From Gammaproteobacteria bacterium (GTDB lineage: Bacteria; Pseudomonadota; Gammaproteobacteria; Xanthomonadales; Wenzhouxiangellaceae), in contig JAJFKY010000012.1 of assembly GCA_021772975.1 (NCBI GenBank), positions 124,001 through 188,000 of the forward strand: a DNA stretch of 64,000 nt. The letters run 5' to 3'. Made by a program: the position numbers and the translations under genes. Below the pieces are notes generated by a model, which did no database searches, was not told where the DNA came from, and saw nothing but the letters and a program-made list of their open reading frames with translations. This document shows, piece by piece, positions 1 to 64,000 of this stretch. Within the stretch, counting starts at the first letter, position 1; each line of letters starts with the position of its first letter.

Positions 1-45
1 GATCAACCCAAACCGGCCAACACTGAAACCGGAGCAGGCGTATGA
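1..45 (+). CDS. 3' end of the upstream transhydrogenase gene (probably pntAB), partial
   Basis: From base 1 an open frame runs 14 codons to a TGA at 43-45, and this stop overlaps the ATG of pntB (ATGA). The visible tail is polar and Pro/Thr-rich. In three-subunit transhydrogenases the small membrane subunit PntAB is encoded directly before PntB, so this is most likely its C-terminus. Only the frame and the overlap are seen; the identity is inferred from the neighbour. Confidence 0.45.
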   Translation, partial: DQPKPANTETGAGV

Positions 46-1466
46 GTGCCTGGCTGAACTCCCCCTGGTTGACGGCGTGGATTATTCCGGGCGCTTATTT
101 TCTGGCCGCGCTGGTGTTGATTCTGGGCCTGCGCGCCATGAGCAGTCCGGTAAGCGCGCGCAAAGGCATTGTGCTGGCCGGACTGGCCATGGGCCTGGCG
201 GTGCTGGTGACATTTGTGCACCCTCGCGTGGGCGGCAATTACCTGCTGATGATTATTGCCATCTTAAGCAGCGGTATCCTGGCGTGGGTCAGTGCCAAGC
301 GTGTGCCGATGACCGATATGCCACAGATGATCGCGCTTTACAACGGCATGGGCGGTGGTTCAGCGGCTGCGATTGCGGCGGTGGAATTGCTACGCGCCGG
401 ACATGGACATGAGGTGGGGCTGTTAACCAACAGCATTGCCGGGATGGGCGCGCTGATCGGCACCATCGCCTTTTCCGGTTCGCTGATCGCGTTTGCCAAA
501 CTGCAGGGCTGGATGCGCAAAGTCTGGCGTTTTCCCGGTCAGCAATATCTCAACCTGCTGCTATTTGTGTTGACGGTAATCTCCGGCGTACTGGTGGTCA
601 TCGGCTACCAGCATGACTTGCTGTCGCTGAATATGTTGTTACTGGCATTTTTTGTGCTGGCTCTGATCGTCGGCTTTGCCATGACCGTACCCATCGGTGG
701 CGCGGATATGCCGGTGGTGATTTCACTCTACAACGCCCTGACCGGCCTGGCTGTAGGCTTTGAGGGCTATGTTCTGAATATCCCGGCTATGATGATCGCA
801 GGTGTCGTGGTGGGTGCCGCGGGCACGCTGTTAACCCAGTTGATGGCTAAGGCGATGAATCGCCCCTTAAGCAATGTGCTGTTCTCCGGATTCGGCACCG
901 GCGATGATGGCGGTCCTGCCGACGAAGGTGGCGGCAGCATGCAGGCGATTGAAGCGGTGGATGGTGCGATTCTGATGGCCTATGCCGAGAATGTGATCAT
1001 CGTACCTGGTTACGGCATGGCGGTGGCGCAGGCCCAGCACCGCATCTGGGAATTGACCCAGGTACTGCAAAAGCGTGGCGTACGAGTGCGCTTTGCGATC
1101 CACCCGGTGGCCGGACGTATGCCGGGACATATGAATGTCCTACTGGCTGAAGCCGGTGTGCCCTACGATCTGATTGAAGACCTGGAAGATATCAACAATC
1201 AGTTCAGTCAGACTGACGTGGCGTTGGTAATCGGGGCCAACGATGTGGTCAATCCGGCCGCCCGTGATGACCGCAGCAGCCCGATATTTGGCATGCCCAT
1301 TCTGAACGTCGACCATGCCAAGAACGTGATCATTATCAAGCGCGGCCGTGGCACCGGCTTTGCCGGTATCGAAAACCGCCTGTTTGTCGGGGACAACTCG
1401 CGCATGCTGTTTGGCGATGCGCAGAAGATGGCGCATGAACTGATTGCCGGGGTCAAGACGCTTTAG
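42..1466 (+). CDS. pntB: NAD(P) transhydrogenase subunit beta
   Basis: Subunit beta of the inner-membrane, proton-translocating transhydrogenase, which passes hydride from NADH to NADP+ using the proton gradient and so supplies NADPH. The 474-residue protein has a hydrophobic N-terminal half (to about residue 280) with many membrane helices and a soluble C-terminal NADP-binding domain. That domain starts near residue 317 with VIIVPGYGMAVAQAQ, the dIII nucleotide-binding motif, and continues with the conserved HPVAGRMPGHMNVLLAEA. Length is close to the usual 460-480. A GGAG lies 8 bases before the ATG, and the start overlaps the stop of the upstream gene, so the subunits are translationally coupled. 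Nothing unusual is seen. Confidence 0.97.
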   Translation: MSAWLNSPWLTAWIIPGAYFLAALVLILGLRAMSSPVSARKGIVLAGLAMGLAVLVTFVHPRVGGNYLLMIIAILSSGILAWVSAKRVPMTDMPQMIALYNGMGGGSAAAIAAVELLRAGHGHEVGLLTNSIAGMGALIGTIAFSGSLIAFAKLQGWMRKVWRFPGQQYLNLLLFVLTVISGVLVVIGYQHDLLSLNMLLLAFFVLALIVGFAMTVPIGGADMPVVISLYNALTGLAVGFEGYVLNIPAMMIAGVVVGAAGTLLTQLMAKAMNRPLSNVLFSGFGTGDDGGPADEGGGSMQAIEAVDGAILMAYAENVIIVPGYGMAVAQAQHRIWELTQVLQKRGVRVRFAIHPVAGRMPGHMNVLLAEAGVPYDLIEDLEDINNQFSQTDVALVIGANDVVNPAARDDRSSPIFGMPILNVDHAKNVIIIKRGRGTGFAGIENRLFVGDNSRMLFGDAQKMAHELIAGVKTL

Positions 1467-1917
1467 GCGGTCCCGCTTCCCGGAAGATTGCGCAGAACGG
1501 CGTTTGATTGCGGCGGATGCGGCAACTCACTGGCTTTTGATCAACGGGAGACTGGGCCATCGGCGGGTGATTTTTTTATCGGCCTGTGGCAATACCTTTT
1601 CCTTTGCAGCCTTGCTGACGGTGACCATGGTGCTTGCCGCTGCCGGTGGTTACTTCAATAGTCTGTTAGGCGAGCGACAGGCCTGGTCGGTTTGGTTCCG
1701 TTGGTCTTCAAACCAATGCCCGACGAGCATGAATACCCTTGCGATGGGTGCCGCGAATGTGCCCTGAAGCAAACAGACCATCCTTAAAACTTTTGTAATA
1801 ACGAGCCTTAGAGCAAAGATCAATAGCATTAATATCCATAAGCTGTATTTTGTATCCTCTTGACAATAACAACTGATATAGTGTTATACTGTTGTAACAC
1901 ACCAAGGAGCCATCACC
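1467..1917. other. Intergenic region, no supported gene
   Basis: 451 bases between pntB and the lipoprotein gene. A 107-codon plus-strand frame overlaps the end of pntB here, but it has no ribosome binding site and no recognisable family. The last 120 bases are distinctly AT-rich and carry the promoter described separately. No RNA gene or terminator was recognised. Confidence 0.6.
1860..1890 (+). promoter_or_regulatory. Predicted sigma70 promoter of the lipoprotein gene
   Basis: A perfect -35 TTGACA (1860-1865) is followed by TATACT (1885-1890, five of six matches to the -10), spaced 19 bases or 18 if TTATAC is used. An AAGGAG at 1904-1909 sits 8 bases before the ATG at 1918. The surrounding AT-richness stands out from the neighbouring coding DNA. 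The long spacer is the weak point. Confidence 0.55.
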
Positions 1918-3702
1918 ATGTCATTTAAGAAACTTTTATTAAGCGGAGCGTTGGCCGCCGGTCTGGTTGCCTGTGGCGACCAGTCATCCGACCAGGCCAG
2001 TGCTCCATCAGCACAGCAAGCCGCCACCACCGCGGGTTTACTGGCGCGGGTACCGGCTGAAACACCGTATTTGTTCCTCAACACCAAGCCTGTCTCCGAC
2101 CAATTGTATGATCATTACATCGACCAATACGCCAGTACGCTGGACAGTATGGCGCTGATGCTCGACGACATCGAACTGGAAGAAGACAATCCCGAGGCGC
2201 AATCAGCGCTCAATTCACTGGGCAGATTTTACCGCCTGCTGGCAGAGCTGGACAGCAGCAGCGATATCCGCGAAAAAACCGGTATTAACGCCAATGGCAT
2301 GGGCATGCTGTACGGCGCCGGAGTATTTCCGGTGGTGGTGATGGAAATTGCCGACCAGGCCAAGGCGAGCGCCACCCTGACTGAACTGATGCAGGACGAT
2401 CAGGGCAATGACAACAGCCAGAGCGTGAGCGTGGACGGCGTCAGTATCAGTAAAAAAACGTTTGCTGATGACCATGTCGCTGTCTACTGGCAGATAACCG
2501 AACAACATATGACACTGAGCATTCTGCCGGTACAGATGGAAGCGGATTATCTCAGCCAGATATTCGGTGACGCCCGGCCCGCCAACGCATTCAGTATGAA
2601 CCAGGTCAACGACATGAACAGCCGTTATGGTTTCAGTGGCTATGGCAGCGGTTTCTTTGACCTGGTCGGACTGTACGATCAACTGGTCAGCGGTGACACA
2701 CCGGAAGGCGCATCGCTGGCAGCGTTGCTGGAAGATGATCAGCAAAGCTTCTTGAATGAACCAGCGTGTGTAGCGGAAGTACGCACCCTGCTCAGCAAAG
2801 CACCGCGTCTGTATTCCGGCCTCACCAGCTTAAGCACCGAACAAATGAGCATGCGCAGCGTGGTCGACATGGATAGCAACCTGCGGGCAGGTCTGACCAA
2901 TGTAGTCGGGAATGCTCCGATCGGCGTAGACCCCGGAACTCCACTCAACTTTGCCTTGAATCTGAATCTGGCCGGGCTGCGTGATTTTCTCGCTGAACAG
3001 ACCAGCAATGTGCTGCAAACACCTTATACCTGCTCACATCTGGCTGGTCTGAATGATGCCGCGCAACAGATCAATACCGGCGTGAACCAGCCCATGCTGC
3101 CGTTGCTTGGCACCATTAACGGTTTACAGATATCACTGACCAACCTGAATCTGGATCAACTGGATCAGCAGGAACTGGCGGATATGTCTGAAATGGAAGA
3201 TATAGCGCGGCAGACCCAGGGGCACATGGTGCTGTATACGGAACAACCGAATATGTTGATCGGACTCGGTCAAATGGCATTGCCGTTCCTGGCCGGACTG
3301 GATCTGCAGCCCGGCGGCGAGCCACAGTTACTGGAGAGTGATTTCATCCCCGCGGGCTATGGCCCGGCGTATATTGCCAGCTCTGATTCGGCCATCGGCG
3401 TAGCCATTGGTGAACAGCAGCAGGACAGCCTGAGCCAACTGCTGAATGCCGATGGCAACGACCAGCCGGTATTGTTCAGTTTCGGCATGGATTACCAGCT
3501 GTACAGTCAGTTCCTGGGCTACGTGCAGGCCCTGGAAGAGGTTAACGATGATGGCGAAGCGGACAGCCCGGAAGATGAGAAATTCAAAGCCCTGATGCAG
3601 CAGATGTATCAGAACTACGCCAACCTGGGATATAGCTATAGCAGCGTGCTGGTCAACGAACAGGGTCTGGTGATGGATCAGGTTATATATATGAATGACT
3701 AG
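1918..3702 (+). CDS. Uncharacterised exported lipoprotein (594 aa)
   Basis: Function not recognised. The N-terminus is a lipoprotein signal: basic start, hydrophobic stretch, then lipobox GLVAC with Cys19 as the lipidated residue and Gly at +2, which in gammaproteobacteria favours the outer membrane. A short Ser/Gln/Ala linker follows, then a globular domain beginning LLARVPAETPYLFLNTKPV. The C-terminal quarter is acidic (EEVNDDGEADSPEDE near residue 545). No catalytic motif, repeat or membrane segment was found in the mature part. It has its own promoter and good ribosome binding site, and ends at a strong bidirectional terminator, so it is probably monocistronic. The lipoprotein call is solid; the role is open. 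Confidence 0.8.
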   Translation: MSFKKLLLSGALAAGLVACGDQSSDQASAPSAQQAATTAGLLARVPAETPYLFLNTKPVSDQLYDHYIDQYASTLDSMALMLDDIELEEDNPEAQSALNSLGRFYRLLAELDSSSDIREKTGINANGMGMLYGAGVFPVVVMEIADQAKASATLTELMQDDQGNDNSQSVSVDGVSISKKTFADDHVAVYWQITEQHMTLSILPVQMEADYLSQIFGDARPANAFSMNQVNDMNSRYGFSGYGSGFFDLVGLYDQLVSGDTPEGASLAALLEDDQQSFLNEPACVAEVRTLLSKAPRLYSGLTSLSTEQMSMRSVVDMDSNLRAGLTNVVGNAPIGVDPGTPLNFALNLNLAGLRDFLAEQTSNVLQTPYTCSHLAGLNDAAQQINTGVNQPMLPLLGTINGLQISLTNLNLDQLDQQELADMSEMEDIARQTQGHMVLYTEQPNMLIGLGQMALPFLAGLDLQPGGEPQLLESDFIPAGYGPAYIASSDSAIGVAIGEQQQDSLSQLLNADGNDQPVLFSFGMDYQLYSQFLGYVQALEEVNDDGEADSPEDEKFKALMQQMYQNYANLGYSYSSVLVNEQGLVMDQVIYMND

Positions 3703-3740
3703 CCTGCGCAACCAACCGCCAGTTCCAGTTGTAGCTGGTT

Positions 3741-3770
3741 AAAAAAAGCCCCGCGTTGCGGGGCTTTTTT
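3741..3770. terminator. Bidirectional intrinsic terminator
   Basis: A-tract, GC-rich stem GCCCCGC/GCGGGGC with a 3-base loop, and T-tract, readable on both strands. It lies between the convergent lipoprotein gene (ends 3702) and the secreted-protein gene (ends 3793) and should serve both. Confidence 0.9.
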
Positions 3771-3792
3771 ATGCATAAAGCAACTCAGTTGA

Positions 3793-5631
3793 TCATTGAC
3801 TTTCAAAGCCGTCAACCAGAAACTGCTCACCCAGTTGCGGCACCAGAATATCCAGATTAGCGGTATTGATAGAAGTCGTATCACCAAGGCGAATAGTTGC
3901 CTGTCCAGCGGTGGGCGGACCGGAAATGAAGGTGATGGTATAGGCATTGCCCCAGGGCATTTCATCACCAACGCCGGCACGGATGCTGAAGTTAGCAGTC
4001 GAATCCACCGTCCAGTCGTTAGCGGCATCCTGATCCACATCATGGAAGGTAACGTCATTCATTCTGCCGGCGGGCACATTCAGGGCCAGCTCGGAAAGCC
4101 CCAGCGGGCTGTCAAAGTTTTCCAGCACGTAGGTCCAGCGGAACTGCCCGTTGCCAAGCTCCACACTCCTGACCGCCAGGGTGAAATGACCGTTTCTGCC
4201 CGGGTCAGCAAATCTTACATTCTGGCTGCCCGTGCTGGGATCAGTGGATGGCGGAACCCACAGATCAATGGCCGGACCTTCGACAAATGGTTGCAGGCTG
4301 TAAGCCCAGCCGTTGCCGCCACCCGGGTTGTTGGGAACAACCGGACGGTAGCCCATTGAGTTATAGATGTTGACATCATCACGAATGACGTACCAGGAAA
4401 AGAATATGTACTGAGCACCCGGGGTTTGCAGATCTTCACGCAGCACCTGCATGCGATTTTCACCAGGCGCGCTGGAGAAATTTTCCTGTGAGCCGTCGCC
4501 GTTAGGATCAAAGAATGAACCGGTGCTGACAAATACGCCCGTCTCCGGATTGACTTCAAAGCGCGGGCCTAAATCACGATCTGAGTCATTGTTGCCTACC
4601 CCGTAAACGTCACCACAGCCGGGCCACAGTACCTGGTTGTCATTACAGTTGATGGTGCAGCTGGAATTAATCGTCAGGAATGCATGTTTAATTCCTGAGC
4701 GGCCAATCTGCTCCATTACGCCGTCGGTTATCCGATACAGGTTCCAGATCAGGTACGGGTGCTGGTCGGTGTTGTAAGGAGGAAAGAAGCCCTGGAATTT
4801 CTGCTGCCAGGGTACATCCGCGCCGTCCAGACCAACCAGACTGCGCAGACTGCTGCTGGGCGCAATCAATTCAAATGTACCGTCAGCATTGCTGACCGTG
4901 CCGACATCTGACACTGAACCCATATTGGTCAGACCCACATCAGCAATAAATCCTTCGGTTGGCCATTTGGGACGATCCATGCAGGTGCTGCCACGGTTGG
5001 CGAGCGCCGCGCCGGCAGGAACATTAAGATTCAATTCCAAAGCCAGCTCACCGATAAACTGATCGGTCAATTCCGGGCGGCCCAGCCGGCTGGCCAGATC
5101 ACCTGCAATGCGGATATCCATGCGCTCCATAACCAGTTGATCAGTCTCCTGGGACACATAGACATGAATGTTGGTGGCATAAAACAGAGTATTGCCGGCG
5201 CTGTCCTGCAGCGCAAAGGTATCAAACTCAAACCCGCCAACAGGCTTGATGATCATTTCCGACCAGCTGATGGTTTGCCCCTGACTGGTGAACCAGAAAG
5301 GCTGCTCAAGGGTCAGAGCGCCATCAATAAAACCGGCAAAATTGCCAAATGGACTGTGAAACTCAATGCTGCCCAGATTTTGCACCGGTACTTTGTAATA
5401 GTTGCCGGGCTGAGCGCGTTGGCTGTTCTGAATACTCAGTTCCCAATCAGCAAATATGTCATCCTGCAATTTGATTTCGACTTCGCCGCCCCAGGCCGAC
5501 CAAATTTCGGTGGAATTGCTGACGTCCGCACGGTTGACCAGTGCATCCGCCGAGGCTGCGAGCGACAATAGCAGGCCACAGCTTACCGCCATTACCCTGC
5601 CAACTAAAAAACCTGCCAGTTGATTTCTCAT
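3793..5631 (-). CDS. Large secreted protein with C-terminal DGFE tail (612 aa)
   Basis: An exported protein of unknown function. It starts with a classical signal peptide (hydrophobic core about residues 14-26, likely cleavage after ASA or ADA near 28-30). The middle holds a cysteine-containing block, QIGRSGIKHAF, then paired cysteines, LWPGCGDVYG and LGPRFEVNPETG. I recall similar blocks in uncharacterised secreted proteins of Planctomycetes and Gammaproteobacteria; no activity is assigned. The last residues are EQFLVDGFESQ, the same kind of tail as on the small protein ending at 18660. A GGAAGAG precedes the ATG. It appears monocistronic and ends at the shared terminator. Extracellular location is inferred from the signal peptide and the absence of later membrane segments. 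Confidence 0.8.
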   Translation of the reverse strand: MRNQLAGFLVGRVMAVSCGLLLSLAASADALVNRADVSNSTEIWSAWGGEVEIKLQDDIFADWELSIQNSQRAQPGNYYKVPVQNLGSIEFHSPFGNFAGFIDGALTLEQPFWFTSQGQTISWSEMIIKPVGGFEFDTFALQDSAGNTLFYATNIHVYVSQETDQLVMERMDIRIAGDLASRLGRPELTDQFIGELALELNLNVPAGAALANRGSTCMDRPKWPTEGFIADVGLTNMGSVSDVGTVSNADGTFELIAPSSSLRSLVGLDGADVPWQQKFQGFFPPYNTDQHPYLIWNLYRITDGVMEQIGRSGIKHAFLTINSSCTINCNDNQVLWPGCGDVYGVGNNDSDRDLGPRFEVNPETGVFVSTGSFFDPNGDGSQENFSSAPGENRMQVLREDLQTPGAQYIFFSWYVIRDDVNIYNSMGYRPVVPNNPGGGNGWAYSLQPFVEGPAIDLWVPPSTDPSTGSQNVRFADPGRNGHFTLAVRSVELGNGQFRWTYVLENFDSPLGLSELALNVPAGRMNDVTFHDVDQDAANDWTVDSTANFSIRAGVGDEMPWGNAYTITFISGPPTAGQATIRLGDTTSINTANLDILVPQLGEQFLVDGFESQ

Positions 5632-5800
5632 CGTTCTCTTCCGTCATCTGTAAATTGTTGAAATGCAGGCAAATATGTTACATCAGCTGCTATCCCGCAG
5701 CTCCATATGCACGCCTAACCGATTATTATCTCTATTAGTATAACCAATAACTGTCAAAAACCCGTAATAGCGGATTTCTGCATACACCGCCTGAATTCAG

Positions 5801-6961
5801 CTATTCGCTGAATAACTGCCGGCAGATGTCGTAATACAGACTGTGCAATAACTCCAGATCGGCCAGTAAAGTGTTCTCATTGACCTGATGAATGGTCTGA
5901 TTGACCAAACCAAGCTCTACCACCTGGACCTTTTCAGCCGCAAAAAAGCGCCCATCCGAGGTCCCGCCGCCGGTATCACGTACCGGCGTCAATCCGGTCA
6001 CCCGCTGAACCGCCGATTGCACCGCATCAACCAGCCTGCCTTGCCGGGTAATAAAAGGCTGGCCGCTGGCGTGCCAGTCCAGTTCATAACGCCCGCAGTC
6101 ACTGGCCTCCAGCAAGTCGATAATCCGTCGCCGCAGAATGTCGGCTGGACTGACCGGGTTGTTACGGATATTGAACTGGGCACGCAGCATACCGGGCGTG
6201 ACGTTGGCGGCACCGGTACCGGCCTGGATATTGGAAAAATGCAGCAGCGTGGCCGGGAAGTGTTCATCCCCCTGATCAAATACCTGATTGACGATGGCCT
6301 GCAAAGCCGCCAGCGCGCGATGCGCTGGATTGTCCCGCCGGGCTGCGTAAGCAGTATGCCCCTGGGTTCCAAAAAAGCGGATTTCTCCATGTATAGACCC
6401 ACGCCGGCCAATCCGGACATTATCCCCCAGCTGTTCCAGACTGGAGGGCTCACCCACCAGGCAGTAGTCAGGCAGTAGCTGTTCTTTCAGCAGCTGCGGC
6501 AGCACTATCCTGACGCCCTCTTCAGCACTGCCTTCTTCATCGCTGGTCAGCAGTAATGACAGTCTGCCGGCATGCCCGGGCTGGTGCTGCACAAACGCGC
6601 CCAGCGCGGTTACCATCGCCGCCACGGCGCCTTTCATATCCGCCGCACCACGGCCATACAGACGCTGCGCACGCTCGGTGGGCGTAAACGGCGGACTGAT
6701 CCAGTCCTGTTGTGGGCCGGGCGGCACCACATCGGTATGGCCTAAAAACAGCAGGTGCGGGCTTCCCTGACCATGGCTGTACAAGGTATTGGTCACCTTG
6801 CCGGATGAATAATCGCGTGCGGTAAAGCCGGCCTGAGCCAGATTTTCAGCCAGCATATCCTGACAACCAGCATCGTCTGGTGTCACCGAAGGCCTCGCCA
6901 GCAAGGCTTTGGCCAATTCCGTGGTGGTCTGTGGAATCAGACCCTGAGCATTAATAGACAT
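5801..6961 (-). CDS. dapE: Succinyl-diaminopimelate desuccinylase
   Basis: Zinc-dependent hydrolase of the lysine and meso-diaminopimelate pathway. It removes succinate from N-succinyl-LL-diaminopimelate in the cytoplasm and so feeds peptidoglycan synthesis. The M20 peptidase metal and catalytic motifs are present: LGHTDVVPPG, the bridging Asp in GRGAADMKGAV, TSDEEGSAEEG with the catalytic Glu, and a C-terminal His in NQTIHQVNEN. Length is 386 residues against about 375 in E. coli. It is divergent from the transsulfuration enzyme at 7007 with only about 45 bases between the start codons. In enterobacteria a YffB/ArsC-like gene neighbours dapE; here the related gene lies about 9 kb away at 15761. 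Confidence 0.96.
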   Translation of the reverse strand: MSINAQGLIPQTTTELAKALLARPSVTPDDAGCQDMLAENLAQAGFTARDYSSGKVTNTLYSHGQGSPHLLFLGHTDVVPPGPQQDWISPPFTPTERAQRLYGRGAADMKGAVAAMVTALGAFVQHQPGHAGRLSLLLTSDEEGSAEEGVRIVLPQLLKEQLLPDYCLVGEPSSLEQLGDNVRIGRRGSIHGEIRFFGTQGHTAYAARRDNPAHRALAALQAIVNQVFDQGDEHFPATLLHFSNIQAGTGAANVTPGMLRAQFNIRNNPVSPADILRRRIIDLLEASDCGRYELDWHASGQPFITRQGRLVDAVQSAVQRVTGLTPVRDTGGGTSDGRFFAAEKVQVVELGLVNQTIHQVNENTLLADLELLHSLYYDICRQLFSE

Positions 6962-6967
6962 GCGGCG

Positions 6968-6973
6968 TATAAT
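6968..6973 (+). promoter_or_regulatory. Candidate -10 element for the 7007 gene
   Basis: A perfect TATAAT lies about 34 bases before the ATG at 7007, with a poor -35 candidate (CTGAGC, 6944-6949) inside the 5' end of dapE at 18-base spacing. Transcription would start near 6980 and give a short leader. Based only on the match and spacing. Confidence 0.4.
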
Positions 6974-7006
6974 GCCGGATTCGCTAATTCAGACCAACTA
7001 TTGATT

Positions 7007-8170
7007 ATGAACTCCAGCAAACCACAGCAACTCGCCACCCGCGTTATTCATGCCGGGCAGTCTCCTGATCCATCTACCGGCGCGATCATGCCGCCGATTT
7101 ATGCCACCAGCACCTATGTGCAGAAAAGCCCCGGCGAGCATCAGGGCTTTGAGTATTCACGCTCGCATAATCCCACCCGATTTGCGTTTGAACGGTGCGT
7201 CGCGGATCTGGAAGATGGCGCGCGTGGTTTTGCTTTTGCCTCGGGCATGGCGGCTACCGGCACACTGCTGGAGTTGCTCGATAGCGGCGATCATCTGCTG
7301 GCCATGGACGATCTGTACGGCGGTACCTACCGGCTGTTCGAGAAGGTCCGTCGGCGCAGCAGCAACCTGGACTTCAGCTTTATTCCACTGCATCAGGAGG
7401 GGGCTCTGGAAGCTGCCTGGCAGGACAATACCCGCATGCTGTGGATCGAAACCCCCACCAATCCCATGCTGACCCTGGTGGATATCAGACAGGCGGCTGA
7501 GTTTGCCCACAGCAAGGGCGCACTGGTGGTGGTTGATAACACTTTTGCCACGCCTATGATTCAACAGCCGCTCAACATGGGCGCGGATATCGTGATGCAT
7601 TCGGCGACCAAATACCTGAACGGCCATTCGGATATGGTGGGTGGTGTGGCGGTCACCAAAACGGCGGAACTGGGCGAAGAGCTGGCTTTTCTGCAAAACT
7701 CTATTGGCGGCGTGCTGGGTCCGTTTGACAGCTTTCTGGCCCTGCGCGGCCTGAAAACACTGTCGCTGCGGATGGCGGCCCACAACCATAACAGCCAGAT
7801 TATCGCCGAGCGCCTCAGCCAGCACCCGCGTGTTGCCAAAACCATTTACCCCGGTCTGGCGGATTTCCCGCAGCGTGAGTTGTGCAAGCAACAGATGCAG
7901 GGCATGGGCGGCGGCATGGTCAGTTTTGTACTGGCTGACGATGCGACGGCAACCCGCCGGGTACTGGAGAGCTTCAAGCTGTTTTCGCTGGCCGAAAGCC
8001 TCGGCGGCGTGGAAAGCCTGGTCAATCATCCGGCCATCATGACCCATGCATCAGTACCGCTGGAGCGCCGCCGGGAACTGGGCATTTCCGACAGTCTGAT
8101 TCGCCTGTCCGTCGGCATCGAGGACGTAGAAGATCTGTGGCAGGATATTGAAGCGGCGCTGCAGGCCTGA
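7007..8170 (+). CDS. Cystathionine gamma-lyase/gamma-synthase family PLP enzyme
   Basis: A cytoplasmic pyridoxal-phosphate enzyme of the Cys/Met metabolism family. It carries the family signature around WIETPTNPML, the VVDNTFATP block and the PLP lysine in MHSATKYLNGHSD (near residue 205), plus the C-terminal SLGGVESLVNHPA and RLSVGIEDVEDL motifs. About 387 residues, normal for the family. Sequence inspection cannot separate cystathionine gamma-lyase (cystathionine to cysteine) from gamma-synthase (methionine synthesis). The cystathionine beta-synthase at 16237 in the same window favours the lyase and reverse transsulfuration. The frame opens with TTG at 7001, but the ATG at 7007 is the more likely start. 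No clear Shine-Dalgarno is seen. Confidence 0.9.
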   Translation: MNSSKPQQLATRVIHAGQSPDPSTGAIMPPIYATSTYVQKSPGEHQGFEYSRSHNPTRFAFERCVADLEDGARGFAFASGMAATGTLLELLDSGDHLLAMDDLYGGTYRLFEKVRRRSSNLDFSFIPLHQEGALEAAWQDNTRMLWIETPTNPMLTLVDIRQAAEFAHSKGALVVVDNTFATPMIQQPLNMGADIVMHSATKYLNGHSDMVGGVAVTKTAELGEELAFLQNSIGGVLGPFDSFLALRGLKTLSLRMAAHNHNSQIIAERLSQHPRVAKTIYPGLADFPQRELCKQQMQGMGGGMVSFVLADDATATRRVLESFKLFSLAESLGGVESLVNHPAIMTHASVPLERRRELGISDSLIRLSVGIEDVEDLWQDIEAALQA

Positions 8171-8204
8171 GTGACGGCCTAAGCTCACTTCCTGCAAGCC
8201 TGCT

Positions 8205-8990
8205 ATGACGATGACCAAAGACGAATATCTGCGCGGTATTCTGGCATTTGGCCAGACCGATGAAGCCTATTTACGCTGGCATGCGGAGCGGTTTTTACTG
8301 ACCAAAGCCGCCGTTGACCAGCGCATCGGCCGCGGCCAGGCTAAAGTCATTTTTGATATTGGCGCGCACTGGCTGCATCAGGCTTATCTGTATGCTCAGG
8401 ATGGTCATCAGGTTATTGCCACGGATGTCGGCGGTGTGCTGGCGGTGCAATCCGTCCAGCAGTTAGCTAAAACCCACGGCATCCGTCTGCTGCAATCCAG
8501 TGGATTTGATCAGCAACAGGCTTTTGCCGAACTTGCTGACAGTTCCGTCGATCTCGTACTGTTCACGGAAATACTGGAACATATTACCTTTAATCCGGTG
8601 GCACTGTGGCGGGAAATCCACCGCGTCATGAAACCGGATGCGGTGGTGGTTATCACCACGCCCAATTATTACTTCTGGCAATCACGCGCCTGGAACCCGG
8701 CCCGTTTTCTGCGCCGTATGGGCGGTGGCATCCAGGTCGAGGATATCATCACCCAAATCACCTACGGACATCACTGGAAAGAGTATGCCGCGCGCGAAAT
8801 TGTGCGCTACTTTGAAGTGCTGCCCGTTCCGCTGTATGTCGGGCACGCCCGATACCTGTCTTTCAACCAACAGCACCGGCAGGGCTCAAACAGCTGGAAG
8901 ACCCGCTTATTTCATCACCTGGAACGGCACTTTCCGAGCCTGCGTGATTCCATTTATGTAGAAGTGCGCAAAGCTGACGCCGGGCTGTAA
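8205..8990 (+). CDS. Class I SAM-dependent methyltransferase (261 aa)
   Basis: A predicted cytoplasmic methyltransferase of unknown substrate. Motif I is VIFDIGAHWLHQA (about residues 48-60), followed by an acidic strand end ATDVGG that would contact the ribose of S-adenosylmethionine. Motif IV is LVLFTEILEHI, and a post-motif strand reads VVVITTPNYYF. This is the Methyltransf_11/23-like layout with a C-terminal extension rich in aromatic and basic residues. It lies 34 bases downstream of the transsulfuration enzyme on the same strand and may be co-transcribed, but no functional link is evident. Confidence 0.8.
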   Translation: MTMTKDEYLRGILAFGQTDEAYLRWHAERFLLTKAAVDQRIGRGQAKVIFDIGAHWLHQAYLYAQDGHQVIATDVGGVLAVQSVQQLAKTHGIRLLQSSGFDQQQAFAELADSSVDLVLFTEILEHITFNPVALWREIHRVMKPDAVVVITTPNYYFWQSRAWNPARFLRRMGGGIQVEDIITQITYGHHWKEYAAREIVRYFEVLPVPLYVGHARYLSFNQQHRQGSNSWKTRLFHHLERHFPSLRDSIYVEVRKADAGL

Positions 8991-9044
8991 CAGCCGCTCT
9001 GGCGCAGCCCGAAAATGCTTTCAATACCGCATAGTGGGTGGTGC

Positions 9045-10025
9045 TTATCCAACGTGCGTGCCGCCGGCCTGAGAGTCCAGCAGGAACCCATCCAGCTCAA
9101 CCATCAAATCCCGTCGGCAGATATCACCTGCCAGTGGTAACAGGTGCTGGAACCGCAAACCTGAATCAAACAGCTGCCGCTTAACCTCCCGCCAGTCGGC
9201 CGGATCACGCAGGTATATCCGCAAGCTGGGTCTGGCTGCCACCATCGGTTGATGCCGGCTGTTGCCGGCTTCCAGCAGCTTGTCCAGATTGGTCAGCATC
9301 TCAATGGTCTGGGAAACGGTCTGCATAGGATGACTGGTGGCATGCCCGACCACACTGGCAGTTCCGGAAATCAGCAATAAGCCGGGTTCAATCGCCAACG
9401 TGGCCCGTGAGAAGTTGGGGCTGGATGGACCGTAATCGCGGGGATATTCCCAGGCGCTGATCTGGCGTGGATTTTCTATGTTGTGGCCGGCATTGTGGCC
9501 GGTCAGCCAGTACATCACCAGCGGCGCATCCGGATCAGGAATGCCGATAGCGGTAGCGGCCGGCAAAGGGCCGGTAAAGCCTGCCCTGGTCAGGGTATCC
9601 TGACGCCCCTGACAAAACTGGCGGTAGCGTTCCTGATCACCCTGACCGGCATTGATCCCCGGCAGATAGTGCCAGGCTTTCAGCAGGCACGGGTGACCGG
9701 CCTGCAGCGAATACAGGACCTGTTGCCAGGCATAGCGGGTGGCATCCGTGAAATTATCGAATTCAGCCGGATCCAGTTGCAGCCAGTAGATGGAAAAGTC
9801 CTGACTGCTGCGTTGCTCGATAGTACCGCCGGAAAGTTGAATCAACGCACTTCTGACGGTATCCGGGACGCACCACAACTCATCTTCGCCCGCGCCTTCC
9901 AACACCTGCAGCGGCAAATCCCAGAGACGGCCGGAAGGCGTCACCGCACAATGAATCCTGGCCAGTTCATGCAGCCCCTCGGGCGCCGCCGCGCCGGGCG
10001 CGCAATGCAATATTCGCAACGACAT
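9045..10025 (-). CDS. Chorismatase of the XanB2/FkbO/Hyg5 type
   Basis: Likely cleaves chorismate to a hydroxybenzoate or dihydroxy product plus pyruvate. The family was formerly called pteridine-dependent dioxygenase-like. The diagnostic block lies about residues 171-205: YWLTGHNAGHNIENPRQ, then ISAWEYPRDYGPSSPNFSRA. The C-terminal MVELDGF contains a Glu that probably matches the conserved acid of the family. Length 326 is close to XanB2. In Xanthomonas XanB2 makes 3-hydroxybenzoate for xanthomonadin and 4-hydroxybenzoate for ubiquinone; the product here cannot be read from sequence. The ATG overlaps the stop of the acetoacetyl-CoA synthetase gene by one base (TGATG), so the two are translationally coupled. 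Confidence 0.85.
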   Translation of the reverse strand: MSLRILHCAPGAAAPEGLHELARIHCAVTPSGRLWDLPLQVLEGAGEDELWCVPDTVRSALIQLSGGTIEQRSSQDFSIYWLQLDPAEFDNFTDATRYAWQQVLYSLQAGHPCLLKAWHYLPGINAGQGDQERYRQFCQGRQDTLTRAGFTGPLPAATAIGIPDPDAPLVMYWLTGHNAGHNIENPRQISAWEYPRDYGPSSPNFSRATLAIEPGLLLISGTASVVGHATSHPMQTVSQTIEMLTNLDKLLEAGNSRHQPMVAARPSLRIYLRDPADWREVKRQLFDSGLRFQHLLPLAGDICRRDLMVELDGFLLDSQAGGTHVG

Positions 10026-12022
10026 CAGTGCTGCAGCTGCGGTAGATCGCGGAACAGATCCAGCGCTTCTGGGTTGGCTAATGCGTGCGTGTTGTTAACC
10101 GGCCGATCGTGAATCACGTCGCGTACCGCCAATTCGGTAATCTTGCCGCTGATGGTGCGAGGAATATCACTCACAGCGATGATTTTGGCCGGCACGTGAC
10201 GGGGACTGGTGTTGGCGCGAATGGTAGTGCGGATGGTTTGCTCCAGGTTTTCATCCAGTTGTATCCCCGCTTGCAGTCGCACGAACAGAATAACCCGCTG
10301 GTCATCCTGCCAGTCCTGGCCGACACACAGGCTCTCGGCAATCTCCGGCAGCGTTTCCACCTGACGGTAAATTTCCGCCGTGCCGATACGCACCCCGCCG
10401 GGGTTCAGCGTGGCGTCTGAACGGCCATAGATGATCACGCCCTGCTGGCCGCCCGGATGTTCGATGATCCGGGCAAAATCGCCATGCGCCCAGACATTCT
10501 CAAAACGTTCGAAATAAGCGCTGCGATAGCGGCTGCCATCCGGATCGTCCCAGAAACCAACCGGCATGCAGGGAAACGGCGCTGAACAGGTTAGCTCACC
10601 GGTCTGATCATGCACCACCTGTCCGTGATCATCACGAATCTCAACTTGCATGCCCAGCCCGATGCACTGCAACTCCCCGCGCCACACCGGCAATACCGGG
10701 CAACCCAGTGCAAAACAGGAAACAATATCGGTGCCTCCGGAGATAGAACTCAGGCACACGTCGGATTTAATCGCCTGATAAACATAATCAAAATTGCCCG
10801 GCAGCAGCGGCGAACCGGTGGACAGGATAGTCCGCAAGCTTCCCAGGTCATGGCTCTCGCATGGGTTCAAGCCCGCTTTTTCCCACGCGGCAATCGATTT
10901 GGCGCTGGTGCCCAGCACCGTGACGCCCAATTCATCAACCAAATCAAACAGCGCCCTGGGTTCCGGATAAAACGGCGAGCCATCGAACAACGTAATGGTG
11001 CAGCCGCTGGCCAGCCCCGAAACCAGCCAATTCCACATCATCCACCCGCAGGTGGTGAAATAAAACAGATTATCCCGCGGCTTGATGTCGGTATGCAGAC
11101 GATGCTCTTTCAGATGCTGTAACAGGGTGCCCCCGGCTCCATGCACGATGCATTTGGGCACGCCAGTGGTGCCTGAAGAAAACAAAATATACAGCGGATG
11201 ATCAAACGCTGACTGGACAAATTCAGGCGACGGCCTGTCCATGGCAAGTTGCCGGCAATCACTCCATAAACTGACGCCCTCGTCCGCGACTGCCGCTGAC
11301 AAAGTGTCGTCATCGGCCATATAAGGCACCAGAATAACGTGCTCGATAGTATCGATTCTGCGCTTGATTTCACGGATATTGTCGACGCAGTGATGCAGCT
11401 TGCCGTTATACGGATAAGCCGCGGCAGCTACCAGTACCCGAGGACGAATCTGGCCGAACCGGTCACAGACTGCGTTGACACCAAAATCCGGTGAACAGGA
11501 TGACCAGACCGCGCCCAGACGCGCACAGGCCAGCATGGCAATGACGGTCTCCGGCAGATTGGGTAGATAGCCCGCCACACGATCTCCGGTGGTCACCCCA
11601 AATACCTGCAGCGCGCCAGCCAGTTGCGCAACCTGATCGTTTAACTGGGCGTAACTGTAGCTGCCGCGCCGCCCCTGCTCATTGGCAAACTGAATGGCGA
11701 TATGCTGATCATTACGGCGCAACAGATTTTCGGCAAAATTCAGCCGCGCAGCGGGGAACCAGCGGGCTGACTGCAATGACTCACCAGGTTCCAGAACCTG
11801 CTCACCGGTCTGGCTGGCGATCACCTCACAGTGTTCCCAGATGGCTTGCCAGAACGGCCCGGGTTGTTCGATGGACCAGGCATGCAGGGCGGGATAATCC
11901 GTTAACTGCAATTGATAACGCTGATTCACCCACTCCCGGAAGACAGTCAAATTGGCGCTGTCAACCTGTTGCTGATCGGGCTGCCATAAAATCTCGCGCA
12001 TCGTTTCAGCCCGCACTGTCAT
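10025..12022 (-). CDS. aacS: Acetoacetyl-CoA synthetase
   Basis: An acyl-adenylate-forming enzyme that activates acetoacetate to acetoacetyl-CoA with ATP. It recovers ketone bodies and intermediates from polyhydroxybutyrate or leucine breakdown. The N-terminal ACAS cap domain is present, followed by the AMP-binding P-loop YILFSSGTTGVPK near residue 275, the YGRSDATLNPGGVRIG hinge region and the C-terminal RTISGKITE, whose Lys (about 625) is the catalytic and regulatory lysine. 665 residues is typical of AacS. Distinguishing features from acetyl-CoA synthetase are FYFTTCGWMMWNWLVSGLA and SGGTDIVSCF. It heads a two-gene unit with the chorismatase and follows etfA on the same strand. Confidence 0.94.
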   Translation of the reverse strand: MTVRAETMREILWQPDQQQVDSANLTVFREWVNQRYQLQLTDYPALHAWSIEQPGPFWQAIWEHCEVIASQTGEQVLEPGESLQSARWFPAARLNFAENLLRRNDQHIAIQFANEQGRRGSYSYAQLNDQVAQLAGALQVFGVTTGDRVAGYLPNLPETVIAMLACARLGAVWSSCSPDFGVNAVCDRFGQIRPRVLVAAAAYPYNGKLHHCVDNIREIKRRIDTIEHVILVPYMADDDTLSAAVADEGVSLWSDCRQLAMDRPSPEFVQSAFDHPLYILFSSGTTGVPKCIVHGAGGTLLQHLKEHRLHTDIKPRDNLFYFTTCGWMMWNWLVSGLASGCTITLFDGSPFYPEPRALFDLVDELGVTVLGTSAKSIAAWEKAGLNPCESHDLGSLRTILSTGSPLLPGNFDYVYQAIKSDVCLSSISGGTDIVSCFALGCPVLPVWRGELQCIGLGMQVEIRDDHGQVVHDQTGELTCSAPFPCMPVGFWDDPDGSRYRSAYFERFENVWAHGDFARIIEHPGGQQGVIIYGRSDATLNPGGVRIGTAEIYRQVETLPEIAESLCVGQDWQDDQRVILFVRLQAGIQLDENLEQTIRTTIRANTSPRHVPAKIIAVSDIPRTISGKITELAVRDVIHDRPVNNTHALANPEALDLFRDLPQLQH

Positions 12023-12074
12023 CTGCGGCTGGCCATGCTTTGGCCGTGCGTTCCGGAGTCACCAGTACCAGGCA

Positions 12075-13013
12075 CTAGTCCAGCGCCTGTTCCAGCTCGG
12101 GAATAATCTGAAACAGATCCCCGACCAGACCAATATCGGCCAGCTCGAAAATCGGCGCGTCGGCGTCTTTGTTAACCGCCACGATGGTGCCCGCATCCTT
12201 GATACCGGTGATATGCTGGATCGCACCGGATATACCAAACGCAAAGTACAGTTCCGGGGAAATAATCTTACCGGTCTGACCAACCTGCATATCATTGGGG
12301 ACATAGCCGGCGTCTACCGCCGCGCGCGAAGCGCCCACGCCGGCTTTGAGTTTTTTAGCCAGCTGATAAATCAACTCGAAATTTTCCGCGCTGCCCAGTG
12401 CCCGGCCGCCGGACACCACGACGCTGGCGGTCTGCAAATCCGGACCGTCACCGCCTTCCGATTGCAGTTCAACAAAACGGGTGTGAGACGGACGCTCCGA
12501 TTGGGCTGCCAGCTGTTCAATTTCCGCGCTATTGCCTTCTTCAGCGGCTGCCCAGGAAGCGGTGCGCACGGTGGCGGCCACCAGCATATCCTCAGGCACG
12601 CTGACTTCAATGATGGCATTACCGGCATAGACCGGACGCGTAAAACTGCGCGCATCGTTGACCGACATGATATCGCTGACCTGATTGACACCCAGTAACG
12701 CCGCCGCGCGCGGCAACACATCCTTGCCATACATGCTGGAGGGCGCCAGCAAGTGACTGTAGCCGGATGCCAGAGCCGCCAGTTCCGGCGCAATCATGGC
12801 GGCCAGCGGATCGGTAAAATCAGCATGCTCAATGTTCAATACCTTGCTCACACCGGCAAGCCTGGCCGCCTGCTCGGCGACTGCCTGACCACTGTCACTG
12901 AATACCGCAATATGCACATCACCGCCGATCTTGACTGCGCAGCTGACGCACTTGGCGGTGGCCGGATTCAGTTTGCCGTTGGCGTGTTCGGCAAGAATTA
13001 ATAGTTTACTCAT
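12075..13013 (-). CDS. etfA: Electron transfer flavoprotein alpha subunit
   Basis: Alpha subunit of the heterodimeric ETF that collects electrons from acyl-CoA and other flavin dehydrogenases and passes them to ETF-ubiquinone oxidoreductase. The C-terminal FAD-binding domain is clear: VVSGGRALGS, VGASRAAVDAGYVPNDMQVGQ, and SPELYFAFGISGAIQH with AVNKDADAPIFELADIG. 312 residues. A TTG opens the frame at 13016, but the following ATG at 13013 with GGAGAA at proper spacing is preferred. It lies about 40 bases downstream of etfB in the same direction. Confidence 0.96.
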   Translation of the reverse strand: MSKLLILAEHANGKLNPATAKCVSCAVKIGGDVHIAVFSDSGQAVAEQAARLAGVSKVLNIEHADFTDPLAAMIAPELAALASGYSHLLAPSSMYGKDVLPRAAALLGVNQVSDIMSVNDARSFTRPVYAGNAIIEVSVPEDMLVAATVRTASWAAAEEGNSAEIEQLAAQSERPSHTRFVELQSEGGDGPDLQTASVVVSGGRALGSAENFELIYQLAKKLKAGVGASRAAVDAGYVPNDMQVGQTGKIISPELYFAFGISGAIQHITGIKDAGTIVAVNKDADAPIFELADIGLVGDLFQIIPELEQALD

Positions 13014-13055
13014 CAATATTTCTCCTTAACCCGGACAGGTCATGCAGAGTTCGGG

Positions 13056-13802
13056 TTATAGCAAGCCGCGGCTTTTAAGCTCGGTGACAAGACCTGCAAC
13101 ATCATCAACCATGATCCCTTTGCCGCGCTGCGGCGGGGGACTCCAGTTGCCGATTTTCAAATCATTACCCGCATCGCTGACCAGACCGTCCAGCGCAACC
13201 ACATCCAGAGGTTTCTTCTTGGCTTTCATGATATCGGGGAGCTTGACGAAACGCGGCGTATTGAGGCGTAAATCGGTGGTAATCACGGCCGGCAAATCAA
13301 TATCCAGCACTTCCAGACCGGCATCCACTTCACGGGTCACCCGGGCGGTATCGCCGCTCAATTCGATCTTGGCCGCATTGGTTGCCTGTGGACGGCCCCA
13401 CAATGCCGCCAGCATTTGCCCGGTCTGATTGTTGTCGTCATCAATAGCCTGCTTGCCCAGTAACACCACACCTGGTTGCTGTTGCTCGACCAGCGCCTGA
13501 AAAGCACGTGCGGCGGTTAAAGGCTGCAGCGGTTTATCCGTATCAATCTGAATGGCCCGGTCCGCGCCCATCGCCAGACCGGTGCGCAACTGTTGCTGAC
13601 AGTCACTGGTGCCGGCCGAAACCACTATCACTTCATCAGCCTGACCGGCTTCGCGCATGCGCAGGGCTTCTTCCAGAGCGATTTCGTCGAACGGATTAAT
13701 GCTCATCTTAACGCCATCAGTATCCACTCCGGAGCCATCCGGGCGTACTTTGACGCGAACGTTGTAATCCACCACGCGTTTGATAAACACGAGTACTTTC
13801 AT
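13056..13802 (-). CDS. etfB: Electron transfer flavoprotein beta subunit
   Basis: Beta subunit of ETF, which binds AMP structurally and carries the dehydrogenase recognition loop. It begins MKVLVFIKRVVDYNVRV, the standard opening. It contains NPFDEIALEEALRMRE and the ETF-beta signature near ITTDLRLNTPRFVKLPDIMK with the recognition-loop stretch before KKPLDVV. 248 residues, standard length. AAGGAAG lies just upstream of the ATG. It is transcribed with etfA downstream. The ETF-QO gene is 264 bases upstream on the same strand, separated by a REP-type inverted repeat, so read-through from it is possible but may be attenuated. Confidence 0.96.
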   Translation of the reverse strand: MKVLVFIKRVVDYNVRVKVRPDGSGVDTDGVKMSINPFDEIALEEALRMREAGQADEVIVVSAGTSDCQQQLRTGLAMGADRAIQIDTDKPLQPLTAARAFQALVEQQQPGVVLLGKQAIDDDNNQTGQMLAALWGRPQATNAAKIELSGDTARVTREVDAGLEVLDIDLPAVITTDLRLNTPRFVKLPDIMKAKKKPLDVVALDGLVSDAGNDLKIGNWSPPPQRGKGIMVDDVAGLVTELKSRGLL

Positions 13803-13990
13803 GTTGCTTCCTTAACAGTGTTATTGCATTAGCGACACATCAACAAGATGGCCGCCGTGACTGATATTGCAAGTTTAACCGTTGATGAGCTTGCTGTCCC
13901 CAGCTAGCCCACGGGTAGCGACACCCTGATGGCGAGCACCGCATCTAGCGGCGATATAATCCATGCTGCGCAAACAGACCCCACCACTGT

Positions 13991-14058
13991 GTAAGAGCCC
14001 GCTTGCGGGCGAGCTTATGACCTGTATCGTACATCATCGCCCGCAAGCGGGCTCCTGC
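13991..14058. repeat. REP-type inverted repeat
   Basis: Two 22-base arms (13991-14012 and 14037-14058) pair with two mismatches around a 24-base loop. The arm core GAGCCCGCTTGCGGGCGA is identical to that of the repeat at 16147-16217. It lies in the gap between ETF-QO and etfB, both on the minus strand. The sequence resembles the GTAGGAGC-headed REP families of pseudomonads and xanthomonads, which are spread by RAYT transposases. Confidence 0.8.
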
Positions 14059-14066
14059 AAAAACTA

Positions 14067-15671
14067 TTAGAGGTTTTGATAATTGGGACCCGCGCCGCCC
14101 TCCGGCGTCACCCAGTTGATGATCTGATAGGGGTCTTTGATATCGCAGGTCTTGCAGTGTACGCAGTTGGCGGCGTTGATCTGCAGGCGCTTACCCTGCT
14201 CGTCCTCCACCATCTCGTAGACACTGGCCGGACAGAATCGAGTGCACGGGTGATCATATTCCTCAGCACAACGGGTCAGACATACATCGGGTTCCAGAAT
14301 CTGCAAATGTACCGGCTGATCTTCATCGTGCTCGGTAGCGGCAAAGTATACCGAGGCGAGACGGTCTTTGGGCGGCAGTTCACGCTCAACCCAATCGCGC
14401 TGCACCGACAGATTCTGTTGCAATGCGGTGTGATCGGCGTGCTGGCGCATGGTCCAGGGCGAAAAACCTGCCGTGGCGGTTTCCCATACCGCATTGGCCA
14501 GCCCAAACCACAGACCTTTGTGAAAACCCGGCCGGATATTACGCACCCGTTTGAGCTCGCTGACGATGGCCGAACCGCGCAGTGCCTGATCAAAGCCGTC
14601 GCTGCGCAGACCATCTGACTGATGCTGCTGATGCAAGTGCTCCGCGGCCAGCATGCCGGAACGCATGGCCTGGTGGGTGCCCTTGATCTTGGGCACGTTG
14701 AGCAGGCCAGCGGCATCGCCGATCAACAAGGCACCGGGCATCTGGGTGTTGGGCAGCGATTGATAGCCACCTTCCACCAGCGCGCGCGCACCCGAACTGA
14801 TAATCTCACCGCCCTCCAGCAGGGCACGCATTCTGGGATGGTGTTTAAACTGTTGCAAAGCCTCGAAAGGAGAAAACGCCGGATCGGCATAATCCAGCGC
14901 CACCACAAACCCCAGCGCCAGACGGTTATCGTCCAGATGATAAACAAAGCTGCCACCATAGGTCCGCGGGTCCAGCGGCCAGCCGATGGTGTGCTGAATC
15001 AGACCCGGCTGCACCCGTCCTTCCGGCAGGCGCCACAGCTCTTTCATGCCGATACCATAGGTTTGTGGATCGCAGTCCTTATCCAGTGAGAAATGCTTGA
15101 TCAGTTGCTTGCTCAGGTGCCCGCGGCAACCTTCCGCCAGGACCGTGACCGGCGCGTGAATCTCGATACCTTCCACATAGGTGTCCTTGGGTTGACCGGA
15201 TTTATCCACGCCCATATCACCGATCACCACCCCGCTGACCGAGCCATCCTGCTTCCAGGCAATCGCGCTGGCGGCATAGCCGGGGAAAATATCCACCCCC
15301 AGACTCTCCGCCTGCGGCGCCAGCCAGCCGCACAGCGCGCCGAGCGAGACAATCACATTGCCATGGTTATTCTGCTGAGGTGGCGTGGGCAACCTGCGTG
15401 CACCGGTTTTACTTAATAACAGGAATTCATCGCGCTGGGCAGCCACGCAGATCGGCGGCGGATTATCCCGCCAGTCAGGCAGCAGATCATCCAGCGGCCC
15501 TGTTTCTATCACCGCACCGGACAGGATATGCGCGCCGACCTCGGCCGCTTTCTCGATCACACAGACATTCAGCTCACTATTGAGTTGTTTAAGCCGCAAG
15601 GCACAACTCAGCCCGGCCGGGCCAGCGCCGACAATCGTCACGTCATACTCCATGACTTCCCGTTCACTCAT
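14067..15671 (-). CDS. Electron transfer flavoprotein-ubiquinone oxidoreductase
   Basis: A membrane-associated iron-sulfur flavoprotein that reoxidises ETF and reduces ubiquinone, linking fatty and amino acid oxidation to the respiratory chain. The N-terminal FAD-binding Rossmann motif is VTIVGAGPAGLSCALRL (about 11-27). A second FAD motif, GALLIGDAAGLLNVPKIKG, lies mid-protein. The C-terminal 4Fe-4S domain has cysteines in CTRFCPASVYEM and NCVHCKTCDIKDP. 534 residues is close to bacterial homologues. It lies upstream of etfB and etfA on the same strand, completing the ETF pathway. The quinone it uses could be made from the product of the nearby chorismatase, which is a contextual inference. 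Confidence 0.96.
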   Translation of the reverse strand: MSEREVMEYDVTIVGAGPAGLSCALRLKQLNSELNVCVIEKAAEVGAHILSGAVIETGPLDDLLPDWRDNPPPICVAAQRDEFLLLSKTGARRLPTPPQQNNHGNVIVSLGALCGWLAPQAESLGVDIFPGYAASAIAWKQDGSVSGVVIGDMGVDKSGQPKDTYVEGIEIHAPVTVLAEGCRGHLSKQLIKHFSLDKDCDPQTYGIGMKELWRLPEGRVQPGLIQHTIGWPLDPRTYGGSFVYHLDDNRLALGFVVALDYADPAFSPFEALQQFKHHPRMRALLEGGEIISSGARALVEGGYQSLPNTQMPGALLIGDAAGLLNVPKIKGTHQAMRSGMLAAEHLHQQHQSDGLRSDGFDQALRGSAIVSELKRVRNIRPGFHKGLWFGLANAVWETATAGFSPWTMRQHADHTALQQNLSVQRDWVERELPPKDRLASVYFAATEHDEDQPVHLQILEPDVCLTRCAEEYDHPCTRFCPASVYEMVEDEQGKRLQINAANCVHCKTCDIKDPYQIINWVTPEGGAGPNYQNL

Positions 15672-15760
15672 AGCAATTTTCCAATAATCAGGTGTTTATT
15701 CACTCGCATTACGGCATTATAAAAGATTGCCGCAAACGACCCTAACGGACTCACTCAGCA

Positions 15761-16129
15761 ATGTTAAAAATGTATGGCCTGAAAAACTGCGATAGCTGCC
15801 GCAAGGCCCGCAGCTACCTGGACAACGCCGGTATCGATTACCAGTTTATCGATCTGCGCGAGCAGCCGCCGCAACCCGGTCAAATCAAAGCCTGGCTGGC
15901 CATACTTGGTGAAGAACGGTTGCTGAATCGCCGCAGCACCAGCTGGCGGGAATTGCCGGCAGCACAAAAAGTGCCGGCAGGACAATTGTCGGAACAGCAT
16001 CTGATGGCGCTTATCAGCCAACACCCTACCCTGATTAAGCGGCCATTGTTGGTCGATGGCGCGCGCATGTTAAACGGCTTTAAGCCGGATCAACTGGCTG
16101 AGTGGCTGGCGTTGGATGAAGAGGATTAA
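15761..16129 (+). CDS. ArsC/Spx-family thioredoxin-like protein (YffB type)
   Basis: A small cytoplasmic protein with an ArsC-like thioredoxin fold. It begins MLKMYGLKNCDSCRKA with a CxxC pair at Cys10 and Cys13, and continues with NRRSTSWRELP and the IKRPLLVDG cis-Pro segment. Homologues such as YffB are usually labelled arsenate reductase by similarity, but the real substrate is uncertain and glutathione-linked reduction is only a possibility. 122 residues, normal. It is convergent with cystathionine beta-synthase, with a long inverted repeat between the two genes. Confidence 0.88.
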   Translation: MLKMYGLKNCDSCRKARSYLDNAGIDYQFIDLREQPPQPGQIKAWLAILGEERLLNRRSTSWRELPAAQKVPAGQLSEQHLMALISQHPTLIKRPLLVDGARMLNGFKPDQLAEWLALDEED

Positions 16130-16146
16130 AGCTTCACTGGCCGCTG

Positions 16147-16217
16147 TTAAATTGTAGGAGCCCGCTTGCGGGCGACCAGCAGAAATGGTCGCCCGCAAGC
16201 GGGCTCCTACAATTTAA
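16147..16217. repeat. Long perfect REP-type inverted repeat
   Basis: 32-base arms (16147-16178 and 16186-16217) pair perfectly around a 7-base loop. The core GTAGGAGCCCGCTTGCGGGC is shared with the repeat at 13991. The element lies between the convergent genes ending at 16129 and 16237, where it could also act as a transcript end or RNA stabiliser. Confidence 0.9.
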
Positions 16218-16236
16218 TAGCGGGCTGCTGCAGTGC

Positions 16237-17616
16237 TCAGGTTAAGGCGGAACTGCGCCGCAGGTAATTCAACAGGTCCAGACGGGTAATCAGGCCCAGA
16301 AATTTTTCTCCCTGTTTGACGATGGCCACGAAACCCTGTTCGAACAATGGCATCAGACTCTCTACCGACGCTTTGACATCGACCGTTTTCAGTTCCCTCA
16401 CCATCGCGGACGAAACCGGATGCTCGAAACTGTCCGGGTTGCCGACCACCGCCAGTAAAATATCGGATTCATCGATAATACCCACGATAGCACCTTGCTG
16501 AGTAAGCACCGGCAATTGCGAGACATCGTAGAGTTTCATGCGTTTATAGGCATTGGCCAACGGCTCATCCGGCAGCACGGTAATGGTCTCGTGCTCACTG
16601 ACCGGACGGGCAATCAGATCGCGCAGATCACCGTACTGCTCGGCCTCTAGGAAGCCCAGGTCACGCAGCCACAGATCGTTATACATTTTGGACAGATACT
16701 TGTTGCCGGTATCACAGGCAAAGGTCAGCACTCTTTTCGGTTCGGTCTGCTCACGGCAGTAGCGCAGCGCGGCAGCCAGCAGCGTGCCGCTGGAAGAACC
16801 GCCGAGAATGCCCTCCTTCATCAATAAATCGCGACCGACGGTGAAGCTTTCCTGATCGCTGATGGCATAAGCCTTGCTGACGCGGGTGAAGTCGCTGATA
16901 GTCGGCAAAAAGTCCTCGCCGATGCCTTCTACCAGCCAGCTGGAGCTTTTCTCGCTTAAATTTCCCTGGTTGATATATTCAGCCAGGATAGACCCTTCCG
17001 GGTCAGCCAGCACCAGTTGTAGTTCTGGCGCGGTCCGGGCGAAATAACGTGACAGACCCGTTACCGTGCCACTGGAACCGACGCCCAGCACGATGGTATC
17101 CAGCCGGCCATCCATTTGCCGCCAGATTTCCGGGCCGGTGTTTTTTTCATGCGCGCTGGGATTGGACGGGTTACCGAACTGATTGACAAAAAAAGCATTA
17201 TCGGTTTGTGCAGCGATGCGCCGGGCATAATCCTGATAATAATCGGGATGCCCTTTGGCCACATCCGAACGGGTCAACACCACCTCCGCACCCATGGCTT
17301 TGAGATTGGAAATCTTCTCACGGCTCATTTTGTCGGGGATCACCAGAATCAATCGGTAACCTTTCTGCGCAGCCACCAGCGCCAGCGCCAGACCGGTATT
17401 GCCGGCGGTACCTTCCACCAGAGTATCACCGGGTTTGAGTTTGCCGGCCGCCTCGGCTTCCTCAATCATACTCAGCCCGATGCGGTCCTTGATACTGCCA
17501 CCCGGGTTCTGGCTTTCCAGCTTGATAAACAACTCGCACGGCCCGGTATCCAACCGGCTGGTCTGGATAATCGGGGTATTGCCTATCAACTCGAGAATAT
17601 TCTGATAAATCGCCAT
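16237..17616 (-). CDS. Cystathionine beta-synthase
   Basis: A PLP enzyme that condenses serine (or O-acetylserine) with homocysteine to cystathionine, the first step of reverse transsulfuration. The catalytic domain carries the PLP lysine (K43) in NPGGSIKDRIG and the phosphate-binding loop GTAGNTGLALAL. The substrate and fold motifs VGSSGTVTGLSRYF and GGSSSGTLLAAAL are also present. The C-terminal part (about 345-455) is a pair of CBS domains, YDVSQLPVLTQQGAIVGIIDE and QGFVAIVKQGEKFLGLITRLD, which in related enzymes bind adenosyl ligands. At 459 residues it is longer than cysteine synthase CysK, and the CBS pair supports this call. The frame begins at ATG 17616. Confidence 0.9.
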   Translation of the reverse strand: MAIYQNILELIGNTPIIQTSRLDTGPCELFIKLESQNPGGSIKDRIGLSMIEEAEAAGKLKPGDTLVEGTAGNTGLALALVAAQKGYRLILVIPDKMSREKISNLKAMGAEVVLTRSDVAKGHPDYYQDYARRIAAQTDNAFFVNQFGNPSNPSAHEKNTGPEIWRQMDGRLDTIVLGVGSSGTVTGLSRYFARTAPELQLVLADPEGSILAEYINQGNLSEKSSSWLVEGIGEDFLPTISDFTRVSKAYAISDQESFTVGRDLLMKEGILGGSSSGTLLAAALRYCREQTEPKRVLTFACDTGNKYLSKMYNDLWLRDLGFLEAEQYGDLRDLIARPVSEHETITVLPDEPLANAYKRMKLYDVSQLPVLTQQGAIVGIIDESDILLAVVGNPDSFEHPVSSAMVRELKTVDVKASVESLMPLFEQGFVAIVKQGEKFLGLITRLDLLNYLRRSSALT

Positions 17617-17647
17617 GCTGTGGTTACTCTGACTGTGCTATAAATGA

Positions 17648-17673
17648 TAAACCCGCCAGTTGACGGGTTTATC
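17648..17673 (-). terminator. Possible terminator after the YdcH gene
   Basis: An inverted repeat, AAACCCG with CGGGTTT around an 8-base loop, lies just past the stop of the minus-strand YdcH gene and upstream of cystathionine beta-synthase. The following bases are AT-rich but lack a clean T-run, so efficiency is doubtful. Confidence 0.4.
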
Positions 17674-17700
17674 GATCATTCTTGATAGTAAGGCCTTGCT

Positions 17701-17931
17701 TTAACCGGCCACCGGCTCTGACAAGTGATTGTGCATCATATGGGCCAGTTGATCCTTGGTCATCAATTTTTCTTTTTTGATCTCATTCAATGCCAGATCT
17801 TCCATCGGCGCGGCACCAGTCTCTGCTGCGGTCACGCGCTTGTCCAGTTGCTGGTGTTTGTTATACAGACGGCGGAAATTTTCATCGCTTTTCAGCAGAC
17901 TTTCCATAGCGTCCTGATGATTCTCAAACAT
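17701..17931 (-). CDS. YdcH (DUF465) family protein
   Basis: A 76-residue, highly charged helical protein of the YdcH/DUF465 family, recognisable from the central DENFRRLYNKHQQLDKRV and the C-terminal LNEIKKEKLMTKDQLAHMM. The heptad-like spacing suggests a coiled-coil hairpin. No biochemical role is established. A perfect GGAGG precedes the ATG, so it should be well translated. It is upstream of cystathionine beta-synthase on the same strand, with a weak hairpin between them. Confidence 0.88.
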   Translation of the reverse strand: MFENHQDAMESLLKSDENFRRLYNKHQQLDKRVTAAETGAAPMEDLALNEIKKEKLMTKDQLAHMMHNHLSEPVAG

Positions 17932-18288
17932 AGACTAACCTCCAGTTGGTTCTGGCGCACGTAAGTACGCTGTAGTGTGAGGGAATACAGAGATTTGCAG
18001 GCGGGGTAGTATAATGACACAGGCAACGAACAGCGGCATCAGCACTATACCGATCAATGCTGCCATTACGTATTACTGTTGAACCTGGTTGGTGCAAATC
18101 ACGACTTCAACTTAGCCCAAATCGTCGCGGCTGGCAAGTTGCTGTGAGCATGTTATCAGCACTAGGGAATACGACGGACCCGCCGCATTGGTACAAATTA
18201 ACTGTTTCTTTATCCCTAAACTTACTATACTTACACCATTAACGCTTTACAAAGCGCTTTAAACCTAAAATCTGGAAGTACTTTCAAT
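17932..18288. other. Intergenic region between divergent genes
   Basis: 357 bases between the YdcH gene (minus) and the small secreted-protein gene (plus). It should hold both promoters. A TATACT hexamer lies about 60 bases before the ATG at 18289, but no convincing -35 is seen. A short 61-codon plus-strand frame has no features of a gene. No RNA was recognised. Confidence 0.5.
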
Positions 18289-18660
18289 ATGTTCAAAAAG
18301 TTAGCTTTTGTGATGCTGGTCGCGATTCAGCTGCCCGCATCAGCTGCACTGGTGCTGAACCTGGATGGCCTTGACTATACGGTTCTGACCGCAGTACTCG
18401 ATACCGATGACAATGAGTTGCGCGTCACTACCGGTCTGGACTTACTGTGTACCGGCGGCACGCCTCCGGCCATCGGCAATGTCACTTTGACCTTCGAGCA
18501 GGCGGTACCGGTCTCTTTTGCGCTCGATACCCTGGATCTGGCGCGCGTTATCGGGGTCACTGAAATCAATGCGCTGTCGATCAATCAGAATATTTCCTGT
18601 GCCACCGACCCCGGCGAAGATATCTTCTTCGTGGACGGTTTTGAAACCGAAGACCTTTAG
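18289..18660 (+). CDS. Small secreted protein with C-terminal DGFE tail (123 aa)
   Basis: Unknown function. The signal peptide is MFKKLAFVMLVAIQLPASA, cleaved after ASA at about residue 19. The mature part is about 100 residues of alternating hydrophobic and polar segments typical of a beta-sandwich (VLNLDGLDYTVL, NVTLTFEQAVPVSF), with two cysteines. It ends DIFFVDGFETEDL, matching the tail of the unrelated secreted protein at 3793-5631. It lies about 200 bases upstream of the first pilin on the same strand. A pilus-related job is possible but unsupported beyond position. Confidence 0.7.
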   Translation: MFKKLAFVMLVAIQLPASAALVLNLDGLDYTVLTAVLDTDDNELRVTTGLDLLCTGGTPPAIGNVTLTFEQAVPVSFALDTLDLARVIGVTEINALSINQNISCATDPGEDIFFVDGFETEDL

Positions 18661-18794
18661 CGCTCGTTACCTCACCTGAAACAACCTGAGACTTGCAGAG
18701 CACTCATGAGTATGTGAAAATTTACTCACAAATGTGAACAAGCCTTCCATCGGTGGTGGAAATGTGTATACTGCATATGGGCCTCCACCAGGGA

Positions 18795-18809
18795 TGGCAC
18801 CGAAGTTAG
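18795..18809 (+). promoter_or_regulatory. Candidate sigma54 promoter of the first pilin
   Basis: TGGCAC (18795-18800), five bases, then TTAG (18806-18809). The -24 half is a perfect match to the RpoN consensus; the -12 half has TTAG in place of TTGC. It ends about 54 bases before the pilin ATG. Major pilin genes in several gammaproteobacteria are RpoN-dependent, and rpoN itself is at 47707. The weak -12 element keeps confidence low. Confidence 0.35.
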
Positions 18810-18862
18810 TAAGGGACTTACTTGTTTTTTAACCAGCAACTATGCAAATTTGGAGGTTTTCA

Positions 18863-19318
18863 ATGAAATACCAGCATAAGAACTTGAACCAGCAGGGTTT
18901 TACTCTGATTGAATTGATGATAGTTATCGCGATCCTGGCCATCCTTCTGGCCATCGCGGTACCCGCTTATCAAAACTACTCGGTACGTGCGGAAGTATCT
19001 GAATGTATCAATATCGCTGCTTCCGCCAAACTGGCTGTGGCCGAAACCGCGCAGTCCGATCCAGGCGGTTTGGCTGCAGTCACATTGGCCAATTCAGGCT
19101 ATAACCCAGTTGTAACTAATAATTGTGGTTTGCTCGACATCGCTGGCGGTGGAGTCATCACAGTACCTGTTTTAAGTGCAGGTACCGGTGCTGACGCAGA
19201 CTTCAACTTAGTATTCACGCCTTTGGAAAACGCTGCTGCAAACGCCAGCGCAATTGAATGGGCATGTACCAACACTTCTGGTAATCAAGGCGAAGTACCT
19301 CGCGAGTGCCGTCCGTAA
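18863..19318 (+). CDS. pilA: Type IV pilin, first copy
   Basis: A major-pilin-like subunit of the type IV pilus. A 12-residue basic leader ends in Gly followed by [20 protein letters not shown], the prepilin peptidase site with Glu at +5 and the hydrophobic helix that packs in the fibre core. The C-terminus has a likely disulfide loop between the Cys in EWACTN and the Cys in PRECRP. 151 residues. The start is set at 18863 because GGAGG (18852-18856) precedes it; the in-frame ATG at 18842 lacks such a site and would lengthen the leader unusually. A terminator follows, so this pilin is expressed separately from the second one. Confidence 0.92.
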
Positions 19319-19360
19319 TCAGATTATTGGAGCTGACAGTAATTGTTTAGTTTTTAATCT

Positions 19361-19389
19361 AAAAAGCCTCGCACTGCGGGGCTTTTTTT
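19361..19389 (+). terminator. Intrinsic terminator between the two pilins
   Basis: A-tract, stem GCCTCGC/GCGGGGC (one G-U wobble), 3-base loop and seven Ts, located 43 bases after the first pilin stop. It should limit read-through into the second pilin and pilB. Confidence 0.85.
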
Positions 19390-19415
19390 AACGTTGCAAG
19401 GCCAGGGAGGTCAAT

Positions 19416-19856
19416 ATGCATCAACGTTACCCAATGTCTCAGGGCGGTTTTACCCTGATTGAACTGATGATTGTCATTGCCATTCTGGCAATCCTGCTCG
19501 CCATCGCCGTTCCCGCTTATCAGACCTACAATATCCGTGCCCGGGTTTCGGAAGGCATCTATCTGGCAACACCGGTCAAGCAGGCTATCAGCGAGCTTTG
19601 CCAGCAGAGCAGAAACGCCGACATCACAACCGAAACAACTTATAGCTTTACCTCCAGTGCAAATGGTTACGTCGACACAATCACTATATCCGGTGATTGC
19701 GATGCACCCGTTATAAACGTTGCCACCAAAAATACCGGAGCCGCTACCGATCCGTCTTTTGAACTGACCGGCACCTTCGCGACTAGCAATATCAACTGGA
19801 TGTGCAATATTTCCGCGGGTCTGGCTGCTCACTTACCGGCAGGTTGCCGTACCTGA
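19416..19856 (+). CDS. Type IV pilin, second copy
   Basis: A paralogue of the preceding pilin. An 11-residue leader ending in Gly-Gly precedes the cleavage site, and the following 24 or so residues are almost identical to the first pilin. The bodies then diverge: this copy has [19 protein letters not shown] and ends [20 protein letters not shown] with its own C-terminal cysteine loop. 146 residues. GGGAGG lies 5 bases before the ATG. It follows the terminator of the first copy and precedes pilB by about 125 bases. It could be an alternative major pilin or a minor subunit. Confidence 0.9.
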
Positions 19857-19981
19857 AGACTTTAAAGTCTCTACTGCGCAATTCGCTTATCTGTAAGCAG
19901 GCGGAATTCGTCAACCTGACGTTAATACTGATAAACTAGTCCAGATGACTGAGTACTGGTATTCCTGAGCAGGTTTGTATT

Positions 19982-21703
19982 ATGTCGACTGATCCAATTC
20001 ATGTAACGTTACTCACAGGCTTGCCGCGCCGGTTGGTCGTTATGGGTTTATTGGACGATGAAGATGCCCGCAACCTGAATGAACAGGCTGCTGAGGCCAA
20101 AAAGTCGATTATCCGTTATCTGCTCGATTCAGCCGTTATTCCTGCTGAAAGCCTGGCAGTCGCGATCGCCAATGAATATGGTGTGCCCGCGGTCGATTTA
20201 TCCGCGCTGGACCTTTCCGAAGCGCCCATTGATATCGTTAAAGAAAGCCTGCTGCGCAAGCACCATGCCATGCCGGTGCTGCGGCGCGACAATATTCTCT
20301 ATGTGGCCTTTGCTGATCCAACGCATGAGGCCGCGGTCAACGATATCGCCTTCAATGCCAACCTGAGTATTCATCCGTTGGTGGCACCCGCCAATCAGGT
20401 CGAGGCAGCCATGGATCAGGCCCTGGAGCAATCCAACGCCATTTTCGACGACCTGGGTGGTGAGGAAGGCCTGGATGAACTCGATTTTGATACCGAGGAG
20501 GATATTGAAAAGCGCCAGGAAGAAGCCAGCGCCTCCATCAGTGATGACAAACCGATCGTCAAATTTGTCAATAAAGTACTGGTTGATGCTATCCGGCGGG
20601 GCGCATCGGATATTCATTTCGAGCCTTACGAAAGCAAATACCGTATCCGATTACGCCTGGACGGGGTGTTAAAAACCATCCTGTCACCACCCAATAAAAT
20701 GGCCCCGAGACTATCTTCGCGGCTTAAAGTCATGTCCAGCCTGGATATCGCTGAGCGCCGCGTACCCCAGGATGGCCGTATTAAACTGAATCTGGGCCGT
20801 GGTTCCATCGACTTTCGTGTCAGCACCTGCCCAACCCTGTTTGGCGAAAAAGTGGTACTGCGTATCCTGGATGGTTCGGTAGCGAAAATGGGCATCGAAA
20901 GTCTGGGGTTTGAACCCAGGCAAGCCGATCAGTTCACCACCGCCATCCAAAAGCCCTATGGCATGATTCTGGTCACCGGCCCGACCGGTTCGGGTAAAAC
21001 GGTGACGTTATACAGCGCATTGAACATTCTGAATGAAGATGGCCGTAACATTTCCACGGTGGAAGATCCGGTGGAAATCCGGGTACCCGGTATTAATCAG
21101 GTCCAGCAAAACACCAAACAGGGCATGACCTTTGCGCGTGCTCTGCGCGCCTTCCTGCGCCAGGACCCGGATATCATCATGGTCGGTGAGATTCGCGACC
21201 TGGAAACCGCGGAGATCGCGATCAAAGCCGCCCAGACCGGTCACCTGGTGTTGTCCACGCTGCATACCAATGATGCTCCGCAAAGTATTACCCGCCTGGT
21301 CAACATGGGTGTACCGGCGTATAACATCACTTCAGCAGTTCATCTGGTCATAGCCCAGCGTCTGGCGCGCCGATTGCATGACTGCAAAGAACACGTTGAA
21401 CTGCCGCCCGAAGCACTGCGTGAAATTGGCTTTAGCGAGGAGGAAATCGCCAGCGAACTGAAAACATTTGCAGCACACGGATGTCCGCAGTGTAACGAAG
21501 GCTATAAAGGCCGCACCGCCATATTTCAGGTAATGCCGATTTCCGAGCAAATGGAACAACTGATCCTGGAAGGTGGCGGCGCCATTGACCTGGCTCACAT
21601 GGCGCGTGATATGGGCTATAACGATTTACGCCGCTCCGCCCTGAACAAAGTCCGTGACGGAATTACCAGCCTGGTTGAAATCAACCGCGTCACAAAAGAA
21701 TGA
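19982..21703 (+). CDS. pilB: Type IV pilus extension ATPase PilB
   Basis: A cytoplasmic hexameric ATPase that powers pilus polymerisation. It has an N-terminal GspE_N-type domain (about 20-170), then the secretion ATPase core with Walker A GPTGSGKT (about 333), the Asp box around ISTVEDPVEI, Walker B PDIIMVGEIRD and the His box TGHLVLSTLHTND. 573 residues is standard. The C-terminal zinc motif normally has two CxxC pairs. Here the second, CPQC, is intact, but the first reads RLHDCKEH with only one Cys. It is followed directly by pilC and pilD. Confidence 0.96.
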   Translation: MSTDPIHVTLLTGLPRRLVVMGLLDDEDARNLNEQAAEAKKSIIRYLLDSAVIPAESLAVAIANEYGVPAVDLSALDLSEAPIDIVKESLLRKHHAMPVLRRDNILYVAFADPTHEAAVNDIAFNANLSIHPLVAPANQVEAAMDQALEQSNAIFDDLGGEEGLDELDFDTEEDIEKRQEEASASISDDKPIVKFVNKVLVDAIRRGASDIHFEPYESKYRIRLRLDGVLKTILSPPNKMAPRLSSRLKVMSSLDIAERRVPQDGRIKLNLGRGSIDFRVSTCPTLFGEKVVLRILDGSVAKMGIESLGFEPRQADQFTTAIQKPYGMILVTGPTGSGKTVTLYSALNILNEDGRNISTVEDPVEIRVPGINQVQQNTKQGMTFARALRAFLRQDPDIIMVGEIRDLETAEIAIKAAQTGHLVLSTLHTNDAPQSITRLVNMGVPAYNITSAVHLVIAQRLARRLHDCKEHVELPPEALREIGFSEEEIASELKTFAAHGCPQCNEGYKGRTAIFQVMPISEQMEQLILEGGGAIDLAHMARDMGYNDLRRSALNKVRDGITSLVEINRVTKE

Positions 21704-21752
21704 CAGAGAATTTGCTATGATTCGTGTCAACCAGCCTGCAAGGATCTAAGCC

Positions 21753-22964
21753 ATGGCAGTTGCCCAAGACCAGATTATTTTTCAATGGGAAGGCACCGAT
21801 AAGCGCGGTGTAAAACTCAAAGGGGAGCGTCAGGCACGTGATCAGAATATGGTCCGTGCGGAGCTTCGCCGCCAGGGCATCAACCCCTCACGCGTCCGCC
21901 GCAAGCCCAAGAGCTATAACATCGGACAACGGGTCAAGGCCAAGGATATTTCCATCTTCAGCCGCCAGATTGCCACCATGCTCAATGCCGGTGTGCCGCT
22001 GGTCCAGGCGCTGGAGATTATCACCACCGCTTCTGAAAACGAGAAGCTGCAGCAATTGTTGACCAAGGTCCGCAGTGACGTCGAATCTGGCGGCACTCTG
22101 GCAGACTCATTGCGCCAACACCCCAAGCACTTTGACGAGCTGTTCTGCAACCTGGTGGACGCCGGTGAAGAAGCCGGGGTATTGGATACCGTGCTGGAAA
22201 CCATTGCCTCCTACAAGGAACGCATTGAATCCATTAAAGGTAAAGTCAACAAGGCCATGTATTACCCTGCCGCCGTGGTGGCCGTGGCGATTGCCGTATC
22301 CGCGTTATTGCTGATCAAGGTTATTCCTCAGTTTGAAGCCATTTTCCAAAGCTTCGGCGCTGATCTGCCTGCCTTCACCCAACTGGTGGTAGGTATGTCA
22401 CGTTCGCTGACCAGTTATGGTTACCTGTATCTGATCGGTATTATCGGCGCGATAGTCGGATTTATCGCGCTACGCAAGCGCTCGCTCAAGTTCAACCATT
22501 TTCTGGACCGAATGTCATTGCGTATACCCATTATCGGAGAAATTCTGCGCAAGGCCGCGCTGGCGCGCTTTGCACGCACCCTGAGTATTACTTTTGCCGC
22601 CGGCGTGCCGCTGGTTGATGCCCTGCGCACCGTTGCCGGCGCTACCGGTAACCAGGTGTTCAAAGAAGCTGTTTTGCGTGTCCGCGAAGACGTGTCCGCC
22701 GGCCACCAACTGCAACTGGCGATGCAGCAGACCAATGTATTTCCCTCCATGGTGGTACAGATGACCGCCATCGGCGAAGAAGCCGGCTCGCTGGACCAAA
22801 TGCTCAACAAAGTGGCTGAATTTTATGAAGAGGAAGTGACCAACGCGGTGGACGCGCTCAGCAGCCTGCTGGAGCCGCTGGTCATTGTGGTGGTGGGCGG
22901 TATGGTGGGCGGCATGGTGGTGGCCATGTATCTGCCTATCTTTAAACTCGCAGCTGTTATTTAA
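21753..22964 (+). CDS. pilC: Type IV pilus inner-membrane platform protein PilC
   Basis: A polytopic inner-membrane protein on which PilB acts to add pilins. It has two GspF-type domains, each with the SRQIATMLNAGVPLVQAL-like opening (about 70 and again near 275 as ARTLSITFAAGVPLVDAL). Three strongly hydrophobic segments lie near residues 170-190, 225-245 and 375-400, the last ending in the typical GGMVVAMYLPIFKLAAVI. 403 residues, normal length. It starts 49 bases after pilB and is presumably in one operon with pilB and pilD. Confidence 0.96.
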   Translation: MAVAQDQIIFQWEGTDKRGVKLKGERQARDQNMVRAELRRQGINPSRVRRKPKSYNIGQRVKAKDISIFSRQIATMLNAGVPLVQALEIITTASENEKLQQLLTKVRSDVESGGTLADSLRQHPKHFDELFCNLVDAGEEAGVLDTVLETIASYKERIESIKGKVNKAMYYPAAVVAVAIAVSALLLIKVIPQFEAIFQSFGADLPAFTQLVVGMSRSLTSYGYLYLIGIIGAIVGFIALRKRSLKFNHFLDRMSLRIPIIGEILRKAALARFARTLSITFAAGVPLVDALRTVAGATGNQVFKEAVLRVREDVSAGHQLQLAMQQTNVFPSMVVQMTAIGEEAGSLDQMLNKVAEFYEEEVTNAVDALSSLLEPLVIVVVGGMVGGMVVAMYLPIFKLAAVI

Positions 22965-22985
22965 TCACTCTGATAAAACATCCAC

Positions 22986-23843
22986 ATGCTTGAGTTATTA
23001 GTGGCGGAGCCGTGGCTGCTTTACCTCGGCACGGTTGCGCTCGGTCTGATTATCGGCAGTTTCCTGAATGTCGTGATCTGGCGCTATCCGCGCCGCCTGA
23101 TGCACGAGTGGAAAACTGAATGTCAGTTATTACTGGAGCAGGAGCCGCCCGGCGATTCCGCCGCCGCGCCACCGGGATTGGTGTGGCCAGCCTCGCACTG
23201 CCCCAAATGTGAAACCCCGCTGAAAGGCTTCGATAATATTCCGGTTATCAGCTATCTATTATTGCGTGGCCGCTGCCGTCAATGCCGGCAAACCATCAGC
23301 TGGCGCTATCCGGTGGTGGAACTGGGCACTGCTTTGCTTAGCCTCATTATCGTGCTGAATTTCGGTCTGACGCCTTATGCCGGATTACTCGTACTGGTTA
23401 CCTGGGTATTAATCGCCCTGACCGGCATCGACATGGATCACCAGATATTGCCTGATCAACTGACCTTGCCGCTGCTTTGGCTGGCGCTGCTTGCCAGCAC
23501 CCTGGAATGGACCCCTGTGACCGCCACCGAAGCCATTATCGGCGCGGCGGCCGGTTATCTGGTGTTGTGGTCAGTGTTTCATGCCTTTCGCATTCTGACC
23601 GGCAAGCACGGCATGGGGCATGGTGACTTCAAACTGCTGGCGGTATTTGGCGCCCTGCTGGGCTGGCAATTGCTGCCTGCGGTGATATTGATTGCCTCGG
23701 CCAGCGGCGCGCTGGTCGGCATTATCTGGTTGACTGTGCGTAACAAAGGCCGTGAAACCCCTATTCCATTTGGACCGTTTCTGGCTATCGGTGGCTGGTC
23801 CGCGCTGTTATGGGGCGATGCATTAAAAAGTTTTTATTTTTAA
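22986..23843 (+). CDS. pilD: Prepilin peptidase and N-methyltransferase PilD
   Basis: An integral-membrane aspartic protease that cleaves prepilins after the leader Gly and methylates the new N-terminal Phe. It likely also serves type II secretion pseudopilins. The N-terminal cytoplasmic loop has the tetracysteine motif CPKC and CRQC (about 73-103). The two catalytic aspartates are in TGIDMDHQILPDQ and the GxGD motif GMGHGDFKLLA. Eight or so hydrophobic helices follow the family pattern. 285 residues. It lies 21 bases downstream of pilC and 39 bases before coaE, the classic pilC-pilD-coaE order. Confidence 0.96.
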   Translation: MLELLVAEPWLLYLGTVALGLIIGSFLNVVIWRYPRRLMHEWKTECQLLLEQEPPGDSAAAPPGLVWPASHCPKCETPLKGFDNIPVISYLLLRGRCRQCRQTISWRYPVVELGTALLSLIIVLNFGLTPYAGLLVLVTWVLIALTGIDMDHQILPDQLTLPLLWLALLASTLEWTPVTATEAIIGAAAGYLVLWSVFHAFRILTGKHGMGHGDFKLLAVFGALLGWQLLPAVILIASASGALVGIIWLTVRNKGRETPIPFGPFLAIGGWSALLWGDALKSFYF

Positions 23844-23882
23844 CCTGTCACCATTTAGAGTATCAGCGCCTCGCCAGACACC

Positions 23883-24512
23883 GTGATCAGCCAACCCAAA
23901 CCCGATATCTTTACCGTGGTTCTGACGGGCGGTGTCGCCAGTGGAAAATCCGCCGCTGCAGAGTTTTTCGCTGAACTGGGCGTGCCCATCATTGATACCG
24001 ATATTATTGCCCGCGAGGTTGTGGCTCCCGACACCAACGGGCTTCGCCAGATCATTGAATTATTTGGCGACCAGGTGCTGACTGCCAATGGCCAATTAAA
24101 TCGCCGCCTGCTGCGCGAAATAATTTTTGCGGATAAGCAAAAACGTCAGCAACTGGAAGCGCTGCTGCATCCGTTAATTGAGCGGGCAGCACTGCAACAG
24201 CTACAAACCTTAGCCAACCAGAGCCCTCCTCCAGCCTACGCCATGATCGCCGTCCCACTGTATGCGGAGACACAAACTTTCCGCTGGGCTGACCGGATAC
24301 TGGTGATTGACGTATCATCACAAACGCAAATAAATCGATTACAGGCCAGAGACCAGATCAACCATGACCTGGCGCGTAAAATGCTGGCAGCACAGACATC
24401 CAGGCAGCAACGTTTGAGCATTGCAGATGATGTGATTGTAAATGAGGGCACACTTGATCAGTTGCGGCAATATTGCCAGCAACAACATCAACAATATCTG
24501 GCTTGTCAGTAG
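23883..24512 (+). CDS. coaE: Dephospho-CoA kinase
   Basis: Catalyses the last step of coenzyme A synthesis, ATP-dependent phosphorylation of dephospho-CoA. The P-loop GGVASGKSAA lies near residue 16. It is followed by GVPIIDTDIIAREVVAP, which binds the acceptor, and by ALLHPLIERAA and VPLYAET, all family markers. The lid region is YRLxARD-like (NRLQARDQI). 209 residues. The start appears to be GTG; no strong Shine-Dalgarno is visible, and co-transcription with pilD is likely. Confidence 0.94.
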   Translation: MISQPKPDIFTVVLTGGVASGKSAAAEFFAELGVPIIDTDIIAREVVAPDTNGLRQIIELFGDQVLTANGQLNRRLLREIIFADKQKRQQLEALLHPLIERAALQQLQTLANQSPPPAYAMIAVPLYAETQTFRWADRILVIDVSSQTQINRLQARDQINHDLARKMLAAQTSRQQRLSIADDVIVNEGTLDQLRQYCQQQHQQYLACQ

Positions 24513-24562
24513 TCGTGCTTTAGCATTGTCTGTTCAGCAATCCGCACAAGTGTTTTTTGTAC

Positions 24563-24597
24563 TTAAGGAACCTCTGATTTAATCAAAAGCTCCTTAA
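24563..24597. repeat. Inverted repeat between convergent coaE and hda
   Basis: Outer arms TTAAGGA and TCCTTAA enclose an inner palindrome TGATTTAATCA. It lies in the 108-base gap between the convergent coaE and hda genes and may form a weak transcript end, but it lacks the GC-rich stem plus T-run of a standard terminator. Confidence 0.4.
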
Positions 24598-24620
24598 CCT
24601 TATCTGACAGCAAAATCACC

Positions 24621-25328
24621 TTAACTGACCGCGCTTCGCTCCAGCAACCGTGAAACCATTGGAATACTGACATAACGCTTTTCTTCCAGAGCCGCCCTGG
24701 CAACAGCCTGTAGCAACTTAATCAGCCGGCCGGTATTCCGCGGGCCATATTTGCTGACATATTCAACCACTTTTTTATCCACCGGCAATGCGTATCTTTG
24801 CAGATACTGTCTGATCAAGACCGGTATATCAGCATCGTCCAGGCCTTTGAGTTTATATTGCTGGCACTTAGCCAGGCGTGAACGCAGGTCAGGCAATTGC
24901 AGTTCTAACTCGTTAACCGGCAAATTGCCGGTAACTATCAACGACTGGTGTTGTTGATGTATACGATTGAGACAGTGAAATACCGATTCCTGCAATACCT
25001 GAGACTGTCCGATGGCATTGATATCATCTATTAACAACAGCTGAGGGGGGGCCAGCTGATCAATCAAAGCCGCTGCGACGGTAGCGCTGCTCAGTGAGAT
25101 ATACCGTGCTTCAACTCCACTGTTTACGGCGCTGTGCATCACCGCCAGCAGCAGGTGCGTCTTGCCGGTTGCTGATGCGCCACTCAGATAATGCCAGCCC
25201 TGTGGTTGACTGGCCAGTTGTCGCAGCATACCGACCAGCATGCGATTCGGCCCGGCGATGTAGTTTTCAAAGTCGGGCGTTATCGGGCCATGCAGATCCA
25301 GCACCTGTTGCTGTGCTTTTTCGGTCAT
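24621..25328 (-). CDS. hda: DnaA regulatory inactivator Hda
   Basis: A DnaA-related AAA+ protein that, with the DNA-loaded sliding clamp, stimulates ATP hydrolysis by DnaA and prevents re-initiation of replication. It contains Walker A SGASATGKTHLL (about 50-61), a Walker B LLLIDDINAI, and the sensor region SRLAKCQQYKL; it lacks the DnaA DNA-binding domain. Near the N-terminus QQVLDLHGP resembles the QLxLPL-type clamp-binding motif of Hda. 235 residues, normal. It lies 15 bases downstream of the AI-2E/PerM gene, a pairing I recall from pseudomonads. Confidence 0.9.
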   Translation of the reverse strand: MTEKAQQQVLDLHGPITPDFENYIAGPNRMLVGMLRQLASQPQGWHYLSGASATGKTHLLLAVMHSAVNSGVEARYISLSSATVAAALIDQLAPPQLLLIDDINAIGQSQVLQESVFHCLNRIHQQHQSLIVTGNLPVNELELQLPDLRSRLAKCQQYKLKGLDDADIPVLIRQYLQRYALPVDKKVVEYVSKYGPRNTGRLIKLLQAVARAALEEKRYVSIPMVSRLLERSAVS

Positions 25329-25343
25329 AGCAAAGCCAACGGC

Positions 25344-26456
25344 CTATTCACCGGTAATAATTTTCGAGGACTCTTCGGCAGGCACCTTGTCAGTGGTATA
25401 CAGACGGCTTTCCAGGTAGCGCTTGTAGGCATGGCGCAGCATGACCATAATCACCGCCGCCAGCGGCAGCGCCAGCAGAACCCCCAGAAAACCAAACAGT
25501 ACGCCACCGGCCATTACCGCAAAGATGACAGCAACCGGATGCAGGCCAATCCGGTCGCCCACCAGCAGGGGCGTAAGCACCATGCCTTCCAGACTTTGAC
25601 CGACAATAAACACCACGCCCACCAATGCCGGATGCAATAAGTCTCCAAACTGCACAATCGCCGCGATCAAGGCACTGATCACACCGATGATGGTACCCAG
25701 ATAGGGCACGATACTGAGCAGACCCGCAATCACCCCGATCAGCAACGCCAGCTTAAGACCCACCAGCCATAACCCGATCACATACATGAAGCCCAGTCCC
25801 AGCATCACCAGCAATTGCCCGCGGATAAATGCACCCAGCACCTTGTCGGATTCGCTCGCCAGCTGATTAACCGTGGCCTGCATTGACCTGGGAATCAGGC
25901 TGCGGATGTTATCTACCAATACATCCCAGTCACGCAGCAGATAAAAAGTCACCACCGGTATCAGGGTTATGTTCACCAGCCAGCTAACCAGCACCAGCCC
26001 ACTTTTGGAGAGTGAATCCAACACCGTTTTGGCAATCCCACCGGCACTGCGCCAATGTTCCTGGATCAGACCGAGCAACTCATCGGACTCAGGCAGAGTC
26101 AAGTCGATGCTCAACCGGCTGGCGACCCACGGCATGGCGGTTTCACGCAACCAGGCAAAATAATCCGGTAACCGCTGAATCAGATAATTCAACTGATTCT
26201 CCAGCAGCGGTATAAAACCCAGCAGCAGCAATACCAGGATCAGCGTCATCAGGGTAAATACAATAACAACCGCCACACTGCGGCTTAGCCTGAATTTTTC
26301 CAGCCGGTCGACCAGCGGATCACCCAGATAAGCCAATAATGCGCTGACAGCGAACGGCGTAAGGATCGGCGCCAGCAACCAGATTATCCAGCCGGTCAAC
26401 ACTGCAAACAGCAGCCATGGCCAATGATCCCAGCCCGATCGATAGTCAGTTTTCAT
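25344..26456 (-). CDS. AI-2E family transporter (PerM-like permease)
   Basis: An integral inner-membrane protein of the AI-2E/PerM family. About eight hydrophobic segments are seen, with the family's central amphipathic region (residues about 90-165) between the first helices and the conserved C-terminal core. Markers include LIPVVTFYLLRDWD, GLLSIVPYLGTIIGV and GQSLEGMVLTPLLVGDRIGLHP. 370 residues. Substrate is unknown; family members have been linked to autoinducer export or ion antiport, and nothing here distinguishes these. Co-directional with hda and the phosphatidyltransferase gene. Confidence 0.9.
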   Translation of the reverse strand: MKTDYRSGWDHWPWLLFAVLTGWIIWLLAPILTPFAVSALLAYLGDPLVDRLEKFRLSRSVAVVIVFTLMTLILVLLLLGFIPLLENQLNYLIQRLPDYFAWLRETAMPWVASRLSIDLTLPESDELLGLIQEHWRSAGGIAKTVLDSLSKSGLVLVSWLVNITLIPVVTFYLLRDWDVLVDNIRSLIPRSMQATVNQLASESDKVLGAFIRGQLLVMLGLGFMYVIGLWLVGLKLALLIGVIAGLLSIVPYLGTIIGVISALIAAIVQFGDLLHPALVGVVFIVGQSLEGMVLTPLLVGDRIGLHPVAVIFAVMAGGVLFGFLGVLLALPLAAVIMVMLRHAYKRYLESRLYTTDKVPAEESSKIITGE

Positions 26457-26479
26457 AGCTATGATTCATGCCAATATGA

Positions 26480-27043
26480 TTAGACACTATTGTGTTTGGC
26501 CTGGATGGCCTTCCAGGACCATATCCAGACATATTGCACCAGAGTGATGGATGTTAATGCCGCAACCACATATATCAAAGCCGTCACCAGCCCGCTGGCC
26601 TTGCTGATACAGCAGGCCTGCAATAGTGTCATGGCTACCAGCACCACCTGCATGGTGGTGTTCAGTTTACTCAGCAGGGTCGGCTGAGCTTCCACTCTGG
26701 CAACGGTGTAATGGTAGACGGCGCCGCCGGTGACTATGGCGCTGTCACGCACAAAGGTCAGCACAATCAACCACCAGGGCAGCAGACCAATCCAGGCCAG
26801 TGCGGCAAAAGCGGTGATCATTAACAGCTTGTCAGCCAGCGGATCCAGCACGCTGCCAACCCGGCTGACCCAGCCGAAACGTTTGGCCAGGTAGCCGTCC
26901 GCGGCATCAGTCAGGCCGGCAATGACCGCCACGATCAGTGCAATCTGATGATGCTGAGCGACGATCTGCCAGGACAACACCGGCACCATGCACAATCGAA
27001 AGATCGTCAGCATATTGGGAATATGTTGGCGTATGCCGTTCAT
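26480..27043 (-). CDS. CDP-alcohol phosphatidyltransferase (PgsA-like)
   Basis: A membrane enzyme that transfers a phosphatidyl group from CDP-diacylglycerol to an alcohol, probably glycerol-3-phosphate. The signature DAADGYLAKR, then GSVLDPLADK, carries the four conserved aspartates of the family. The N-terminus (HIPNMLTIFRLCMVPVL) resembles PgsA, and 187 residues matches it. Five or six membrane helices are predicted by eye. It could be the housekeeping PgsA or a second family member; the sequence does not decide. The start codon directly abuts the stop of the DUF2066 gene, so the two are probably coupled. Confidence 0.88.
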   Translation of the reverse strand: MNGIRQHIPNMLTIFRLCMVPVLSWQIVAQHHQIALIVAVIAGLTDAADGYLAKRFGWVSRVGSVLDPLADKLLMITAFAALAWIGLLPWWLIVLTFVRDSAIVTGGAVYHYTVARVEAQPTLLSKLNTTMQVVLVAMTLLQACCISKASGLVTALIYVVAALTSITLVQYVWIWSWKAIQAKHNSV

Positions 27044-28135
27044 CTAAGGCAGCACGTCAACATAGATCAGCTCCGAACCGTTGGGCTGTACGCTGGCCAT
27101 ACTCAACTCGTCCGCCAGTCGGATCGCCTGTAACAACCAGTCCCGCGAAGCACTGAGTGCCAGGCGAATTTCAATAGCGTCAGCTTCCGCCTGCACTACG
27201 GTCACCTGCTTGACCTGGCTCATGGCATCGAAAGCACGGGCAGCCACGGCATATTGAGCCGGCGATTGAATATTGCGCAGCATGACACGCACCGTCCGGG
27301 ATATTTCCGTGCTGCTGGATACCCTGTTGAGCGCAGCTATTCTGTCAGCCAGGCTGTTGATACCCGCCACCAGTGCGGCCGATAATTCTGGCCCGATACT
27401 CTGAAAGGTTTCCAGGCCGGTAGCATCATCCGGCAAGCGCCAGCGCACCTGCCAGTTATCCCCGCGGCGGCTGGCGGCGGCAATCGCATAGCGGTCCGCG
27501 GCATAACGCTGACTGGCCAGTTCCGCATTTTCATAAAACCCACCCCAGATGCTGTCGGCGTCGAGCAGCGAATAATCGGTTTGATCCTGGACCGGCAAAA
27601 CCAGCGGCAGGCCCCGTTCACGGGCAGCCTGTTCCAGCGCAAAACGATGCTGCCGATCGTCACCCGCCAGCATATCACGCTGACCTTGCTGATCTTCAAT
27701 CGCCAGCCATAAGAGTACTTCGGGACGTTCCAGGCTCCATAGCTCGATACTCTGGCGTTGCAGTTCTTCTATCACCTGACGCTGATTGAACTGCGCGCGC
27801 AGCACTCTCTGACGCTTACCGTAAGCACCATCCGGTACCAGCCGCTCCTGATAGCTGAAACTCATCAGATGAGTCTGTGCCTCGTCGCGCAGCTTGCTCA
27901 AGCGCGGATCGGTCACACTGCTGGTCTGGCCGGTCAGTTTAATCAACACCGCGTCAAGTGCCGCTCGGATTTGCCCGGCTTGATCAGAATCAGGATCAAC
28001 CACAACCTCAGCGCCGAACAGACGCTCATTGGCGGCCAACGCCGGTATCACAGTGAAAATACCAAACAGAGCGGTGCACAACATGGCGGTGAACATTAAC
28101 ACGGTGCGCGGATTTTGATTCAGTGACATGAGCAT
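27044..28135 (-). CDS. DUF2066 domain protein, exported
   Basis: An uncharacterised protein with an N-terminal signal or anchor (hydrophobic stretch about residues 12-33, ending in ALA before NERLFGAEVVVD). The DUF2066 core follows: QIRAALDAVLIKLTGQ, then SYQERLVPDGAYG and LWLAIEDQQGQRDML. The C-terminal third (from about residue 275) looks like a separate small domain. 363 residues. Two ATGs lie close together (MLMSL); the first is used here and no strong ribosome site is visible for either. It heads the minus-strand group DUF2066, phosphatidyltransferase, AI-2E and hda. Function unknown. Confidence 0.85.
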   Translation of the reverse strand: MLMSLNQNPRTVLMFTAMLCTALFGIFTVIPALAANERLFGAEVVVDPDSDQAGQIRAALDAVLIKLTGQTSSVTDPRLSKLRDEAQTHLMSFSYQERLVPDGAYGKRQRVLRAQFNQRQVIEELQRQSIELWSLERPEVLLWLAIEDQQGQRDMLAGDDRQHRFALEQAARERGLPLVLPVQDQTDYSLLDADSIWGGFYENAELASQRYAADRYAIAAASRRGDNWQVRWRLPDDATGLETFQSIGPELSAALVAGINSLADRIAALNRVSSSTEISRTVRVMLRNIQSPAQYAVAARAFDAMSQVKQVTVVQAEADAIEIRLALSASRDWLLQAIRLADELSMASVQPNGSELIYVDVLP

Positions 28136-28371
28136 GCCTGAGGTTTTACTTGTTGATGCGGCCGATAGTCTAGCAGGGATAAGGCATAGTCAGCCAATGT
28201 CATCACTGCAGCCAAAGCGGCCGAGCTCTCTAAGCATGCCATCCTATTGCCGCCAGACCAAGACAAGCGGCATGATTTGATGCATAATGGGAAAATAATA
28301 ATGGTTAAAAACCGTTCACCAGTATAGGGCTAGTTTCGGCTCCATTTAAGATCAATTGCATGGGGATTAAA

Positions 28372-31300
28372 ATGCATAGCAAAGTGTTATCTTTCCGCTT
28401 CGGACTGTTTGGTCTGTTTGTTCTTTTCTCAGCTCAGGCCAATGCCCAAACTGTCAGCTATGACATTTTGCTTGATGTTGACCGTAATGCCAGTACCGGC
28501 TGTACGGTAACACCAATCGGCCAGGGCAACAGCAGCACCGGCTTTGAACGCAGAGTGCGGGCTATCGTTGACAGCGGCAGCATGACGGTTACCGAGGTCA
28601 ATCTCGCATTTTGCGAAGGCACTGGTTTCGGTCCTGCCACCGTCACCGGCGGGCCACACCCGGTCGGTTTGAACAATGGTGTGAACGGCACCGATGTCAT
28701 CGAGCTGTCGGCTTCGCTGAACAGTCTGCAGCCACTCAGCAACGGCGTTATTCAGATCACCGTTGCCGCTGAAGACGGTACCGGCTCCGATGTACTCTCA
28801 ACCACCACCGGGGCAGCGGGCGGCCAGCCGATTCTGGTATTCATTCCGATTGCGGTACCTGCGCTTGGCGCCCTGGGTTTGTTATTGCTGATCGCTGCCA
28901 TTGCGGTTATCACCGTGCGCGGCAGACAGCGCCGCTGGCTCAGCATCAGCCTGCTGGCTGCTTCGGGCATTGTATTTGCAGCCGGCTTTATCGTAGACGG
29001 CCAGGTGACCGACTGGGGTGGCGTTAACCCGGATGCGACCGATCCTGTCAACGACGCCACCAATGGTGCCGCCGGCAATGACCTGCAGGCGTTTTTTGTG
29101 GCTCTGGAACGTGATGTACTGTTTTTCCGCCTGGATGTCGGCGACCTGGAAAACCAACCACCAATAGCGGTTGATGACGCCTTCAATATGCTGGAAGACG
29201 ATACTCTTAACGTGGCGGCTCCCGGTGTGCTGAGTAATGACAGCGATCCGGATATGGACCCGATTACCGCCGAACTGGTCAGTGCTCCGGGCAACGCGCA
29301 GACCTTCAACCTGAATGCCGACGGCAGTTTCGACTATACCCCGACGGCGGATTTCAGCGGCACCGACAGTTTCACCTACAGCGCCTCTGACGGCATGAGC
29401 AGTTCTGATCCTGCCACGGTGACCATTACCATTGATCCGGTTAATGACGCACCCAGCTTTAACCTGCCCGGTGATGCCACCGTGCTGGAAGACGCCGGTG
29501 CTCAGAGTCTGGCGAATTTTGCTACCGCCATTTCCGCCGGGCCGCCTGATGAGTCCGGTCAGGCACTGACTTTTAACGTGACCAATAACGATAATGCCGC
29601 GTTGTTCGACGTATTGCCCGCTCTGAGCAGCACTGGCACGCTGACATTTACCGCGGCAGATGATGCCAATGGCACCGCCAATATCACCGTCGAATTAATG
29701 GACGATGGCGGCACCGCCAACGGCGGGGTGGATACTTCCGCGCCGCAGACTTTTGCCATCAACGTGACACCAGTCAATGACGCACCCAGCTTTACCGGCG
29801 GTCCCAATCAGACCGTATTGGAAGATGCCGGCGCCCAGAGTGTTGCCGGTTGGGCCATGGCCATCAGCCCCGGACCAGCCGATGAAGCCGGCCAGGCGCT
29901 GACCTTCAATGTAACCGCGAATGACAACGCTGCATTGTTCAGTGCCGGCCCGAGTGTCGCCGCTGATGGTACGCTGAGCTACACACCGGCTGACGACGCC
30001 AACGGCACCGCCAATATCACCATTGAGTTAATGGATGACGGCGGTACCGCCAACGTCGGGGTAGACACCTCCACACCGTTCAGCTTTGTTATCGACGTCA
30101 CTCCGGTCAATGATGCGCCGACATTCACCCCGTCCGGTGATGTCACCGCACTGGAAGATTCCACCGGCAGCAACGTGCCCTGGGCCAGTAATATCCTGCC
30201 CGGGCCGGCTACCGCCACGGATGAATCCGGCCAGATGCTGACCTTCAACATTACCGGCAATGACAATCCGGGATTGTTCAGCGCTGGGCCGGCACTGGAT
30301 GCGGCCACTGGCAATTTGAGCTTTACACCCGCGGCGGATGCCAGCGGTACCGCCAACATTACGGTTGAGCTGATGGATGACGGCGGTATGGCCAATGGCG
30401 GTGCAGATACTTCAGCACCGGTGACATTTGCGATCAACATTACGGAAGTCAACGACGCGCCCAGCTTCACGGCTCCGGCTGATCCGGCGGCCAGCAATGA
30501 AGACGCCGGCGCGCAAAGTCTGGCCTGGGCTTCAGCCATCAGTGCAGGGCCACCGTCGGAAGCCGGCCAGGCGCTGAACTTTATCCTGAACCAGACCAGC
30601 ATCGACAGCACGCTGTCATTCAGCACTGCGCCCAGCGTGAACCTGGCTACTGGCAATGTCGAATATACCGCGGCCGCTGATGCATATGGCACGGTCAGCT
30701 TTAATGTATTTCTTATGGATAATGGCGGCACCGCCAATGGTGGCATAGACACTTTTGGCCCGGTCGCTTTGACGATTACGGTTAACCCTGTCAATGATCC
30801 GCCCACCGCCGGTGCTGCGCCGACGTTTGGTGCCACCACCAATATCGGCCTGGATGTCCCTGCTGGTTCCGGCCTGCTGGCCGGCGCCAGTGATGATGCC
30901 ACCGAAGCGGCCGACCCGAATGGTCCGGCTGCCCCAGGCACCAATCTATCGGTCGGTAATGCCGGCAATCCAGCGCCGACCACTACCGCCATGGGTGGTG
31001 ATCTGAGCATCACGACCAGTACCGGTGCGTTTACCTACAACCCGCCGCCTGGTCTGGATAGCGGTTCGGACAGCTTCGATTTTGTGGTCTGTGATGACGG
31101 CATCCCGGGTCCTGGCGCATGCAGTGCGTCAGTCACGGTAACGATTAACCTGTCCGGCAATACCGTCTGGTTTATTGATGCGGCAGCAGCAGCTGGCGGT
31201 GATGGCCGTATTAATACGCCCTTTAACAGCATTGCAGCCTTCAACGCCCTGCAGGGCGGTGGCGGTACCGCCAATCCGGCGGCCGGAGATTTTATCTTCC

Positions 31301-33828
31301 TGTTCAGTGGCAATTACACCGGCAGTTTCTCACTGCTGGATAACCAGGTCCTGTTTGGTCAAGGCACCAGCGGCGTGACCTTTGATGCCTTTACCGGCAT
31401 CGCGCCACCCGCTGGCAGCACTGCCCGACCGGCACTGGGTGGAGCCGATCCGGTCATCAGCACCACCGCCGCGGCCAGTAATGCCATCAATGTGACCGGC
31501 AGTAATACCATTCGTGGTTTGAATATCGGCAATACCACCGGCTTCGGTATCGCAGGCACTTCGACCGGCACACTGGCTGTTAGTCAGGTCGATATTAATG
31601 GCACCGGGGGTCTGCTGGATATTGATGGCGGAGGCACCGGTATTTTAGGTGCGGTATTTGGCGCACTGACTTCCACCAGCAGTAATGTCCCGAATGTGAT
31701 CGACATCCAAAACTATGGAATTACCGATTTGCTGGCAACCAGCACTTCGATTCAGAGTCCGAGTCAGTCAGGCATTTTGCTGCAAAACAATGCTGGCGCC
31801 AGCGTGATCAATCTGGGTGATTTCAGCACCCTGTTGACCACCAACGGTGCTGGTTTTGTGGTGGCTAACAGCGGCACGGTAACCATCAGCCCGCCAGCAC
31901 CGGTCACCGTGCAGACCGTTGGTGGAGCAGCGCTGGACCTGGCCAACACCACCTTCAATGGCTTTAATTTCGGCAGCATCTCCGCCAATACCACCACCAC
32001 CGGTGTCAGCCTTAATAATGTCAGCGGCTTTATCAGCAGTGGCGGAGGTAACATCCAGAATACCAGCGGTGATGCATTTGTGATCACCGGTGGCAGCAGC
32101 GGCGTTACTTATGGCGGCACCATTACCAATACCGCAGCTCGCTCGGTAGTGGTTACTGGGCACACCGGTAGCAATGTTGTGTTTAACCCGATCAATGACA
32201 GCGCTCAGGGTGTGTTTCTAAATAACAATGCAGGCACCAGCTTCTTCTTCGCCGGCACCATGACCCTGAACACTGGCGCCAATAATGCATTTACCGCCAG
32301 CAACGGCGGTACGATCGACGCTACCGGCAACGGCAGCAGCATCACCACCACCACCGGCGTAGGCATAACTATCGATGGTGTCAGCATCCGCAACACCAAC
32401 TTTACCGTGCAATCGGTGTCAGCCAATGGCGCCAGCAGCGGCATTGTGCTGAATAACACCGGTACCGCTGGTGGCCTGACCGTGACCGGTGATGGCAGCA
32501 ATAACCGCAATGGCTCGGGTGGCACGATTCAGAATACTCTGAGTCACGGCATTAGCTTGAACCAGACCAGCAATACCCGCCTGGCATCCATGAATGTGCT
32601 TAATCCAGGCGCGGGCGCACTGGGTCTCGAAACCGGCCATGCTATTCGCATTCGCGATCTGTCCGGCGCCAGCAATCTGTTCAATGGTTTGACCCTGGAA
32701 GCAGGCTCTAACTCAGGTGACGACGGTGTCGAGCTGATCAACACCAACACCAATCTGGGTACTTTCACCAATGCCACTACCCCGGTCAGCGGTGGCTTAA
32801 CGGTAACCAATAGCCTGTTTGATGGTTCGCCCACCTCCGACGGCTTCTTCGCGGAAGCTCGCGGAGCATCCAATATGGGCGTCATCATTAATGGCGGTTC
32901 GCGCTTTACCGATATCCGCGGAGACGGCATACAGATATCCACCGGCGGTTTAGCCGGTGATACGCATCGCTTCGATGTGATGATCTTGAATTCTCAGCTG
33001 GATACCGCGTCCGTGCCGGCGCCAGGTGGCAACAACGGTATTGCACTGGGCGCCGCCGAGCCTACCCAGATTAACTTTATGATCAGCGGTAATACCATTT
33101 TTGATGTGACTCGAGGCGGCAGCAATGCCGGCGCCGTTAATGTGGTTACCGCAGGTAACAACTCACTGTATACCGGCACGGTTGAAACCACTGATATGGA
33201 TGATACCGGTGACCAGCGTGGTAACAACTTCGTGTTCGAGGGCACCTCTGGTGTACAGAACAGAGGGCATGACGTTGTTATCGATAACAATGACATTGAT
33301 GAGACCCTGCGCGAAGGCACTTTCCTGACGGTTTCCGGTGGCAACGCGGTCACTAATACTGACTTTGTGGTTACCAACAACAGGATTGGCACGGCGTCTC
33401 CGGTCGGCACCACCACGCGCGAAAGTTTCGAAATCGATGTCTTTGGAGTCGGGGCATTCCCGACGCATGAGGCGGATTTCCTGGTGGATAACAATACCCA
33501 TGTCAACAATGGTGACCGTGAAGTCGCTGATATGGCATTTGAGCGCAACGCCAATATTAATCTGATCGTCACCAATAACACCTTTACTCAATCGGGCGCC
33601 GGTGCGGAAGAAGTCGAATTCGATAGTTTTGATGCCGGGGTGAATCTGTGTCTGCACCTGGACAACAACACCGTTCCGGATGGTGCTGGCAATGAGTACG
33701 ATCTGGATGAACTGGCTGGTACATTTACTTTACAGAGCCTGGCGGATGTGGGCACACGCAATGCAGGCAATATCGATGTGGGAGCAGGCATTACCAACGC
33801 CCCAGCCAACTGTACGGCACCTAACTAA
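28372..33828 (+). CDS. Giant secreted repeat and beta-helix protein (1818 aa)
   Basis: A very large exported, adhesin-like protein of unknown role. Signal peptide to about residue 25 (SAQANA). Residues about 154-187 are an IPTL-CTERM-like tripartite segment: VPALGALGLLLLIAA, then a basic cluster RGRQRR. A second hydrophobic stretch (188-209) follows. From about 261 comes a cadherin-like domain (PPIAVDDAFNMLEDDTLNV), then four tandem repeats of about 112 residues (357-805), another cadherin-like domain, and from about 932 a long Asn/Gly/Thr-rich parallel beta-helix region to the C-terminus. No autotransporter barrel or C-terminal anchor is seen. The start is set at 28372, where GGGGA lies 5 bases upstream; the frame is open from an ATG at 28360. 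It is upstream of the collar-protein genes. Confidence 0.85.
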   Translation: MHSKVLSFRFGLFGLFVLFSAQANAQTVSYDILLDVDRNASTGCTVTPIGQGNSSTGFERRVRAIVDSGSMTVTEVNLAFCEGTGFGPATVTGGPHPVGLNNGVNGTDVIELSASLNSLQPLSNGVIQITVAAEDGTGSDVLSTTTGAAGGQPILVFIPIAVPALGALGLLLLIAAIAVITVRGRQRRWLSISLLAASGIVFAAGFIVDGQVTDWGGVNPDATDPVNDATNGAAGNDLQAFFVALERDVLFFRLDVGDLENQPPIAVDDAFNMLEDDTLNVAAPGVLSNDSDPDMDPITAELVSAPGNAQTFNLNADGSFDYTPTADFSGTDSFTYSASDGMSSSDPATVTITIDPVNDAPSFNLPGDATVLEDAGAQSLANFATAISAGPPDESGQALTFNVTNNDNAALFDVLPALSSTGTLTFTAADDANGTANITVELMDDGGTANGGVDTSAPQTFAINVTPVNDAPSFTGGPNQTVLEDAGAQSVAGWAMAISPGPADEAGQALTFNVTANDNAALFSAGPSVAADGTLSYTPADDANGTANITIELMDDGGTANVGVDTSTPFSFVIDVTPVNDAPTFTPSGDVTALEDSTGSNVPWASNILPGPATATDESGQMLTFNITGNDNPGLFSAGPALDAATGNLSFTPAADASGTANITVELMDDGGMANGGADTSAPVTFAINITEVNDAPSFTAPADPAASNEDAGAQSLAWASAISAGPPSEAGQALNFILNQTSIDSTLSFSTAPSVNLATGNVEYTAAADAYGTVSFNVFLMDNGGTANGGIDTFGPVALTITVNPVNDPPTAGAAPTFGATTNIGLDVPAGSGLLAGASDDATEAADPNGPAAPGTNLSVGNAGNPAPTTTAMGGDLSITTSTGAFTYNPPPGLDSGSDSFDFVVCDDGIPGPGACSASVTVTINLSGNTVWFIDAAAAAGGDGRINTPFNSIAAFNALQGGGGTANPAAGDFIFLFSGNYTGSFSLLDNQVLFGQGTSGVTFDAFTGIAPPAGSTARPALGGADPVISTTAAASNAINVTGSNTIRGLNIGNTTGFGIAGTSTGTLAVSQVDINGTGGLLDIDGGGTGILGAVFGALTSTSSNVPNVIDIQNYGITDLLATSTSIQSPSQSGILLQNNAGASVINLGDFSTLLTTNGAGFVVANSGTVTISPPAPVTVQTVGGAALDLANTTFNGFNFGSISANTTTTGVSLNNVSGFISSGGGNIQNTSGDAFVITGGSSGVTYGGTITNTAARSVVVTGHTGSNVVFNPINDSAQGVFLNNNAGTSFFFAGTMTLNTGANNAFTASNGGTIDATGNGSSITTTTGVGITIDGVSIRNTNFTVQSVSANGASSGIVLNNTGTAGGLTVTGDGSNNRNGSGGTIQNTLSHGISLNQTSNTRLASMNVLNPGAGALGLETGHAIRIRDLSGASNLFNGLTLEAGSNSGDDGVELINTNTNLGTFTNATTPVSGGLTVTNSLFDGSPTSDGFFAEARGASNMGVIINGGSRFTDIRGDGIQISTGGLAGDTHRFDVMILNSQLDTASVPAPGGNNGIALGAAEPTQINFMISGNTIFDVTRGGSNAGAVNVVTAGNNSLYTGTVETTDMDDTGDQRGNNFVFEGTSGVQNRGHDVVIDNNDIDETLREGTFLTVSGGNAVTNTDFVVTNNRIGTASPVGTTTRESFEIDVFGVGAFPTHEADFLVDNNTHVNNGDREVADMAFERNANINLIVTNNTFTQSGAGAEEVEFDSFDAGVNLCLHLDNNTVPDGAGNEYDLDELAGTFTLQSLADVGTRNAGNIDVGAGITNAPANCTAPN
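29440..30790 (+). repeat. Four tandem ~340-bp coding repeats
   Basis: Within the giant gene, units begin at about 29440, 29775, 30106 and 30450, each opening with the codons for VNDAPxF and containing ANITVELMDDGG near its end. Units are about 112 codons. The first three are the most alike; the fourth is more diverged. They encode Ig/cadherin-like modules and are prone to copy-number change by recombination. Confidence 0.85.
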
Positions 33829-33850
33829 AAACAGATAACAATAAAAAAGG

Positions 33851-33880
33851 TCGGTCGGCGCAAGATGCGCCGGCTATTTT
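33851..33880 (+). terminator. Probable terminator after the giant gene
   Basis: A stem CGGCGC/GCGCCG with a 5-base loop, preceded by an A-tract and followed by CTATTTT, starts about 23 bases after the stop codon. It would separate the giant gene from the collar-protein genes, which have their own ribosome sites but no obvious promoter. Confidence 0.5.
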
Positions 33881-33951
33881 ACTAGCGGGCCGTCTGGGTG
33901 CCTACATGGATCGTTTCCCATGACATCATAACAACAACAGGAGAAGACAAT

Positions 33952-34467
33952 ATGTCAGAACCATTCTTAGCCGAGGTGCGGATTGTTGGATTCAATTTCG
34001 CGCCGCGGGGATGGGCGTTCTGCGATGGGCAAATACTTCCCATCAATCAAAACCAGTCCCTGTATTCACTTTTGGGCACCACCTATGGTGGTGATGGGCG
34101 AACCAGCTTTGCATTGCCAGATATGCGTGGGCGTACACCAATGCATACCGGCAGAAGCAATGGTGGTGGTGAGCACAGGCTGGGGCAAAAGTCTGGCGAA
34201 GAAACACACACGCTGGCCGCCAACGAGATGCCTCAACACAATCATTCGCTGCAGGCCACCAATACTGCCGCAACCAGCACGGACCCTACCGGTCGGGTGC
34301 TGGCGCAATCCGTGCGAGACACTTACCGTGAGTTAACCAACTCTGTCAGTATGGGTTCAGGCACGGTCGCAAGTGTTGGTGGTGGGCAGGCGCATGAAAA
34401 CATGCAGCCTTATCTGGCGATGAATTTTTGCATAGCCCTGCAGGGCTTGTTTCCGTCACGTAACTAA
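33952..34467 (+). CDS. Phage tail collar domain protein, copy 1
   Basis: A small protein of the tail Collar family (also called microcystin-dependent protein-like). It opens MSEPFLAEVRIVGFNFAPRG, then WAFCDGQ and LLGTTYGGDGRTSFALPDMR, the collar-domain signature, and ends FPSRN. An HxH motif (PQHNHSL) lies near residue 99; in phage fibre tips such motifs bind metal. 171 residues. The frame is open further upstream, but GGAG before the ATG at 33952 and exact alignment with the two paralogues fix the start. No secretion signal. Three paralogues follow one another with 10-14 base gaps and no other phage genes are nearby, so this is probably a domesticated set. Confidence 0.88.
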   Translation: MSEPFLAEVRIVGFNFAPRGWAFCDGQILPINQNQSLYSLLGTTYGGDGRTSFALPDMRGRTPMHTGRSNGGGEHRLGQKSGEETHTLAANEMPQHNHSLQATNTAATSTDPTGRVLAQSVRDTYRELTNSVSMGSGTVASVGGGQAHENMQPYLAMNFCIALQGLFPSRN

Positions 34468-34481
34468 TCAGGAGAACCATC

Positions 34482-35000
34482 ATGTCAGAACCATTTGTCG
34501 GTGAAGTCCGCATGTTTGCGGGCAACTTCGCACCACGTGGCTGGGCATTTTGTGATGGACAGCTCCTGGCTGTTTCACAAAATGACGCTTTATTCAGTCT
34601 CTTGGGCACCATTTATGGCGGCGATGGCCGCACCACTTTCGGGCTACCGGATTTGCGCGGCCGTATACCTATCCATGCAGGCAACGGACCTGGTCTGAGC
34701 CAGCGCAGGCTGGGCGCCAAAGGCGGCGCGGAAAACGTCACTTTGACGGTCAATCAATTACCGAGCCACACACACCCTGCGCAAGCCTCTGACGCACCAG
34801 CGAGCGAACTTTTGCCGGTAGGCCGGGCGCCTGGCGTGGCACAGGCTCAGGCCTATGGTGACCGCCTGCTGGGTCCGGTCAATATGAATACTCAAGCCAT
34901 TACCAGTGTTGGCGGCAGTCGTAGTCATACCAATGAAATGCCCTACCTGTGTGTGAATTTTATTATTGCTTTAGTCGGCATTTATCCTTCCCGTCAATAG
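34482..35000 (+). CDS. Phage tail collar domain protein, copy 2
   Basis: Second collar paralogue, 172 residues. Opening MSEPFVGEVRMFAGNFAPRG, then WAFCDGQLLAVSQN, LLGTIYGGDGRTTFGLPDLR, an HxH motif in PSHTHPA, and the terminal YPSRQ. The variable segment after the HxH motif (about 100-145) differs strongly from copies 1 and 3, as expected if it is the specificity-determining part. AGGAG is placed 9 bases before the ATG. It is 14 bases after copy 1 and 10 before copy 3, so these are clearly one transcription unit. Confidence 0.88.
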   Translation: MSEPFVGEVRMFAGNFAPRGWAFCDGQLLAVSQNDALFSLLGTIYGGDGRTTFGLPDLRGRIPIHAGNGPGLSQRRLGAKGGAENVTLTVNQLPSHTHPAQASDAPASELLPVGRAPGVAQAQAYGDRLLGPVNMNTQAITSVGGSRSHTNEMPYLCVNFIIALVGIYPSRQ

Positions 35001-35010
35001 GAGACTTACC

Positions 35011-35523
35011 ATGTCAGAACCATTTGTTGCAGAAATAAGAATTTTTGCTGGTAATTTTGCTCCTCGGGGCTGGGCATTTTGTAATGGCCAGTTACTGCCG
35101 GTGTCGCAAAATACCGCGTTGTTTTCGTTGATCGGAACCACCTATGGCGGTGATGGACGCAGCACCACCGCACTGCCCAATCTGCAGGGCCGCGCGCCGA
35201 TGCACCCTGGCCGTGGGCCAGGCTTAACATCGAGACGCCTGGGTCAAAGAGGTGGCGTTGAACAAGTCACGCTCAGCGAAGCTCAGATGCCTAACCATAA
35301 TCATACCCTGATAGGCGAAGAAAACGATGGCAGAGTGCTGTCACCCAATGGCGGTTTTTTTGCTACCGGTGAGCAAATGTACCATTCACCCGACAACCTT
35401 GGTGATATGGCATCCACCATTTTGCCAAATACAGGCGGCAGCCAGTCGCATAACAATTTGCAACCGTACCTGGTAATGAACTTTATTATCGCACTGGTCG
35501 GTTTGTATCCATCACGCGGTTAA
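35011..35523 (+). CDS. Phage tail collar domain protein, copy 3
   Basis: Third collar paralogue, 170 residues. Opening MSEPFVAEIRIFAGNFAPRG, WAFCNGQLLPVSQN, LIGTTYGGDGRSTTALPNLQ, HxH in PNHNHTL, ending YPSRG. It is closest to copy 2 in the first 90 residues and carries a distinct variable segment. AGGAG precedes the ATG. It is followed after 15 bases by a small exported protein. Biological role unknown; collar domains in phages sit at the base or tip of fibres and mediate receptor contact. Confidence 0.88.
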   Translation: MSEPFVAEIRIFAGNFAPRGWAFCNGQLLPVSQNTALFSLIGTTYGGDGRSTTALPNLQGRAPMHPGRGPGLTSRRLGQRGGVEQVTLSEAQMPNHNHTLIGEENDGRVLSPNGGFFATGEQMYHSPDNLGDMASTILPNTGGSQSHNNLQPYLVMNFIIALVGLYPSRG

Positions 35524-35538
35524 CTGGAGAAGAATATT

Positions 35539-35919
35539 ATGAAAAGACGAGATTTTTCCGCCAGCCTGGCTGCTGGATCGATACTGGCAGGCAGTGGTAT
35601 CACCGCTTCGGCGGCGACCAGTCAACCCGTAGTGTTACCACATTTGCAAAAACAGGCTTTTGAAGCGCATCTTGATCAACCGTTTTCCATTCGAGGAACC
35701 AGTGGACAGACGCGTTTCAAAGCCCAGCTTAAAGCAGTGGATACCGCTGGCAAAGGCGAGCAGTTTTTTGTGCGCTTTAGCAGCACACACTCGGCTGAAT
35801 TGGCTGAAGATATCTATTTACTGACCGCCAATGATGGTCAGGAAATGTTATTGCATATGCAGCCTTCCGTTTCTGATAAGCACGCGCTGGAAGCTGTTAT
35901 AAATCTGCAAACGAGCTGA
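35539..35919 (+). CDS. Small exported protein with Tat-like signal, DUF6916-like
   Basis: A 126-residue protein starting MKRRDFSASLAAGSILAGSG, a twin-arginine-type leader with likely cleavage after an Ala near residue 26. The mature part (FEAHLDQPFSI, EQFFVRFSS, EDIYLLTANDGQEMLLHMQP, LEAVIN) has the same order of elements as the protein at 36549-36839, which I take as DUF6916-like. The similarity is weak. GGAG lies before the ATG. It is the fourth gene of the collar unit, implying a partner role for the collar proteins, possibly in the periplasm or outside; that is inference. Confidence 0.7.
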   Translation: MKRRDFSASLAAGSILAGSGITASAATSQPVVLPHLQKQAFEAHLDQPFSIRGTSGQTRFKAQLKAVDTAGKGEQFFVRFSSTHSAELAEDIYLLTANDGQEMLLHMQPSVSDKHALEAVINLQTS

Positions 35920-35926
35920 TGTTTGC

Positions 35927-36439
35927 ATGACTCATGCATTTAAAGGCGCCTCTCGGCGCCTTCCCTCTGGGATCAGCTTCCGACCGATCACCACCCAAGA
36001 CCTCCCCTTTCTCTCCCGGCTATATGCCAGCACGCGTGCCGAAGAAGTCGCCCAGGTACCCGACTGGACTGATGAGCAGAAACAACAATTCCTGCAAATG
36101 CAATTTGACGCTCAGCACAGTTATTATCAGGAACAGTTCAGCAAGGCCGAATACCTGGTTATCGAACAGGACGGCGACCCGATAGGACGCATTTACATTG
36201 ACCGCCGTAAGGATGAAATCCGGTTAATCGATATCGCCCTGTTGCCCGAAGCGCGTGGACAAAAGTTAGGCGCCGCGCTGCTTGAAGATCTACTGGAAGA
36301 GGCCCAGTCCAGTCAGTTAGCTGTCAGAATTCATGTGGAAAAGAACAACCCCGCCATGCGCCTATATATTCGCCTGGGGTTCCGGCAGATCGAAGACCAG
36401 GGAGTTTATGATTTGATGGAATGGACTCCGGGTGGTTGA
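35927..36439 (+). CDS. GNAT family N-acetyltransferase
   Basis: A 170-residue acetyltransferase of the GNAT fold. It opens with ITTQDLPFLSRLYASTRAEE, contains IDIALLPEARGQKLGAALLE, which is the acetyl-CoA pyrophosphate-binding motif (Q/R-x-x-G-x-G/A) in slightly altered form, and ends with HVEKNNPAMRLYIRLGFRQI. It starts 7 bases after the DUF6916-like gene, so it belongs to the collar unit. Substrate unknown; modification of a protein or amine made by the same unit is possible. Confidence 0.85.
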   Translation: MTHAFKGASRRLPSGISFRPITTQDLPFLSRLYASTRAEEVAQVPDWTDEQKQQFLQMQFDAQHSYYQEQFSKAEYLVIEQDGDPIGRIYIDRRKDEIRLIDIALLPEARGQKLGAALLEDLLEEAQSSQLAVRIHVEKNNPAMRLYIRLGFRQIEDQGVYDLMEWTPGG

Positions 36440-36456
36440 TGCATTTTGGTTCGGCG

Positions 36457-36520
36457 GGTCGCGCCCGGGTGCGCTCCTACACAGTCAGTTATTTTTGTAG
36501 GAGCGCACCCGGGCGCGACC
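36457..36520. repeat. Perfect 25-bp REP-type inverted repeat
   Basis: Arms 36457-36481 and 36496-36520 pair perfectly around a 14-base loop. The arm ends in TGTAGGAGCGCACCCGGGC on one strand, sharing the GTAGGAGC head with the repeats at 13991 and 16147 but with a different core. It is located between the convergent GNAT gene and the DUF6916-like gene at 36549. Confidence 0.88.
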
Positions 36521-36548
36521 AACCCTGAATGGTCACACAAGCCTCCCG

Positions 36549-36839
36549 TCAGGTAATAATCGCCTCGTAACTCATGCCATCGCCTTTCGGCCCCAATGGC
36601 ACCAGAAACAAATCCAGCTCGCCAAGCTTGTCATGCTTCAAGGTATAAATCTGCTGCCCATGATTTTCGCCACTATCGGTAACCAGAATGACCGAGAACG
36701 GATCACGTTCGGCATCGCCGTGCCGATTGCGGGCGCTGACCTCAACTACGGTGGCTGGTAACTCCACATCTCCGATACACAAATTCACCTGCTGATCGAT
36801 CAGGGCTTGGAATCTGTCGTGGGTCAATGTATCTTGCAT
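36549..36839 (-). CDS. DUF6916-like small protein
   Basis: A 96-residue protein without a signal peptide. The pattern FQALIDQQVNLCIGD, DPFSVILVTDSG, QQIYTLKHDKLGELDLFLVP and a C-terminal YEAIIT fits the DUF6916 family as I recall it, which often accompanies collar-domain tail proteins. AAGGAG is placed before the ATG. It is encoded opposite to the collar unit and separated from it by the REP element, but is probably functionally linked to it. The exported protein at 35539 may be a distant paralogue. Confidence 0.72.
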   Translation of the reverse strand: MQDTLTHDRFQALIDQQVNLCIGDVELPATVVEVSARNRHGDAERDPFSVILVTDSGENHGQQIYTLKHDKLGELDLFLVPLGPKGDGMSYEAIIT

Positions 36840-36879
36840 AACTTCACTACTCCTTGCTCAACCCGGAAGTTTACCACTG

Positions 36880-37278
36880 GTGTCTATCCAAATGCGCACA
36901 ATCCTGCCTAGCCCATATCAATCCGTTCTGCTGTATGGGCTGTTACTGCTATGGCTAGGTAATGCCACGTTGGCAAGTGCCCAGCAGGATGGCGAAACCC
37001 AGCGCTTTACGCCTCCACCGCCTGCAACAGGTGTCTATGGGCCGAACGATCAATTACCCAGTTATGATGAATTGCCGCTGGAAATCCGCCGCGAGCTTAA
37101 CCGGCCGCAGCTGAGCATCCATTATTACCATCAGGATCCAGAGCAGCGCTACGCCATGATTAACGGCTTCCGGGGCCGCGAAGGCCTGCCGATCGGGCAG
37201 GAACTGTGGATCCAGGAAATCCGCCCGGATGGTGTGGTGATGCGCGTTCAAGATCAATTTTTTCTCATTAAACCCTGA
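36880..37278 (+). CDS. GspB-like protein (T2SS B-type C-terminal domain)
   Basis: A 132-residue protein with an N-terminal hydrophobic segment (about 15-35, ending ASA) that is a signal or anchor, then a proline-rich linker and a compact C-terminal domain: RPQLSIHYYHQDPEQRYAMI, REGLPIGQELWIQEIRPDGV and VQDQFFLIKP. This matches the C-terminal domain of GspB, which helps place the type II secretin. It lacks the long N-terminal part of full GspB, and no other gsp gene is in the window. The start may be GTG 36880 or ATG 36892. It ends 12 bases before purM and is probably co-transcribed with it. Confidence 0.7.
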   Translation: MSIQMRTILPSPYQSVLLYGLLLLWLGNATLASAQQDGETQRFTPPPPATGVYGPNDQLPSYDELPLEIRRELNRPQLSIHYYHQDPEQRYAMINGFRGREGLPIGQELWIQEIRPDGVVMRVQDQFFLIKP

Positions 37279-37290
37279 CGAGCCACCGCC

Positions 37291-38319
37291 ATGACGGACC
37301 CTGACAGCCCTCTGGATTACCGCTCAGCCGGTGTTGATATCGATGCCGGCAATGCACTGGTGGAACGCATCAAACCAGCCGTAAAGGCTACCCTGCGCCC
37401 AGAGGTGCTGACCGGACTGGGTGGCTTTGGTTCGCTGGTAGAGCTGCCTTCAGGATACCGGCATCCGGTGCTGGTCAGTGGCACCGACGGAGTCGGCACC
37501 AAGCTGCTGCTGGCCAACCAGTTTAATGATTATTCCGGCATCGGTATCGATCTGGTGGCGATGTGCGCCAACGATATTCTGGTACAGGGTGCTGAGCCAT
37601 TGTTCTTTCTGGATTACTTTGCCTGCGGCAAGCTTGACCTGGACCAGGCCACCGCGGTGATCAGCAGCATTGCTCGAGGCTGCGAACTGGCCGGTTGTGC
37701 ACTGGTGGGCGGTGAAACCGCTGAAATGCCGGGCGTGTATCAACCGGGTGATTTTGATCTGGCCGGTTTTGTAGTGGGCGTGGCTGAGCGCGAACAGTTG
37801 ATTGACGGCAGCCAGGCACAGCCGGGAGACTGGTTGCTGGGCATCGCCAGTTCCGGTCCGCACAGCAACGGTTATTCACTGATCCGTAAAGTCCTGGAAC
37901 GCAGCGGCGCAACCAGTGACAGCGAACTGGGCGACACCACGCTTGGCCAGGCACTGCTGGCGCCAACCACTATCTATGTCCCTTATCTACTGCCACTACT
38001 GGGGCAACTGCCGCTGCACGGCATGGCGCATATTACCGGTGGCGGGCTGCTGGAAAATATTACCCGGGTATTGCCGGCGGGATTAGGCATCGAAATAGAC
38101 CAGAACGGCTGGCCACGCCCACAGATTTTTCAGTGGCTACAGCAGCAGGGGCAGATCGCCGAGCAGGAAATGCTGCGCACCTTTAACTGTGGCATCGGTT
38201 ACGTGCTGATCATCCCGGAACACAGCATTGATGAATGGCAGAGTCGATTGAGTCTGGAGAGCTGGCCGATTGGACAGGTCCAGCAGGTTTCCGGCCAGCA
38301 GCGCGTTCGTTTGCTCTGA
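37291..38319 (+). CDS. purM: Phosphoribosylformylglycinamidine cyclo-ligase
   Basis: AIR synthetase, fifth step of purine synthesis, closing the imidazole ring of FGAM with ATP. Characteristic segments are [20 protein letters not shown] at the start, [42 protein letters not shown] and [16 protein letters not shown]. 342 residues, standard. It is followed by purN after 15 bases. In pseudomonads purM is divergent from a DUF2066 gene; here about 9 kb separates them. Confidence 0.97.
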
Positions 38320-38334
38320 ATCCAGCCATCGGCT

Positions 38335-39030
38335 ATGCCAACCCATCCTCCTTTGTCTGTTGCGGTATTGTTTTCCAGCCGAGGCGGCAATCTGCAGGCC
38401 CTGGCACGCAGTGCCAGCAGCGGCAACCTCAATATCCATATCCGCGGCACCATCTGCAATCGCCCCAGCGCAGCCGGCATCCGGCATGCATTGCACTACG
38501 CGCTGCCTCTGCACATCATTGATCATCGCCAGTATTCTGACCGTGCAGGGTTCGAACGCGACCTGATGCGGGCGCTGGACGCCAGTCAGGTCGAGCTGGT
38601 GATCCTGGCCGGGTTTATGCGCATCCTGTCCGATACGCTGGTGATGCGCTATGCCGGTCGGATGATTAACCTGCACCCTTCCCTGCTGCCCAAATACCGG
38701 GGTCTGAACACCCATCAAAGAGCACTGGACGCCGGCGATCGTATACATGGCGCCAGCGTTCATCTGGTGGTACCGGAGCTGGATAACGGCCCGGTCATCG
38801 CCCAGTATCGAATGGCGATCCAAGCCAACGATGATGCGGCTACGCTGGCCGAGCGTCTGGCACCGCACGAACACAGGTTGTTACAAACGGTTACCGAACT
38901 TTTTGCGCAACGGGCACTCCAGGTAAAATCAGACAAAGTTATCCATGCCGGACAACCGCTGCCGGGTCCTCTGCAACTGGACCATGATTTAGCGGCGGTT
39001 AACACTGGTTGTGTTACAACGACGCCTTGA
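38335..39030 (+). CDS. purN: Phosphoribosylglycinamide formyltransferase
   Basis: Transfers a formyl group from 10-formyl-tetrahydrofolate to GAR in purine synthesis. Conserved parts: VLFSSRGGNLQALAR for GAR binding, INLHPSLLPKYRGLNTHQRA with the catalytic Asn and His, and GASVHLVVPELDNGPVIAQ with the catalytic Asp. 231 residues, somewhat longer than the E. coli enzyme (212) because of a C-terminal tail. Operonic with purM. Confidence 0.96.
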   Translation: MPTHPPLSVAVLFSSRGGNLQALARSASSGNLNIHIRGTICNRPSAAGIRHALHYALPLHIIDHRQYSDRAGFERDLMRALDASQVELVILAGFMRILSDTLVMRYAGRMINLHPSLLPKYRGLNTHQRALDAGDRIHGASVHLVVPELDNGPVIAQYRMAIQANDDAATLAERLAPHEHRLLQTVTELFAQRALQVKSDKVIHAGQPLPGPLQLDHDLAAVNTGCVTTTP

Positions 39031-39052
39031 TCAGCCATAATCTGAGTACTAC

Positions 39053-39928
39053 ATGAATCACAAGCCAGCATTTGATCGCATTGCTCAGCACCTCCGCCGG
39101 AGCGTGTTCGGCCTGCTGACCGGGCTGATATTCAGCACCTCAGGCAGCGCACAGATACCCGTTGAGAACAGCCCGGAATCGACTGCTGCAGCTTCCGACA
39201 GCGCGGCCAGTGCCACCGTGACGGGCTTTTTTGGAAAACAGCAAAGGGTGCAGCCATTTGTTGCGCAATTCGATGTCTCATTGAATGGCAAATACATTGG
39301 CGAAGCACAAATGCAGTTGCTGCAAACCGATACCGACACCTATGAGGTCCGTTTATCGAGCAAAGCCACCAAGGGCATGGCCGGTTTTGCTGGCGCCAAA
39401 AGCCGCGAACTGGCACGCTTTAGCGTCGAAAACGGTCAAGCCCGCTCGCTTTATTATGAACAGGAAGAAAAACTGCTGTTTGATAAAGACAACTGGAATG
39501 CCGATTTTGACTGGCAGGATCACATTCTGCGGGTAGACGATGAAGGTGACGAATGGACCCAGGCGCTGGAAGGCAGCGAGCTGGATTCGCTAAGCGTCTA
39601 TCTGTTGCTGGCCGATGCGGCTGCCAAACGCCGCCCCTGGCTGGTGACCAAGATAGTCACCAGCAAGTCGGTGGAGGGCTATAGTTATCAGATTCTGGAG
39701 AATGAGCAACTCGATACCGCCTGCGGAAATATTGAAACCCGCGTCTATCAGGGCATTCTGCCTGATTCCTATAAAAAGGTCTGGACCTGGCACGCCGCGG
39801 AAACTGACTGGTTGCCGGTACGGGTGCGCAAAACCCGTAAACGCGGAGATATTCTGCAACTGGACCTGCGCGCGCTGGAATCCGTTCAAGCGCCGGAAAT
39901 AAATTGCGGTGTTATCGAGCGCTCCTGA
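39053..39928 (+). CDS. DUF3108 domain protein, exported
   Basis: A 291-residue protein with an N-terminal signal (hydrophobic segment about 17-32, ending SGSAQ). The DUF3108 core begins near residue 70 with FVAQFDVSLNGKYIGEAQMQ and continues to about 275, with alternating beta strands suggesting an LolA- or lipocalin-like barrel. Its position directly after purN is one I recall from other gammaproteobacteria. No enzymatic motif is seen; a periplasmic location is inferred from the signal. Function unknown. Confidence 0.82.
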   Translation: MNHKPAFDRIAQHLRRSVFGLLTGLIFSTSGSAQIPVENSPESTAAASDSAASATVTGFFGKQQRVQPFVAQFDVSLNGKYIGEAQMQLLQTDTDTYEVRLSSKATKGMAGFAGAKSRELARFSVENGQARSLYYEQEEKLLFDKDNWNADFDWQDHILRVDDEGDEWTQALEGSELDSLSVYLLLADAAAKRRPWLVTKIVTSKSVEGYSYQILENEQLDTACGNIETRVYQGILPDSYKKVWTWHAAETDWLPVRVRKTRKRGDILQLDLRALESVQAPEINCGVIERS

Positions 39929-39994
39929 GCAATTCCACGCCAGGTTGCTTAAAATAAGCTTACATAACCATTCATTGAACTCCGGGGTATTGTC

Positions 39995-41302
39995 ATGTTG
40001 ACCAATAGCAACAAAATCGTGTCCATCAAACAACTCGCATTGATCGGGCTGGCCGCCAGCATGTTATGGCTGAGCGGCTGCGCCACCAATCCAGTCACCG
40101 GCCGCAGCAATCTGATCCTGGTGCCGGAAAGCTGGGACCAGCAGGTCGGCGCCCAGCAATACCAGCCCTCGCTGCAAAGCCAGGGCGGCGAATACGACAT
40201 TGACCCGGTATTGACTGAATATGTCAGTGAAGTCGGCCAACGCGTCGCACAGCATTCAGAAAATGATTTACCTTATGAATTCACCGTGCTGAATAGTTCA
40301 GTGCCCAATGCCTGGGCCTTGCCAGGCGGTAAAATCGCGATCAACCGGGGGCTGCTGACCGAATTGAACTCCGAGGCGGAACTGGCTGCGGTGCTGGGCC
40401 ATGAGGTCACCCATGCGGCTGCCCGTCACGGCGCTCAGGCCCAGTCCCGGGGTGTACTGCTGCAGGGCGCGGTGGTCGGTACCAGCATTGCTTTGCAGGG
40501 CAAGGAATACGGCCAGATTGCCGCCCTGGGCGCCGGGCTTGGCGCGCAGCTGGTCACCACACGTTATGGCCGTGAGGCCGAGCGCGAATCCGACTATCAT
40601 GGCATGCGCTACATGGCGGCGGCCGGTTATGATCCACAGGGCGCGATTGATTTGCAGGAAACCTTCGTACGACTCTCGGAGGGCCGTAATCAGGATTGGC
40701 TGAATGGCTTGTTCGCCTCGCATCCACCCTCGCGCGAGCGGGTGCAGAATAATCGCCGTACCGCCGCCGAACTACCAAAAGACGGTGACCTGGGCCGCCA
40801 GCGTTATCAGCAGCGCATTGCTTACATCAAGCGCGTTGAGCCCGCCTATGAAGCTTATGACAAAGGCCTGGCCGCCGCCCAGGAAGGAAACTGGAATGCC
40901 GCCGATCAATTTGCCCGGCAGGCCATCCAGATCGAACCCAAGGAAGCGAATTTCTACGCTCTGCGCGGTGATGCAGCCGCCAGCCGGGATAACCTCAGCG
41001 CGGCTGAAAACTTCTATGATCAGGCTATCAACCGCAACCCTGACTGGTTTTATCTGAGCCTGCGCCGCGGCATCATCCGGCAACGCCGCAACAACCTCAA
41101 CGGAGCCCGCTCGGATCTGAAAACCAGCCTTGAATACCTGCCCACCGGCACTGCCGTATATCAGTTAGGCCTGCTGGAAAAAAGAGCCGGCAACCGGCAA
41201 CTGGCGATTCAATATCTTCAGAATGCTGTTCAGGCCGGTGGTGAAATCGGCCAACGGGCAGCCGCGGAATTACAGCAACTGGGTGTGAATCAAGTTCGAT
41301 AA
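39995..41302 (+). CDS. M48 family metalloprotease lipoprotein with TPR repeats
   Basis: A periplasmic or outer-membrane-anchored zinc protease related to LoiP/BepA. The lipobox LSGC puts the lipidated Cys at about residue 29. The M48 motif HEVTH begins at His136, and the third zinc ligand is probably the Glu in AERESDYHGMRYM. The C-terminal third (about 285-430) shows tetratricopeptide-like helices, including WNAADQFARQAIQIEPKEAN and RDNLSAAENFYDQAINRNPD, which in BepA help it act on outer-membrane protein assembly. 435 residues. It is transcribed in the same direction as purM-purN-DUF3108. Confidence 0.9.
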   Translation: MLTNSNKIVSIKQLALIGLAASMLWLSGCATNPVTGRSNLILVPESWDQQVGAQQYQPSLQSQGGEYDIDPVLTEYVSEVGQRVAQHSENDLPYEFTVLNSSVPNAWALPGGKIAINRGLLTELNSEAELAAVLGHEVTHAAARHGAQAQSRGVLLQGAVVGTSIALQGKEYGQIAALGAGLGAQLVTTRYGREAERESDYHGMRYMAAAGYDPQGAIDLQETFVRLSEGRNQDWLNGLFASHPPSRERVQNNRRTAAELPKDGDLGRQRYQQRIAYIKRVEPAYEAYDKGLAAAQEGNWNAADQFARQAIQIEPKEANFYALRGDAAASRDNLSAAENFYDQAINRNPDWFYLSLRRGIIRQRRNNLNGARSDLKTSLEYLPTGTAVYQLGLLEKRAGNRQLAIQYLQNAVQAGGEIGQRAAAELQQLGVNQVR

Positions 41303-41311
41303 GTCCGTGCT

Positions 41312-41344
41312 TGAGCCGGGTTGCGGGCTACGCAATCCGGCTCA
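41312..41344. repeat. 14-bp stem inverted repeat between M48 gene and murA
   Basis: Arms TGAGCCGGGTTGCG and CGCAATCCGGCTCA pair with one mismatch around a 5-base loop. It lies between the convergent M48 protease gene and murA. No T-run follows, so it is either a REP-like element or a non-canonical transcript end for both genes. Confidence 0.7.
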
Positions 41345-41404
41345 GACCTGTCGACACTTTGGTCTTCAGTGAGGCTGATGAGCTAGCCAGCAGCCTGATG
41401 GATA

Positions 41405-42939
<1,535 letters not shown>

Positions 42940-43134
42940 AGACTTATCGATTGGTATCGCTCACTAAACATGGCATATTACGCAAAAACAGACCACGTCT
43001 AAAGCCGGAGTATCCTTTCTTGAAGAAAAACCCTGTCTTAACAGCCTGTAACGGCTGCGCAGTCGTGCTCAGCTTGCAATACCCGGCCGCTGGCCCAACT
43101 ACTATCTGCTGACCCCAGTTTTAGACCCGTCCCG

Positions 43135-44112
43135 ATGCTGATTGCTATTCTTCAAATTGCCGGTGGTTTTTTATTGCTGGTATGGGGCGCGGACCGCCTG
43201 GTGGCCGGTGCATCGGGATTGGCCAGCAATCTGGGCATGTCACCGTTGATCATCGGTTTAACCATCATCGGTTTCGGTACTTCCGCACCGGAACTGGTGG
43301 TTTCAGCCATCGCTTCATTACGCGGCAACCCCGGCATCGCGATCGGCAATGCAATCGGTTCTAATATCACCAATATCGGCCTGGTACTGGGCGCCACGGC
43401 GATGTTATATCCGCTGCGTATCGACTCCATTACACTACGCCGTGAAGCACCGGTACTGCTGTTGATCATGATCCTCAGCAGCTGGCTGCTGTGGGACCTG
43501 CAGTTGAATCATAAGGACGGACTGGTATTGATATCCGGCTTGTTGCTGATGCTGGTCTGGATGGTGTGGCTGGGAGTCACCCGCGGTGAGCAGGATCCGC
43601 TGGTAAAGGATCTGGAAGCGGAAATACCTGCTGACATGCTGATGTCCAAAGCGATCTTCTGGACCATCGTCGGCTTGATAGTACTGCCGCTGAGCTCACA
43701 TATACTGGTGGATGGCGCAGTCACTATCGCAGCGACCCTGGGCGTCAGTGATACCATTATCGGCTTAACCATCATTGCGCTTGGCACCAGCCTGCCTGAG
43801 CTGGCCGCGGCGCTGGCATCGGCGATGAAAAACGAACACGATCTGGCGGTCGGCAATGTCCTGGGCTCCAACATGTTTAATCTGCTGGGGGTCCTGGGTA
43901 TTGCCGCTCTGGTGCATCCGCTGGAGGTTGAACCGGTGCTGTTATCACGCGACGTGCTGACCATGTTTCTGCTGACCGGCGGTCTGTTCATACTGGCTTG
44001 GCGCAAGCAAAAAGCCAATCGCATCAACCGGCCCGGCGGTTTGATATTATTGCTCGGCTTTGTTGTCTATACGGGCATAGTGGTTAACTCCGCATTGCAC
44101 GGCGGCAATTAG
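43135..44112 (+). CDS. yrbG: Calcium/sodium antiporter family protein (YrbG)
   Basis: An inner-membrane cation:calcium exchanger of the CaCA family with ten or so predicted helices. The two inverted alpha repeats are visible: GFGTSAPELVVS with GNAIGSNITNIGLV in the first half and ALGTSLPELAAALAS with GNVLGSNMFNLLGV in the second. A hydrophilic loop lies in the middle (RGEQDPLVKDLEAEIP). 325 residues, matching YrbG. It starts the long plus-strand run into kdsD and the LPS transport genes. Function in this organism is assumed from the family. Confidence 0.93.
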   Translation: MLIAILQIAGGFLLLVWGADRLVAGASGLASNLGMSPLIIGLTIIGFGTSAPELVVSAIASLRGNPGIAIGNAIGSNITNIGLVLGATAMLYPLRIDSITLRREAPVLLLIMILSSWLLWDLQLNHKDGLVLISGLLLMLVWMVWLGVTRGEQDPLVKDLEAEIPADMLMSKAIFWTIVGLIVLPLSSHILVDGAVTIAATLGVSDTIIGLTIIALGTSLPELAAALASAMKNEHDLAVGNVLGSNMFNLLGVLGIAALVHPLEVEPVLLSRDVLTMFLLTGGLFILAWRKQKANRINRPGGLILLLGFVVYTGIVVNSALHGGN

Positions 44113-44141
44113 ACCAGCACTCCAATCAGCGGCAAACACCC

Positions 44142-45149
44142 ATGATCAGGCAGACACCCCCCCCGGCAACCACCAGCCAGCTATCGGCACAGCAGATGTG
44201 TGAACTGGCCAGTGAGGTCCTGCGCACCGAAGCGGATGCCATCGCGCAACTGATCCCACGCATCAATGCGCATTTTCTCACGGCTTGTGAACACCTGTTG
44301 CACTGTAGCGGACGCATTGCGGTAACCGGCATCGGCAAATCCGGACATATCGCCGGCAAGATCGCCGCGACCCTGGCTTCCACCGGCACGCCGGCCTTCT
44401 TCGTCCATCCCACCGAGGCCGGCCACGGTGACCTGGGGATGCTGATGAGCGGTGACGTGATGCTGATGCTGTCCAATTCCGGTGAAACCGAAGAACTCAA
44501 AGCACTGCTGCCAGGCATCAAGCGTCTCGGCGTGGCACTGATCATCCTGACCGGAAAAACCGATTCCAGTCTGGTTAAGCATGCCGATATAGTCCTGGAT
44601 GTCAGCGTAGCCAAAGAGGCCTGTCCATTGGGTCTGGCGCCTACCTCCAGCACCACCGCCGCGCTGGCGATGGGTGATGCACTGGCGATTACCCTGCTGC
44701 AGGCACGTGGCTTTACCGATGAAGATTTTGCCCGTGCGCACCCCAGTGGCGCACTTGGGCGGCGGCTGTTGCTGCGTATCGCCGATATCATGCACAGCGG
44801 CGCGGAGATTCCCCAGGTGCTGCCCGCCACCACGCTGATGGAAGCGATTGTGCAGATTACCGAAAAACGGCTGGGTATGGTGGCGGTGGTCGATCCGCAG
44901 CAACGACTACAGGGGGTGTTTACCGATGGTGATCTGCGCCGTGCGATAGATGCCCAGTGCGATCTGGCCAGCACCAGGATCGATTCGCTGATGACACCTG
45001 ACCCGGTCACTATCAGTGCCGATGCCCTGGCTGTCGAAGGCGTGCACTGTATGCAGACACATAAGATTCAGGGCCTGCTGGTCACGGACAATCAGCGCCT
45101 GATCGGCGCACTGAATTTTCATGACCTGCTGCAGCACGGTGTGGTCTGA
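44142..45149 (+). CDS. kdsD: Arabinose-5-phosphate isomerase
   Basis: Converts ribulose 5-phosphate to arabinose 5-phosphate, the first step of Kdo synthesis for LPS. A SIS domain (about 45-180) contains VTGIGKSGHIAGKIAATLAS, HPTEAGHGDLGM and NSGETEELKALLP. Two CBS domains follow (about 210-330: IMHSGAEIPQVLP and SLMTPDPVTISAD). 335 residues. The stop codon overlaps the ATG of kdsC by one base. Confidence 0.96.
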   Translation: MIRQTPPPATTSQLSAQQMCELASEVLRTEADAIAQLIPRINAHFLTACEHLLHCSGRIAVTGIGKSGHIAGKIAATLASTGTPAFFVHPTEAGHGDLGMLMSGDVMLMLSNSGETEELKALLPGIKRLGVALIILTGKTDSSLVKHADIVLDVSVAKEACPLGLAPTSSTTAALAMGDALAITLLQARGFTDEDFARAHPSGALGRRLLLRIADIMHSGAEIPQVLPATTLMEAIVQITEKRLGMVAVVDPQQRLQGVFTDGDLRRAIDAQCDLASTRIDSLMTPDPVTISADALAVEGVHCMQTHKIQGLLVTDNQRLIGALNFHDLLQHGVV

Positions 45150-45709
45150 TGAACGATAATCCCCTGCAGTATTCCCGGGAGATTCTCAGCGCAGCCAGTC
45201 AGATCCGCCTGGTGGTGTTTGATGTGGATGGTACCTTGACCGATGGCCGCATGTACTTTTCCCGTGACGGCGATGACCTGGTCGCGTTCAATGCGCGCGA
45301 TGGCTATGCCCTGCGCAGTTTACAGCGCGCCGGTCTGCAACTCGCGGTCATCAGTGGGCGCGACTCCCAGGCCGTCCGTCAGCGCATGCAGAATCTGGGC
45401 ATCCCGCATGTCTATCTTGGCGTGCAGGAAAAACTCGGCACCCTGCAGGCACTGCTGACCAGCCTGGAACTGTCCGCCGCTCAGGTATGTTATGTCGGTG
45501 ATGACTGGATTGATATCCCGGCCATTCAGTTGGCCGGGCTGGGTATCGCGGTAGCCGATGCCGCGCCCGCGGTCTGTGCGGTGGCCGACCTGTGCACCCG
45601 CAACGGCGGCGGTGACGGCGCCGCCCGCGAAGTGATTGAAATGATTTTAGCAGCGCAAAACCTGACCCATCACTTTCACCCTCAGACACCATGCGCCGAC
45701 GCTGGCTAA
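45149..45709 (+). CDS. kdsC: 3-deoxy-D-manno-octulosonate 8-phosphate phosphatase
   Basis: A HAD-family phosphatase that releases Kdo from Kdo-8-phosphate. Motif I VVFDVDGTLTDGRMYF with the nucleophile Asp, motif II VISGRDSQAV, the conserved Lys in VQEKLGTLQ and motif IV CYVGDDWIDIPAIQLAGLG are all present. 186 residues, as expected for this tetrameric C0-type HAD enzyme. It overlaps lptC by 19 bases. Confidence 0.96.
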   Translation: MNDNPLQYSREILSAASQIRLVVFDVDGTLTDGRMYFSRDGDDLVAFNARDGYALRSLQRAGLQLAVISGRDSQAVRQRMQNLGIPHVYLGVQEKLGTLQALLTSLELSAAQVCYVGDDWIDIPAIQLAGLGIAVADAAPAVCAVADLCTRNGGGDGAAREVIEMILAAQNLTHHFHPQTPCADAG

Positions 45710-46254
45710 TCGTGTTGATAGCGATTGTACTGCTGGTCATCAGCCGTTTGATCTGGCAGCAATTACAACCCGAATCCGTTCAACAGACTAGCGACAGTGG
45801 CCGCTTTGCCTATCGCATCGAAGACCTGGTATTGACCATTCTCGATCCCGACGGCACCGAACAGGTCACCATCCGCTCGCCCCTGCTGGTGGATGGCGGC
45901 GCCGGCCAGCCCAGCGAGTTATTTGCTCCGGTGGTGACCGCACCGCGTGGCGGCGGCAGCTGGCGTCTGACCGCCCGCAAAGCGTTGATAGACCGGCACA
46001 ATGAGCACGTTACGCTGCTGGATGATGTCGTACTGCAAAGCCTGAACCTCCCCAAGCCGGTCAGGGTCGAAACCACAGCGGCGGAACTGGATCTGCAGGC
46101 AAAAGCCCTAAGCAGCGAGGAAATCGTTACAATCACACAATCAGGCATGCGGCTTCTGGGCCGCGGCCTATCAGGTAATCTGGAACAACAAACGTATGTA
46201 TTACACGATGACGTACAAGCCCGATTTATTGAGCGCGACGCGCCTGCGGACTAA
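45691..46254 (+). CDS. lptC: LPS export protein LptC
   Basis: A bitopic inner-membrane protein that receives LPS from LptB2FG and passes it to LptA. A single N-terminal helix (about residues 5-21, WLIVLIAIVLLVISRLIW) is followed by a periplasmic beta-jellyroll: YRIEDLVLTILDPDGTEQVT, WRLTARKALIDRHNEHVTLL and LDLQAKALSSEEIVTITQSG. 187 residues. The 3' end overlaps the proposed lptA start by 59 bases. Confidence 0.92.
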   Translation: MRRRWLIVLIAIVLLVISRLIWQQLQPESVQQTSDSGRFAYRIEDLVLTILDPDGTEQVTIRSPLLVDGGAGQPSELFAPVVTAPRGGGSWRLTARKALIDRHNEHVTLLDDVVLQSLNLPKPVRVETTAAELDLQAKALSSEEIVTITQSGMRLLGRGLSGNLEQQTYVLHDDVQARFIERDAPAD

Positions 46255-46909
46255 CTGCCTGGCAACTATCTGCCTGGCGGCACTGATCTGGCTGGCGATG
46301 CTGCCCGCCGGGCTGGCGCTGGAAAGCGACCGGCAGCAGCCCATTGATGTCAGCGCGGACCGCTCCGAGCTGGATGCACGCACCGGTTTTACCCATATTA
46401 TCGGGTCAGTGGTGATCAAACAGGGCAGTCTGGAGGTCAAGGCTGACGATGCCGAGGTCTACGTCGAATCCGGACGGGTTACGCGGGTCCTGCTGAAAGG
46501 GCAACCGGCCACCTGGAAGCAGCAGATGGACAGCCTCGAGTGGATGGATGCGGAGGCCCGTCAGATCGATTACAAAGTCAATGACGCCACCATCCTGTTG
46601 ACCGGAGACGCCCTGGTCAACCATCCCCAGGGACGCATCACCGGCGATCAGCTGACCTATGATCTGGAAGCGGAAAAACTGCGTGGCGACAGCGTAAACG
46701 GCGGCCGTGTCAAGATTCGTCTGGAACCGGATGTGGTCAATCAGAATGCCAGTGCGGTCGAAGATGTGATGGAAAATGTCACCGGCGCCTCATCCAATCA
46801 GGACGGCAGCACCCGGGCAGACGCCGAAGATGACAATGGCAACGATGATGGCGTGGCCGGTAACAACGACGGCGACGATAACAGCAGCGGCGACGGCGGC
46901 ACCTACTGA
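46196..46909 (+). CDS. lptA: LPS transport periplasmic protein LptA with acidic tail
   Basis: A periplasmic bridge protein that carries LPS between LptC and LptD. A signal peptide covers about residues 1-42 (hydrophobic [17 protein letters not shown]). The OstA-type domain follows: [36 protein letters not shown] and [20 protein letters not shown]. 237 residues, longer than E. coli LptA (185). The excess is a C-terminal tail from about residue 195 rich in Asp, Asn and Gly ([20 protein letters not shown]). The start inside lptC is uncertain; ATG 46208 is an alternative. lptB begins 1 base after the stop. Confidence 0.9.
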
Positions 46910-46910
46910 T

Positions 46911-47630
46911 ATGCTCAAGGCGGAGCAGTTGCAGAAAAGCTACCGGCGCCGGGAGGTCATCACTGATGTTTCGATGCAGGTGCAGCGTGGCCAGGTAGTT
47001 GGCCTGCTGGGGCCTAACGGGGCGGGCAAAACCACCTGTTTTTACATGATGGTCGGGCTGGTCAGGGCTGACCAGGGGCGGGTCTTACTGGATGAACTGG
47101 ATATCACCGATGCCCCCATCCACAAGCGTGCCCAGCGCGGCCTGGGTTATCTGCCCCAGGATGCCTCTATTTTTCGCGGTTTAAGTGTCCGCGACAATAT
47201 CCTGGCGGTGCTGGAACTGCGCCCCTCACTGAGCAAGCAACAACGCCTGAGTGAACTGGAGCGTTTGCTGGAAAGCCTTCAGGTTGCCCATCTGGCTGAT
47301 CAGAAAGGCATGAGCCTGTCCGGCGGTGAGCGCCGCAGGGTTGAGATTGCCCGTGCGCTGGCGGCCGCTCCCCGCTTCATGCTGCTGGACGAACCCTTTG
47401 CCGGCGTCGATCCGATTTCAGTCGGGGAAATTCAACGGATCGTGCGTCAATTGAAAGCCGAAAACATCGGCATACTGATTACCGATCACAATGTGCGTGA
47501 AACCCTGGGCATCTGCGATCATGCTTACATTATCAGCAACGGCCGGGTGCTCAGCGAAGGTAATCCGGACGCCATTCTCAATGATGAAGCGGTGCGCAAT
47601 GTTTACCTCGGCCGTGAGTTCCGCTTGTAA
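46911..47630 (+). CDS. lptB: LPS export ABC transporter ATPase LptB
   Basis: The cytoplasmic ATPase of the LptB2FG complex that extracts LPS from the inner membrane. Walker [15 protein letters not shown]-loop [13 protein letters not shown] signature [15 protein letters not shown], Walker [14 protein letters not shown] and switch His in [10 protein letters not shown] are all present. 239 residues, as in E. coli. The frame is open upstream to 46776, but that extension overlaps lptA and lacks homology, so ATG 46911 is used. Confidence 0.97.
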
Positions 47631-47637
47631 ACCGTGG

Positions 47638-47688
47638 TCAGCCGGCCACGCTCATTGCTTAGCCAAGCCAGGCAATGAGCATGGCTGA
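47638..47688. repeat. Compound hairpin between lptB and rpoN
   Basis: Outer arms TCAGCC/GGCTGA and inner arms GCTCATTGC/GCAATGAGC can form one interrupted stem-loop in the 76-base gap. There is no T-run. It may attenuate or stabilise the transcript between the LPS genes and rpoN. Confidence 0.6.
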
Positions 47689-47706
47689 TCACGTTTAAAG
47701 CCGGGC

Positions 47707-49059
47707 ATGCCAGGCACCCCCCATCTTGCTCAACGGCTGGGCCAGCAGCAACAGCTTCGCCAGCAGCAGCTTTCTCCGCAATTGCAATTAACCATGCAAT
47801 TGTTACCACTCAATTCCATCCGCCTGGCTGGCTACCTGCAGCAACAGCTCAACAGCAACCCCTGGTTGAGCTGGCGCGGTCAAAGCTCCGCTGGTAGCGG
47901 AACGGGCAGCAGCACTGGCAGCAGCGCGCACGACGTTGCGCTGGCTACCCACGCGGCTGCCACTGGCCTGCAGGATCACCTGCTGTGGCAACTGCGGCTG
48001 GAACCGATCACCGACGAGCTGCAATTATGTGCAGAGATCATTATTGATGAGCTTGATCGCGACGGCTATCTGCGCAGCAGCTTAAACGAACTGGCTGAAC
48101 AACTGGGTGAGCAGGCACCTGCTCAACATTGCTGGCAGCAGGCACTGAACCTGATTCATTCGTTTGAACCCACCGGTGCAGGCGCGCGCAATCTGCGTGA
48201 ATGCCTGCGCCTGCAACTGGAACAGAACCACCCGGCACATCCACACCAGGCATTGGCGCTGCGCTTGACCGATCAGTATCTGGACGAGCTGGCCAGGCTG
48301 GCAAATCCAGCGCTGCGGGCTCATTGCGCGACCCAGCTGGATTGCCAGCCGGCCGACATCGCCGCGGCGCTTGAGTTGATTCACGCTTTGAACCCGCGGC
48401 CCGGACTGATGTTTGATGACAGTCCGAATCTGTATATCCGCCCGGACCTGCGTTTTGTCCGTGGCAGCGGGCACCATCACAACGGTTTACCCCGTTATGC
48501 AGCCGAGCTGGTAAACCCTTTCAGCAATCAATTGCAGCTCAGCGACAGTGGCGGCAATGCTACTCAGCGGCGCGAAGCACAGGCTTTGCTGGCGGCGCTG
48601 GGCCTGCGCGAGCAGTCATTGCTGCGGGTCGGACAATTGCTGGCTGAGCATCAGGCCGGTTTTCTACAGCAGGGGGAAGCGGTATTGCGCCCGCTGACCC
48701 GGGTACAGGTTGCTGAACAGCTCGGCCTGCACCCCTCGACAGTAACCCGCGCATTACAGGACAAATACGCGGACACTCCGCAGGGCTTATTGCCCTTGAA
48801 GGATTTTTTCAGCGTGCCGCTGAGCGCTTCGAAAACCACGCCAGTGCGGGCGGGCGAGTCGACCGAACCACGCTCGGCGGGGGCCGCGCGGGCGCGCCTG
48901 GCGGCTTTGATCAGCAACGAAGACCCTCAACAGCCTTTATCGGATGCGCGACTGTGCCGCCGCCTGCAGCAGGCCGGCTTTGCGGTGGCGCGCCGCACGG
49001 TAGTCAAATACCGACAGCAGCTGGGGATTGAAAATTCACGCAAACGCCGCGAATTATGA
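47707..49059 (+). CDS. rpoN: RNA polymerase sigma-54 factor
   Basis: An alternative sigma factor that recognises -24/-12 promoters and needs AAA+ activators. The N-terminal Gln/Leu-rich region I (QRLGQQQQLRQQQLSPQLQ, then LTMQLLPLNSIRL) and the central core-binding domain are present. The C-terminal RpoN box VARRTVVKYRQQLGI, which reads the -24 element, is intact. 450 residues, slightly short for the family (about 475-500), the difference lying mainly in the acidic region II. It is followed by hpf and ptsN, the usual rpoN neighbourhood. A candidate target in this window is the pilin promoter at 18795. Confidence 0.96.
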   Translation: MPGTPHLAQRLGQQQQLRQQQLSPQLQLTMQLLPLNSIRLAGYLQQQLNSNPWLSWRGQSSAGSGTGSSTGSSAHDVALATHAAATGLQDHLLWQLRLEPITDELQLCAEIIIDELDRDGYLRSSLNELAEQLGEQAPAQHCWQQALNLIHSFEPTGAGARNLRECLRLQLEQNHPAHPHQALALRLTDQYLDELARLANPALRAHCATQLDCQPADIAAALELIHALNPRPGLMFDDSPNLYIRPDLRFVRGSGHHHNGLPRYAAELVNPFSNQLQLSDSGGNATQRREAQALLAALGLREQSLLRVGQLLAEHQAGFLQQGEAVLRPLTRVQVAEQLGLHPSTVTRALQDKYADTPQGLLPLKDFFSVPLSASKTTPVRAGESTEPRSAGAARARLAALISNEDPQQPLSDARLCRRLQQAGFAVARRTVVKYRQQLGIENSRKRREL

Positions 49060-49185
49060 GTTATTACCGCGCTGCGCTTGGCAAGGCATAGTCAGGCGCA
49101 GTACTATGCAAACAGGCTCCAAGCGGGGCCGTTAATCACTGTTCCGTGCTTAATTAACCACACGGCTTTGAAAATGGAGGACAGC

Positions 49186-49479
49186 ATGCAAGTCAATGTG
49201 ACTGGTCACAATCTCGATATCACTCAAGCGCTGCACGCCTACGTCAACGAAAAATGCAAGCGGCTGGAACGGCATTTCGATCACCTGATCGCCGCCCACG
49301 TTATTTTAAAAGTAGAAAAGCGCCTGCACATGGCTGAAGCGACCCTGTCAGTGGGTGGCGGTCCGCAGTTATTTGCCGAAGACAATCAATCTGACCTGTA
49401 TGCAGCCATTGACGGTATGCTCGACAAACTTGACCGCCAGGTAAGGCGCCACAAAAGCAAAGTCACCGAGCATCGTTAG
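49186..49479 (+). CDS. hpf: Ribosome hibernation promoting factor (short form)
   Basis: Binds the decoding region of the 30S subunit and promotes ribosome dimerisation in stationary phase. It starts MQVNVTGHNLDITQALHAYV and includes CKRLERHFDHLIAAHVILK and the lysine/arginine-rich C-terminal KLDRQVRRHKSK. 97 residues, the short gammaproteobacterial type. GGAGG lies 5 bases before the ATG at 49186, and this start was chosen over an upstream in-frame ATG at 49078 that has no such site. Confidence 0.95.
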   Translation: MQVNVTGHNLDITQALHAYVNEKCKRLERHFDHLIAAHVILKVEKRLHMAEATLSVGGGPQLFAEDNQSDLYAAIDGMLDKLDRQVRRHKSKVTEHR

Positions 49480-49563
49480 GTGCAACTGCTCAACACTGTT
49501 GCTTTGCCAGGCATCTGACAAGTTGCAAGAATGTCATCAGTAATGCTGATTATTGAATAAGTC

Positions 49564-50028
49564 ATGGCCCTGTCGGAATTACTGACCCCGCAGCGAATCG
49601 CGCTGAATAGCCGGCTTAGCAGTCGTAAGCGCCTGCTTGAGCAGCTCTCCAGACAATTGACCAAAAGTGACAGCAATACCCTGGACGAACGTGATCTGTT
49701 CGAAGCCCTGTGCGAGCGCGAGCGTCTGGGCAGCACTGCGCTGGGACATGGTGTTGCCATACCACATGCCCGCCTGGAAGGCCTGGATGACAGCCGCGCT
49801 GCTTTTATTCGCCTGAGTACCGCGCTTGATTATGAAACACCCGATGGGCAACCGGTCGATCTGGTGATTGGCCTGGCCGTGCCACAGGCCTGCACTGACA
49901 GTCATTTGCGCATTCTCAGCGAGTTGGCCGGCTGTCTGCAGCTGGAGGATTTTCGCGACGGCCTGAGGCAGGCCGGCAATGCCGCCGAACTGCTGGATTT
50001 TCTGCAACACTGGCAGCCACCTGAGTGA
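49564..50028 (+). CDS. ptsN: PTS IIA-Ntr regulatory protein
   Basis: Terminal phospho-acceptor of the nitrogen-related phosphotransferase system; in other bacteria it controls potassium transport and RpoN-related functions. Phosphorylation site His in ALGHGVAIPHARLEGLD (about residue 70). Other family motifs: LFEALCERERLGSTALG and VDLVIGLAVPQ. 154 residues. It has a 4-base overlap with hprK (GTGA). Confidence 0.95.
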   Translation: MALSELLTPQRIALNSRLSSRKRLLEQLSRQLTKSDSNTLDERDLFEALCERERLGSTALGHGVAIPHARLEGLDDSRAAFIRLSTALDYETPDGQPVDLVIGLAVPQACTDSHLRILSELAGCLQLEDFRDGLRQAGNAAELLDFLQHWQPPE

Positions 50029-51002
50029 AACGCAGTGTCACTGCAGCAGAATTGTTCGCAGCAGCCGAGCCACGCTTGGAGCTGCATTGGGTAGTCGATA
50101 GCCAGGCGGCCCGCAACCGGGTTCTGCAAGGCTGCGACCAACAGCCCGAAGATCAGCTCAATGCCCCGACCCGGCAAGCCCTGGCGGGTTATCTCAACCT
50201 GGTACACCCCAATCAGGTACAGGTCATCGGCAGAGAAGAACAGACACACCTGGATACCCAGGACGCCAAGTCACGCTGGGCAACAATCGCCAGCATCATG
50301 GCCAATCAGCCACTGGCGATTGTGGTCAGTGATGCCCAGACCCCACCCTCGGATCTGCAGGAAGCCGCCGAAGAAAACCGGGTAGCCATCTGGCGCTCCC
50401 CGCACTCCAGCTACGCCAATGTCAATTTTCTACAGCATTACCTGTCCCGGGTGCTGGCTGAATCCACCATGCTGCATGGCGTATTCATGGAAGTCTTCAC
50501 TATCGGAGTGCTGATTACCGGTGAGTCAGGCTGTGGAAAAAGTGAACTGGCGCTGGAACTGATCACCCGCGGACACCGCCTGATTGCTGATGACGCGCCT
50601 GAATTTACTCAGATCTCGCCGGATGTGATTGACGGCACCTGCCCGGAAACCCTGCAGGACTGTCTGGAAGTGCGTGGCCTGGGCATTCTGAACGTGCGCC
50701 AGATGTTCGGCGATGCCGCGGTTAAAGCCAACAAGTTTTTACGCCTGATCATCAACCTGCAGATTCCGGATAATCGCCAGGCACTGGCCGAACTGGACCG
50801 CTTGCAGACCGGCGCCAATACCCGCAAGGTACTGGACACCGAGGTACCCCACATAACCCTGCCGGTCCTGGCCGGACGTAACCTGGCCGTGATTGTGGAA
50901 GCGGCGGTGCGTGACTTTACTCTCAAGATGAAAGGCATTGATGCAGCCAGCGATTTCCTTGAACGCCACCGGGCCTTATTGGCGCAGCAGCGCCAGCACT
51001 GA
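50025..51002 (+). CDS. hprK: HPr kinase/phosphorylase
   Basis: A bifunctional enzyme that phosphorylates or dephosphorylates HPr on a serine. The N-terminal domain runs to about residue 130. The C-terminal catalytic domain has Walker A GESGCGKSELALEL (about 166) and the signature VRGLGILNVRQMFGDAAV, plus the acid cluster HRLIADD. 325 residues, standard. The start is GTG, coupled to ptsN. HprK is typical of Firmicutes and of many proteobacteria other than enterics, where it goes with a regulatory PTS. Confidence 0.95.
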   Translation: MKRSVTAAELFAAAEPRLELHWVVDSQAARNRVLQGCDQQPEDQLNAPTRQALAGYLNLVHPNQVQVIGREEQTHLDTQDAKSRWATIASIMANQPLAIVVSDAQTPPSDLQEAAEENRVAIWRSPHSSYANVNFLQHYLSRVLAESTMLHGVFMEVFTIGVLITGESGCGKSELALELITRGHRLIADDAPEFTQISPDVIDGTCPETLQDCLEVRGLGILNVRQMFGDAAVKANKFLRLIINLQIPDNRQALAELDRLQTGANTRKVLDTEVPHITLPVLAGRNLAVIVEAAVRDFTLKMKGIDAASDFLERHRALLAQQRQH

Positions 51003-51010
51003 CGGCTGCC

Positions 51011-51916
51011 ATGACTGATTCAGCACCACCCGGCGATGCCACCAGCGAGCAGCATGCAAAGCCACCGGAACTGCTGATTATCAGCGGTTTATCCGGCAGC
51101 GGCAAAACCACGGCATTACAATCGCTGGAAGACCTGGGCTATTACTGCGTGGATAACCTACCGGTACCGCTGGTGCTGGAGCTGGTGCAGTTGATGACCT
51201 CCGAGCGTGATCAGTATCAGCGCTGCGCGGTCGGACTGGATGCACGTAACCGGGATACGCGCCGCTTCAAAGCCTTACTGGAAGAACTGCACGCCGCGCC
51301 GGTTAATATTCAGCTGATCTTTTTGACCGCCAGTGATCAGTCGCTGCTGCAACGCTTCAGCGCTACCCGTCGGCGTCATCCGCTGACCACCGAAAACAGC
51401 CTGCCGGAAGCTATCGCGACTGAACGCAACCTGCTGGAGCCGCTCAGCAGCCAGGCGGATATCATTATCGACACCACTGCCTGCAGCATCCATGACCTGC
51501 GTCAGCGTATCTGGAACGGGGTCAGCCAGGAGCAACGCCAACCCGCCCTGCTGGTGGAATCATTTGCCTTCAGCCGCGGCCTGCCGCCGGATCTGGATTT
51601 TGTATTCGACGCACGCTGTCTGCCGAACCCGCACTGGGTGCCGGAATTGCGCACCCGGACAGGACTCGACGAAAGCGTGATCGAGTACCTGCTGCAGGCG
51701 CCGCTGGTGCAGAATTACCTGCATGATATTCACGGCCTGCTGCACAGCTGGCTACCGCGGTTCTCGGGTGCTCAGCGCAGTTACCTGAGTGTCGGCATTG
51801 GTTGTACCGGTGGTCAGCACCGTTCTGTGTTTGTGTCCGAACAACTGGCCAGTCTGCTGCGCGCCGATTGGCCGGAAGTGCGGGTCCGGCATCGTGAACT
51901 GGCGCGGCGGTTATGA
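51011..51916 (+). CDS. rapZ: RNase adapter protein RapZ
   Basis: In enterics RapZ senses glucosamine-6-phosphate and guides RNase E to a small RNA. It has N-terminal Walker A GLSGSGKTTALQSLEDLGY, VDNLPVPLV, and a C-terminal domain with FDARCLPNPHWVPELRTRTG and SVGIGCTGGQHRSVFVSEQL, which carries the metabolite-binding residues. 301 residues. Located between hprK and the EIIA-Man-like gene, in the usual order. A 4-base overlap with the next gene indicates coupling. Confidence 0.95.
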   Translation: MTDSAPPGDATSEQHAKPPELLIISGLSGSGKTTALQSLEDLGYYCVDNLPVPLVLELVQLMTSERDQYQRCAVGLDARNRDTRRFKALLEELHAAPVNIQLIFLTASDQSLLQRFSATRRRHPLTTENSLPEAIATERNLLEPLSSQADIIIDTTACSIHDLRQRIWNGVSQEQRQPALLVESFAFSRGLPPDLDFVFDARCLPNPHWVPELRTRTGLDESVIEYLLQAPLVQNYLHDIHGLLHSWLPRFSGAQRSYLSVGIGCTGGQHRSVFVSEQLASLLRADWPEVRVRHRELARRL

Positions 51917-52362
51917 GTCAAGCGGTCACCCTGCTGCTGGTCACCCACCCTGGTATCGGCACTGCCCTGCTGGCCCAGGCCAAGCGGATTTTTGCCGCCG
52001 ATACAGAACAAAGCCTGAACGGGCAGCTGACTGATCTGTACGTGCTGGAAGTCGATGATGACCTGTCTGCCGCGCAATTGGATGCGCAGTTTGAACAGCT
52101 CACCGCCAATTGGCAGGAACAGCATAACGTGCTGTTATTAACCGACCTGGAAGGCGCCACCCCAGCCAGCCTGGCATTGCGCCAGGCGCGCCGCCATCAC
52201 TGGCCGCTGATCACCGGCCTGAACCTGCCGATGCTGCTGAAGGCCATTAACTACCAGCGCATTGAGTTGTCTGAACTGGTCAATGAAGTACTGGACAGCA
52301 GCCAGCATGCGGTGCGCATACTGCAAGCCGCGCCATCGAGCAGACTGGAGCAGCCGCATTGA
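51913..52362 (+). CDS. PTS EIIA-Man family protein
   Basis: A 149-residue EIIA domain of the mannose type without fused EIIB. The phosphoryl-accepting His lies near the N-terminus in LLLVTHPGIGTALL (about residue 13). LLTDLEGATPASLALR is the second family marker. No EIIB, EIIC or EIID gene is nearby, so a regulatory rather than transport role is likely, as in Xanthomonas-type PTS clusters. It overlaps both rapZ and the HPr gene by 4 bases. Confidence 0.92.
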   Translation: MSQAVTLLLVTHPGIGTALLAQAKRIFAADTEQSLNGQLTDLYVLEVDDDLSAAQLDAQFEQLTANWQEQHNVLLLTDLEGATPASLALRQARRHHWPLITGLNLPMLLKAINYQRIELSELVNEVLDSSQHAVRILQAAPSSRLEQPH

Positions 52363-52628
52363 TCCACCAGGATATTGAACTGTGTAATCGACTGGGGCTA
52401 CATGCGCGGGCGGCTGGAAAACTGGTCAACACTGCCGGCAGATACGCCTGTGAATGCTGGATCAGCTGGAACAACCGCCGAATCAATGGCAAATCCATCA
52501 TGGGCCTGCTCACTCTGGCTGCACCCTGCGGTGCTACGCTTAGCATTGAACTCGACGGGGCCGACGAGCAGGAAGCCTGTGCCGCCATCACCGAACTGAT
52601 CAACAACCGGTTTGGCGAACCTGAGTAA
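52359..52628 (+). CDS. ptsH: Phosphocarrier protein HPr
   Basis: Receives phosphate from EI and passes it to the EIIA proteins. Active His in NRLGLHARAAGKLV (about residue 16) and the regulatory serine in NGKSIMGLLTLAAPCG, the site targeted by HPr kinase. 89 residues. The start is a TTG that overlaps the upstream stop (TTGA), with CTGGAG 9-14 bases upstream. Presence of both His and Ser sites matches the coexistence with hprK. Confidence 0.94.
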   Translation: MIHQDIELCNRLGLHARAAGKLVNTAGRYACECWISWNNRRINGKSIMGLLTLAAPCGATLSIELDGADEQEACAAITELINNRFGEPE

Positions 52629-52692
52629 CTGCCGTCTGGCATTATGTCTCTGGGCCGACAAGCGCGATTGATCATGAGGATATTCTGCTGAC

Positions 52693-54423
52693 ATGTTATC
52701 ACTGACCGGAACCGCGATAGCCGATGGTGTCACCATCGGCAAGGTGCACCGCCTGATCCAGGACGAGCTCAGTGTTCCGCATATGACGCTGACCAGTGAA
52801 ACAGCGCAAAAACAGGAAATTCAACGCCTGGAGAACGCCCGGCAGGCAGCTGCGCAGCAGCTTGACCAGCACCGCCAGCGATCCGATAATCCGGCCGCTC
52901 ACGAAGTGCTCGCCATGCATCGCCAAATGCTGCTGGATCCGGATTTGCTGGCTAGCACAAGTGCTGTCATCCAGCGTGAAAACTGCAATGCGGAATGGGC
53001 GCTGGTGCAGGTACAGACGCATCTGCTGGAGCAACTCAACGCTGCCGAAGATGATTACTTACGCGCTCGCAGCGATGATATCGAGCACGTGATCCGGTTG
53101 CTGCATGAACAGCTGCAAAGCAGCGCAACCAATCTGGAAGACCGTTTGCCCACGCGACTGCAGGATATCATTGTGGTGGTCGCCGACCCCAGTCCGGCAG
53201 AACTGGTGCTGATCAAACAACGCGGGGCCAGTGGCATGGTGACCGAACGCGGCAGCGCCTACAGCCACACCGCCATCCTGGCGCGGGGCCTGAACCTCCC
53301 CACGGTACTGGCGGTACCGGAGGCACTGGCGATGCTGCAGGAAGATGAGCTGCTGATTCTGGACGGTCATCACGGCGCTTTGTTCGCCGAACCTGATGAG
53401 GCCATGCAGCGGCACTATCAGCAAAAAACAGCGGCTTATCAGAGTCATCTGGAAAACCAGCAGGCGCTGGCTAAGACCACTTGTATAACCCGCGACGGAG
53501 TAAAAATTCGGCTGCTGGCCAATATCGAACAGGCTGCCGATATTGAGCTTGCCCTGGAAGCCGGTGCTGACGGAATCGGCCTGCTGCGCACGGAGCTACT
53601 GTTTTTGCAACATCATGCGGGCCTGATGGACGATGAACAGCAGCAATACGAATGCTACGCCAGCATGGCCAGGGCTCTGCGCCGACAGGATAAGGCGCTG
53701 CCTCTGACAGTGCGAACCCTGGATGTCGGCAGCGATAAGCCGCTGCCGCAAACCGAAGCTGATATTGAATGGCCGTTTAAGGATGAACCCAACCCTGCTC
53801 TTGGCCTGCGCGGTATCCGTTTCAGTCTGCGTTATCCACAGTGGCTTAAAATCCAGCTGCGGGCGCTGCTGCGCGCCAGCCGGCACGGCCGGATTCGGAT
53901 TCTGTTACCAATGATCAGCATGCGCGAAGAACTGGCCAACGTGCGCCGCCTGCTGCATGAGTGCAGTATGGAATTACAGCTCGAAACTGAAACCGATCTA
54001 TCCATTAACGATCTTGAACTGGGTGCCATGATCGAGACCCCGGCGGCTGCGCTGGCCATCCATGATTTGCTGCCACTGGTGGATTTCATTGCTATCGGCA
54101 GCAATGATCTGGTGCAGTACACGCTGGCCATTGACCGCAAGAATGACAATATCGCCCGCTGGTATCAGCCGCGCCATCCAGCGGTGGTCAACCTGTTGAG
54201 CAGCGTTATCAGCACTGCTCAGCAGCAGAATATTTCAGTCAGTGTGTGCGGCGAACTGGCCAGTGATCCCGACTATGTGCCGTTATTACTGGGCATGGGG
54301 TTGCGTGAATTCAGCGTGCATCCAGGCCGGTTACTGAACATCAAGCAAAAATTGTGCTCACTGAATGCAGTCACCTGCACCGATGAGGTTAAAGCACTGC
54401 TGCAACCGACGGTTCAGCGTTAA
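52693..54423 (+). CDS. ptsI: PTS enzyme I
   Basis: Autophosphorylates with phosphoenolpyruvate and transfers phosphate to HPr. The swivelling His is in RGSAYSHTAILARGLNLPTV (about residue 190). The PEP-binding barrel has GADGIGLLRTELLFL, TLDVGSDKPLP and NPALGLRGIRFSL, and the active Cys motif near the end is SVCGELASDP. 576 residues with no N-terminal GAF domain, so it is PtsI-like, not PtsP. It closes the PTS cluster. Confidence 0.96.
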   Translation: MLSLTGTAIADGVTIGKVHRLIQDELSVPHMTLTSETAQKQEIQRLENARQAAAQQLDQHRQRSDNPAAHEVLAMHRQMLLDPDLLASTSAVIQRENCNAEWALVQVQTHLLEQLNAAEDDYLRARSDDIEHVIRLLHEQLQSSATNLEDRLPTRLQDIIVVVADPSPAELVLIKQRGASGMVTERGSAYSHTAILARGLNLPTVLAVPEALAMLQEDELLILDGHHGALFAEPDEAMQRHYQQKTAAYQSHLENQQALAKTTCITRDGVKIRLLANIEQAADIELALEAGADGIGLLRTELLFLQHHAGLMDDEQQQYECYASMARALRRQDKALPLTVRTLDVGSDKPLPQTEADIEWPFKDEPNPALGLRGIRFSLRYPQWLKIQLRALLRASRHGRIRILLPMISMREELANVRRLLHECSMELQLETETDLSINDLELGAMIETPAAALAIHDLLPLVDFIAIGSNDLVQYTLAIDRKNDNIARWYQPRHPAVVNLLSSVISTAQQQNISVSVCGELASDPDYVPLLLGMGLREFSVHPGRLLNIKQKLCSLNAVTCTDEVKALLQPTVQR

Positions 54424-54449
54424 AGGTCGGTTTGTAAGCGCCCGCTTGT

Positions 54450-55403
54450 TCAGCTACGCCAGAAACCACTAATCCCAGCCACTCCGATGGCACCGTTGGC
54501 ACGGGCCTGATCCTGATCCTGTGGCTGCATGCCGCCCAGCGCATACACCGGCATATTGCAAGCGGTCGTCAACCCCCGGAATCTACCCCATCCCATGGGC
54601 CTGGTATCGGGATGACTGCTGGTCGGTTTAACCGGGCTGAGCAAGGCATAGTCGCAATCCAGTTGGAGCGCCAGTTTCAATTGCTCGGCGTCGTGGCAGG
54701 ATGCTCCCAGCAACTGTCCAGGCTTTAATAAGTCCCGGACGTCAGTTGTGCCTGCTAACCGGATGAGTTGAGCACCGCTAAGATGCAGACCATCAACGGG
54801 ACATTGATCAATAAGCTCAACACCGCCATTGATCACTAACCGCGCGCCTGCCTCGACACACACCGGCCAGCATACTTCGGCCAGCTGCTGCAACAGCTCC
54901 AGCGGCATGCCCGGCTGGCGCAGTTGCACCACCCCGATACCCGCCATCAGGCTGCGCTCCAACTGTTGCAGAAAAACCGCCTGCTGGCCCGCCGGACAGG
55001 GCGGAGTAATCAGGTATTGACCCGGCAGCCGCAAGGCCTTGAGTATCGGCGCATCAGCGGCGGGCATGTCCAGCCCGGTGAGTTGCTGGTAATTCACCCA
55101 GCGAATGGACTGCTGTTCCCGGCTGTGTGGTTCACCCTGCCAGCGCATGACCTCAAATACATGCAGCCGCACGGTTTTTTCAGGATAACGATGCCGCAGG
55201 GTGATCAGTGGCTGGGCTGCCAGAACCTTGATACCCAGCTCTTCCGACAGTTCTCTGGATAACGCCTGCTGCGACGTTTCCCCGGCTTCGAACTTGCCGC
55301 CGGGAAATTCCCACGTACCGGGCAGATGGGTATTCACGCCACGCTGGCTGACCAGCACCTGCCCGTCTGCATTGCACAGCAGGCCAACCGCGACTTCCAG
55401 CAT
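54450..55403 (-). CDS. Nudix hydrolase (MutT type) fused to a ThiE/TenI-like domain
   Basis: A two-domain protein of 317 residues. Residues 1-130 are a MutT-like Nudix domain with an intact box: GGKFEAGETSQQALSREL, then SEELGI. It probably sanitises 8-oxo-dGTP. Residues about 135-317 resemble thiamine phosphate synthase (VVQLRQPGMPLELLQQLAE, DGLHLSGAQLI, LLSPVKPTSSHPDTRPMGW), but the Lys that normally follows VQLR is replaced and other substrate residues look altered, so this half may not make thiamine. The same fusion is common beside secA in gammaproteobacteria. Confidence 0.92.
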   Translation of the reverse strand: MLEVAVGLLCNADGQVLVSQRGVNTHLPGTWEFPGGKFEAGETSQQALSRELSEELGIKVLAAQPLITLRHRYPEKTVRLHVFEVMRWQGEPHSREQQSIRWVNYQQLTGLDMPAADAPILKALRLPGQYLITPPCPAGQQAVFLQQLERSLMAGIGVVQLRQPGMPLELLQQLAEVCWPVCVEAGARLVINGGVELIDQCPVDGLHLSGAQLIRLAGTTDVRDLLKPGQLLGASCHDAEQLKLALQLDCDYALLSPVKPTSSHPDTRPMGWGRFRGLTTACNMPVYALGGMQPQDQDQARANGAIGVAGISGFWRS

Positions 55404-55416
55404 CTTTCAGGTAGAA

Positions 55417-58137
55417 CTAGCTGACCTGACCATGGCACTGTTTGTATTTTTTACCGGAACCACACGGGCAGGGTTCGTTGCGGCCGATCTTACGGCCATC
55501 ACGAACAAATGGTTCATGCTCAGTTTCTACCCGACCTGGCGGTGTGGCCTGACCGACGGGCGGTGTCCGCAGGGCCGAAGCATCGGCGTGTTGATACTCC
55601 ATCGACTGCGGTTTACGGCGGTTTTCATCGACCGCTTCGACATCATCTTCAGTGCGGATCTGGACACGCGCCAGCATCTTGGTAACTTCCCGTTTGAATT
55701 TATCCAGCATGTCACTGAACATGGCGAATGATTCGCGCTTGTATTCCTGCTTGGGTTGCTTCTGAGCATAGCCACGCAGATGAATGCCCTGGCGCAGATA
55801 ATCCATACTGGCCAGATGATCTTTCCATTGCTGATCCAGCACATTGAGCATCAGCGCTTTTTCAAACTGGCGCATCACTTCCGCCCCCGTGGCGGCTTCC
55901 TTGGCGGCAAAATGCTCATCGACTTTGGTCATTACCCGGTCGCGTAACTCATCGACATTCAACTCATCGTCATCGGCGAGCCACTTCTCGACCGGCACCT
56001 GCATGCCGAAATCACCTTCCAGGGCTTTTTGCAGACCAGCCGCATCCCATTGGTCTTCGATCGAACCGGGCGGCAGATACTCGTCAAATAAGGCCTGGAA
56101 TACATCGCCGCGAATGTCGTTAACGGTCTCGCCGACATCGTCGGTTTCCATCAGGTCATTGCGCATTTCATAAATGACACGGCGCTGGTCGTTGGCCACA
56201 TCATCAAAGTCCAGCAGATGTTTGCGCTGATCGAAGTTATGTCCTTCCACCTTGCGCTGGGCATTTTCAATCGCTTTGCTGACCCAGGGATGTTCGATGG
56301 CTTCGTTTTCCTCCATTCCCAGACGCTGCATCATGGCGCCGATCCGGCCACTGGCGAAAATGCGCATCAGGTTGTCTTCCAGCGACAAGTAGAAACGTGA
56401 TGAACCCGGATCACCCTGGCGGCCGGAGCGGCCCCGCAACTGATTATCAATGCGCCGTGATTCATGCCGTTCAGTGCCGACGATATGCAGACCACCGGCG
56501 TCCAGTACCTGCTGGTGCCGCTGCTTCCAGTCATCCCGCAGCGCGGCCACGGTTTCTTCCGGCGCATCTTTATCCAGGTCTTCCAGTTCCACCTGCAGAT
56601 TTCCGCCCAGCACAATATCCGTGCCACGGCCGGCCATATTGGTCGCGATAGTGACCGCACCAGGGCGGCCGGCTTCGGCGACGACATGCGCTTCGCGTTC
56701 GTGCTGCTTGGCGTTCAGCACCTGGTGTTTGATTTTCTGCTGCTGCAGCAGCCTGGAAATCAACTCGGAGGTTTCAATCGAAGTGGTACCCACCAGCACC
56801 GGCTGCTTACGTTCGACACAGCCCTTGATATCCTCACTGATGGCGTTGAATTTTTCCTGCTGGGTCAAATACACCAGGTCACCCATATCATCGCGCACCA
56901 TATCGCGGTGGGTTGGAATCGAAACCACCTCCAGGCTATAAATGCTCTGAAATTCGTAAGCCTCGGTATCGGCGGTACCGGTCATACCGGACAGCTTGTC
57001 ATACAGACGGAAATAATTCTGAAAGGTAATCGAAGCCAGGGTCTGGTTTTCACGCTGAATCGGTACGCCTTCTTTGGCCTCTACCGCCTGATGCAGGCCA
57101 TCCGACCAGCGCCGGCCCGCCAGGGTGCGTCCGGTGAATTCATCGACGATCACCACCTCGCCGTCCCGCACGATGTAATCGACATCTTTCTTGAACAGAT
57201 AATGTGCCCGCAGAGAAGCATTCAGGTGATGCACCAGATTGAGATTGCCGGGATGATACAAACTGTCGTCGTTTTTCAGCAGGCCGGCTTCCACGAACAG
57301 CTCTTCGACATGCGCCATGCCCTCCTCGGTCATGTAAACCTGTCGGTTCTTCTCTTCCAGACTGAAATCACCCGGTCCGTCTTCATCTTCCTGCTGGATC
57401 AGCTGCGGCACCAGTTGGTTGACCTTGACGTACAACTCGGGGCTTTCATCGGCGGGACCGGAGATAATCAACGGCGTCCGCGCTTCATCAATCAGGATCG
57501 AATCAACCTCATCGACAATACCGAATGATTGACCGCGCTGAACTTTCTGTTCGGCGTTGAACGCCATGTTATCGCGCAGATAATCAAAACCCAGTTCATT
57601 GTTGGTGGCATAGGTCACATCACAGGCATAGGCGGCCCGCTTGGCCGCGGTGGTCATGCCCGGTACCGCCACGCCCACCGTCAGACCCAGCGCTTCATAA
57701 ATGGGCCGCATCCAATCCGCGTCACGACGCGCCAGGTAGTCATTTACGGTAACCACATGCGTACCCTGACCGGCCAGCGCATTCAGATAAACCGCCAGCG
57801 TCGCCACCAGGGTCTTACCCTCACCGGTTTTCATTTCCGCAATCTGACCATTGTGCAGCACCATGCCCCCGATCAACTGCACATCAAAATGACGCATCCC
57901 CAGGGTCCGCACCGAAGCTTCACGACAGGCAGCGAAAGCTTCCGGAAGCAGATTATCCAGCGTTTCGCCGGCCTCCAGCCGGCTGCGAAATTCAGCCGTT
58001 TTAGCCTGCAGGGCCGCATCGCTGAGTTGCTGTAACTCAGGCTCAAGATTATTGATATGTGTGACCGCACGCTCCATGCGCTTGATCAGCCGGTCATTCC
58101 GGCTACCGACCACTTTGGTTATTAATTTGTTGAACAT
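55417..58137 (-). CDS. secA: Preprotein translocase ATPase SecA
   Basis: The motor that drives unfolded preproteins through SecYEG. Walker A is in [24 protein letters not shown]-like [20 protein letters not shown], helicase [13 protein letters not shown] and [16 protein letters not shown], and [20 protein letters not shown] follow. The extreme C-terminus has the zinc-binding [14 protein letters not shown], which contacts SecB. 906 residues, typical. It is followed by the Nudix/ThiE gene. Confidence 0.98.
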
Positions 58138-58277
58138 GCGCTCAAATCCAGACTATTCCGCAACAAATGTTGGGCAGTGTACCAGCAGTCAGAGATTGGG
58201 GGGCAGGCGCGTAAATGCAAGCCTGATTGATCTGTAGCGGTGCGCCGCTTCCGTCTTCCGGACTGGTTGGTTATGCT

Positions 58278-58628
58278 ATGCCTATGACCACAAAATACAG
58301 TGATGATCCCCGTCCGGTGGCCGCTACCGTGCAGGCCAGCATACCCGGGCTGCTGGCACAAAGCCGTGCATTCATGCAGTTGGAGGTATTACTGAAAAAA
58401 AATCTTGACCAATTGCCCGCCCATGCCTACCGGGTGGGCTGCCTGCGGCACGGCGAGTTAAGCCTGTTCTGCGGCGATTCAGTATGGCTGGCCCGGCTGC
58501 GCCTGTTGCGGACAGATATTCTGCAAGTATGCCGGCGCTTGTATGCCGAACAGGCCATCAGCGAGCAGGTGACGGCAATAAAAATCCGGGTGAAGGCTGA
58601 TCCCGCCAGCCGTTTTCGGCAACAGTAG
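58278..58628 (+). CDS. dciA: DUF721 protein, DciA-like helicase loader
   Basis: A 116-residue protein with the DUF721 fold. Recognisable parts are LLKKNLDQLPAHAYRVGCLR, DSVWLARLRLLRTDILQVCR and VTAIKIRVKADP. DciA loads the replicative helicase DnaB in bacteria that lack DnaC. The frame opens upstream at 58227, but the ATG at 58278 (or 58284) is preferred. It sits between secA and lpxC, divergent from secA and convergent with lpxC, in the slot where SecM lies in enterics. Confidence 0.8.
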   Translation: MPMTTKYSDDPRPVAATVQASIPGLLAQSRAFMQLEVLLKKNLDQLPAHAYRVGCLRHGELSLFCGDSVWLARLRLLRTDILQVCRRLYAEQAISEQVTAIKIRVKADPASRFRQQ

Positions 58629-58782
58629 AAAAACCCATCTGAATAAGTGACGGCGCGCTGCTCAAGCGCAGACAAAGGTAAAGTTTACGGCGCACACCGG
58701 CAGCTAGGTTTCAGCGTCAACGGGCAGCGACATGCCTGACTGTAATTACATCCGGATTAAGCACCCGGCATTCAGACCCGAA

Positions 58783-59694
58783 TCAGCTGGCGCTGGCCGG
58801 ATGCAGATAAGAAACCGGAACCGCATCAGGTTCATCAAAACTGACCACTTCATAGGCATCTTTGGTGGCCAGCAACTGCTGCAGCAAACGGTTGTTCAGA
58901 TCGTGACCCGATTTGTAACCCGAGAATTCACCGAGCAAAGCGTAACCCAGCAGATACATGTCACCAATCACATCCAGAATCTTATGCCGCACCAGCTCAT
59001 CCTGGCTGCGCAGACCATCCTCGTTGAGCACCCGGTAATCGTCCAGCACCACCGCATTATCCATGCTGCCCCCCAGCACCAGATTATTCTTACGCAACAT
59101 CTCCAGATCACGCATAAACCCGAAAGTCCGGGCACGGGCTACTTCTTTCAAATAAGCTGTGGTTGAAAAATCCAGAGCAGCCCGGGTGTTCTGATCAGTA
59201 AAAATGGGGTGATCAAAATCAATCTCAAAGTTAACGCGCAAGCCGTCATGCGGTTCCAGCATGGCCCATTTGTCGTCCATTTCGACCCGCACAGGCTTAC
59301 GTATCCGAATGAATTTCTTGGCCGCCTGCTGTTCCTGGATACCGGCTGACTGCAGCAGGAACACGAACGGACCGGCACTACCATCCATAATGGGCACTTC
59401 CGGCGCACTGACATCAACATAAGCATTGTCGATGCCCAGCCCGGCCAGCGCGGACATCAGATGCTCCACGGTGCCAATACGCGCGCTGCCCTTGGTAAGG
59501 GTGGTGCAAAAACGGGTATCGCCGACATTCTCCGCACGGGCAGGAATATCCACCACATCATCCAAATCCACGCGGCGGAACACAATACCGGTGTTCACGC
59601 CTGCCGGACGTAGAGTTAGCGTGGCCTTGCGCCCGGTATGAATGCCCACACCGGTTGCGCGTATTACATTTTGCAGAGTACGTTGCCTGATCAC
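58783..59694 (-). CDS. lpxC: UDP-3-O-acyl-N-acetylglucosamine deacetylase
   Basis: The committed zinc-dependent step of lipid A synthesis. Zinc ligands: His in [12 protein letters not shown] and the HxxxD pair in [13 protein letters not shown]. The opening [19 protein letters not shown] and the [20 protein letters not shown] stretch are family markers. 303 residues, identical in size to common homologues. Transcribed in the same direction as ftsZ, which lies upstream with a 211-base gap. Confidence 0.97.
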
Positions 59695-59905
59695 ATTGCT
59701 CGCCTGATTCTATACATTATTAATGGACAGCGATCCGAGTTCGCTCATGCCTGACTGTAACCATACAGAAGTCCGGCATACCGACTGACTGCTTTAACAC
59801 AACAAGCCCGTTGTTATCCTGGCGCGCATGTTAGCACACCTATGTGTAAACAGATGCTTAACGAACTTCGCCTATTATCGCATTATTACCGTATAAAATC
59901 GTCAA

Positions 59906-61090
59906 TCAATCCGCCTGGTTACGCAAAAATGCCGGGATATCCAAATAGTCCATTTCGGACTGCTTAATGCTGGCGCCGTCGGTTCCGGTATCCTGCAACT
60001 GCCGGGTATCGGGGGCACGCTCGTGCTCCTGAGCCCTGGCCGCGGCCTTCTCCTCCTGGACCTGTTGGCGATTTTGCTGACGCTGCCTGCCCAGTTGAAT
60101 GTGCGTGACCTCTTCCAGCTTGCGGCTGTTGTCACGTTCACCCAGGCCGGTGGCGATCACGGTCACCCGCAGTTCGTCTTCCATTTCCACGTCCACACCA
60201 GCGCCAATCACCACGGTCGCATCCGGAGAACTCAGATCGCTGATGGTAGAGGCGACCTCTTCGAATTCACGCATGGTCATGTTCATGCCGGCGGTGATAT
60301 TCACCAGCAGCCCGCAGGCGCCGGACAGATCGATATCTTCCAGCAGCGGACTTCCGATCGCCATGTTGGCAGCCATGATGGCGCGGTCATCGCCTTTGCA
60401 GTAACCCGAGCCCATCATCGCCATACCCATCTCTGACATCACGGTACGCACATCGGCAAAGTCGACATTGATCAGGCCTGGACGGGTGATCAGTTCAGCA
60501 ATCCCCTGCACCGCGCCGTGCAAAACCTGATTGGCGCTGCGGAATGCGCTGAGCAGGGTCACGTCGCTGCCCAGCACACTCAACAGCTTGGCATTCGGAA
60601 TGGTGATCAGTGAATCCACGTGATAACCCAGTTCCTCGATCCCGTGCTGGGCCACCTGGGCACGGCGCTGGCCTTCAAATGGAAACGGCCGGGTAACCAC
60701 CGCCACGGTCAGAATACCCAGCTCTTTAGCTGCCTGGGCAACCACCGGCGCAGCGCCGGTGCCGGTACCGCCACCCATGCCGCAAGTGATAAACACCATG
60801 TCCGAGCCTTCCAGCAACTCCAGAATTCGATCACGGTCTTCCAGCGCCGCCTGCCGGCCAACTTCCGGGTTGGCACCCGCGCCCAGCCCCTTGGTGACAC
60901 TGCTGCCAATCTGCAGGGTGTGCTTGCCGGCAAACGCGCGCAGCGCCTGGGCATCGGTATTGATGGCGATGAAATCCACGCCTTCGATACCATCATTTAC
61001 CATCTGGTTGACGGCGTTATTCCCGCCACCGCCCACACCGATCACCTTGATGACCGCTCCGGGTTGAAAACTATCAACGATTTCAAACAT
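59906..61090 (-). CDS. ftsZ: Cell division protein FtsZ
   Basis: A tubulin-like GTPase that forms the division ring. GTP-binding parts: [16 protein letters not shown] at the N-terminus and the tubulin signature [15 protein letters not shown] (about 104-118). The T7 loop reads [12 protein letters not shown] polar, Gln/Arg-rich linker (about 320-375) precedes the conserved C-terminal peptide [13 protein letters not shown] that binds FtsA and ZipA. 394 residues. GGAG is placed before the ATG. ftsA is upstream with a 108-base gap. Confidence 0.98.
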
Positions 61091-61198
61091 TTTCCTTCTC
61101 CACAGCTTTTTTGGAACCTATTACGGTTGCGATGACACGATGGTGGTGTTCGTCTGCACCCCTGGCCGCGTCGTTAATAAAATGGTTAACCTCACCTA

Positions 61199-62428
61199 TC
61201 AAAATTCACCTCTAAACCAGCTTTTCATCCGCGTGATAAGGCCTTCCTGGCCCTGCCGGTAATAGCGGTTGGACATCCCGCCCGCGCGGCTGCCGTGTAA
61301 CAGCAGCCCAACGCCGGCGGCATAGGCATGCTTGGTGACCACTTCGGATAATCCGGTAACATGCTCGGCGCGGCCCAGCCGCACCGGCATATGAAAAATT
61401 TCCTCGGCCAGTTCCGCTACACCGTCCAGATGCGCGGCGCCGCCGGTCAACACCAGTCCGGCCCGCACCATGTTTTCAAACCCGGTGCGCCGCAACTCGG
61501 CCTGCACCATCTGGAAGATTTCCCGGAAGCGCGCCTCAATCACCTGCGCCAGTGTTTCGCGCGCTAATCGCTGCGGCTGACGATCACCTACACTGGGCAC
61601 CTGAATGGTGTCTTCGCCACTCACCAGTTGCACCAGTGCGCAACCAAACTTGATCTTGATGTCTTCGGCGTACTGGGTCGGGGTGCGCAGCGCCACCGCG
61701 ATGTCGTTGCTGACCTGATCGCCGGCGATCGGAATACAGGCGGTGTGCCGGATTGCGCCCCCGGCAAACACCGCCACATCGGTGGTGCCCGCGCCGATAT
61801 CCAGCAAACCAACCCCCAGATCCTTGTCATCATCTGTCAGTACCGCATTGCTGGAAGCAATCGGCTGCAGAATCAGGTCATCGACCTGCAGCCCGCAGCG
61901 GGCAATGCACTTGGTCAGATTCTGGACTGCGCTCTGGGCGGCGGTCACGACATGCACATGTGCTTCCAGACGTACCCCGGACATACCGATGGGCTGGCGG
62001 ATACCATCCTGCTTGTCGATCACATATTCCTGCGGCAGCACATGCAGAATCCGTTGATCCGCCGGCACCGCTACCGCCCGGGCGGCATCCAGCACCCGGT
62101 CGACATCGGACTCGGTGACCTCTTTATCCTTGATGGCCACGATCCCGTGCGAATTCATGCCGCGAATATGGTTACCGGAAATACCGGCGTAGACCGACTG
62201 AATCTCACAATCAGCCATTAACTCGGCTTCCTCGATGGCGCGCTGAATAGCGTGCTCAGTGGCTTCGATATCGACCACCACGCCGCGCTTGAGCCCACGC
62301 GAGGGATGCGAGCCCAGGCCAACCACCTCAACGATGCCGTCGGGGTGCTGTTCGGCCACGATCGCCACCACCTTGGCGGTGCCCACGTCCAATCCGACGA
62401 TCATGGATTTATCATGTTTACGTGCCAT
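61199..62428 (-). CDS. ftsA: Cell division protein FtsA
   Basis: An actin-like protein that anchors FtsZ to the membrane. Phosphate loops: VGLDVGTAKVVAIVAEQ and GLLDIGAGTTDVAVFAGG, with VLTGGAAHLDGVAELAEEIF near the C-terminus. The final LITRMKSWFRGEF is the amphipathic membrane-targeting helix. 409 residues. It starts 2 bases after the ftsQ stop, keeping the ftsQ-ftsA-ftsZ order. Confidence 0.98.
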   Translation of the reverse strand: MARKHDKSMIVGLDVGTAKVVAIVAEQHPDGIVEVVGLGSHPSRGLKRGVVVDIEATEHAIQRAIEEAELMADCEIQSVYAGISGNHIRGMNSHGIVAIKDKEVTESDVDRVLDAARAVAVPADQRILHVLPQEYVIDKQDGIRQPIGMSGVRLEAHVHVVTAAQSAVQNLTKCIARCGLQVDDLILQPIASSNAVLTDDDKDLGVGLLDIGAGTTDVAVFAGGAIRHTACIPIAGDQVSNDIAVALRTPTQYAEDIKIKFGCALVQLVSGEDTIQVPSVGDRQPQRLARETLAQVIEARFREIFQMVQAELRRTGFENMVRAGLVLTGGAAHLDGVAELAEEIFHMPVRLGRAEHVTGLSEVVTKHAYAAGVGLLLHGSRAGGMSNRYYRQGQEGLITRMKSWFRGEF

Positions 62429-62430
62429 CT

Positions 62431-63222
62431 TTAGCCTCTATCCGTGCCTGTTAACGCGGTGCTGTGCTGGATCGCCAGCACTGCCTCGGTGTCCGTGGTT
62501 TCCGGCACACGAGTCAATGCCAGCCCGTTGCTGTAACGCATATCGATAGTGGCGGGCTGATTATTCAATGCCAGCCTGGGCAATACCATCAGCATTTTTT
62601 CCAATCGTTGCTGCTGATATTCACGACCCAGTTCCACCCTTAATCTGTCGTCAAATACCACCTGCCAGCTACCGCGCTCGGAGAGCGTTAGCTCGGTTAC
62701 CCGCAGGCCCTGAACAGTGGCCTGCTGACGCCAGTCCAGCCAGTTCTTGATCAACAGTTCGCGCCGCTCGTCCGGGCCGCGCAGGACCGGCAGCCCCTGG
62801 ATACGGGCCGAACTCTGTTCCGCAAACAACTGCCCGCGATCACTTAATAACTGCGCATCGCCCCAATAGGCGACCGGCCGATGCTCCTGAATAGTGATGT
62901 ACAGTGTGTCGGGCCATTGCCGCCGCACTTCCGCCGCAGCCACCCAGTTAAGCTCGTTTACGCTGGCCGTCAAACGCGCCATGTCCAGGGCAAAGAAACC
63001 ACCTTCCAGTTGATCCAGCAAACGGCCGCGCACCTGATCATCACTGACCCGCTCACCCGGCCCGTTGATGACCACCCACTGAATCGGCCAGCGATCGCCG
63101 GCAATCCAACCCAGCCCCAGCCAGGTCACCAGCAGGCCCAGACTGAGCAGCACCATGCACCACCACAACAGCCCGTGTACCCGGACTGTTGCTTCCGCAT
63201 CGACTGGCAACCGGCTGCTCAT
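62431..63222 (-). CDS. ftsQ: Cell division protein FtsQ
   Basis: A bitopic divisome protein that recruits FtsB and FtsL. A short cytoplasmic N-terminus, then one membrane helix (about residues 19-42, [20 protein letters not shown]). The POTRA domain follows ([48 protein letters not shown]) and then the beta domain. 263 residues. It overlaps the ddl gene by 4 bases. Confidence 0.94.
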
Positions 63223-64000
63223 GCCTTGCTCCCTTCCAGCGAGGTTTCCAGAATGGCCCAGGTCAACTCGTCATAGCTGTAACCAGCGGCGTTAGCAGCC
63301 TTAGGCACCAGGCTGTGGCTGGTCATACCCGGCACCGTATTGACTTCCAGCAGCCAGTTGTTGCCCTGCCGGTCACGCATCACATCCACCCTGCCCCAGC
63401 CACTGACGTTCAGCAGCCTGCTGGCGGTGAGTGACAATTGCTGTAATTGCTGTTCCTGCCGGCGGTCGAGAGTCGCGGCATCGTAACGGGTGGCGGTACT
63501 CTGATATTTGGCCTGGTAGTCGTATAAGCCGTGCTCCGGGCGAATCCGGATACTGGGCAGTACCGTATCCTTGACGAACGCAACGGTGAAATCTTCGCCA
63601 TCGATATAGCGTTCAATCATCAGACTGCTATCGTACTCATGCGCTGCCGCCAGAGCATCCTGCAACTGGCCTATCGCCCGCACCACGCTGATGCCAACCG
63701 TCGAACCCTGCTGATTGGGCTTGATCACCACCGGCAACCATTCGGTCACTTGCTGCTGCTGCTCCAGGCTCAGCTCGCTGCCATGTTCCAAAGCAATAAA
63801 TTCGGCGGTAGGCAGTTGGTTCTGCTGCCATAACTGTTTGCTGCGAATCTTGTCCATCGCCAGCGCTGAACCCAGCACTCCACAGCCGGTGCAGGGTATC
63901 CCGCAGGCTTTCAGCAAACCCTGCAACACGCCATCTTCACCATCGCTGCCATGCAATACGTTGAAGACCCGGTCAACACGCCCGTCGCGAATGGCATTCA
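63219..64000 (-). CDS. ddlB: D-alanine-D-alanine ligase, 5' end beyond window
   Basis: An ATP-grasp ligase making the D-Ala-D-Ala dipeptide for peptidoglycan. The first visible codons encode [20 protein letters not shown], so the frame continues past base 64000 and about 260 C-terminal residues are seen. Conserved parts are [52 protein letters not shown] and the metal-binding [20 protein letters not shown] followed by [16 protein letters not shown]. It is upstream of ftsQ, the usual location of ddlB. Confidence 0.95.

Follow-up and report, generated by a model that had tools for sequence, protein, structure and literature searches.

XanB2 of Xanthomonas campestris, a bifunctional (CH-III) chorismatase, feeds both ubiquinone and xanthomonadin, as described in the accessible part of PMC4682078. 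ArcB of Azoarcus sp. BH72, also of the XanB2 type and from a genome that encodes an aryl-polyene pigment, makes both 3- and 4-hydroxybenzoate, according to the accessible part of PMC3949708; the enzyme described here resembles it in its putative type, in its predicted products and in having a xanthomonadin-like cluster in its genome, but the ArcB gene lies inside its own pigment cluster and the present gene does not. With XanB2 the present enzyme shares the fold family and, by family, the catalytic Glu, and its genome, too, lacks UbiC and carries a xanthomonadin-like cluster; it differs in that its gene ends a block of ETF and acetoacetyl-CoA synthetase (AACS) genes, whereas relatives in the order often lie near pigment genes. 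UbiC (PF04345) and the Rv2949c-like lyase (PF01947) have the same job as that proposed here, the conversion of chorismate to 4-hydroxybenzoate, but they belong to other protein families and neither was matched in this genome. Some 4-hydroxybenzoate also forms from chorismate spontaneously, according to the accessible part of PMC7170507.

We propose, at a probability of roughly 0.77, that the gene encodes a XanB2-like chorismatase providing mainly 4-hydroxybenzoate for ubiquinone and probably 3-hydroxybenzoate for pigment, that it is translated by re-initiation and that AACS is a mere neighbour. The kind of enzyme and its dual role are already known. What appears new to the literature searched is the operon context, together with the leader remnant of a sister species; nothing on point was found among the matches listed for an AACS–chorismatase pair or an ETF/AACS cluster.

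Gene order and residue pattern of the chorismatase

In the window (the whole stretch of DNA analysed, 64,000 nucleotides), a chorismatase ORF of 326 aa (9045–10025), XanB2-like by its residue pattern and relatives, follows an AACS ORF of 665 aa (12022–10025 in the ORF listing, with a possible start at the ATG at 12001, because the first residue of the leader peptide in the sister species G114 is the equivalent of AACS Met 8). The operon-like block also contains, farther upstream, the genes for ETF alpha (12075–13016), ETF beta (13056–13802) and ETF-ubiquinone oxidoreductase (ETF-QO; 14067–15671), the last with ubiquinone-binding and 4Fe-4S domains, all on the minus strand, thus bearing out the ETF and ETF-QO adjacency given in the preliminary description. 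The TGATG overlap claimed there is likewise real: at 10023–10027 (minus strand) the AACS stop TGA (10027–10025) overlaps the chorismatase start ATG (10025–10023), one base being common to both ORFs.

The chorismatase belongs to the Pfam family FkbO_Hyg5-like_N (PF21168; 78.5 bits, cut-off 27), while over residues 88–312 it scored 138 bits against NCBIfam TIGR04444, below the cut-off of 325 that none of the 151 genomes of the order passed. Among solved chorismatases it matched Hyg5 (5ag3, E 1.5e-30) and FkbO (4bps, E 1.8e-28), and its AlphaFold model (mean pLDDT 89.4) matches Hyg5 and FkbO (5ag3, 5a3k, 4bps) over the whole length, with Z of about 37, 307–308 residues and 2.4–2.5 Å (Z 37.2 over 308 residues for 4bps). 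Pairwise identity does not discriminate between the types, being 35.0% with the FkbO part, 32.9% with the Hyg5 part and 32–38% with the f2 and f12 homologues, over lengths that differ, and the ArcB paper states, in its accessible part, that the reaction of a chorismatase is not accurately predictable from alignment alone (PMC3949708).

At the positions of Hyg5 Gly173, Gly240, Cys327 and Glu334 the window chorismatase has Ala159 (codon 9549–9551), Gly221 (9363–9365), Cys303 (9117–9119) and Glu310 (9096–9098), all read on the minus strand. Glu334 is catalytic in Hyg5 (accessible part of PMC7170507), and the Gly, Cys and Glu equivalents are kept in all of the 116 aligned sequences. A loss of catalytic residues, which the preliminary description had named as evidence against its proposals, was looked for and rejected, the Gly, Cys and Glu equivalents all being intact. 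The FkbO type (CH-I) was rejected as well, FkbO having Ala where Gly221 and Cys303 stand. For the Hyg5 type (CH-II) the accessible part of PMC7170507 gives Gly164, Gly231 and Cys318 of Nat-hyg5 as characteristic, which we placed on the Hyg5 numbering by a constant offset of 9, a matching of our own; the first of them corresponds to Ala159, and this type was rejected too. The Ala/Gly/Cys/Glu pattern is that of homologues from pigment clusters, although only 45 of these 50 have the Ala; in the operon-type homologues the same position is Ala in 14/16 and Gly in 2/16, and Gly also occurs in 4/50 of the pigment type, the Ala signature thus having exceptions in both types. We infer from this pattern a putative XanB2-type (CH-III) enzyme.

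Candidate source of 4-hydroxybenzoate and the pigment cluster

In the genome that carries the window (99.9% complete), a profile search returned no match to UbiC, which was matched in E. coli among the 14 control genomes, and none to the Rv2949c-like lyase; the window gene is the only chorismatase, with no second copy found, and one UbiA lies over its cut-off (320.6 bits). Tyrosine ammonia-lyase as another aromatic source was rejected, because the single PF00221 aromatic ammonia-lyase is a histidine ammonia-lyase (hutH over cut-off). With UbiA present and no UbiC, Rv2949c-like lyase or second chorismatase, the window gene is the best candidate source of 4-hydroxybenzoate. Gene content thus favours the replacement of UbiC suggested earlier, and a functional ubiC, named as counter-evidence, was sought in this genome and had no PF04345 match.

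Across the 151 genomes, UbiC or the Rv2949c-like lyase exceeds its cut-off in only 2 of the 117 with a chorismatase (G010 and G109, which hold both kinds of enzyme) versus 14 of the 34 without one (Fisher p 6e-9, a value not corrected for kinship); one chorismatase match, in G033, is a fragment of 48 positions. A chorismatase occurs without either alternative lyase and without PF13723, which we take as a marker of aryl-polyene chain-length factors, in 50/151 genomes, and pigment is therefore unlikely to be the only use of the family. None of the three enzymes was found in 20/151, which means either a further source of 4-hydroxybenzoate or members overlooked by the searches, and this could apply to the genome of the window too.

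That genome also has, on contig C24, a cluster with ketosynthases, an AMP-ligase, an ACP-like ORF, an acyltransferase and LolA-like and MMPL proteins, which as a whole we assume to be xanthomonadin-like. Since it has no chorismatase of its own, the window gene may also supply it with 3-hydroxybenzoate. A lack of aryl-polyene genes had likewise been named as counter-evidence, and the search for them returned this cluster. The idea of an aryl-polyene pigment is thus plausible as a second use of the enzyme, and fails only as an alternative to the replacement of UbiC, because XanB2 does both in Xanthomonas (accessible part of PMC4682078). Chorismatases lie near pigment genes in 50 of the 116 loci fetched from the order; as to Wenzhouxiangella with xanthomonadin or aryl polyenes, the genus name occurs in none of the literature matches listed.

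The presence of this cluster, with the window gene as the only chorismatase, would also fit an enzyme that makes 3-hydroxybenzoate alone, as in Hyg5, the ubiquinone ring coming from an unrecognised source, the existence of which the 20 genomes above suggest. Against this, PF13723 is absent from 12 of 15 pair-type genomes, a set in which G114 is counted despite its AACS remnant, and the window enzyme has Ala159 where Hyg5 has a Gly, at a position that does not separate the types strictly; we regard a role in pigment only as improbable. According to our preferred reading, the XanB2-like chorismatase would convert chorismate to hydroxybenzoate, its main role being to pass 4-hydroxybenzoate to UbiA for ubiquinone in a lineage without UbiC, and a second role, in this genome, would probably be to provide 3-hydroxybenzoate to the xanthomonadin-like cluster.

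The AACS neighbour and the stop-start junction

The conservation of the gene pair, raised in the preliminary description, was examined over the order: AACS precedes the chorismatase in 14 of 117 chorismatase loci, these 14 belonging to two families (G114 left out, and G147, where AACS is cut by the contig end, counted). Chance adjacency was rejected, the same order recurring in 13 of the 116 loci besides the window. From the AACS stop to the nearest candidate chorismatase start there are −4 to +23 nt in 12 of 13 pair loci and 121 nt in the other. Among 80 named chorismatase loci retained out of 224 relatives, 15 have AACS, whole or in part, directly upstream; several of these are records of genomes already counted, and the set was kept out of the counts. 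Contig L174, titled as Chromatiales, another order, has the pair with neighbours as in family f8 (ETF genes, AACS, CBS); the title comes from a metagenome and may be wrong.

In the sister species G114, AACS is cut in frame to 55 codons, TGATG is kept and the chorismatase is intact, and no other AACS over cut-off, no PF13723 and no alternative lyase was found in that genome. AACS activity is therefore dispensable to the chorismatase, and the junction perhaps is not. The evidence for the deletion is a single contig, from a metagenome assembly; despite the remnant, G114 was grouped with the pair type in the context census, the trees and the alignment.

A cooperation of the two enzymes, with AACS activating the hydroxybenzoate or both serving one ketone-body and aromatic pathway, could account for the tight order conserved in two families. 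Yet AACS scores 900.5 bits against the acetoacetate-CoA ligase model TIGR01217 (cut-off 520.9), the sister species lost it and kept both chorismatase and TGATG, in 7 of 19 AACS loci picked by hand among genomes lacking the pair ETF genes adjoin AACS with no chorismatase, the pair is present in 14 of the 87 genomes whose AACS passes its cut-off, and none of 29 additional chorismatase loci (26 from outside the order) showed AACS within about 1.5 kb, in a sample where only 30 of 74 matches became loci, with context checked within that distance. We consider such cooperation very improbable, and a functional link to AACS is not supported. The pairing is conserved, but the chorismatase seems to have been added to an ETF/AACS block that is older.

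The anti-SD duplex energy is +1.1 kcal/mol at the chorismatase start, as compared with −7.9 at that of ETF alpha, −4.8 at that of ETF beta and values between +0.6 and −7.2 for the other genes of the window, and by this measure no Shine–Dalgarno-like pairing was found before its ATG in the window or in the sister (the L040 row, with a wrong start, was left out of the comparison). As an argument for re-initiation this is weak, because the methyltransferase gene at 8205 in the window likewise has no such site and pair locus L041 does have one before its chorismatase. A scan for promoter-like sites gave 0 against 3.8 expected, and for terminator-like sites 9 against 6.4. Still on our preferred reading, the chorismatase would stand at the end of the older ETF-QO/ETF beta/ETF alpha/AACS block, presumably on a single transcript, and would be translated by re-initiation from the preceding gene, AACS being a neighbour and not a partner, so that the transcript and the stop-start junction would be what matters.

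Ubiquinone is the electron acceptor of ETF-QO, whose ubiquinone-binding domain is present here. The chorismatase might thus be tied to ETF/ETF-QO on purpose, precursor supply rising with electron flow from acyl-CoA and amino acids, an idea that would add to our explanation and not replace it. The retention of TGATG in the sister after the loss of AACS and the lack of a Shine–Dalgarno-like site in both species speak for it; AACS beside the chorismatase in only 14 of 117 loci, one of them cut by a contig end, and the other chorismatase contexts, in which the link is not needed, speak against it. We hold it as a possible but rather doubtful addition.

Operon-type chorismatases and biological meaning

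The operon-type chorismatases grouped with an SH-aLRT support of 92 in a quick tree, versus only 27/33 in a careful tree of 72 of the 116 sequences, thinned by hand, and a single origin was rejected as a firm claim. G117, with a contig break between AACS and chorismatase, was 'other' in the census and quick tree; it was joined to the operon type after that tree was seen, and stands with it in the careful tree, the alignment and the topology tests. L152, a contig-edge fragment, has no row in the trees. Holding the f1 sequences together was not rejected (p-AU 0.29), whereas holding those of f8 together was (p-AU 0.005), hence the chorismatases of f8 belong to more than one line.

Position 116 is Lys in 16/16 operon-type sequences versus Arg in 46/50 of the pigment type, and position 206 is Ser in 16/16 versus Ala in 44/50. 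Because these positions split the types, and G149 holds one gene of each, the operon-type line might be specialised for ubiquinone, making mainly 4-hydroxybenzoate, coupled to ETF/ETF-QO through the stop-start junction, with the AACS leader of the sister kept for that coupling. We think this unlikely on balance; if true, quinone supply would follow fatty-acid and amino-acid oxidation.

The sister species amounts to a natural experiment on the retention of a stop-start junction after loss of the upstream enzyme, and the survey singles out 20 genomes without a recognised source of 4-hydroxybenzoate. The locus suggests that a known enzyme left the pigment cluster where it usually lies and entered an operon for electron transfer, and the order as a whole suggests that a housekeeping step of respiration is carried out by three unrelated enzymes within one order, even within one family.

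The ETF, AACS and chorismatase gene block and its conservation

The block is encoded on the minus strand and opens in the window with the ETF-QO gene (15671–14067), followed by ETF beta (13802–13056), ETF alpha (13016–12075), AACS (12022–10025) and, as last gene, the chorismatase (10025–9045). The TGATG overlap of the chorismatase with AACS, proposed in the preliminary description, was confirmed, the two genes having a single base in common at the junction (10027–10023, minus strand). AACS clearly matches the acetoacetate-CoA ligase model TIGR01217 (900.5 bits versus a cut-off of 520.9), and its translation starts more likely from the ATG at 12001 than from 12022, as suggested by comparison with the leader peptide of the sister species G114. 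No pairing with the anti-Shine-Dalgarno sequence was found 5' of the chorismatase start, either in the window (+1.1 kcal/mol) or in the sister species (+0.4 kcal/mol); the same measure gave −7.9 kcal/mol for ETF alpha and −4.8 kcal/mol for ETF beta. Among five other loci carrying the AACS-chorismatase pair, L041 (−5.9) and L049 (−2.5) showed such pairing, and L038, L082 and L114 did not. A methyltransferase gene (8205–8990, plus strand), convergent with the chorismatase and likewise devoid of Shine-Dalgarno-like pairing (+0.6 kcal/mol), had a tblastn match in the sister species only, among 116 fetched loci.

These 116 chorismatase loci, with flanks of about 6 kb each wherever the contigs were long enough, were retrieved from the other 115 genomes of the order showing a match. 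AACS was located directly upstream of the chorismatase in 13 of them (that of G147 being cut by the contig end), or 14/117 when the own locus is counted, and all pair loci were confined to two families of the order, f1 and f8. Within the fetched stretches, ETF alpha and beta were found upstream in 12 of the 13 pair loci and ETF-QO in 10, and, relative to the AACS stop, the nearest candidate start of the chorismatase lay at −4 to +23 nt in 12 and at 121 nt in the remaining one. As for the other contexts, 50 of the 116 loci were labelled as near pigment genes and 52 as elsewhere. A class draw of 369 genomes gave a match in 71; no AACS was present within about 1.5 kb of the chorismatase in any of the 29 loci examined besides our own, 26 of which lie outside the order. 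Contig L174, labelled as Chromatiales (another order), carries an ETF/AACS/chorismatase block with the gene order of f8; the label may be wrong, as metagenome titles can err, or the block may have moved.

All the chorismatases of ETF/AACS context (operon-type), together with the contig-edge gene of G117, fell in one group (92 SH-aLRT) in a quick tree of 116 sequences, and the same grouping was obtained in a careful tree of 72 sequences with support of only 27/33; a single origin is neither shown nor rejected. Family f8 holds more than one chorismatase line (p-AU 0.005), and G149 has two chorismatase genes, one operon-type and one pigment-type.

AACS loci outside the pair, and the sister species

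Twenty AACS loci were hand-picked across families from the 87 genomes with AACS above the cut-off. Nineteen came from genomes in which no pair is known; the twentieth belongs to G117, whose contig stops 157 bases past the AACS match, at the place expected for the chorismatase. In seven of the 19 (G005, G018, G007, G097, G063, G027 and G053) ETF alpha and beta stood beside AACS and the chorismatase was absent from the locus; among these, G097 has UbiC, G027 a PF01947 lyase, and G007 and G018 a chorismatase near pigment genes.

In the sister species, on one metagenome contig, a 55-codon ORF (L037:8263–8432, minus strand) lies between ETF alpha and the chorismatase; in it the N-terminal and C-terminal ends of AACS are fused in frame, and the TGATG junction is retained. 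Its chorismatase is intact (69% identity to that of the window), and the genome search retrieved no AACS above cut-off (best E 3.2e-75), pigment marker, UbiC or Rv2949c-like lyase. Judged on sequence, AACS is not the partner of the chorismatase.

Family and active-site residues of the chorismatase

The protein contains the N-terminal FkbO/Hyg5 domain (PF21168, 78.5 bits), and the solved enzymes Hyg5 and FkbO are its sequence relatives. The predicted structure (mean pLDDT 89.4), YjgF/RidA-like in its C-terminal half, matched 4bps (Z 37.2, 308 residues, 2.5 Å) and 5ag3 (Z 37.0, 307 residues, 2.4 Å) over the whole length. Glu310 is the equivalent of Hyg5 Glu334, described as catalytic in an excerpt of PMC7170507. 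Gly221 and Cys303 correspond to Gly240 and Cys327 of Hyg5, whereas FkbO has Ala at both positions; Ala159, in contrast, stands where Hyg5 has Gly173. Among homologues from the order, alanine occupies this last position in 45/50 of those located near pigment genes and in 14/16 operon-type ones, and we infer that it marks the XanB2 type. By the residues at these three positions, the window chorismatase is not FkbO-like, differs from Hyg5 at one of them and agrees with the majority of the related proteins in the order. Pairwise identity (35.0% with part of FkbO, 32.9% with part of Hyg5, 32–38% with homologues from families f2 and f12) does not decide the type, and accurate product prediction from alignment alone is called impossible in a passage of the ArcB paper (PMC3949708).

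Probable ubiquinone supply and possible pigment supply

In Xanthomonas, XanB2 is known from several papers (PMC4682078, PMC3949708, PMC5069965, PMC8854274) to feed coenzyme Q8 synthesis with 4-hydroxybenzoate and xanthomonadin synthesis with 3-hydroxybenzoate. The own genome encodes UbiA above its cut-off and one chorismatase, the window gene, with no match to UbiC or to the Rv2949c-like lyase. A tyrosine ammonia-lyase route was discarded, the single PF00221 protein of this genome being a histidine ammonia-lyase. Across the order, a chorismatase is present in 117/151 genomes (116 when the window protein is the sole query), UbiC above cut-off in 5 and PF01947 above cut-off in 11; an alternative lyase occurs in 2/117 genomes with a chorismatase versus 14/34 without (Fisher p 6e-9, uncorrected for kinship). 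Fifty of the 151 genomes have a chorismatase and neither the PF13723 pigment marker nor an alternative lyase. Twenty have none of the three enzymes (among them 7 from genus g18 and 6 from genus g35 of f8), which argues against the completeness of the enzyme inventory. Inside f8, genera differ in their candidate 4-hydroxybenzoate enzyme, which is either a chorismatase (operon-type or from a pigment cluster), UbiC or an Rv2949c-like lyase.

The gene pair described at the outset was confirmed, and both the enzyme and its twofold role belong to what is already known. As far as listings of open-licence papers show, what appears to be new is the operon setting, together with its conservation across two families and the remnant leader in the sister species.

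The PF13723 match of the own genome falls inside a xanthomonadin-like aryl-polyene cluster on contig C24 (about 32.5–42.5 kb; loci L236 and L237) that lacks a chorismatase. The cluster includes a second ketosynthase, a ketoreductase-like protein, a glycosyltransferase, an MMPL-type exporter, a LolA-like protein, a lipid-A-type acyltransferase, an AMP-dependent ligase and an ACP-like ORF, the latter named by eye from its sequence. Since the window gene is the only chorismatase of this genome, its product may supply the C24 pigment cluster as well.

Follow-up and report, generated by a model that had tools for sequence, protein, structure and literature searches.

Exosortase signals have been described as C-terminal tags, and C-terminal sorting signals share a tripartite architecture of a motif, a hydrophobic helix and a basic cluster (PMC3237569). 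All three elements are found near the opposite end of a giant exported protein encoded in the 64,000-nucleotide stretch of DNA analyzed here (the window). An earlier note on this DNA had pointed out a PxL-hydrophobic-basic segment close to the N-terminus of the protein, and the segment is indeed present at residues 166–192 of 1822, with more than 1600 residues downstream of it. This raises the question of whether a segment so placed is a processing signal, a membrane anchor or the trace of a gene fusion.

The open reading frame of the giant spans 28360–33828 on the plus strand, where its parts and its three downstream neighbours described below also lie, and encodes 1822 amino acids; the start given in the earlier note, 28372, is the in-frame Met5. 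Residues 1–29 (28360–28446, with Met5 at 28372 as an alternative start) form a predicted N-terminal signal peptide with a likely cut at ANA|QTVSYD, and a hydrophobic stretch followed by AxA|Q occurs in nearly all of 62 homologues. The signal peptide is followed by a beta-rich domain A (residues 30–157; 28447–28830), delimited by alignment and modelled by AlphaFold with a pLDDT of about 70–91. Columns D39, D41, G47, C48, G61, C85 and E115, including both cysteines, are invariant in a 41-member alignment of this domain. Domain B, FIVDGQVTDWGG...LFFRLDV (residues 208–265; 28981–29154), was defined from AlphaFold and from conserved positions (W219 in 62/62 homologues, G214 in 60/62 and D213 in 59/62). 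Cadherin-like or tandem-95 (Big_9) repeats then occupy about residues 266–933 (29155–31158), as indicated by matches to Pfam Big_9 (84.5 bits) and Cadherin_5 (62.4 bits) and to the NCBIfam tandem-95 model NF012211 (122.7 bits). The C-terminal part (residues 934–1822; 31159–33828) reads as right-handed beta-helix-like and has no Pfam match. Neither a C-terminal sorting signal nor an autotransporter barrel was seen in the giant protein, and the autotransporter model PF03797 has no match in it or anywhere in the window genome.

Between domains A and B lie two hydrophobic segments. TM1, the IPTL-like VPALGALGLLLLIAAIAVITVR (residues 166–187; 28855–28920), begins with VPALG at residue 166 (nucleotide 28855) and lies within a match to the NCBIfam model NF033207 at residues 152–208. 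It runs into the basic loop RGRQRR, which begins at residue 187 (residues 187–192; 28918–28935) and is predicted to be cytoplasmic from the charge pattern of the 62 homologues. Directly after the loop comes TM2, WLSISLLAASGIVFA (residues 193–207; 28936–28980), which the earlier note did not mention and which hydropathy and the 62-homologue alignment suggest is an internal signal-peptide-like helix. The suggestion that the segment acts as a membrane stop is thus incomplete: TM1 is hydrophobic and has a basic tail, but it is followed directly by a signal-peptide-like TM2 with a conserved [AV]-x-[AGS] end, which makes this a hairpin of two helices rather than a single stop. We refer to the ordered set of signal peptide, domain A, IPTL-like TM1, basic loop, TM2 and domain B as the module.

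The hairpin is highly conserved. P167 is invariant in 62/62 aligned modules, is preceded by isoleucine or valine in 60 and is accompanied by glycine, serine or threonine at position 170 in all; position 177 is leucine or methionine in 60/62. The P167 motif in TM1 is treated here as a candidate exosortase H site. The net charge of residues 184–196 is +2 or higher in every one of the 62 homologues, with a mean of +3.7, and the outer flanks are negative on average, as expected for a hairpin whose loop lies in the cytoplasm. At the end of TM2, position 205 is alanine or valine and position 207 is alanine, glycine or serine in 62/62 homologues, with 40–46 residues between P167 and the −1 residue. 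In a scan of 231 positions, 205/207 was the sole pair to obey the signal-peptidase (−3,−1) rule in every copy (87% for the next best pair), and this defines a candidate signal peptidase I site at V205-F-A207|A208 (28972–28983). A position matrix derived from the N-terminal signal peptides of the family itself, and dominated by glutamine at +1, did not single out the TM2 site, which ranked first within its local window in just 24/62 homologues (mean score −1.65 versus 10.7 in training). We report both outcomes and rely on the simpler (−3,−1) test, from which a signal peptidase step at the end of TM2 is plausible.

The resemblance of the segment to known sorting signals is more than chance, as judged by the conservation at P167 and position 177 and by a six-frame search of the window genome with NF033207 (midcut-by-XrtH). 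In that search a paralogue on contig C20 was the best match (E = 4.2e-6) and the window protein was fifth (E = 1.6e-4); the other matches were mostly C-terminal signals. NF033207 also matched 35 of 41 diverse module members (best 1.9e-10), and an hhalign comparison of the giant hairpin with the NF033207 hairpin, including a short strand before the motif, gave E = 4.8e-5 and a probability of 68%. Against the curated cut-off of 45 bits, the window protein scored 18.1–22.7 bits and the best giant relative 39.9 bits. The IPTL-CTERM model TIGR04174 (cut-off 20.5 bits) weakly matched 11 of the 41 members, with E values up to 10; the paralogue reached 14.1 bits and the window hairpin was not listed. 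Comparison with sorting profiles, which the earlier note had proposed, thus yielded a match to NF033207, although none of the sorting models, TIGR04174 included, scored the window protein as high as its curated cut-off.

The giants and the NF033207 proteins share a layout, in which a signal peptide, a mid-protein IPTL-like TM1, a basic loop and a second hydrophobic segment are followed by an exported domain. Both also have a G-x-x-I/Y-x-G strand before the motif and occur in genomes with exosortase H (XrtH). However, the over-cutoff NF033207 members in the order are short (most frames 165–212 amino acids, two of 396–398 and one of 354); their hairpin is preceded by only about 20 residues and followed by a different domain, which contains Cys, whereas the giants have a 125-residue domain A, a domain B, a length of 1600–3500 amino acids and scores under the cut-off. 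Two of the longer midcut-by-XrtH proteins, at L057 and L060 (genomes G070 and G181; frames of 354 and 398 amino acids), carry an extra Cys-rich domain behind the usual one. Judged by sequence, NF033207 is the closest described family and the window protein is a relative with a new architecture, not a member. With IPTL-CTERM proteins the giant shares the Pro-x-Leu motif, hydrophobic helix and basic cluster, as well as the cognate XrtH in its genome, but its signal lies near the N-terminus and is followed by a second helix and the bulk of the protein. In the collection of papers searched, none dealt with midcut-by-XrtH, XrtH, IPTL-CTERM or tail-collar operons.

The earlier note had also suggested searching the genome for an exosortase. 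An exosortase H gene is present in the window genome (TIGR04177, 197.7 bits; cut-off 86), as are five over-cutoff IPTL_CTERM matches along with several IPTL-like ends read directly. Three C-terminal IPTL-type genes are clustered on contig C1, with one other gene between them (L017, 3554–7303). Together with the match to the midcut-by-XrtH model, the enzyme and these many C-terminal IPTL-type proteins bear out the likeness to IPTL/exosortase-type signals that was first noted.

To survey the module we used a profile of two N-termini, those of the window protein and of the C20 paralogue, which has the same layout, hairpin and motif and is 56–57% identical over the first 265 residues. Of the 299 genomes sampled from the order, 57 were picked up by this search, or 55 after removal of G133 and G173. 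They represent 21 of 85 genera, and the module stands at the start of giants, mostly frames of about 1600–3500 amino acids. Weak survey matches in G148, G028, G133 and G173 are not the module; that of G133 is an ordinary C-terminal IPTL-type protein. Outside the order, the module was found in two genomes (G495 and G651) of a class-wide sample of 369. Every clear domain-A match in the 299 order and 369 class genomes either belongs to a whole module or is truncated where its contig stops; the latter holds for the short domain-A frames of G015 and G011, which are not stand-alone proteins. The earlier note had envisaged that a short ancestral protein might have been joined to a long adhesin, but no short protein ending at the motif was found in either set of genomes. 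The module is a conserved architecture, not a one-off fusion.

XrtH is present in 53 of the 55 module genomes compared with 99 of the 244 others (Fisher 6e-16, kinship ignored). In one genome (G138) XrtH was found only as a fragment, and counting it as absent changes the value to 1e-14; no XrtH was detected in two module genomes, G168 (85% complete) and G045 (80% complete). At the genus level, XrtH occurs in 21/21 module genera versus 27/64 others (5e-7, kinship again ignored), and both class-level outliers, G495 and G651, have XrtH. The co-occurrence of module and XrtH is partly confounded by lineage.

The placement of the hairpin between two domains led us to consider whether A and B belong together. 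An AlphaFold model of residues 28–268 had a pLDDT of 75 and a pTM of 0.72, with domain A confident and the hairpin partly disordered. The domain B strands were modelled beside A at pLDDT 71–85, whereas the same residues modelled without A fell to 42–67, with the first 34 below 50; the alignments behind these runs held only 8 and 7 sequences. Sequence and fold searches of the PDB returned nothing firm, and weak matches to beta sandwiches (Z below 5) span model residues 2–222, that is, domain A plus one strand of B. These models suggest a single domain, made up of A and B, with the hairpin inserted into it. A related protein, L109 of genome G372 (1–1428), contains two B-like VDGxVSDW segments, each followed by an A-like DNNAKTG motif, and is perhaps an unsplit, permuted form of the A/B domain. 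We do not claim a circular permutation (B then A) in L109: its match to B is clear, but that to A is only marginal (hmmsearch 0.0021, hhalign probability 4.9%).

With moderate confidence, we read the segment as a mid-protein XrtH-type processing signal which, together with an internal signal peptide, lies inside a split domain and serves to anchor a giant adhesin. The N-terminal signal peptide would export domain A, and the IPTL-like TM1 would then stop transfer with its basic tail left in the cytoplasm. This tail would double as the positive n-region of TM2, which would restart export in the manner of an internal signal peptide. XrtH would process the VPALG motif and signal peptidase I might cut at VFA|A, yielding an A chain handled like any XrtH substrate and a B-adhesin chain of roughly 1600 residues. 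Given that A and B seem to make up a single fold, the two chains would stay clasped after cutting, so that the giant adhesin could be retained at the envelope by the sorted A chain through the A/B clasp, presumably with display at the surface. The fuller form of this idea, in which the hairpin carrying both sites is removable and the sorted N-terminal half holds the adhesin non-covalently in place of an autotransporter barrel, is tentative and we give it a limited chance.

Alternatively, the hairpin might never be cut, TM1 and TM2 holding the protein in the inner membrane while A, B and the repeats lie in the periplasm, and the IPTL likeness reflecting common helix-start features. Two hydrophobic helices and a positive loop would suffice for a stable anchor, and the sorting-model scores do lie under the cut-offs. 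However, a plain anchor needs neither the invariant proline nor the strict [AV]-x-[AGS] end, and it sits poorly with the strong tie to XrtH, which extends outside the order, and with the NF033207 matches in most members; we consider it unlikely. The name midcut points to another reading, in which XrtH alone cuts at TM1, and TM2, left uncut, keeps anchoring the N-terminus of the giant chain in the inner membrane. This reading agrees with the co-occurrence with XrtH and with the hairpin's homology to NF033207 members, but it leaves the perfect (−3,−1) rule at the TM2 end unaccounted for, and it is in our view improbable. Although the layout reads as if one exported protein ended and another began, with a signal-peptide-like TM2, a fusion of a short IPTL-CTERM protein (A) to a signal-peptide-bearing adhesin (B plus repeats) is hardly credible: no separate A protein was found in the 299 order or 369 class genomes, A and B appear to co-fold, and the module is kept across 21 genera and beyond, so that its junction is not a relic.

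Directly 3′ of the giant are three tandem phage tail-collar genes, at 33898–34467, 34482–35000 and 35011–35523 (PF07484, 98.2, 103.3 and 96.9 bits, respectively), in none of which a signal peptide is obvious. These are conserved neighbours, with order and strand kept in most relatives from many genera, and the trio follows the giant in 13 of 18 sampled relatives. The trio is also found at L048 and L050, and at least one or two collars lie within the examined DNA at L052 and L071. Among 16 XrtH-less genomes, two (G060 and G067) have the trio, and in both it adjoins a divergently oriented giant Ig-repeat autotransporter (PF03797, 176–193 bits) that lacks the hairpin (L134, 7938–14493, and L135, the latter in reverse orientation). 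Type V autotransporter adhesins thus resemble the module proteins as giant Ig/cadherin-repeat proteins beside the same collar trio, but differ in being anchored by a C-terminal barrel. From these two loci, it is possible that the autotransporter is an alternative anchor for the same system. Such an anchor swap is suggestive only, since some XrtH genomes have giant autotransporters elsewhere in the genome.

Thus, a signal type described from C-termini has a conserved mid-protein version that fronts giant adhesins and is tied to XrtH. If our reading is correct, exosortases can process internal sites, and the giants constitute a testable class of XrtH substrates. The conserved link to the three tail-collar genes additionally provides an entry to a widespread operon. 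If A and B stay joined after cutting, the module would also be a novel route by which a very large protein is attached to a Gram-negative envelope.
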